From IMG/VR virus record IMGVR_UViG_3300017763_000161, positions 1-25,759 of that record: DNA of 25,759 nt; one strand, 5' to 3'. The translations under genes and the position numbers were made by a program. The notes below the pieces were generated by a model, which made no database searches, was not told the origin of the DNA, and saw nothing but the letters and a program-made list of their open reading frames with translations. Below, piece after piece: positions 1 to 25,759 of the stretch. The stretch comes from a virus. Within the stretch, counting starts at the first letter, position 1; each line of letters begins with the position of its first letter.

Positions 1-1085
1 GTATATACTGTACAATATTTCACAAGGACTTAAGCGGCAATCAAGAAGCTCCAGGTTTTGCGAAGTTTGAATTACTCAATGGGTACGAGGACTACCCGGT
101 CGTAGTAACAAAACTTTCAGAGGACAGTAAACGTCTGTATGACACAATGACTATACCAGACGTTCTTCGTGGAATACAGAACCAAGTAAAGGTTGAGAGG
201 GACTCAAGGGTTGACAGAAACAGCCTAGCAACTTTACCTCCGATACTTCACCCGGTTGGTCAAGCACCCAGCGACTGGGGACCTGGTAGAATGATTCCTT
301 ATCGTCGTAAGGGGGACTTGGACTTTGCTCCAACTCCACCATCACCAACTGGTTCTATCGAAATAGAAAAAACTTTAGAACAACAAGCCGACAGGCTTGT
401 AGGTCTAGACGAAACATCCAGCATATCTGGAATACGAAAACAGTTCTTAGTTGATAAGTTCTTGCACCACGCAGCCGAGGTAATGTCTATGGCGTTTAAG
501 TGCTTCCAAAGGTTCGGCCCCGATGAAATATTCTTTAGAGTAACGGGTAATGCCGATCCAATGAAAATGACAAAGGGTAGCGCTGAAGAAAACTATGACA
601 TTATGATTAGCTACGATGTACTGAACTCTGACCCCGAAGCTCAAGAAAAGAAACTTCAACAAGTTGTTGCCTTGACACAGATGGACAGAAATGGTCGTAT
701 AAATATGGACTCACTAATGGACATAGCAGCCGCGGCAGTTGACCCAGTACTTGCTGACGCAGTACTTCAACCAGCACAACAAGCCACAGAACAAATTACT
801 CAATTCGTAACTGATGACCTTGCCAAGATTTACTCTGGAATGGAAATGCCAGCTCGACCTAACGGTGGTCAGATTGCTATGCAAATTATTCAACAGTACG
901 CTTCACAGCCCGACATTGCGCAACGTCTTAGCCAGGATGAAGCCTTCGCAGCTCGTCTTCAAAAGTATGTTGGTCAGTATCAGTTTGCTCAACAGCAGCA
1001 AATCAATGCCACTCAGTACGGTCAGTACGGAACAGCAGCCGCGACTGTCGGAGATGTTCAAACACAAGGACTTGCTCAAGGCTAG
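1..1085 (+). CDS. Portal protein, C-terminal part (5' truncated)
   Basis: The reading frame is open from the left edge (first full codon at base 3) to TAG at 1083-1085, giving 360 residues of a longer protein. The portal is the dodecameric ring at the capsid vertex through which DNA is packaged and ejected and to which the tail attaches. The segment with LRGIQNQVKVERDSRVDRN and then GPGRMIPYRRKGDLDFAP looks like the region near the C-terminal third of portals of podovirus-like marine phages. The last 100 residues are Gln/Ala-rich and low complexity, as often seen in the crown or barrel. Its place upstream of lysozyme, scaffold and major capsid genes fits a head-assembly operon. The ATG at 147 is internal. 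The assignment rests on motif memory and synteny. Confidence 0.8.
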   Translation, partial: IYCTIFHKDLSGNQEAPGFAKFELLNGYEDYPVVVTKLSEDSKRLYDTMTIPDVLRGIQNQVKVERDSRVDRNSLATLPPILHPVGQAPSDWGPGRMIPYRRKGDLDFAPTPPSPTGSIEIEKTLEQQADRLVGLDETSSISGIRKQFLVDKFLHHAAEVMSMAFKCFQRFGPDEIFFRVTGNADPMKMTKGSAEENYDIMISYDVLNSDPEAQEKKLQQVVALTQMDRNGRINMDSLMDIAAAAVDPVLADAVLQPAQQATEQITQFVTDDLAKIYSGMEMPARPNGGQIAMQIIQQYASQPDIAQRLSQDEAFAARLQKYVGQYQFAQQQQINATQYGQYGTAAATVGDVQTQGLAQG

Positions 1086-1086
1086 T

Positions 1087-1635
1087 ATGGCTGACAATAA
1101 AACTACTTCCGATCAAGCGGCGGACAGGGCTAGAGAAATTAAGTTCAAAGAAATTAATTCTTTGGTACAAGAGTACTTTGGTACAGACCCCGGAACACTA
1201 TCAGCCATCTATGGAAACATAGGTGTAGAAACTGGTGATTCCTATGACTACTTGCAGAAGCAGTACCAAGGAGGCCCTGGTAGGGGGCTGTTCCAGTTTG
1301 ACTGGCACAGACCCTACTACGCTAAGTTTTTAAAAAAATACAAAAAGAAAGACAGTCCTCGGTCTCAGATTGAGTATGTACATAAAGCTATATATGATAT
1401 AGGAAGCCAGGAAGAAAAAGACTTAGGCATAGGTAATGCAAGGCACATACGAGAAGCCTTTGCTTCTGGTGACCCAAAAAGAGCTAATGATATGTTCATA
1501 GAAAGATTCTTAAAACCTAAAAAAGAAAAAGCTCACAGAGACAGAAGGCTTAATACTACAATGAAGTACTTTGAAACCATTGTTCCAATTATGGAAAAAG
1601 CTAAACAACAAAAACAGAATGACACTAGAAAATGA
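1087..1635 (+). CDS. Phage tail-lysozyme-like muralytic protein
   Basis: This 182-residue protein starts at ATG 1087, one base after the portal stop. Residues 40-65 carry IYGNIGVETGDSYDYLQKQ followed by GGPGRGLFQFD, which resembles the glutamate-centred core of lysozyme-like and phage tail lysozyme domains. E48 is the likely catalytic acid and the GxGxxQ-like stretch forms part of the substrate cleft. The C-terminal half is basic and helical, with no signal peptide or membrane segment. Such an enzyme could be a virion-associated hydrolase that opens peptidoglycan during DNA entry, or an endolysin. The head-gene context and absence of a signal favour a virion or assembly role, but export through the holin-like protein at 6675-7079 is not excluded. 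An ATG at 814 in the same frame lies inside the portal gene and is not used. Confidence 0.6.
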   Translation: MADNKTTSDQAADRAREIKFKEINSLVQEYFGTDPGTLSAIYGNIGVETGDSYDYLQKQYQGGPGRGLFQFDWHRPYYAKFLKKYKKKDSPRSQIEYVHKAIYDIGSQEEKDLGIGNARHIREAFASGDPKRANDMFIERFLKPKKEKAHRDRRLNTTMKYFETIVPIMEKAKQQKQNDTRK

Positions 1636-1846
1636 CCTACAACAATTGGCTAACTATGAAGCCTTTGCTAACTTTCTTGCAGTAGTAGAATCTTTAAGAG
1701 AAGAATGCATAGCAGAAATGCACGAAGCAACTTCTGAAAACATACAACAATTATCCGGTAGAATTTTAACTTATGACCAGTTACTGCAAATGTGTGACTG
1801 GAAAAAAATACAAATGATGCATCCCACTAAAGTTGGGCTTGTGTAG
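1619..1846 (+). CDS. Small acidic helical protein, unknown function
   Basis: This 75-residue protein overlaps the lysozyme-like gene by 17 bases, which suggests coupled translation. I chose ATG 1619 because an earlier in-frame ATG at 1571 would lengthen the overlap. The sequence is mostly helical and acidic in the first 50 residues (ANYEAFANFLAVVESLREE), with no Cys pair, signal or membrane segment. Small genes of this kind commonly lie between portal and scaffold genes in podovirus-like genomes, so a structural or assembly role is inferred. I do not recognise a characterised family. Confidence 0.6.
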   Translation: MTLENDLQQLANYEAFANFLAVVESLREECIAEMHEATSENIQQLSGRILTYDQLLQMCDWKKIQMMHPTKVGLV

Positions 1847-1905
1847 TATGTTAATATATTTTCATCGCCATCGCTCGGCGTCAAGGAGTGGAAACAACCA
1901 AATAT

Positions 1906-3009
1906 ATGTCAGACGAAATAGCAACGGAGATCGCTGAGTCCGTATCAGAAAATACAGCGGAAAGTAATAATATAACAGCGGATGACTTTGTAGCCAACCG
2001 CTTGGCAAACCTAAAGGAGATAGCAGAAGCACCGACGGAAGAACCCGAAAGTGAAGAAGCAGAACCAGAGGGTGAACCAGTAGTAGAAACAGAGTCAGAG
2101 GAATCCGAGGAAGAGGTTGAGGCAGAAGAGCCAGAGACCGAAGCCAAGGAGGAATCAGAAGATGTTCTTTCACAGTTAGACTTAGATGATATGTCCGAAG
2201 ATGATCTTCGGGAACTATCCGAAAAACTTGGCAGTCGAGCAGTAGCACGATTTGGCGAGCTTACCGCAAAGCGGAAAGCCGCAGAAGAACGTGCTGCTAT
2301 GCTAGAAGCTAAATTGCAGGAAACACCTAAAACTCTCAAAGCACCCGGTAAAGTAGCAAATAACCCCTTCGTTTCAATTGATACAGTTGAAGCCTTACAG
2401 GAAAAAGCCGAAGAAGTAAATTCAGTAATCGAGTGGGCAGAGGATACATTGTTTAATGCGGACGGATATGGCCCAGAAGACGTTGTAGTTAATGTTGGCG
2501 GGAAGGATATGACCAAGGCTGATGTGCGTAAGACTTTATTGAACTCACGCAAATCACGGGACAGATACCTACCGGATCGACTAAATACTATCCAGGCTCA
2601 AGAACAAGGAAACCACCTAAAGCAAACCTACGCATCAAAGGCTGTAGAAGAGCTTAGTTGGTTGTCTGGAGACGACAATGATACTAGGCGTCAGTACAAT
2701 TCAATTATGCAGGACAAGCGAGTTGAGGATATGTTAAAAGATCTTCCACCCGATGTTTCAGCACAAATGCCGTACTTGATGGCTCACGCAGCCAACAGTC
2801 TTTACGGACGAAAGCCAGTTCAACAAGAGAAACCAAAAAGTTCTCCTAAGTTGAACCCGCCTAAGTCTGTTGACTCTGGTGCAACTAAGTCAGAAAAACC
2901 TGTGAACCCATCTAACAAAGCTGTTAAAAAACTGGTGGAACAATATAAGACCACCGGCAACCAAGCTGATTTCGTCAAATACCGAACACAACTAATCAAA
3001 AACCGATAA
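1906..3009 (+). CDS. Capsid assembly scaffolding protein
   Basis: This is 367 residues from ATG 1906. An in-frame GTG at 1888 would add six residues, but its AAGGAG (1883-1888) overlaps that codon, so ATG 1906 is preferred with some doubt. The N-terminal ~80 residues are extremely Glu-rich (repeats such as EPESEEAEPEGEP), followed by a helical centre with DLDDMSEDDLRELSEK and a basic C-terminus (KAVKKLVEQYK). An acidic N-terminus, coiled-coil-prone middle and basic end, directly upstream of the major capsid gene, is the classic pattern of a T7 gp9-like scaffold. Such proteins guide procapsid assembly and leave before maturation. There is no catalytic triad that would indicate a fused protease. 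The call depends on composition and position. Confidence 0.75.
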   Translation: MSDEIATEIAESVSENTAESNNITADDFVANRLANLKEIAEAPTEEPESEEAEPEGEPVVETESEESEEEVEAEEPETEAKEESEDVLSQLDLDDMSEDDLRELSEKLGSRAVARFGELTAKRKAAEERAAMLEAKLQETPKTLKAPGKVANNPFVSIDTVEALQEKAEEVNSVIEWAEDTLFNADGYGPEDVVVNVGGKDMTKADVRKTLLNSRKSRDRYLPDRLNTIQAQEQGNHLKQTYASKAVEELSWLSGDDNDTRRQYNSIMQDKRVEDMLKDLPPDVSAQMPYLMAHAANSLYGRKPVQQEKPKSSPKLNPPKSVDSGATKSEKPVNPSNKAVKKLVEQYKTTGNQADFVKYRTQLIKNR

Positions 3010-3024
3010 CCTATATAAAATATT

Positions 3025-4035
3025 ATGGCATTCTCAAATACCTATGATGTAACAAATACTGGGTCGGCTGTTTCCAATAGAGAAGACTTGACTGACGTCT
3101 TGACTATTCTCGCTCCAGAAGAAACTCCCGTCCTTTCCTCGGCATCGAAACAACGTGCCGCAGCTACTAACACAGAGTGGACTGTTGACGTTCTCAGCGC
3201 ACCCAGCACAGCTGGTATCGTTGAAGGCGCAGACGTTATAACTCACACCGACCAGTTTGCTGGTCGTGCTCGTATGGGTAACTTCACACAGAAGTTCCGT
3301 CGTGACTACAAAGTTTCTGATTTACAAGAAGCTGTTGAGTCCGTAGGCCCAGCTAAAATTGCTCAAGCTGAAGCTAAAGCAATTCGTGAGTTAAAGCGTG
3401 ACATTGAAGCAACTCTCTGTTCTGCTAACATAAAGCAACAAGCTACTGCTACTGATCCTTACAAGATGACTGGTCTTGGTGGATTCATCGACAGCGCTGC
3501 AGCTGACTCAACTGTTCCTGCTGGATTTAAAACTCCAGCAAGTAGCATCTACACAACAACTGAATCAGCAGCTAATGCATTCAGCGAAACTGCATTCAAC
3601 GACATTATCTCAAGCATCTTTGAGGTGAACGGAGTATCCAATGGTTTAGTCCTAGTGGCTGACGTTGGTCTTCGTCGTGTAATCAGCGACTTCGCTCGTT
3701 TGTCAACAGTATCTACTGAAACAAGCATCCGCAACGTAAACTACGACGGCGGTGTTGCAGCAATCAAGCTCTCTGTAGAGCTTTACCAAAGCGACCACGG
3801 TGTCGTGTCTATAGTAAACGCTAACCCAGACTGTATGCCTAACTTTGGCGGAACAACTGCTAACTCAAGCGGTTACCTCGTCAACCCAGAGTACTACGGT
3901 GTTCACGAACTCATTCCTATGGGTTCAACTCGCCAGCTTAATAATGGTGGTGGTGAACGTGGTTTTGTTGACTGTGCCTTGACTCTTGGGGTTTATCACC
4001 CACAAGCTCACGGCTTAATTCAAGACGTAAAATAA
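3025..4035 (+). CDS. Major capsid protein, SU10/HK97-fold family
   Basis: This 336-residue protein looks like the SU10-type (DUF5309-like) major head proteins, which adopt the HK97 fold and build the icosahedral shell. Recognisable stretches are the N-terminal NREDLTDVLTILAPEETPVL, the FTQKFRRDYKVSD segment, and the helix AEAKAIRELKRDIEATL, corresponding to the E-loop and spine-helix region. Its place after the scaffold and before a strong terminator fits a highly expressed structural gene. The codons are richer in C-ending forms than in neighbouring genes, consistent with selection for expression. The ATG at 3025 follows an A/T-only leader with no Shine-Dalgarno. No protease gene is visible, so maturation may not need cleavage. 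Confidence 0.9.
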   Translation: MAFSNTYDVTNTGSAVSNREDLTDVLTILAPEETPVLSSASKQRAAATNTEWTVDVLSAPSTAGIVEGADVITHTDQFAGRARMGNFTQKFRRDYKVSDLQEAVESVGPAKIAQAEAKAIRELKRDIEATLCSANIKQQATATDPYKMTGLGGFIDSAAADSTVPAGFKTPASSIYTTTESAANAFSETAFNDIISSIFEVNGVSNGLVLVADVGLRRVISDFARLSTVSTETSIRNVNYDGGVAAIKLSVELYQSDHGVVSIVNANPDCMPNFGGTTANSSGYLVNPEYYGVHELIPMGSTRQLNNGGGERGFVDCALTLGVYHPQAHGLIQDVK

Positions 4036-4043
4036 TTCTGGTT

Positions 4044-4069
4044 GGGGGGCGCAAGCCCCCCGCCTTTTT
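4044..4069 (+). terminator. Rho-independent terminator after the major capsid gene
   Basis: A perfect 7-bp GC stem (GGGGGGC at 4044-4050 and GCCCCCC at 4055-4061) is closed by a GCAA tetraloop and followed within three bases by five T (4065-4069). It lies 8 bases after the capsid stop codon and ends three bases before the next ATG (4073). It probably trims or attenuates the abundant capsid transcript. Read-through is needed to express the downstream adaptor genes unless they have their own promoter. Confidence 0.9.
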
Positions 4070-4072
4070 ATT

Positions 4073-4375
4073 ATGGAAGTTGTAAACAAACAAGGATTAT
4101 CCGACGAAGAAATAAACATCGCTTTGATGCGTGAAGTTGAACTTAGTCTTCACGAAGAGAAGCACACGGAAAAAGACAGGTACGACCAAGCCCGGAAGGA
4201 CGCTCGTACCAATGTAGGAAAGGAACACCCCACCTTGGGTAGGTGTGTTGCTTCTATGCCACCAAGAGAATACTTTAGATTAATTAAAAAGTACGGACAC
4301 GCAGAGGTTCATTCTAAAGAATTTCTAAAATACTTTCAAAAGAAGTTCGGAGATCTTAGCCCCAATAAAATTTAA
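4073..4375 (+). CDS. Small charged protein, unknown function
   Basis: This 100-residue protein begins three bases after the terminator U-tract and ends overlapping the adaptor start by one base. It is rich in Lys, Arg and Glu (LHEEKHTEKDRYDQARKDAR) and ends with a basic helical segment (REYFRLIKKYGHAEVHSKEF). There are no membrane segments. No Shine-Dalgarno can fit, because the terminator occupies that space. Position between capsid and adaptor genes suggests a head-completion or assembly role, but I do not recognise the family. Confidence 0.65.
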   Translation: MEVVNKQGLSDEEINIALMREVELSLHEEKHTEKDRYDQARKDARTNVGKEHPTLGRCVASMPPREYFRLIKKYGHAEVHSKEFLKYFQKKFGDLSPNKI

Positions 4376-5304
4376 TGAGAAATAGAACATACGGAGATTT
4401 ATTTAAACTTGTTAGATCACTTGCTGGTGTAGGTACTTTTGCTCCATCGGAAGTAGATGATGTTGAAAACCTTATAAACAGAAGGTTTGCAGAAGCATAC
4501 AATTCAAGTCAGATGTGGCCCAGATACTTAGTTAATGGAGAGCCAAGAACTATTGTAGCTGGAAGAACTGTTCAAACATCTGAAGACAGCATTCATATAT
4601 ACGGAGCTGGTGATTCAGATGTAAATGGACTTTATAGAAGAAACGAATTGGTAACTCAAATACCTACATTTACTAAATACGATTCAAATGAAATAAAAAT
4701 TGGTAACGAATTATTTAGTTTAGTTTCCGATGGCACTATGGGTTATATAGTTAAGGGAACTCCTAGTTTAAGTATTAGTACAAGTCCAAGATTATACCAA
4801 GGTACAATGCAATCTGAAACTACACCAATTAGTTATCCAGCATCTGGTTGGACTGCTCTGTCTGGGTCATCTCCAGCTCCTTTCGCTCAAGACTTGTCTT
4901 ACATAGGAGAGTTTCAAAGGATTCATTCTGACGAGCCGTTTGTTAATAACTCAGCAAAAGAGTATGAATTTTTTGTTACATCAAGGGGAGCAGAAATTCT
5001 TAATGTTCGAAACAACAACGCTGGTTTGGCTTATGTAACATACAAAAAAGACTTTGTTCCTTTTGCGGTAATTACTAATCACAGCGCAAGCACAGATTTA
5101 GTTCCAGAGGAATTTTTTGAGTTCATAGCTCACGCTGCTTATGCTGACTTCCTTCGTATGGACGGACAGACTGACAAGGCTTTAGCCGAGGAACAAAGAG
5201 CGCAAGTCTACTTAGCCCTTGAGCTTGAACGTGTTGATATAATGTCTAACAACAACACTATCAACAAAAGATTTTCCACTTACGTTAATAGACAATCAAG
5301 ATAA
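4375..5304 (+). CDS. Head-tail adaptor (tail tubular protein A-like)
   Basis: This 309-residue protein starts with TYGDLFKLVRSLAGVGTFAP and then VDDVENLINRRFAEAYNSSQMWPRY, a helical N-terminus like that of adaptors stacking under the portal ring. The C-terminus (FFEFIAHAAYADFLRMDGQ followed by KALAEEQRAQVYLALELER) also matches the helical bundle typical of gp11-like adaptor proteins of podoviruses. Between them lies a ~200-residue beta-rich insertion. It overlaps the preceding gene by one base (TAATG). The adaptor connects portal to the nozzle protein encoded at 10504-12975. The separation of these two partners by about 5 kb of accessory genes is unusual compared with T7, where they are adjacent. 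Confidence 0.7.
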   Translation: MRNRTYGDLFKLVRSLAGVGTFAPSEVDDVENLINRRFAEAYNSSQMWPRYLVNGEPRTIVAGRTVQTSEDSIHIYGAGDSDVNGLYRRNELVTQIPTFTKYDSNEIKIGNELFSLVSDGTMGYIVKGTPSLSISTSPRLYQGTMQSETTPISYPASGWTALSGSSPAPFAQDLSYIGEFQRIHSDEPFVNNSAKEYEFFVTSRGAEILNVRNNNAGLAYVTYKKDFVPFAVITNHSASTDLVPEEFFEFIAHAAYADFLRMDGQTDKALAEEQRAQVYLALELERVDIMSNNNTINKRFSTYVNRQSR

Positions 5305-5313
5305 AATAAAATT

Positions 5314-5568
5314 ATGAGTAGTTCAAAAAATAATACACTTAACTTCAGCGCAGCTGGTTCGGCAATAGCGGGTGGGGGAACAGCAATAACCGGGAAGTTT
5401 GGTGCAATTCAGTTCCTTACTGACGGCACAATTGACTCTTTTACTGCCACAAATATTGACACATCAGCTGCAACTATCGCAACTTCTTTTGGTGCTGGAA
5501 CAATTATTTATGGCAACTTTACTTCTGTTGCTGTTAGTGGCGGGGTAGCGGCTTTACATAAAATATAA
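5314..5568 (+). CDS. Small Gly/Ala/Thr-rich beta protein, probable virion component
   Basis: This 84-residue protein is made of short beta-forming stretches (GAIQFLTDGTIDSFTATNID, FGAGTIIYGNFTSVAV), ending in VAALHKI. Similar short proteins with a central AGTIIYGxFTS motif occur among structural genes of many tailed phages, to my recollection, without a settled function. No signal peptide or hydrophobic anchor is present. It follows the adaptor gene after a 9-base A/T leader (aaaataaaattATG) and lies two bases before the lectin-like gene. It may be a small decoration or tail-appendage subunit. Confidence 0.6.
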   Translation: MSSSKNNTLNFSAAGSAIAGGGTAITGKFGAIQFLTDGTIDSFTATNIDTSAATIATSFGAGTIIYGNFTSVAVSGGVAALHKI

Positions 5569-5570
5569 AG

Positions 5571-6512
5571 ATGCCTAACTCATCTTTAAGTCTTACGTTA
5601 GGTCGAGCGTTAGATACTAATCCAGCACCCACTTTTTTTACTCCAGGTGCATCATACTGGGGAGTAAAAAGTTTAAATGGTCGTGAAGATACAGAAATAG
5701 TCGTTGTAAGAAGAAGTACTGATAGCACCCTTAGAACTTTTACAGATAAAGAAATTCGTAATGGATCTATGCTTTCTTGGGTAACTGCTTCGTCATCAAC
5801 TGCTGATGGATATGTAAAGCAACTGTTCGATCAATCGGGAAGGGGAAACGATTTTATCCAAAATGATTTAAGTATACAGCCAAAAATAATATCGAATGGT
5901 TCTATATATACGGACACAGAAGGCAAAATGGCAATAGACGGAAAAGGAGCTAAAATGGATTTAGGTGAAGATTCAACTAATTTCTTTTCAAGCGACGGAA
6001 GCTGGTCTTTGTTCCTTGTAACAGATTTTCCGGACTACAGTTCAGCTTCACAAAATAATGTAGGAATATTAAATTTTCAAACCAAGACTAATGGAGGAGC
6101 TAACTCAGTAAGAAAACCTACATATTCTGTTAATAAAGGATTTAATCAATTGGCTGTGGCTCAGCCTACTCAAACCGTTGGTTCTAACTCTACTGGTAAT
6201 ATTTATTTAAACACATATCCCGGAGAACAACTATTTTCTAACTTTGGTGACCCTTCTTTGTCTACTAATAATAATGAAGGGTTTTTAGATGCTTGTAATA
6301 GGGGCGATAGTGGACACAAAACTACCAACTTAGCTACGGCGGTAAATACAGAAACTGGAGCAAATGGACACCAAATAATTCTTTTTCAACCAAGTGAGAC
6401 TGGTGTAAGCACAACTTTATCTGCTCTTATATATGCTCCAAGTTATTTATTTAGCCAGAAGGACAACGTAGAAAAATCATTAATAAATCTTTTTGATATA
6501 ACCTTTGTTTAA
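5571..6512 (+). CDS. Arabinofuranosidase-like / concanavalin-fold carbohydrate-binding protein
   Basis: This 313-residue protein shows the pattern of the alpha-L-arabinofuranosidase catalytic-like (concanavalin A-type jelly-roll) domain that recurs in phage adhesins. In order: a short lead, YWGVKSLNG (29-37), VVVRRSTDSTLRTFTDKEI (44-62), DGYVKQLFDQSGRGNDFIQN (79-98), QPKIISNG (103-110) and AIDGKGAKMDL (121-131), with further beta strands to the end. Members of this fold bind or cut polysaccharide. I cannot confirm catalytic residues, so binding is the safer claim. No signal peptide is visible. The gene lies inside the structural block, which suggests a virion appendage recognising host glycans. 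Its start is two bases after the preceding stop. Confidence 0.65.
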   Translation: MPNSSLSLTLGRALDTNPAPTFFTPGASYWGVKSLNGREDTEIVVVRRSTDSTLRTFTDKEIRNGSMLSWVTASSSTADGYVKQLFDQSGRGNDFIQNDLSIQPKIISNGSIYTDTEGKMAIDGKGAKMDLGEDSTNFFSSDGSWSLFLVTDFPDYSSASQNNVGILNFQTKTNGGANSVRKPTYSVNKGFNQLAVAQPTQTVGSNSTGNIYLNTYPGEQLFSNFGDPSLSTNNNEGFLDACNRGDSGHKTTNLATAVNTETGANGHQIILFQPSETGVSTTLSALIYAPSYLFSQKDNVEKSLINLFDITFV

Positions 6513-6522
6513 ATTTTATATT

Positions 6523-6678
6523 ATGGAAACTTTGCTTAGAGGAACTGTGGGATCAACCGGGTTCTTTGCTTGTATTGGACTACAAAGCATAAACAGCGCA
6601 GTCAGTCTAGTTGTTGGTATAATGACTTTTGTATTCCTTGGACTTTCTATTTATAAGTTACTAAAGGATTTAAAATGA
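6523..6678 (+). CDS. 51-residue single-pass membrane protein
   Basis: A short frame from ATG 6523 (leader aaattttatattATG) to TGA 6676-6678 encodes 51 residues. A clear hydrophobic helix spans about residues 26-47 (AVSLVVGIMTFVFLGLSIY), and the tail is basic (KLLKDLK), predicting a C-terminus in the cytoplasm. A weaker hydrophobic stretch covers residues 12-22. The stop overlaps the ATG of the holin-like gene by four bases (ATGA), so the two are probably translated together. Size, topology and pairing suggest a lysis accessory such as a second holin, antiholin or pinholin, but this is inference. I do not recognise a named family. Confidence 0.6.
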   Translation: METLLRGTVGSTGFFACIGLQSINSAVSLVVGIMTFVFLGLSIYKLLKDLK

Positions 6679-7079
6679 CTACTGAACTCATAGCTATGCT
6701 GGGTGGTGGTGCGTCTGGGTTTTTGTTCAAGTTGATTGGTACAATGGTTACTGCTCAACAGAACAATGTAGCAAATTTATTAAAGAAACAAAAAGCGTCA
6801 GACGAAAGTGCTGACGCTGCTGCTAAGCGTACCGGGGACGGTGGAGCAATTGTAAGACGAATAATAGTAGTAACAGTTTTGTTTGGAGTAATTATAGCTC
6901 CCTTTATTTTAGCACACAGCGACGAGGGGGTAACAGTAGCAAACGAGTACAGTAAGTGGTTTGGGTTTGTAAAAGGCACAACCTACCAGACCTTGCACGG
7001 GTATGTTATACTACCAGAAATACGACAAACAGTTCTAGCTATAGTAGGTTTCTACTTTGGTTCATCATCAGTTAAATAA
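6675..7079 (+). CDS. Holin-like membrane protein (3-TM type)
   Basis: This 134-residue protein has a weak N-terminal hydrophobic segment (residues 7-26), a charged loop (KKQKASDESADAAAKRTGDG), a strong helix at about 62-80 (IIVVTVLFGVIIAPFILA) and a C-terminal one at 108-129, ending GFYFGSSSVK. The order and the FYFGS ending resemble the 'holin of 3 TMs' group found in gene-transfer-agent and phage lysis modules. Holins make inner-membrane lesions that trigger lysis. The gene is coupled by ATGA overlap to the small membrane protein upstream. The muralytic gene is not adjacent (1087-1635), so the lysis function is likely but not proved by context. Confidence 0.55.
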   Translation: MTTELIAMLGGGASGFLFKLIGTMVTAQQNNVANLLKKQKASDESADAAAKRTGDGGAIVRRIIVVTVLFGVIIAPFILAHSDEGVTVANEYSKWFGFVKGTTYQTLHGYVILPEIRQTVLAIVGFYFGSSSVK

Positions 7080-7080
7080 T

Positions 7081-7299
7081 ATGAAGAATTGTAATGTATG
7101 TAATAAACCCAAGAGCATTTGCTCTTGGTGTTCCCCTATCCAATGGATCACAAAAGCGCTCAACAAAAACTATCTGAACTCCGTGACAGTCTCGATAAAG
7201 TCCTTGGTGGCAAAGTCGAAGGCCCTAGTAGGGAGGACGCTGAAGAAGCTCTCAAGTCAGCTAAAGACGGTGCTAGGCGGGCTAAGAAAACGCTCCTAG
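7081..7299 (+). CDS. Cys-rich (zinc-knuckle-like) small ORF overlapping the next gene
   Basis: This 72-residue frame starts at ATG 7081, one base after the holin-like gene. Its first 17 residues contain C4-x2-C7-x6-C14-x2-C17 (CNVC then CSWC), the spacing of a small zinc knuckle. From residue 22 on it is basic (SLVAKSKALVGRTLKKL) and lies out of frame over the first 157 bases of the acidic protein gene (7143). Codon pattern in the overlap looks better in the other frame, so the basic tail may not be real. Options are a genuine overlapping gene, a short translated leader, or a -1 frameshift fusion placing the zinc knuckle on the acidic protein. I cannot separate these by eye. Confidence 0.4.
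   Translation: MKNCNVCNKPKSICSWCSPIQWITKALNKNYLNSVTVSIKSLVAKSKALVGRTLKKLSSQLKTVLGGLRKRS
7109..7128 (+). other. RNA hairpin upstream of the acidic-protein start
   Basis: An 8-bp perfect stem (CCAAGAGC at 7109-7116 and GCTCTTGG at 7121-7128) closes an ATTT loop. No U-tract follows, so it is not a standard terminator. It lies 14 bases upstream of ATG 7143 and inside the Cys-rich frame, where it encodes the second cysteine pair. It could modulate translation of the downstream gene. Confidence 0.45.
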
Positions 7300-7925
7300 G
7301 CAGAATCAAAGAGCTACCGGTAGTTGATAAGATAACACAACTTGGTGCTGCTGGAACTGTAGCGGTAAGCACAGCTGCGGTTACACAAACTAATATAGCA
7401 GTAGACGAGACCGAAGTATTTGTAGCCAGCGTAGCCAATGATGTGGTTCACGAAAGACTAAGATTCCCCCCAGTTATAAACAACTTCGTCGACTTTAGTG
7501 CGTTGGACTCCTGGGGTAGAGAAGTAATGAAAGAAAAGATTGCTGCGGTAAAAGATGAAGTGGCTAAGGTAGAAGCCAAGGTATCACCAGTAGAGGTAAA
7601 AGAAACTAAAGAGAAATCACAGTCCTCCGAAGAACCCAAGAGCCAAGAACCACAGGCCCAAGAAGAAAGTGCTGACAACACCAATGAAGACGCAGGAAGT
7701 GCAGAGGAAGCTAAACAAGATGTAGAAGAGGTTGAGAGTAAAGAGGCAGAAGAGGTTGAGGAGCTACAGGTTGAAGAGGTAGCAGAACCCGTGCCAGAGG
7801 AGAACATTGAAGAGATCGATGAAATTAAGCCTCACTCAGACGTAGATGATATCGAGCCAAAACAGCCATCAATACTACCAGAGGACTCAAGAGTAGTATC
7901 CCCAGAAGGAGCAAGACAAGTATGA
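7143..7925 (+). CDS. Acidic membrane-associated protein with long Glu-rich tail
   Basis: This 260-residue protein starts at ATG 7143; an in-frame TTG at 7119 is possible but less likely. The N-terminal 60 residues are a charged helical region (AQQKLSELRDSLDKVL). Residues 66-87 (LGAAGTVAVSTAAVTQTNIAV) are weakly hydrophobic and could cross or touch a membrane. Residues 105-145 contain RFPPVINNFVDFSALDSWG and a helix. From about 150 to the end the sequence is a Glu/Pro/Ser-rich disordered tail with many EVEE-type repeats. It might span the periplasm like a TonB- or spanin-type linker, or be a nucleic-acid mimic, but there is no recognised domain. It overlaps the next gene by four bases (ATGA), within a cassette of membrane proteins. 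Confidence 0.65.
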   Translation: MDHKSAQQKLSELRDSLDKVLGGKVEGPSREDAEEALKSAKDGARRAKKTLLGRIKELPVVDKITQLGAAGTVAVSTAAVTQTNIAVDETEVFVASVANDVVHERLRFPPVINNFVDFSALDSWGREVMKEKIAAVKDEVAKVEAKVSPVEVKETKEKSQSSEEPKSQEPQAQEESADNTNEDAGSAEEAKQDVEEVESKEAEEVEELQVEEVAEPVPEENIEEIDEIKPHSDVDDIEPKQPSILPEDSRVVSPEGARQV

Positions 7926-8086
7926 TACAATATATAGTCGAGAATTACAAAGAGAATCTACTAGGTATGTTATTTGCGTACATAGGAATATTTTCTATTG
8001 TAGTTATGTTTCTACCTAAAAATAATATTATATCCAGGGCCTTTAAAGAGTTCGCTTCAATATGCACATCCATCTTCAAAAAATAA
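7922..8086 (+). CDS. 54-residue single-pass membrane protein
   Basis: A short frame from ATG 7922 to TAA 8084-8086 encodes 54 residues. Residues 13-31 (LLGMLFAYIGIFSIVVMFL) form one hydrophobic helix after a short charged N-terminus (ENYKEN), followed by a basic tail (RAFKEF, IFKK). Basic residues after the helix predict the C-terminus inside. The start overlaps the acidic protein stop (ATGA) and the end overlaps the next gene by 25 bases, so it is tightly embedded in the cassette and likely translated. I do not recognise a family. A lysis or membrane-remodelling role is inferred from context. Confidence 0.6.
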   Translation: MIQYIVENYKENLLGMLFAYIGIFSIVVMFLPKNNIISRAFKEFASICTSIFKK

Positions 8087-8679
8087 AATTTTTATTTGCC
8101 CCGCTGTTATTCGCCTCCATAGCTTGGAGTGCTGTGCAGTTAAACAGCGTAGTGTATGATCTAGAAATAGAGATTGATGATACATATAGTGTACCTAACT
8201 TCAACCCAGAGGGTGGAGCAACGTACTACAATCCAATGGTATTTACTACTACTGTGGGCGGACAGTACATTTTTGAGAACTACGCAAGTAAACTAACAGG
8301 CGGAACTCAAGACACCTCTCTTCTAATATACGATAACCTGGATGCTAACTTTATAATTGATGAACCCTTTATATTTAATGACGGCCCTAGCATAGGTTTT
8401 GGAGGAGGACAGTTAAGTACCTTTGATCCCTACGAAAGGCACAGCGAGGCATTTAACGGTACTATAAGCCTATCAGCAAATAATACTTATGCTGCTGTAT
8501 TTTCATCTTTCTCACCAGACGCCATAGGAGTTATGCAAGTAAGGCTAACAGCACCAGGACAAATTTACAGTAATGATTTAGTTCCTATACCAGAGTTAAA
8601 AGATACTGGACTTTGGATAGCAATGATTATAGCTTTATTCGTAGCATTCAGTTACTTCAAAATAAGAAGTGACATATAA
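8062..8679 (+). CDS. Exported protein with PEP-CTERM-like C-terminal sorting signal
   Basis: This 205-residue protein has a signal peptide (residues 1-24: basic start HLQKIK, hydrophobic LFAPLLFASIAW, small residues before a likely cut near 24), a beta-rich body of about 145 residues, and a tripartite end. That end is VPIPE (174-178), a hydrophobic helix (about 183-198, LWIAMIIALFVAFSYF) and a basic patch (KIR). The body, with FTTTVGGQYIFENY, TSLLIYDNLDANF and NNTYAAVFSSFSP, resembles pre-peptidase C-terminal-like beta-sandwiches common in such surface proteins. PEP-CTERM proteins are normally host proteins processed by exosortase. The motif here is degenerate (PIPE rather than PEP), so a plain C-terminal anchor remains possible. 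It shares the cassette with holin-like and small membrane proteins. Confidence 0.6.
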   Translation: MHIHLQKIKFLFAPLLFASIAWSAVQLNSVVYDLEIEIDDTYSVPNFNPEGGATYYNPMVFTTTVGGQYIFENYASKLTGGTQDTSLLIYDNLDANFIIDEPFIFNDGPSIGFGGGQLSTFDPYERHSEAFNGTISLSANNTYAAVFSSFSPDAIGVMQVRLTAPGQIYSNDLVPIPELKDTGLWIAMIIALFVAFSYFKIRSDI

Positions 8680-8700
8680 CTATAAACAAAAGGATACATT

Positions 8701-8787
8701 ATGCCAAAAGGTAAAGGTACATACGGAACAACTAGAGGTCGCCCACCCAAGAAGGGAAAGATGGGAAAAAAGGGGAAGTGTAAATAA
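8701..8787 (+). CDS. 28-residue AT-hook-like basic peptide
   Basis: A very short frame, MPKGKGTYGTTRGRPPKKGK and then a Lys-rich end, contains RGRPP flanked by basic residues, the core of an AT-hook that inserts into the minor groove of A/T-rich DNA. It has one of the few good Shine-Dalgarno sequences here (AAAGGA at 8689-8694, six bases before ATG 8701), and its stop overlaps the next ATG by one base. Short peptides beginning MPKGKGTYG occur in other marine phages, to my recollection, without assigned function. DNA binding is inferred from the motif. Confidence 0.65.
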   Translation: MPKGKGTYGTTRGRPPKKGKMGKKGKCK

Positions 8788-8927
8788 TGCCCAAGGACGC
8801 TTGTTATAAAAAAGTAAAAGCCAGGTACAAGGTGTTCCCGTCTGCTTACGCAAGTGGGGCAATAGCCAAGTGTCGCAAGGTTGGCGCAGCCAACTGGGGC
8901 AACAAATCAAAACGTAAGAAGGTTTAA
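8787..8927 (+). CDS. 46-residue basic protein of a family shared by marine phages
   Basis: This short protein (MPKDACYKKVKARYKVFPSA, then YASGAIAKCRKVGAANWGNK) matches a compact motif I know from many marine phages and some large DNA viruses: a KVKxRYxxxPSAYASGAxxKCRKxGAxNWGN core. C6 and C29 are conserved-looking. It is strongly basic (many Lys/Arg) and has no membrane segment. It overlaps its neighbours by one base on each side, in an operon of basic proteins. Function is unknown; virion-associated or nucleic-acid binding is an inference from charge. Confidence 0.7.
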   Translation: MPKDACYKKVKARYKVFPSAYASGAIAKCRKVGAANWGNKSKRKKV

Positions 8928-9196
8928 TGGCAGTTCGCAAAACAAAAAAGGGTGCTGATCTCAAGAGGTGGTTCAAGGAAAAGTGGGTAGATGTCCGATC
9001 CGGGAAGCCTTGTGGCAGACAGAAGGGAGAAAAGCGAGGAACGCCTTATTGCAGACCGTCCAAGCGTGTCAACAGCAGAACACCTGTGACTGCTGGGGAG
9101 ATGACCTCATCAGAGAAACGCTCAAGAATTGCAGAAAAGAAGAAACTAGGACAACCAAAAGGAAAGCCAAGGAGAGTTAAGTCAGTCAAAAAATAG
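8927..9196 (+). CDS. Basic protein with LKRWFKEKWVDVRSGKPCG motif
   Basis: This 89-residue protein begins with a block reading LKRWFKEKWVDV, followed by KPCGRQKGEKRGTPYCRPSK and a Lys/Arg-rich tail with SSEKRSRIAEKKK. This layout (WFKEKWVD, PCGR, xPxCRP, then a basic helix) recurs in small proteins of phages and giant viruses, whose function is unknown. C29 and C42 could form a metal or disulfide pair. About a third of residues are Lys or Arg. ATG 8927 overlaps the previous stop by one base. A frame at 8968-9180 inside it is a shadow. Confidence 0.7.
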   Translation: MAVRKTKKGADLKRWFKEKWVDVRSGKPCGRQKGEKRGTPYCRPSKRVNSRTPVTAGEMTSSEKRSRIAEKKKLGQPKGKPRRVKSVKK

Positions 9197-9203
9197 ACCC
9201 TTG

Positions 9204-9212
9204 TGGTATAAT
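9204..9212 (+). promoter_or_regulatory. Extended -10 promoter candidate
   Basis: TGG followed by a perfect TATAAT (9207-9212) forms an extended -10 element in the only clear intergenic gap of this block (9197-9238). The -35 region 16-18 bases upstream is weak, at best three of six matches to TTGACA, which an extended -10 can compensate for. Initiation near 9219 would give a short leader for the gene starting at 9239. Confidence 0.5.
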
Positions 9213-9238
9213 ATTTCAAACTTTAACCAAAACAAAAT

Positions 9239-10261
9239 ATGTCATCATCATCAAGAGTAGTAATAGGTTTGCCCGGAAAAATTTTTAAAAGTATCAAGGG
9301 TGCATTTAAAGTCCCCGCAGCAAAAACTAAAGACAGCCTCCTAAAGCCCACAAGTCCTCCTAAGAATATAGTAGGTGCGGACGGGAAGCCACTTAGCCCA
9401 GCTCGAAAAAAGTTTTACCAAGATCAAGCTGACGCAACCAATAAAAGCAGAAGGCAACAGAACAGGCTGGATGTAGAGCGAAACGCTAGAGCAAGATACA
9501 AAGGTATACGCAATAGAGTTATTGGGGCTGGTGCTGTTGTGGGTATTGGTGAGGGTACAAGGCGAGCAATTACTGGAGGCGATGAAACTAAAGTTTCTGC
9601 TCCAGTTACAAATAAATCATCTACAATTGCTTCATCTCCAAAGATGCCTAAAAAAGAATTTATTAACTGGAGGGACAGACCGGGTACTGTTGACGCAAGG
9701 GTTCGTCCTGGTTCTGAAACAGCAAAGAAAAAGTTTTCTTTTTCTCTACCAAGTAAAAGCAAGTCTGATCCAAAACCTCTTCACGAAAGAAGTTTTAGAG
9801 AAGGTCGTACTTTTTATAAAAAAGGTACAGCAGCACATACAGCCAAGACAAAAGCGTACAGCAAACGGAGGGAGGCAGCAGCAAGAGAAGAAGCTAAAGT
9901 TTTAACTAGACCAATGCAAGGTGCAGCTAGAGAAGGTATTACTGCACAAAGTGCAGGTGATTATTTAATAAAGGCATCTAAAGATTATTCAGCTAAAGTT
10001 AATACAACTTCAGATAGAGTAGTAGTAAAAGACTCAAAGTCGTCTGGAAATAACAGACTTGGTACTGGGACTAAAGCAAATAAACAAGACTCGTCCTCTG
10101 GAAATAAATCATTTAATAGAAAACAAAATAGATTGGGTACTGGGACTAAAGCAAATAATCAGAACACTAGTTTCTTTTCTCAGTTCGAGGGTTTAAAAGA
10201 TTTTTTTGGTAACACAAGTTATAAAGGTAGGAGAGGTAGAAGAAATCCTATAATTAAATAA
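9239..10261 (+). CDS. Basic low-complexity protein with internal repeat
   Basis: This 340-residue protein is Lys/Arg/Ser-rich and mostly predicted disordered. Its only hydrophobic patch is RVIGAGAVVGIGEG near residues 88-101. A 9-residue unit RLGTGTKAN recurs twice 25 residues apart near residues 273-306, encoded by an exact 23-base repeat. Phrases such as SPARKKFYQDQADATNKS and the RRGRR near the end suggest binding to nucleic acid or to an acidic surface. It follows the promoter candidate with leader aaccaaaacaaaatATG, and no Shine-Dalgarno is visible. I do not recognise a family. A basic, flexible virion protein packed with DNA is one option, not shown. Confidence 0.7.
   Translation: MSSSSRVVIGLPGKIFKSIKGAFKVPAAKTKDSLLKPTSPPKNIVGADGKPLSPARKKFYQDQADATNKSRRQQNRLDVERNARARYKGIRNRVIGAGAVVGIGEGTRRAITGGDETKVSAPVTNKSSTIASSPKMPKKEFINWRDRPGTVDARVRPGSETAKKKFSFSLPSKSKSDPKPLHERSFREGRTFYKKGTAAHTAKTKAYSKRREAAAREEAKVLTRPMQGAAREGITAQSAGDYLIKASKDYSAKVNTTSDRVVVKDSKSSGNNRLGTGTKANKQDSSSGNKSFNRKQNRLGTGTKANNQNTSFFSQFEGLKDFFGNTSYKGRRGRRNPIIK
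10061..10158 (+). repeat. Two-copy 23-base direct repeat inside the basic protein gene
   Basis: The sequence ggtactgggactaaagcaaa plus taa occurs at 10061-10083 and again at 10136-10158, a period of 75 bases (25 codons), so the frame is preserved. A shorter unit, tctggaaataa, occurs at 10043-10053 and 10097-10107. Both encode Gly/Lys/Asn-rich disordered sequence and look like a recent in-frame duplication. Confidence 0.85.
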
Positions 10262-10504
10262 ATGGCTGATAAGTCAAAGATGAAGTGCAATGTGCCTCGC
10301 CGAGAGGTACAGGGCGGTAAGAAGTTTGTTGTTAAAGCCTGTTCTGGAGGTAAAGAAAAACTAATACGCTTTGGCGATGCCAATATGACAATAAAGAAAA
10401 ACAGACCAGCTAGGAAAAAAAGCTACTGCGCTCGTAGCGCAGGAATAAAAGGCAAAGGAAAAATGTCGGCTAACTACTGGAGTCGTCGTGCTTGGGATTG
10501 CTAA
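10262..10504 (+). CDS. Basic protein of a family shared by marine phages and large viruses
   Basis: This 80-residue protein contains KKFVVKACSGGKEKLIRFGD, then NMTIKKNRPARKKSYCARSA and the ending SANYWSRRAWDC. I recognise the pattern (a beta pair leading to a [V/I]xFGDxNM motif, a basic helix with ARRKSxxAR, and a final [R/N]YWSxxxW) from small conserved proteins of cyanophages and giant viruses, which have no firmly assigned role. Cysteines at 9, 27, 56 and 80 could pair or bind metal. It starts immediately after the preceding stop and its stop overlaps the nozzle gene ATG by one base, tying it to virion genes. Confidence 0.7.
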   Translation: MADKSKMKCNVPRREVQGGKKFVVKACSGGKEKLIRFGDANMTIKKNRPARKKSYCARSAGIKGKGKMSANYWSRRAWDC

Positions 10505-12975
10505 TGTCTAGATATACTTCATACGGCAGTCTTGATGACCGCATCGCCCAGGATGGCGATGTCGGTTTTATAGGTTTTAACAATCGACTAAGACCCGACC
10601 AACTAGGTCGGGGTGTTCTTTCTACCTCAAATAACTTACGTCTTGATCGCAACGGACAGGCTCAAGTTAGGAAAGGAATACAAATTATTGAAGCTCCTTT
10701 TGCTGTTGGAGGAAGCGTACTAAGACTCCCTCAAGAGGCTCAACTGGAAGACAATATTACTACGATGCTACCTACTACAATTAGGTCAGCCAGTTTAGAT
10801 GCTTCAACTAAAGTAGTAAGTCTAGTACTAGATGATCCAGCGATTGAAGTAGGTCGTTCATTTGTAATAGGCAATGAAGTTATTGTTGAGGGAATACAGT
10901 ATACTGGAACAAATCCCAATGGAACACATACTATAACAGGGGTGACCTCTGGTTCTAGTACAACTACAATTACTTATGTTCTTTCTGGAGCTGTAAGTGC
11001 GTCATCGTACTCTGTAGGTAACGCATTGCCGCAAGATTTAAGTTTTCCTTTAAATAACGCATCTACTTCAGCAGTAATTGGTTTCAATATGGAGATTGAT
11101 ATCAACAAGGTTACTTTGGTTTTTGATAGTGCTGGGTTTAGTGATCCAAATGATGACGCTAGTCAGTACATATTTATTGCTTCAAACAGTAAAGTTATTG
11201 CTAAGAACCTAGCAACTAACGCCGTAACAGAAATTAAGTACCCAACCGGAGAAACTGTTCCAGAAAAATCATCAATGCTACAGGCGTTCAATAAAGTGTT
11301 TGTATTTAGGAACGGACAAACTGCACTTGAGTGGAACGGCAACTTTGATCCAGTAGCCGCTGGAAGTTTTGAAACTGGAAAGTCATACACTATAGTAAAT
11401 CCTGGTGACACAAACTTTGTTTCTTTAGGTGCTGCTGATAATTCAGTAGGTACTGTGTTTACAGCAAACGCAGCTGGAAATCCAGGTGAAACTGGAACAG
11501 CTTCTTACAACTTTCAGTTAGTACCTAGTGGCCCCTATGTACAACCGGGCGAAATATCTGCTAATGGAACTGATGGTGTTAAGATTTTAAGCGGAGTAGC
11601 TACTGCTCAATTTAGTACTGGTGCTGTTGCTGGTATGAACACCGGGGACATTGTAACAATAACTGCTAAAGGGACTTCTGACTACGCTGTTGGTGATTCA
11701 TTTATAGTATCAAGCGTTGATGACGCTAATGACGAAATAACATTCCCAACAAAAGGAGCAGACGAAACTAGTGGTTTTACTGGTGTTGTTTTTCAAAGAG
11801 AAATATCAGTAGGTATGGGATTTATTCATATGCCATCACCAGAGTACGCTGTGTACCACCAGCGCAGACTGGTAATGCCGTTTAGATTTGTTCCTGGTGC
11901 TATTGATAATGATTTTACTTCACGAGGAATCTTGGACGAGGTAATTGCTTCTGACATACTGGACAGTAATACTTACGATCAAGTGTTCGGTCAGTACAGA
12001 TTTAATGCTGGGGAGGCTGACTTTAATGTAGGTCTGCACTCATTCGCCGAGGACAAGTTAATGGTATTCAACAGAAATAGTATACACTTAATTCAGAACA
12101 CTACCAGCTTACAAGGAGCGACATCTCAGCTACTAACCAACGAAGTTGGTTGCGTAGCTAGAAAATCAATTGTACAGGTTGGAAATAGGGTTATATTTCT
12201 TTCTGACAACGGAGTGTACGGAACAGAGTTCTTGGACGAGTACAATCTTCGTGGTACAGAGACTCCACTAAGTGAACCTATTAATGTAACAATAGAGAAC
12301 ATTAATAGAGACCAATGGGAAAGATCAGTAGCTGTTTACTTTGACAATCGTTACTTTATTGCCGTTCCATTAAATTCTACTGACGAAAACAATCAACCAG
12401 TTACAGCCCAAAGAAATAACGTAATACTTATTTACAACTTTCTTAACAAACAATGGGAGAGTGTTGATAGTGTAGAAAATCCTAACTGGGACATTGATAA
12501 CTTAATAGTTGCTGGGGAAGGTAATCTCCGTGGGGTTTATTGTGTAAACAGGTTTGGAGGCATTCATAGACTTGACTTCAGAGAACAAGGTAATGATTTG
12601 GTTGTCGTTGGGATTGGGGACGAAAGTATACCGACACCAATTACAGCAGAAGCAACTACCAGGCAGTATACACTTGGAAGTATGGACAGAAAACGATGGA
12701 AAGAGTTTGACCTGCACGTTCAAGGAACTGACAATAACGGGACTCAATCAAGTGTGGACATAAATATAGAAACTGAGAATCCAGACTTAACTGATTTTCT
12801 ACAAAGCACGGGAACAATACAACCAAGGGAAGACCTTTCCATTCGTGGTAGAATAGGTAACCGAAGAGGTTACGGAATACAATTTAAATTTAACAACACA
12901 GAAGGTAGGCCCATAATACGAGCAATTGAGGTTGAGGGTACTACTTCTATGAGATCAACACAACTAGCAGAATAA
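10504..12975 (+). CDS. Tail nozzle / tubular protein B-like
   Basis: This 823-residue protein from ATG 10504 (a TTG at 10492 is an alternative start) has an N-terminus (GRGVLSTSNNLRLDRNGQAQ and then VRKGIQ) and a central beta-rich region (PEYAVYHQRRLVMPFRF around residue 443, MVFNRNSIHLIQNTTSLQGA, NEVGCVARKSIVQVGNRVIF, DNGVYG). These resemble gp12-like nozzle proteins with a beta-propeller. Such proteins form the distal tail tube that docks onto the adaptor. Two insertions stand out: residues ~90-175 and ~290-330. The second reads SYTIVNPGDTNFVSLGAADN then SVGTVFTANAAG, a short module I know from many unrelated phage tail proteins. Its stop overlaps the next ATG by one base. Confidence 0.75.
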   Translation: MSRYTSYGSLDDRIAQDGDVGFIGFNNRLRPDQLGRGVLSTSNNLRLDRNGQAQVRKGIQIIEAPFAVGGSVLRLPQEAQLEDNITTMLPTTIRSASLDASTKVVSLVLDDPAIEVGRSFVIGNEVIVEGIQYTGTNPNGTHTITGVTSGSSTTTITYVLSGAVSASSYSVGNALPQDLSFPLNNASTSAVIGFNMEIDINKVTLVFDSAGFSDPNDDASQYIFIASNSKVIAKNLATNAVTEIKYPTGETVPEKSSMLQAFNKVFVFRNGQTALEWNGNFDPVAAGSFETGKSYTIVNPGDTNFVSLGAADNSVGTVFTANAAGNPGETGTASYNFQLVPSGPYVQPGEISANGTDGVKILSGVATAQFSTGAVAGMNTGDIVTITAKGTSDYAVGDSFIVSSVDDANDEITFPTKGADETSGFTGVVFQREISVGMGFIHMPSPEYAVYHQRRLVMPFRFVPGAIDNDFTSRGILDEVIASDILDSNTYDQVFGQYRFNAGEADFNVGLHSFAEDKLMVFNRNSIHLIQNTTSLQGATSQLLTNEVGCVARKSIVQVGNRVIFLSDNGVYGTEFLDEYNLRGTETPLSEPINVTIENINRDQWERSVAVYFDNRYFIAVPLNSTDENNQPVTAQRNNVILIYNFLNKQWESVDSVENPNWDIDNLIVAGEGNLRGVYCVNRFGGIHRLDFREQGNDLVVVGIGDESIPTPITAEATTRQYTLGSMDRKRWKEFDLHVQGTDNNGTQSSVDINIETENPDLTDFLQSTGTIQPREDLSIRGRIGNRRGYGIQFKFNNTEGRPIIRAIEVEGTTSMRSTQLAE

Positions 12976-13955
12976 TGGCAATTATAACAACAAACGGATC
13001 ATTCGGTGCTACCGAAACTGTTACTAGCACGAACCTAAATTCGATCGCTGACGCAGCAACTTTTGACGACCCAGCTGACGGATCATCAATTGAACTGATT
13101 ACTTCTGGTGAAAACGCTGGTAAGCTAGGCATAAAGGACGGTGGCGTTACCGCCACCAAGTACGACGACCTTAGTATTGCTGGAGGAAAGATTGCTAATG
13201 ACGCTATTAACAACGCTAAGATAGCTGACGGTGCAGTTAATACAGAAAACCTCCAGACTGGCGCTGTAACTTTTGCAAAAATTCAAAATGTTGCAGGCAA
13301 TACTGTAGTAGTAAGAAATTCAAGTAGTACTGGCGACCTAACAGCTTTTACAGTATCCAACCAAGAAATTCTAATCGGAGACGGCACCGGGTTTCAGTCC
13401 CAGAAACTTAGCGGCGACGTTACTATGAATAATGTTGGGGCAGTAACTATTTCTAACGATTCGGTTACGGCGGCTATGTTAGCAACAGCAAGTGTAATGG
13501 GTGCAATTTATCCAGTTGGTTCTATATATATGAACGCAAATGTTTCGACCAACCCAGCTACACTATTAGGAGTGGGAACCTGGGAGCGGTTTGGTAGAGG
13601 TCGAGTTATTGTTTCCCAAAGCACGGACAGTAGATTTAATAGCGTTAGGGAAACTGGTGGTTCTTATACTCACGTTTTAGACGATGATGAAGTACCAGTT
13701 CGTGATCACTCTCACCTTGTTTTTGATAATAGTTCTAGTAATGGCGATAATGGAGATATATCTAGCTCATATGTGGGTTCTCATTATTGGAACGCTGGAT
13801 CAGAATCCTACAATATAAGGAGAACAAGTAGAGGTTCTGGAGCTAGTAAAGCTAATGCTGGACTAACAAGTAATCCTACAACCAATCCTTCAGTCTCTGC
13901 TCACAACAACATACAACCATACATAGTAGCGTATGTATGGAGACGAACAGCTTAA
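12975..13955 (+). CDS. Tail fibre with gp10/gp37-like C-terminal receptor-binding domain
   Basis: This 326-residue protein begins with an NTDSFG-like lead (TNGSFGATETVTSTNLNSIA) and beta-helical repeats (GGKIANDAINNAKIADGAVN, NTENLQTGAVTFAKI). From residue 179 it carries YPVGSIYMNANVSTNPATLL, GTWERFGRGRVIV, ETGGSYTH, RDHSH and the ending HNNIQPYIVAYVWRRTA. That C-terminal pattern is the domain shared by T4 gp10-like and many short-fibre proteins, which trimerises and often contacts host receptors or bears metal-binding His. It sits directly after the nozzle gene, as expected for a distal tail appendage. Start ATG 12975 overlaps the nozzle stop by one base. Confidence 0.8.
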   Translation: MAIITTNGSFGATETVTSTNLNSIADAATFDDPADGSSIELITSGENAGKLGIKDGGVTATKYDDLSIAGGKIANDAINNAKIADGAVNTENLQTGAVTFAKIQNVAGNTVVVRNSSSTGDLTAFTVSNQEILIGDGTGFQSQKLSGDVTMNNVGAVTISNDSVTAAMLATASVMGAIYPVGSIYMNANVSTNPATLLGVGTWERFGRGRVIVSQSTDSRFNSVRETGGSYTHVLDDDEVPVRDHSHLVFDNSSSNGDNGDISSSYVGSHYWNAGSESYNIRRTSRGSGASKANAGLTSNPTTNPSVSAHNNIQPYIVAYVWRRTA

Positions 13956-13959
13956 AATT

Positions 13960-15717
13960 ATGTCTATATTAAATTCTGGAAAAACATTTGCAAATGGCGA
14001 ACAGCTTACAGCTGATAAACTTAATCAAGTAATTGAACAAGCGTCGTTCAACACGAATAACGCCGTTGACGGAAGTAGTACTACTGTAATAGGTACTGCT
14101 ATATCTGTTCGAGACGGAGGTATATCTCCGGCTAAACTTTCTAGTGGAGGCCCCACTTGGCGATCCTCTGACGGAGCATTGCGAGTAGGAAGAGAGACTG
14201 ATGACAGTTATCAACCTAACGCATTTGTCAAAGGAAGAAGGCAGTCAAAAGTTGACACCCTTGAGCTAAACTCCAATGATGATATTGAGTTCACTACAGG
14301 GTCTAGTACTACTGGTAGTAGTGACCAAAGAATGATTATAAAACAAACTGGAATGGTTGGTATTAACCAAGCTTCTCCAGTAGGAACTTTACACATTACT
14401 GACATTGGTGATACTCGTCCTACTCTTTTCTTAGAGGGTGCAAGCTCAACTGAAGGGGACATTGCTGTAAGCCACACGGACGCACTTCAAATAGGACATT
14501 GGAACAAAACCAATAATTCTTTCGCTGAAAGAATGACTTTTCAGACCAGCGGAAATGTTGGTATAGGAGAAAGTTCACCGTCTGCAAAGTTAGAAGTTCG
14601 TGGTAATTTCCGTGTAAGCAGTACTGCTGCTGAGTTTAATCACATAGCCTTAGAAAATAATACTGAGGTATTTGGCTACATAGGTGGCAGAAACGGAGAC
14701 TTGTACATTAATGCAGGTGGAACAAGTGACAAATTAAGGCTTGCTACTAATGGCTCTGACAGACTTGTAATTCAACAAAGCGGAAATGTAGGTATTAATA
14801 CTTCTAGTCCTAAAGCAACCTTGCACGTTAATGATATAGGGAGTGCGCAGCCTTGTATTTTAGTAGAAAATGCTAGTCAGACCGAAGGTGACATTGCTGT
14901 AACTCAAGGAGAGTCACTTCAAGTAGGACATTGGGATGGCAGTTCATTCACCCAAAGAATGACTATTGGTAGCAATGGTTTTTTAGGCGTGGGAACACCT
15001 GCTGGTACAAATCCTTCCGAAGAACTACACGTTTCGGGAAGTAGCGGAGATCCTTCAATTTTACTTGAGAATACTTCAGAGGGAACTAGTGCGGATACTA
15101 TTATTAGGTCTAGGGTTGCGGGTAAAGACGAAACTGGTGGAAGAAATTTTATATATTTTGGAGACGCAGAAGATGACAATGTTGGAAGAATATATTATAA
15201 TCACTCAAACGATTCTATGCTATTTACTGCCAACGCCTCTGATGTAATGATGCTTGATTCAAATAAGAGAGTGCTAATAGGACAAACAAGTTCACCCACC
15301 TCCGTTCCTAAAAGTTTATTTGTAAACGGAAGAATAGGTTCTCTTAATACTTATAGTCAAACCACAAGTAGTTCAGCAAATCTTTTTATTGGATCAAGTG
15401 GTTTATTTCAAAGAAGTACCTCTTCTGCTCGTTACAAACAAAACATTCAAGATTACGATAAAGGAATTGATGCAATTAAATCTTTACGTCCGGTGTATTT
15501 TGAATCAATCAATGAGGATGACGATCATACTTATGCTGGTTTTATTGCTGAAGAAGTACACGATGCGAATTTAACTGAGTTCGTTAATTACAACGAAGAA
15601 GGTCAACCAGATGCTTTGCATTACTCAAATATGGTTGCTGTTTTAACCAAAGCCCTTCAAGAATCCCTTGTTAAAATTGAATCCCTAGAAGCTAGAGTAG
15701 CTAGTCTTGAATCCTAA
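13960..15717 (+). CDS. Tail fibre with S74 intramolecular chaperone
   Basis: This 585-residue protein (ATG 13960 with leader cttaaaattATG; an ATG at 13933 would overlap the previous gene) has an N-terminal anchor similar to that of the preceding fibre (ILNSGKTFANGEQLTADKLN). Two related beta modules follow at residues 133-194 and 277-336. The C-terminal domain starts with SSARYK (488-493) and runs through YAGFIAEEV to a coiled coil, LTKALQESLVKIESLEAR. This is the peptidase S74 (endosialidase-type) chaperone, which folds the trimer and cuts itself off at a Ser-Lys dyad. S488 and K493 have the expected spacing of five. Its stop overlaps the next ATG by one base. The fibre is probably the long receptor-binding appendage. 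Confidence 0.85.
   Translation: MSILNSGKTFANGEQLTADKLNQVIEQASFNTNNAVDGSSTTVIGTAISVRDGGISPAKLSSGGPTWRSSDGALRVGRETDDSYQPNAFVKGRRQSKVDTLELNSNDDIEFTTGSSTTGSSDQRMIIKQTGMVGINQASPVGTLHITDIGDTRPTLFLEGASSTEGDIAVSHTDALQIGHWNKTNNSFAERMTFQTSGNVGIGESSPSAKLEVRGNFRVSSTAAEFNHIALENNTEVFGYIGGRNGDLYINAGGTSDKLRLATNGSDRLVIQQSGNVGINTSSPKATLHVNDIGSAQPCILVENASQTEGDIAVTQGESLQVGHWDGSSFTQRMTIGSNGFLGVGTPAGTNPSEELHVSGSSGDPSILLENTSEGTSADTIIRSRVAGKDETGGRNFIYFGDAEDDNVGRIYYNHSNDSMLFTANASDVMMLDSNKRVLIGQTSSPTSVPKSLFVNGRIGSLNTYSQTTSSSANLFIGSSGLFQRSTSSARYKQNIQDYDKGIDAIKSLRPVYFESINEDDDHTYAGFIAEEVHDANLTEFVNYNEEGQPDALHYSNMVAVLTKALQESLVKIESLEARVASLES
14356..14967 (+). repeat. Internal duplicated beta module in the S74 fibre
   Basis: Bases 14356-14541 and 14788-14967 encode related modules of about 60 residues. 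Both begin VGIN and pass through a [T/S]LH[I/V] strand, a DIG turn, an xGDIAV stretch, then an LQ[I/V]GHW and RMT strand. The copies differ at many positions, so this is an old duplication rather than an assembly repeat. Confidence 0.75.
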
Positions 15718-16205
15718 TGGCTTACAATCGTTTACTTCAGTCAGTACAGATTGCCCTTGAGAACAAAACTCAGAAGGGCGCTCTTATGGCTATGGACGAA
15801 GTCGTTGACTTCTGCTTGGCTCACGAGAACGGTAAAGTATTTGACGGCTGGGACAAAGAACTTATCCGACTTATGGTCGGATATCATTGGGCCAAGAAAA
15901 CATTAATCGTTCACTACAACGAAGACCAAGAAATAAAGGGTGTCTTTATGTGGTACAATTGTAACGAGGACGACGGATGGGAATTTATAAATGGTTGGGA
16001 GGCTGACAGAGAAGACGGAGACAGTATATTTTTAGCTTTCATATTTGCTGAAGGAAAGGACACATTAAAGGAAATAACTAAGGACTTCCTTTCTCGTTGC
16101 CCGGAAGCACTAGAAAAAAACAAAATAAGTCTACGGTACAGAAGTGGGTTTCCAAAGCGTGTAAACTATGACAATCGACTTTTTAAAAAAATATTAAATA
16201 ACTAA
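15717..16205 (+). CDS. Uncharacterised protein, weak GNAT-like pattern
   Basis: This 162-residue protein is rich in Trp and acidic residues. A helical N-terminus (ALMAMDEVVDFCLAHENGKV) is followed by LIVHYNEDQEIKGVFMWYNC, an acidic W-containing stretch, then IFLAFIFAEGKDTLKEITKD and SLRYRSGFPKRVNYDNRLF. The strand-strand-helix-strand order with a short gap around AEGKDTL is reminiscent of acetyltransferase-like (GNAT) proteins that sit next to internal virion genes in some podoviruses. No clear acetyl-CoA loop is visible, so the call is weak. It overlaps the fibre stop by one base and is five bases from the next gene, so it is co-transcribed with virion proteins. It could instead be a fibre-assembly factor. 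Confidence 0.4.
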   Translation: MAYNRLLQSVQIALENKTQKGALMAMDEVVDFCLAHENGKVFDGWDKELIRLMVGYHWAKKTLIVHYNEDQEIKGVFMWYNCNEDDGWEFINGWEADREDGDSIFLAFIFAEGKDTLKEITKDFLSRCPEALEKNKISLRYRSGFPKRVNYDNRLFKKILNN

Positions 16206-16210
16206 GAATT

Positions 16211-17605
16211 ATGGGTGGTAAAGGCAAAACAACAATCAATCAACCAGATCCTATAAACTACGCCAAGGAAGCGTTTGAGTTTATGTATGGCCCTGGGTCA
16301 TACGAAGGTTCTGGAGGAATGACAGATCCAGAATTTAATAAAAAGTTACTTGAGTCCGAGGCAACTTTTAGACCAGAGTACACAGCCCTAGAGCTTGCTG
16401 ACATAGGAACTATGTTGGAAGGTAGGGGGGACACTAAGGGTCTCAATGCGTTAATGTCCGACGCGGCAAAAGCAAGTGGAGAAACTCAAAGAGGAGAACT
16501 TGCCAAACAAAGGGCTGATGATTTACAAGCCGTTCAACAACTAGCTCCACAGCTAGTACAGGCTTACCGAGACGCTGACCCAGAAAGTGCAGCGTTGGCA
16601 GACGCTGCTAGTGCAAGGGCTGGAGAAGCGACTGGAATAGGAGCTAAGGGTGAAGAGCTTCTTGGTAGTAAGCTACAAGGTGCAAGTGCGGCGGAAAAAC
16701 AACTGCAAGCTATGGGTATGAGTCAAGGAGACTTAACTCCCACAGAACAAGAAGCATTAATATCTGGTAGAGGTACTGAGTTTATTCAGTCCACCGGGGA
16801 ACTTACACCTTTAGAAAAACGAAGAGCACAACAGTCAGCTAGACAAGCATCTCTTGCCAGAGGCAGAGAGATGGGAACAGGCGCAGGGTACAGCGAAATG
16901 CAAGCCAGAATGGCTGAGGAGCTGAACAAACAACAAAGAGAAATAGCTCTAGGATCTCAGTTATTAGGACAAGAAGCAAATATGCGAGGATCAAGACTTG
17001 GTCAAGGCGCAAATATGTTGTCACAGTCCGACGCCCTTGCAGCACAAAGGCGCAAAGAGTTAATGCAAAAACAGCAAATGGGTGCTGGTCTAATACAAGG
17101 CGAGGACGCAATACAGTCCGGAAGATTCGGGCAAGCCTTTGGTATGAACCGAGCAATCGCTGGAGACCTTGGTTCAACTATACTTGGTCGTCCGTCTTCA
17201 GCTGTAGCACTTGGTACACAGACACTTGGTTCGGCACAACAAGGCGCAGCAGGTCAAATGGGGCCACAATTGTTTGATCCTAATATGGGAATCAACCTTG
17301 CTATGCAAGACCGCACGAACCAGTTTAACCTAATGGGCGCACAAGCTCAAGCAGACGCTTCTCGTAGCTCTGGTATGATGAGCGGAATTGGTGCAGCTAT
17401 TGGAGCGTTCTGTTGGGTAGCTCGTGAAGTGTACGGAGAACAAGACCCACGATGGGTACAGTTCCGTACCTGGATGCTCTGTGAATCGCCTAGTTGGTTT
17501 CGTAGATTGTATGTACGATTTGGTGAACGCTTTGCTAAGTTTATATCCAATAAACCAAAAATTAAAAACATCATCCGTGGGTGGATGAACAACCGTATAA
17601 AATAA
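16211..17605 (+). CDS. Internal virion protein with conserved C-terminal CWVAREVYG motif
   Basis: This 464-residue protein has a Gln/Ala/Gly-rich helical body (residues ~60-390: LEGRGDTKGLNALMSD, QARMAEELNKQQREIALGSQ, many Met/Gln). A distinct C-terminal segment at 401-464 starts CWVAREVYGEQDPRW, with FRTWMLCESPSWFRRLYVRF and RFAKFISNKPKIK later. I recognise this ending from ejected or tail-associated proteins of many phages; it probably mediates interaction or membrane entry. Ala/Gly-rich helical proteins in this position match T7-type internal core proteins ejected with the DNA. A Gly-rich stretch just before the motif (MMSGIGAAIGAF) could insert in membrane. ATG 16211 follows an A/T leader without Shine-Dalgarno. 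Confidence 0.65.
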   Translation: MGGKGKTTINQPDPINYAKEAFEFMYGPGSYEGSGGMTDPEFNKKLLESEATFRPEYTALELADIGTMLEGRGDTKGLNALMSDAAKASGETQRGELAKQRADDLQAVQQLAPQLVQAYRDADPESAALADAASARAGEATGIGAKGEELLGSKLQGASAAEKQLQAMGMSQGDLTPTEQEALISGRGTEFIQSTGELTPLEKRRAQQSARQASLARGREMGTGAGYSEMQARMAEELNKQQREIALGSQLLGQEANMRGSRLGQGANMLSQSDALAAQRRKELMQKQQMGAGLIQGEDAIQSGRFGQAFGMNRAIAGDLGSTILGRPSSAVALGTQTLGSAQQGAAGQMGPQLFDPNMGINLAMQDRTNQFNLMGAQAQADASRSSGMMSGIGAAIGAFCWVAREVYGEQDPRWVQFRTWMLCESPSWFRRLYVRFGERFAKFISNKPKIKNIIRGWMNNRIK

Positions 17606-17606
17606 G

Positions 17607-18179
17607 ATGGCATTTCAAGCAGGATCACAAATTGACCCAAGGCTCGCAGCCTTGGACTTCAGCGGATTTACTAACGCAGCAGCTATCCAGGCTCAAGGTA
17701 TGGAGAACTTGGGCAAAAACGTCGCTAAAGGAGTAACCGGTTATAAAGAGCAAAAGAAACAGGACAAGAAAAACCAATCAAAGGTTAATCGAGCAATATC
17801 CTATGGTGAAGGAATGATAAAACTTTTAGGTGAAGACCATCCCTTGGCTGACGTTATTGCAGATCAAATGGCTATGAACTTTAATTCTAATATTGACGTT
17901 GAGCAAGCGGCGTTTGCCGCTGACCAGTTAACAGACCAAGTAACAAATATGTTCTTAATGGATCAAAAACAACAACCAATATCTTTTATGACATCTCCGA
18001 TGGGAACAGAGTATGGAGTAGATGGAAGTGGTAAAATTGTGGTGACTACTACTGCTGCTGATGCGTATGGTAATGTTGACCTTCTCAACGCAATAACTGA
18101 TAAACCCGTTCCGACCGTTCTAAGCTCTGATGAAGAAACACGAAGACTAGAACTTGAGAGAATGGCACAAGTTAAATAA
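17607..18179 (+). CDS. Small internal virion protein-like
   Basis: This 190-residue protein lies between two internal virion genes, one base after the previous stop and six bases before the next start. The N-terminus (QIDPRLAALDFSGFTNAAA) is followed by a basic, coiled stretch (GYKEQKKQDKKNQSKVN), a helical region (AAFAADQLTDQVTNMFLM) and an extended, Thr-rich C-terminus. The composition resembles middle-sized ejected core proteins. No enzyme motif or membrane segment is visible. The role as an ejected or core protein is inferred only from neighbours and size. Confidence 0.55.
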   Translation: MAFQAGSQIDPRLAALDFSGFTNAAAIQAQGMENLGKNVAKGVTGYKEQKKQDKKNQSKVNRAISYGEGMIKLLGEDHPLADVIADQMAMNFNSNIDVEQAAFAADQLTDQVTNMFLMDQKQQPISFMTSPMGTEYGVDGSGKIVVTTTAADAYGNVDLLNAITDKPVPTVLSSDEETRRLELERMAQVK

Positions 18180-18185
18180 AATAAT

Positions 18186-21100
18186 ATGGTTCTGTCCAGA
18201 GAACAAGCCAGAGAACTTGAGCAACTTCAACTCAAGAAGAAAGCGTACGATGATTATGTGACCCGTGAGGCGTCGGAGGACGTTGGTATGGCTGTTGCTA
18301 AATCAAACGCTGGTCAAGAAACAAGTATAGGCGAAGACGTATCAGCCCTCGCGGCGGAAATAGCAATCTCCGAGGGGGGAAGGTTGGGAGGAGCTGCGGC
18401 TGGTACTGCTCTTCCAGTTCCACTTATAGGAACAGCTGCTGGATGGGTTATTGGTGGACTCGCTGGAGGAGCGTCTGGCGCTTACACTAGGCAAAAAATG
18501 CTAGGTCAAGAAATTGACTACGGTAACATTATTGCTTCCGCATTTATAAACATTATACCAGTACCCTCGGCTTTAAAAATGTTTAAAAACAAAACCTTAA
18601 ATACTGCTGTGTTCCAGGCTGGAGTAGGGGGAACATTGACCGGGGGAGAGGAAGTAATATCAACCATTATTAGTGAGGACAGACTTCCCACTACAGACGA
18701 ACTTCAGTCAGCTGGACTTCAAGGAGCAGCTTTGGGAGCTGGACTTGGAGCAGTTGGTTCAAAGTTAGAGGACGCATATAAAAAATTTGCTGGCGTAGGT
18801 AGAGAAGAATTTAACAACGCTCTTAGAATGGGCGACCCCGACGCAAAGATTTTAGTGGGTTCTGTAATGAAAAATGCTAGACGTCATCAAGATGATGTCA
18901 GAAAAAACTACTCCGACGTTAGGCTTGGAATAAAAGAAGCAACTATGGACGGAAGGGCCAGACTTCAAGAGTTACAAATGACTTCTGCTGGTGGACAGAT
19001 AAGATCCAAGAGAGGAATCTTTGAAGTTCTGGATGATGACGTTGACTACAATTTAAACTCTAGGCTCGCTGAAGTTTCTATAGCTGCTAAGAACGCAGAG
19101 GTTAAAGACATCTTTGATTTAGACGGACAGTTCCTTGTCAGCAAGGCTGACGAAATGGGTGTAGAGGCTACTGATCTTTCCCAACAAATTGATAAGTATC
19201 TGTACGCTAAACACGCAATACAGTTCAACAATGCAAAATCAAAAGGATACAAGGGCGAAGGGTCTCCAGCTGGCATTAGTAATAAGGACGCTGAGGACAT
19301 CATAAAAACATTCGAGGAATCCGGGCTTCATCAAGATTTAGATAAAGTCATTAAAAGTAGAGCTGATATGTCCAAGCAAATACTGGACACGCTCGAAGAT
19401 GGTGGAATAGTAAGTTCTAAGTACGCTGAATCCTTGCGCAAAAAGTTTCCAAACTACGTCCCATTAAATCGTGTGATGGACGACGGAGGACAGTTTAATC
19501 CTGGACTGTACACGGCTACTGGATCTGACCGATCTGTGAACGAGGTTTCATCAAACATTCTCGGTAACTTGTCATCAGCCATTAGGATGGCTGAGGTAAA
19601 CAAGGCTAACCAATCCTTCTTAAAACTTGTACAGAAACCAAAGAACAGAAAAGCGGCAAATAATGTTGTATCAGTATATCGTTCAAAGAATGTAAAGGAA
19701 GGATCAAAGCCCGGTGGTAAACCAGAAGTTCCAAAGAGCGTTGATAGGGATTCAGTAGTAACTGTCTTTGACAACGGCGTAAGAACATCAATGGCGTTCA
19801 AGGACAAGAGACTTGCTGCAGCTATGAAGGGTAGCAACAAGGCTGTTCTTCCTACATATATGAAGGCTGCTTTGTGGTACAACAGAACACTAGGAAGTCT
19901 TTATACTAGGTTTAATCCAGAGTTCGTTATACCCAATTTATTTAGGGACAGATCTGAAGCCATTGTAAATGCTTCAGCAAAGATGGACTTGGGTAACGCT
20001 CTTAAAGTAGTCAATCCAGTCAACGATATACGAACTATTCGTAGAAACATTCTAAATAAGAACAGAGTAGCCAGCAACCCAGAGGAAGCTAAGATGGACG
20101 CCCTTTACAAGCAGTTTGTTGAGGACGGAGGTAGCACAGGGAACTTAGGCGCTGCAACAGTAAGAGACCCAGAGGAAGCCATTAAGGCTCTTCAGAAAAC
20201 CCTACACAAACCAAGTTCTAGGACAACTTTTAGAAAGGGCCTTGATGCTCTTGAGAGAGTTAACTCCTACGTTGAGGACTCAACCAGGTTCAATGTTTAC
20301 CGACAAGGACTGAACAGCGGGATGACCCGTAAGCAAGCTGCGCTTGCTGCTCGTGACAGTTCGTTTGACCCGTTGGTAAAAGGATCACAAGGAGATGTGC
20401 TCCGGGCTACTTACTTGTTTGCTAATCCTTCAATACAAGGCGGAAGAAACTTTATTAGGTCAATGAGCAACCCAAGAATTGCCGGAGGAGTACTGGGTAC
20501 ATTAATGGCGACAACATATTCTCTTGATATGTACAACCAGAGTATTGATCCGGACTGGAAAGAAAAGCTAAGAGCCAAAGATGGAAGCACCTGGAAGACA
20601 GACAAGACCCTAACTTTAGTTACTGGAGTAAAAGAGAACGGAGACTTGTCTTACATTCAAGTTCCCATCGGTTACTCCATTGCTCCAGTTAAAAAGACCG
20701 CTGACTATCTTCAGCAAAAAGTTATTCAACAAGGTCTAATGGGCATAGATCCATCTCAAGTAGAGATGGACAAGACCAAGACTGAAAAAATAGGAGAGTT
20801 AACTAAGGCTTTCATAGACGGATATAACCCAATGGGTGGGTCTATAGTTCCAACTCCATTGCGTCCTTGGTCTGAACTTGTTCGCAATAAGGACGGTCTC
20901 GGAAGAGACATTCGTCCGTCTTGGTTAGAAACCAAGAACATTAGCGAAGTAGAAAAAGTATTTCCTTGGACGATGGACACTCGTGGAGGAGAAATGGCAA
21001 TCTCTTTTGCGGAGCAGTTAGAGAATATGGGGATGGAAGTTTCCCCAGAAAACCTAGAGTACTTGTACCAGACTTGGGTTGGTGGCCCCGGTAACACAGT

Positions 21101-21641
21101 AAGAAGATTGTTTGAGTTTACTTCAAGGGTTATAAATAAAGAACCTTTGAAGGCAAAAGAATTGCCAATTGCTAGAAGATTCTTTGGGGAAAGTCCAATG
21201 AAAACTTTTGAGGCTCGCAACTACGACACGGAGCTACTTGAAAACTTGGATAAATTGTACTTAACCAATCGTCAAAAAGGAATCAGAATAGCAACAAGTG
21301 CCTTCAAGAAAATGGAAAGTAGAAATACTCCAGAAGAAAAAAGGTTAGTGCTTCGTGACGCTATATCGGAAGTAAAAGATCCTTACTTAATGCAGTCCAT
21401 ACTAAATTCAGTATCAAACAAATTTTCTGATAAACGCCTTGGAATTACCGGGGCAGACAAGGGCTTAAAGAACAAGTCGTCAATGGTAAAAGCTGAGTAC
21501 ATTATGAACAGAGTTGAAGATATGAGTCCAGAAATCGTTGGAGATTATTTGAAGACTATGCAGCAAAGAAAAATACTTACTCCAAGTGTCATTAAACTAA
21601 TTGGAGAACTCCGAGCAATAAAGGAGATGTCAAAGCAGTAG
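18186..21641 (+). CDS. Large internal (ejected) virion protein, LPD38-like
   Basis: At 1151 residues this is the largest protein here. Residues ~58-100 form a Gly/Ala-rich hydrophobic zipper (GRLGGAAAGTALPVPLIG, AAGWVIGGLAGGASGAY), able to insert in membrane during DNA ejection. From residue ~554 the sequence LPTYMKAALWYNRTLGSLYT, then RFNPEFVIPNLFRD, and later LAARDSSFDPLVKGSQ and TYLFANPSIQGGRNFIRSM resemble the large polyvalent protein-associated domain 38 found in phage ejected proteins. The C-terminal third is helical and charged (AISEVKDPYLMQSIL). It closes the structural block, ending with a 12-base overlap with a convergent gene. No polymerase or protease motif is evident. A T7 gp16-like channel role is the most likely, from position and size. 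Confidence 0.7.
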   Translation: MVLSREQARELEQLQLKKKAYDDYVTREASEDVGMAVAKSNAGQETSIGEDVSALAAEIAISEGGRLGGAAAGTALPVPLIGTAAGWVIGGLAGGASGAYTRQKMLGQEIDYGNIIASAFINIIPVPSALKMFKNKTLNTAVFQAGVGGTLTGGEEVISTIISEDRLPTTDELQSAGLQGAALGAGLGAVGSKLEDAYKKFAGVGREEFNNALRMGDPDAKILVGSVMKNARRHQDDVRKNYSDVRLGIKEATMDGRARLQELQMTSAGGQIRSKRGIFEVLDDDVDYNLNSRLAEVSIAAKNAEVKDIFDLDGQFLVSKADEMGVEATDLSQQIDKYLYAKHAIQFNNAKSKGYKGEGSPAGISNKDAEDIIKTFEESGLHQDLDKVIKSRADMSKQILDTLEDGGIVSSKYAESLRKKFPNYVPLNRVMDDGGQFNPGLYTATGSDRSVNEVSSNILGNLSSAIRMAEVNKANQSFLKLVQKPKNRKAANNVVSVYRSKNVKEGSKPGGKPEVPKSVDRDSVVTVFDNGVRTSMAFKDKRLAAAMKGSNKAVLPTYMKAALWYNRTLGSLYTRFNPEFVIPNLFRDRSEAIVNASAKMDLGNALKVVNPVNDIRTIRRNILNKNRVASNPEEAKMDALYKQFVEDGGSTGNLGAATVRDPEEAIKALQKTLHKPSSRTTFRKGLDALERVNSYVEDSTRFNVYRQGLNSGMTRKQAALAARDSSFDPLVKGSQGDVLRATYLFANPSIQGGRNFIRSMSNPRIAGGVLGTLMATTYSLDMYNQSIDPDWKEKLRAKDGSTWKTDKTLTLVTGVKENGDLSYIQVPIGYSIAPVKKTADYLQQKVIQQGLMGIDPSQVEMDKTKTEKIGELTKAFIDGYNPMGGSIVPTPLRPWSELVRNKDGLGRDIRPSWLETKNISEVEKVFPWTMDTRGGEMAISFAEQLENMGMEVSPENLEYLYQTWVGGPGNTVRRLFEFTSRVINKEPLKAKELPIARRFFGESPMKTFEARNYDTELLENLDKLYLTNRQKGIRIATSAFKKMESRNTPEEKRLVLRDAISEVKDPYLMQSILNSVSNKFSDKRLGITGADKGLKNKSSMVKAEYIMNRVEDMSPEIVGDYLKTMQQRKILTPSVIKLIGELRAIKEMSKQ

Positions 21642-22040
21642 CTCGAAGGACTTAGCGTCCTTCTCGTACACATACCCAACGTCTTTTGATACCCACTCCC
21701 TTCTACTGAACTCAGTAGTCCTTGGTAGGTTTCTTTTGCACCAGCCGAAGTCGTAGTCGTCTTGTAATAATTTAGTTATGTTCCAGACGTGAGCAGTCCC
21801 TTTGTGTTCGGACACATACAGAACTTGTCGATTGCTTTTATCTGCTACTTCGCAGTTTGAATCAACCTTGTTTTTTTCTATGATCCAGGGGTCATACTTT
21901 TTTCTTCTGGACTTTATTTCTATTAGGTAAGTGTCGTTAGAAAAATCAAATGTGCTGAACTGATCGACAGCCTTCTCAGTCCCCCTCATTGCTTTGGGGA
22001 ATAGACTAGCAAGACCTTTGATTATCTCAACATCTTCCAT
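21630..22040 (-). CDS. PD-(D/E)XK-like nuclease
   Basis: From ATG 22040 this is 136 residues; an in-frame GTG at 22088 would add 16. The ATG has the A/T-rich leader typical of this genome (cactattattttATG), while the GTG has AAGAGG only three bases away. The core FDFSNDTYLIEIKSRRKKYD has an acidic residue before a strand, then E-x-K (EIK) and basic residues, followed by IIEKNK and a strand RQVLYVSEHKGTAHVWNI. This is the catalytic arrangement of PD-(D/E)XK enzymes, including Holliday-junction resolvases and phage recombination nucleases. It is the last gene of the replication operon, 82 bases after the helicase, and converges on the structural block. The exact substrate is unknown. Confidence 0.6.
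   Translation of the reverse strand: MEDVEIIKGLASLFPKAMRGTEKAVDQFSTFDFSNDTYLIEIKSRRKKYDPWIIEKNKVDSNCEVADKSNRQVLYVSEHKGTAHVWNITKLLQDDYDFGWCKRNLPRTTEFSRREWVSKDVGYVYEKDAKSFELLL
21645..21663. other. Hairpin at the convergent gene junction
   Basis: A perfect 7-bp inverted repeat (GAAGGAC at 21645-21651 and GTCCTTC at 21657-21663, loop TTAGC) sits four bases past the plus-strand stop codon and inside the last codons of the minus-strand nuclease gene. No T-tract follows on either strand, so it is not a classic terminator, but the location between converging transcripts suggests a role in stopping them. Confidence 0.5.
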
Positions 22041-22122
22041 AAAATAATAGTGAAGTAGGCGGTTGAAAGGGTATGAACGAAAACCCACGAGCCTCTTAAT
22101 AGCCCGACTACCTAAATCACAC

Positions 22123-23448
22123 TTAATAAAATCGTCCGATAAAGTGACGAAACTTAAAGATACCCTTTACGTCTCGTTCACCCTCTCGGTTCTTAGCAAC
22201 ATTGTACATCATTTCAATGTATGATCCGTGTTTGTCAATGCTTTTTGATGATTCAATGTCACCTTCTTTGGGCCACATAAGTAGCACTATGTCTGCGTCG
22301 TTCTCAATGTCCCCGGAATCCTTGAGGTCATACAGCATTAGTCCACCCTCTCGCTTCGCTCCTTCTCTGCCTACCTGGCAGAGTAATACTATGGGAATGT
22401 TCAGCTCAAGGGCTAACTGCTTGATCTTGTGGGACACGTCAGCAATGGCGTTGTTCTTGGACATAGTTCCGCCGAAAGGAATCAACTGAAGATAATCAAT
22501 AATGAGCATCTTTATTCCCTTGTTCCGAACCAATGTTCGGGTCTGTGAAGCCAAGTCTTGTACGCTCTTGACGCTGTGGATCGTACTGATGTTAAGGTCT
22601 TTTAATTTATCCAACGCATCATTGACCGCAAGCACGTCTTCCTGGGTCGCTACGCCGTCTCTAAGGCGTTTTAACCACACTTGCGACAGACAGCTCACGA
22701 AGCGCTGTGTAATCTGTTTCTGGGGCATTTCTAGGGAAACTATTGCTACTGGCACATCGGACTGCATACTTGCTCGAAGAGCAAAGTTAAGTGCTAACTG
22801 CGACTTACCACAAGACGTGGGCGCAGCCAGCACCATAACCTCACCAGGAGCTATACCACCATTACCTAACTTCGCATCGAGATGATCAATGTGAGTCTTT
22901 ACTGCTTCTGAAACATACTCTCCAGACATCATCAACTCGTAGTCCTTACGGAGCTGATCCACAGTATCATTTAAATTCATAGCCCGGTTGTCCTTCTCTG
23001 ACATACCTACAATCTTGGACTCAATGTCGGCCCGAATGACATCGGGGTCTACTGTCTCGGACAGAGCTTTTTCGGTAGCTAATCTACAAGTCCTAGCAAT
23101 TTCTCGGAGCTGGGACTTTTCCTTTACCAGGTTGGCGAAGTACTTCACGGACACGGAAGTCTCTACTCTGTCTGCGATAGAATAGATTGAGGCTATGCCA
23201 CCAACTTCGTCCAACTTGGACGTCTTCTTGAGTTCCTCAAGTAGAGCGATTTCGTTTATGTCCTCGCCCCTCTGGGCGATGGACGATATACAATTAAAAA
23301 TATATTTGTTTCTCTCTAGATAAAAATCATCCGCACTAATGATGCCGGAGATTGAGTCAAAGGTTTCAGTACCTTCTTCCTTGAAGCAGCAAGCAATGAG
23401 TCCCTCTTCCGCTTCAATATTATTTGGGTGGATTATCTGATCGTTCAT
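22123..23448 (-). CDS. dnaB: Replicative DNA helicase, DnaB family
   Basis: This 441-residue protein has the DnaB two-domain plan: a helical N-terminal domain (1-150; NIEAEEGLIACCF, DFYLERNKYIFNCI) and a RecA-like domain. Walker A APTSCGKS is at 209-216, SLEMPQKQ at 238-245, Walker B MLIIDYLQL at 314-322, and the switch/arginine region QVGREGAKREGG at 358-369, followed by DSGDIENDADIVLLM. It unwinds DNA ahead of a phage polymerase as a hexamer and would load primase or polymerase, which are not in this window. The length is typical. Its first 29 bases overlap the stop of the upstream 59-residue gene, so translation is probably coupled. Upstream lie a terminator and a promoter candidate that could give it a separate transcript. 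Confidence 0.95.
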   Translation of the reverse strand: MNDQIIHPNNIEAEEGLIACCFKEEGTETFDSISGIISADDFYLERNKYIFNCISSIAQRGEDINEIALLEELKKTSKLDEVGGIASIYSIADRVETSVSVKYFANLVKEKSQLREIARTCRLATEKALSETVDPDVIRADIESKIVGMSEKDNRAMNLNDTVDQLRKDYELMMSGEYVSEAVKTHIDHLDAKLGNGGIAPGEVMVLAAPTSCGKSQLALNFALRASMQSDVPVAIVSLEMPQKQITQRFVSCLSQVWLKRLRDGVATQEDVLAVNDALDKLKDLNISTIHSVKSVQDLASQTRTLVRNKGIKMLIIDYLQLIPFGGTMSKNNAIADVSHKIKQLALELNIPIVLLCQVGREGAKREGGLMLYDLKDSGDIENDADIVLLMWPKEGDIESSKSIDKHGSYIEMMYNVAKNREGERDVKGIFKFRHFIGRFY

Positions 23449-23599
23449 TTATTCGTTCTTTCATTATGTTGAGACATTGACCAAGGAATTTCATTTTGTC
23501 CTTGTAGATCTCTGGATTTTTTTCTTTTGTTAGTGCTTCGTAAGAACGTATTGCTACGTCTATTCCGTCTCTTAAATGTGCTTGGTAGTCTGTAGTCAT
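23420..23599 (-). CDS. Small acidic/basic mixed protein upstream of the helicase
   Basis: This is 59 residues from ATG 23599 (MTTDYQAHLRDGIDVAIRSY), the preferred start because a second ATG at 23626 lies within a promoter-like sequence only two bases after the terminator U-tract. Helical and charged (ALTKEKNPEIYKDKMKFLGQ), it has no motif I recognise. It overlaps the helicase start by 29 bases, suggesting coupled translation. It may be a helicase-loading or accessory factor, but only position suggests this. Confidence 0.55.
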   Translation of the reverse strand: MTTDYQAHLRDGIDVAIRSYEALTKEKNPEIYKDKMKFLGQCLNIMKERINERSDNPPK

Positions 23600-23626
23600 A
23601 GTAGAATAATATAGCACAGTTGTCAT
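23598..23626 (-). promoter_or_regulatory. Possible sigma70-type promoter on the minus strand
   Basis: Reading the minus strand, ATGACA (23626-23621) is five of six to TTGACA and is followed after 17 bases by TACTAT (23603-23598), four of six to TATAAT. It sits just downstream of the terminator at 23629-23657. The -10 overlaps the ATG of the 59-residue gene, so a start near 23590 would serve the helicase better than that gene. This is a modest match in A/T-rich DNA. Confidence 0.3.
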
Positions 23627-23628
23627 AT

Positions 23629-23657
23629 AAAAAGGGACGCAGATAAGTCTGCGCCCC
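23629..23657 (-). terminator. Rho-independent terminator within the replication operon
   Basis: On the minus strand a 10-bp stem (GGGGCGCAGA and TCTGCGTCCC, one G-U pair) closes a CTTA loop and is followed directly by TTTTT (23633-23629). It lies between the Nmad1-like gene (ending at 23676) and the 59-residue gene. It should stop or attenuate transcripts of the recombination genes before they reach the helicase. Confidence 0.85.
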
Positions 23658-23675
23658 CAAGTATATATTACAGAA

Positions 23676-24035
23676 CTACTTCGATCTCTCTAGCATTCCG
23701 AGAGCGATTAGGCTGTAGCCAATCAAGTCCCGGTAAATGTCTTTAATGGAGTCTCCATTGTTGTCGAGAGTTAGGTTTCCGTCGTTGCAGAATGACTTCA
23801 TTCTTTGGAACTTGTCTTGCATCCGCAAGGACAGTCCGAGTAATGGGTCAATTCCAAAATCCCTAGAACCATCAAAGTTCTCGAAAGGATTGTCGCAGGA
23901 CTTGCCACCTGTGTAGTCTGAGTTTTTCTTACCAGTAAGGTCAAGGATCTCTTTAATCTCGGATTGGCGAAATTCCTCCCACCAAGCCTTATTATAGAAA
24001 CCCTTGTTACCTTCGGACAACTGCTCTTCCGTCAT
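23676..24035 (-). CDS. Nucleotide-modification-associated domain protein (Nmad1/DUF1599-like)
   Basis: This 119-residue protein has the layout of DUF1599/Nmad1 proteins: an N-terminal helix (FRQSEIKEILDLTGKKNSDY), an NPFENFDG segment, then GLSLRMQDKFQRMKSF and a C-terminal SIKDIYRDLIGYSLIALGML. The conserved residues KNxDYxGG, PFxNF, RMxDKxxR and the DxxxDLxxYxxIA helix are all recognisable. The family occurs in phages beside genes for altered nucleotides and has been linked by bioinformatics to base modification, but its activity is not settled as far as I know. The ATG overlaps the preceding stop by one base. No base-modifying enzyme is visible in the window. Confidence 0.75.
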   Translation of the reverse strand: MTEEQLSEGNKGFYNKAWWEEFRQSEIKEILDLTGKKNSDYTGGKSCDNPFENFDGSRDFGIDPLLGLSLRMQDKFQRMKSFCNDGNLTLDNNGDSIKDIYRDLIGYSLIALGMLERSK

Positions 24036-24274
24036 TAGAAAGGAAGCGCTTCGCTTGCTTGAGCTACTGCTGGAGCAGCCTCGGCTTCACGAGGTTTGTC
24101 AACGGTAATGCTGAGATATTTCTTCCCAGCTTTTGAGACTTGTGACCAGGCGGAAAGATAGAAATCTTCGCCGTTCACGTTGAGCTTCCCTTTTAAGTCG
24201 GGATGCTTTTCTGTTTTCTTTTCCGAGGGGAACAATGCTCCCCGATTTGTGTCGTCGTATTTTTGTTCTGACAT
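24035..24274 (-). CDS. Small protein with a DTNRGALFP motif and SSB-like LPF tail
   Basis: This 79-residue protein carries YDDTNRGALFPSEKKTEKHP (6-25), LKGKLNVNGEDFYLSAWSQ (27-45) and KAGKKYLSITVDK (48-60), then an acidic Ala/Pro-rich tail ending SEALPF. The core is a short family common in phages next to recombination genes; I recall it as uncharacterised, with a beta-barrel-like strand pattern. The final LPF resembles the protein-interaction tip of single-stranded DNA-binding proteins (for example DDDIPF). Its place between ERF and Nmad1 genes fits a single-strand-binding or recombination accessory, but this is inferred. It overlaps the next gene by one base. Confidence 0.6.
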   Translation of the reverse strand: MSEQKYDDTNRGALFPSEKKTEKHPDLKGKLNVNGEDFYLSAWSQVSKAGKKYLSITVDKPREAEAAPAVAQASEALPF

Positions 24275-24296
24275 ATTATTTATGGTTATTGTTGGA

Positions 24297-24767
24297 CTAG
24301 ATTAATTCATCAAGCGATGGTGCGCTTGATCTTGTTTGTGCCGGGGTCGGCTTTGTTTTTCCGTGCGTGTTAGTAGCATCGGCGTCCTTCGTATCGTCGA
24401 TACAGAACAGACCATTCAATGCGTACTTACGAGCATAGCTAGAGGCACTTCCAGAAATTTGGCTAACGTCCATTCCTTTCTTGTCTTCAGCTTCACGAGC
24501 ATAAGCGCTAACGCTTAGTTGTGCGCCAACAAAGTCTACGACTGCTGCTGACGCTTTTACATACACTCTTCCCCCGATCTCTACGATTTCATCGTTGATT
24601 ATTAGGGCCAGATTCTCTTGAGTGAGAAGTGGTTTGAGTGCTTCGAGGATGTCCTCGGCTGATCGGTACTTATAATTACCGAACTTATTTGTTTGTCCCT
24701 TCGGAGCTACTAGCTTCGACTGAACTCTTTGTAGTCTTTCGACTAACGTGGTTGTGTCTTCATTCAT
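24297..24767 (-). CDS. ERF-family single-strand annealing protein
   Basis: This 156-residue protein has the ERF (essential recombination function) core: NKFGNYKYRSAEDILEALKP (27-46), LLTQENLALIINDEIVEIGG (47-66), then YAREAEDKKGMDVSQISGSA and SSYARKYALNGLFCIDDTKD. ERF proteins anneal complementary strands and replace RecA in phage recombination and genome circularisation. The C-terminus is Thr/Pro/Ala-rich and ends SLDELI, an acidic tip that may bind partners. It overlaps the endonuclease VII-like gene by eight bases. With the possible SSB-like and nuclease genes it forms a recombination module. Confidence 0.9.
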   Translation of the reverse strand: MNEDTTTLVERLQRVQSKLVAPKGQTNKFGNYKYRSAEDILEALKPLLTQENLALIINDEIVEIGGRVYVKASAAVVDFVGAQLSVSAYAREAEDKKGMDVSQISGSASSYARKYALNGLFCIDDTKDADATNTHGKTKPTPAQTRSSAPSLDELI

Positions 24768-25206
24768 ATTTTATTTTGGTTAGTTTACGAAAAAGTTTTG
24801 CTCTGTCCTTTTCATTAGAACATTCTTCAAGTTCTTCTTTGCTCGCTCCTATGCGCTCCAACTCTGTCGTTTGTTCGGCGGATGTCAAGACTCTAATAAA
24901 TCTTTTGGTAAGCTGTGTAAGTCCCACCGGGTGAAGCACTTCTGTCTTGCATTCGTACAAGTATTTAGCCATTGCCTCCAATGTTATTGGCAAGAAATCT
25001 TTCTGGCCCTTGCACATTTTGAAATAAAAGTTTTCTACTTTACCAAGTAGACTGTTCGCTTGTCTTGATATAACTCCTCGAACCATCCCGGTGTCGTGGT
25101 CGTGGTCAAGAACCCAGTCGTCAGTAACGATGTCCAGTATTGGACATCTCTTCGGAGAGTTTTCTTCTCTGTACTTTTTTACTTTATCCTGGGACAAGTA
25201 TGTCAT
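24760..25206 (-). CDS. Recombination endonuclease VII-like protein
   Basis: This 148-residue protein has the His-Me (HNH-type) core WVLDHDHDTGMVRGVISRQA (31-50), then NSLLGKVENF, characteristic of phage endonuclease VII-like enzymes, which resolve branched DNA before packaging. The DHDH pair (34-37) supplies the metal and catalytic histidines. The zinc cysteines of T4 endonuclease VII are missing: only C21 remains and the second pair is replaced by SRQAN. The C-terminal half is helical (ITLEAMAKYLYECKTEVLH, ELERIGASKEELEECSNEK). It is translationally linked to its neighbours by overlaps of four and eight bases. Confidence 0.8.
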   Translation of the reverse strand: MTYLSQDKVKKYREENSPKRCPILDIVTDDWVLDHDHDTGMVRGVISRQANSLLGKVENFYFKMCKGQKDFLPITLEAMAKYLYECKTEVLHPVGLTQLTKRFIRVLTSAEQTTELERIGASKEELEECSNEKDRAKLFRKLTKIKYE

Positions 25207-25424
25207 AGCGAGTATATACTGGATTCGTCCTTAGAGGTTTCGATTAATTGTCTCAACTTGTTGTTGGTCTCTATCAGTTCTAAGTTTACTTTCTTTAAGT
25301 GTTCAATCTTCTTTTGCAAACCCTCGTTCTCTAATTGTTTTATTGCGGAGTTAATTCTAAAAGTTTTAATTTTATATTTTAAAGAAATCATTTCTTCTCT
25401 GAGTTTTTCTGTATAGTTTTCCAT
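25203..25424 (-). CDS. Small coiled-coil protein
   Basis: This 73-residue protein is almost entirely one coiled coil, with heptads of Leu/Ile such as LREEMISLKYKIKTFRI, KQLENEGLQKKIEHLKKVN and NNKLRQLIE. It contains no enzymatic motif. Its start abuts the preceding stop with no gap, and its stop overlaps the endonuclease start by four bases (ATGA), making expression as part of the replication operon likely. It may be an adaptor or dimerisation partner. Confidence 0.65.
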   Translation of the reverse strand: MENYTEKLREEMISLKYKIKTFRINSAIKQLENEGLQKKIEHLKKVNLELIETNNKLRQLIETSKDESSIYSL

Positions 25425-25634
25425 TTAAAGTTCTATTACGTCTATTATTTTTGCTTGTGATCCTCTCTTCAGAGTACAACATTTGTTTCTGTCGGGAGCT
25501 TTCTTTGTTATTAGTTTAACTGCGTCCTTACTATTGTGCGCCCACTTAATTGTGGAGCTTGTAAAGTCTTCGGGCATATCAAAATTTTTGTAAATTATTT
25601 TGTACCTCTGCACTATCTCTTGGGCTGAATGCAC
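25425..25634 (-). CDS. Small protein of unknown function (GTG start)
   Basis: This is 69 residues from GTG 25634 (reading HSAQEIVQRYKIIYKNFD after Met). The C-terminal half is basic with a CC pair (KAPDRNKCCTLKRGSQAKII). The start overlaps the upstream partial gene by 22 bases, which implies coupling. There are no membrane or enzyme motifs. The composition suggests a small regulator or accessory, but the family is unrecognised. Confidence 0.55.
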   Translation of the reverse strand: MHSAQEIVQRYKIIYKNFDMPEDFTSSTIKWAHNSKDAVKLITKKAPDRNKCCTLKRGSQAKIIDVIEL

Positions 25635-25759
25635 ATTCTCTCAGTCCAGTAAAGTCTCGCGGCTTGTTTGGCTGCGTCAAGGTAGTGCGTCTTAGCTTTC
25701 TCACTCCACCATAGGTGGTAGTGTTCCGCTGTGCTAGTACATATACTCACCGACAAACA
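25613..25759 (-). CDS. C-terminal end of an unknown protein (cut by right edge)
   Basis: A minus-strand frame is open from the window edge at 25759 to TAG at 25615-25613, giving 48 residues with AEHYHLWWSEKAKTHYLDAA, then KQAARLYWTERMCIQ. The tail is Trp/Tyr-rich and helical. An in-frame GTG at 25750 could be a start, so it may be either a short gene or the end of a longer one. The next gene overlaps it by 22 bases, consistent with the tight operon. Function cannot be assigned. Confidence 0.5.
   Translation of the reverse strand, partial: CLSVSICTSTAEHYHLWWSEKAKTHYLDAAKQAARLYWTERMCIQPKR

Follow-up and report, generated by a model that had tools for sequence, protein, structure and literature searches.

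The window, that is, the whole stretch of DNA analysed here, comprises the 25,759 bases of one IMG/VR virus record, and the gene under study, c12, lies inside its structural (late) block as the last member of a three-gene cassette (c0, c11 and c12). The features of the locus are collected in Table 1.

Table 1. Genes and features at the c12 locus (positions in the window)
Feature	Position	Strand	Description	Source or remark
c9	6523..6678	+	51-aa membrane protein	counterpart of P8625 gp27
c10	6675..7079	+	134-aa membrane protein, phrog_38283	homologous to verrucophage P8625 gp28; holin-like by position only
Small CxxC...CxxC basic protein	7081..7299	+	72 aa	overlaps c0 start in another frame; kept by close relatives
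c0	7143..7925	+	260-aa acidic protein	
c11	7922..8086	+	54-aa single-span membrane protein, basic C-terminus	the PEP-tail gene always follows immediately
c12	8062..8679	+	205 aa, ATG start	ORF list, 30-sequence alignment A8, AlphaFold2, dN/dS
Signal-peptide-like N-terminus of c12	8062..8130	+	residues 1-23, putative cleavage after A-W-S, before A	sequence inspection
Beta-sandwich (jelly-roll-like) body of c12, predicted	8149..8553	+	residues 30-164	AlphaFold2, Foldseek
Recombined tail module, putative	8575..8720	+		identity profiles vs G002 and L011; dS contrast
Tail of c12	8581..8676	+	residues 174-205: V-P-I-P-E-L-K-D-T-G, membrane helix, K-I-R-S-D-I	
I-P-E core of motif	8587..8595	+	residues 176-178	every body type keeps P-E unchanged (A8, A7 columns)

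The c12 frame is a real gene, since it is under strong purifying selection along its full length (dN/dS approximately 0.08-0.13, n = 8 pairs, or around 0.1) and 26 close relatives are colinear with its locus. Its product runs from a signal-peptide-like start through a predicted beta-sandwich to a C-terminal tail (VPIPELKDTGLWIAMIIALFVAFSYFKIRS). The first 23 residues (MHIHLQKIKFLFAPLLFASIAWS) show by inspection an A-W-S/G cleavage pattern, and both the n-region lysines and A-W-S or A-W-G are conserved across the 205-residue forms in alignment A8; an N-terminal signal peptide is plausible in these forms. From the 30 aligned sequences AlphaFold2 predicted an N-terminal helix, a beta-sandwich at residues 30-164 and a C-terminal helix at residues 182-204, with a mean pLDDT of 72 and core strands mostly at 76-88. 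A Foldseek search of the PDB with this model gave Tk-SP as top match (E = 2.4e-3, probability 1.00), with other matches to CBM35, p24 GOLD, the C-terminal domain of C. perfringens enterotoxin and Aeromonas PliG; all of these matches, Tk-SP included, are beta-sandwich domains at E = 0.002-0.03. The modelled fold is a generic jelly-roll/beta-sandwich that resembles many such domains but none of them significantly, and its PDB matches point to no function. One viral model was matched at E = 4e-8 in the fold search, and a sequence search against the PDB returned no match. PHROGs gave no usable match, and weak Pfam matches to PTS_EIIC, Ski2, BppU-like and TMEM107 were judged to be noise. Homologues of the body were not found in a pattern-limited search of 85,000 species genomes, in 384 genomes of the class of the Opitutae MAG discussed below, in the order of a Sneathiella MAG, or among annotated phages. 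The preliminary description had proposed this layout (a signal-peptide-like start, a beta-sandwich, and a tail of VPIPE, hydrophobic helix and KIR) together with the late-block location, and had suggested a structure prediction; inspection and the AlphaFold2 model, with its beta-sandwich body and C-terminal helix, agree with it. Its simple term "surface protein" leaves unexplained the bodies of many relatives that lack a signal peptide.

c12 had initially been viewed as a single protein; the unit is instead the cassette c0-c11-c12, which was found with a PEP-tail gene in third place in more than 80 viral contigs, and relatives of c11 were detected in at least 92. The genes are tightly packed: the c0 stop and the c11 start overlap by 4 nt, the 3' end of c11 overlaps c12 by 25 nt, and the start-to-start distance from c11 to c12 is exactly 140 bases in close relatives. 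c0 consists of an N-terminal charged helix, a weakly hydrophobic segment, a disordered acidic linker and a conserved C-terminal motif. In the window and in contigs L170-L218 this motif, placed after the long disordered linker, reads roughly ETPF..., KPHS..., VSP. The small CxxC...CxxC frame and c0 overlap by approximately 157 bases and are likely an overlapping gene pair. The order c9, c10, small overlapping gene, c0, c11, c12 is present in every close relative with enough flanking sequence, and divergence of the capsid and tail genes leaves this order unchanged. In four further contigs (L181, L183, L194 and L201) the phage backbone is a different one, in which the cassette is flanked by portal and capsid genes and c10 is absent from the neighbourhood; the cassette therefore moves between phage lineages. 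Phages P8625 and C75C1 contain c10 homologues, and the cassette was not detected in either of them; neither c0 nor c11 nor the short protein described below had a relative in annotated phage records. Elsewhere in the window, a protein with a phage tail lysozyme domain (PF18013, E = 6.8e-9) is encoded at 814-1635, its annotated start lying within the 3' end of the portal gene; no other muralytic candidate was found in the window. A 1151-residue late protein (18186-21641) shares approximately 23% identity with large Vibrio, Burkholderia and Stx phage proteins, and its relatives include ones annotated as DarB-like or LPD5.

In the full tail of window c12 (VPIPELKDTGLWIAMIIALFVAFSYFKIRSDI), the motif is immediately followed by the membrane helix, which forms the very C-terminal part of the protein (hydropathy maximum 2.0, residues 183-201). 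The motif reads P-E-L rather than the near-invariant Pro-Glu-Pro of PEP-CTERM (TIGR02595/PF07589), the usual Arg cluster and glycines are lacking, and the basic residues after the helix are limited to K-I-R, with KRRK or RRK in several relatives. Scans of NCBIfam, Pfam and PHROGs gave no PEP-CTERM (TIGR02595/PF07589) match for the window protein or its 205-residue relatives, and no NCBIfam C-terminal sorting-signal model matched any of the 26 members of A2 (205-residue forms) at E ≤ 10. Choice-of-anchor R (NF041539) matched one member of the 205-residue type at residues 132-161, below threshold (18.4 bits against a cut-off of 30). With an HMM purpose-built from 42 PEP-CTERM tails of Opitutae genomes, window-type tails scored between -2 and 4 bits and did not outperform shuffled sequences. 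The preliminary description had rightly called the motif degenerate; the model match of the protein itself that it had named as support was not obtained from NCBIfam, Pfam or the Opitutae tail HMM, and formal PEP-CTERM membership is not claimed for the window copy. On the window and its close relatives alone the PEP-CTERM reading would have been rejected; a search anchored on c11 reversed this judgement.

Using c11 as bait and inspecting the next gene downstream in more distant viral contigs, we found approximately 45 contigs in which the c12 position holds an unrelated short protein with a PEP-CTERM-type tail. These proteins are acidic, approximately 65-111 residues long and devoid of a visible signal peptide, and their genes overlap the c11 stop by 4 bases; examples of their tails are IPEPSTYVLFAGFAVLLYTLIKRRK (L211), VPEPSFYGLALGFTLLFVAMIKRRK (L204) and IPEPADAGFVGAILVAIFVAFTYFKTRTNK (L199). 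TIGR02595 matches 11 of 24 short proteins, with L211 above the cut-off (17.5 versus 16), and PF07589 matches eleven, with L216 at the cut-off (20.7 versus 20.7). Against the profile of the 42 Opitutae tails, the L211 tail reaches 33.5 bits, the profile's own members scoring at least 38. Two proteins of 205 and 207 residues (L208 and L210), approximately 40% identical to window c12, carry IPEPKDAGFVIALIVATFVAFSYF or a close variant, and such tails on window-type bodies link the two tail styles. Among the family members of the window tail are PEP-CTERM tails that satisfy curated cut-offs (L211 and L216), and relatives at the same locus thus provide the canonical VPEP-type evidence that had been looked for at the outset.

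Comparison of all tails revealed a fixed motif and an exchangeable helix. Pro-Glu occupies the homologous position in 51 of 51 distinct tails and Pro-Glu-Pro in 29 of them; the close relatives (205-residue forms) have IPEP, IPEL or IPEM, with I-P-E invariant. The aligned bodies of L188 and L182 are identical (72/72) and share 37% identity after the PEP motif, and those of L187 and L195 are 96% identical, with 18% identity in the sequence after the motif. A similar discontinuity is found in the window: the body (8121-8540) has 85-93% identity to L011 versus 62-82% to G002, and positions 8601-8660 have 98% identity to G002 versus 75% to L011, the similarity to G002 decaying beyond approximately 8720. 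Between the window and L013 (the G002 counterpart), dS is 0.16 in the tail and 3.2 in the body. Judged from these comparisons, the tail is a swappable module, and the window sequence shows one of the swap junctions; normal mosaicism of phage genomes could account for the swapping.

When the window was searched with a profile of the short tails, the c12 frame ranked first (E = 7.3e-5; next frame 0.31), and among the 5,149 open frames of the other fetched phages the matches at E ≤ 1 were c12-position genes only. In the same phage set, the Opitutae profile gave only one strong match, the L211-type gene (contig G461). Profile-profile scores against the Opitutae tails were compared with a null of 60 full-column and 60 motif-only permutations: window-type tails scored 21.6 (permutation maxima 11.8 and 15.3, respectively) and short tails 50.4 (13.0 and 36.4). 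Because Pro-Glu is present in every distinct tail, c12 takes the top rank with the short-tail profile and the profile score lies above all permutations, the likeness of the window tail is, on sequence grounds, more than chance. The same observations bear on the possibility that the tail is a plain C-terminal membrane anchor, which would tether the body with no exosortase involved, Pro-Glu serving as a helix cap or as a contact to c11. Such an anchor would account for the missing PEP-CTERM model match of the window protein and the weak score of its tail against host-derived tails, and it suits a host that is probable rather than certain; however, it accounts poorly for a Pro-Glu retained across unrelated bodies and swapped helices, for relatives that pass curated PEP-CTERM cut-offs, and for a profile match exceeding even the motif-only permutations. 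We therefore regard a plain anchor as possible, if somewhat unlikely.

With regard to the host, c10 shares 51% identity with gp28 of verrucophage P8625, which was isolated on the marine Opitutae strain IMCC8625, and c9 is matched by P8625 gp27. An Opitutae MAG (G019) includes one phage contig with a capsid protein 71-72% identical to the major capsid protein of the window and another, P8625-like phage contig with c9-c10. Two exosortases and 17 PEP-CTERM matches were found in this MAG, and among the sampled genomes of its family (marine Opitutae) exosortase was present in 41 of 41 and PEP-CTERM proteins in 39 of 41. Most of these genomes have two exosortases, one of them weaker-scoring, and a separate type of tail may belong to the second. 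Three alphaproteobacterial MAGs also contain short c10-bearing phage contigs, one of them with a 67% identical capsid protein, and only one of the three MAGs has an exosortase. c11 was not found in the 384 genomes of the class of G019, no tRNA genes that could hint at a host were found, and the name of the closest phage, C75C1, provides no host clue. Since phage contigs in MAGs can be misbinned, an Opitutae host is likely rather than shown, and we infer that marine Opitutae are quite probably the host group. The evidence thus leans toward the exosortase-bearing verrucomicrobial host at which the tail had been thought to hint. No exosortase was detected in 18 phage contigs of this group, and any processing of the tail would therefore depend on the host.

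The explanation we prefer, and to which we give moderate credence, is that c12 is the third product of a late cassette and bears a diverged PEP-CTERM-type sorting tail that engages the host exosortase. The signal peptide would direct the beta-sandwich body across the inner membrane, and the tail helix would keep it in that membrane, the basic end facing inward and Pro-Glu lying on the periplasmic side next to the active site of the exosortase, as the published PEP-CTERM/EpsH model implies (PMC1569441). The host exosortase would then recognise the tail and either cut it and pass the body to the cell surface or stay occupied by it; sequence cannot separate display from interference. Because body and helix are exchangeable and Pro-Glu is not, the constant task appears, in the most economical view, to be engaging the sorting enzyme. 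Superinfection exclusion, receptor masking and envelope weakening, the roles offered in the preliminary description, are not supported as stated. Several findings count against the preferred reading, namely the P-E-L motif, the missing Arg cluster and glycines and the shuffle-level Opitutae HMM score of the window tail, the inferred host, the alphaproteobacterial c10 contigs, and the absence of c11 from the 384 class genomes. In addition, the short-body relatives need insertion of their N-tail to put Pro-Glu outside: their basic C-terminus predicts the same orientation as in the 205-residue form, and an acidic N-tail of approximately 40-80 residues would have to cross the membrane without a signal peptide, which is the weakest step.

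That step keeps alive an unlikely variant in which the cassette targets the host exosortase as a decoy, the PEP-type tail doing the work and the short, signal-peptide-free forms occupying the enzyme. If this were true, surface-protein and exopolysaccharide-linked sorting would be shut down during infection, and these proteins would be the first exosortase antagonists. It is quite unlikely that an exported, anchored c12 helps to breach the envelope at the end of infection in a spanin-like manner, together with c0, c11 and the holin-like c9-c10. The proximity of c9-c10 to the cassette in most contigs and the putative N-terminal export signal plus C-terminal membrane helix, which resemble the layout of a unimolecular spanin, speak for this role, but the N-terminal 30 residues of A8 contain no cysteine and hence no lipobox cysteine, the short-body versions lack an export signal, some phages have the cassette flanked by portal and capsid genes, away from c10, and P8625 and C75C1 have c10 homologues with no cassette detected. 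A virion or DNA-ejection component, in which c0, c11 and c12 would travel in the particle and enter the host membrane as infection begins, would fit a cassette always within the structural block and its small membrane proteins and long disordered linker, but is very improbable given a signal-peptide-like start unusual in a packaged protein and the failure to match any known ejection protein.

Bacteria are already known to have PEP-CTERM tails and exosortases; no description of a phage-encoded PEP-CTERM-type tail was found in the openly accessible papers searched. The present data suggest that these marine phages, which probably infect verrucomicrobia, exploit or block a host surface-sorting enzyme that they themselves do not encode. 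The preferred reading of c12 as an exosortase-engaging protein would mean that phages of exosortase-bearing bacteria have one more factor of host dependence; it would also offer a marker in the genomes of uncultured marine phages that points to their likely hosts, and supply candidate tools to inhibit or track exosortase, while the retention of Pro-Glu with body and helix exchanged amounts to a natural experiment on exosortase recognition.

Compared with the bacterial PEP-CTERM/exosortase system (EpsH/XrtA), the proteins described here share the C-terminal Pro-Glu, the single membrane helix, the basic end and the highly diverse bodies; some same-locus relatives pass curated cut-offs, and their tails are close to those of Opitutae hosts. 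They differ in being phage-encoded, at one copy per phage, and fixed in a three-gene late cassette, in the P-E-L motif without an Arg cluster in the window copy, and in the lack of a signal peptide in many phage relatives, such a peptide being reported in 97% of bacterial PEP-CTERM proteins (PMC1569441). Unimolecular spanins of the T1 gp11 type combine an N-terminal export signal with a C-terminal membrane helix, as c12 plausibly does, whereas c12 has no lipobox cysteine and its cassette also occurs away from holin-like genes. Llp of phage T5 is a phage surface-blocking protein and, as proposed for c12, a late phage protein in the host envelope; unlike it, c12 has no lipoprotein signal, and c12 is conserved while tail genes diverge. 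Finally, phages of Gram-positive bacteria encode sortase-anchored (LPXTG) surface proteins, which offer an analogy as phage proteins that bear a C-terminal sorting tail of host type; they differ in motif, in the class of enzyme and in the type of envelope, and the cassette described here retains its tail motif through exchanges of the body.
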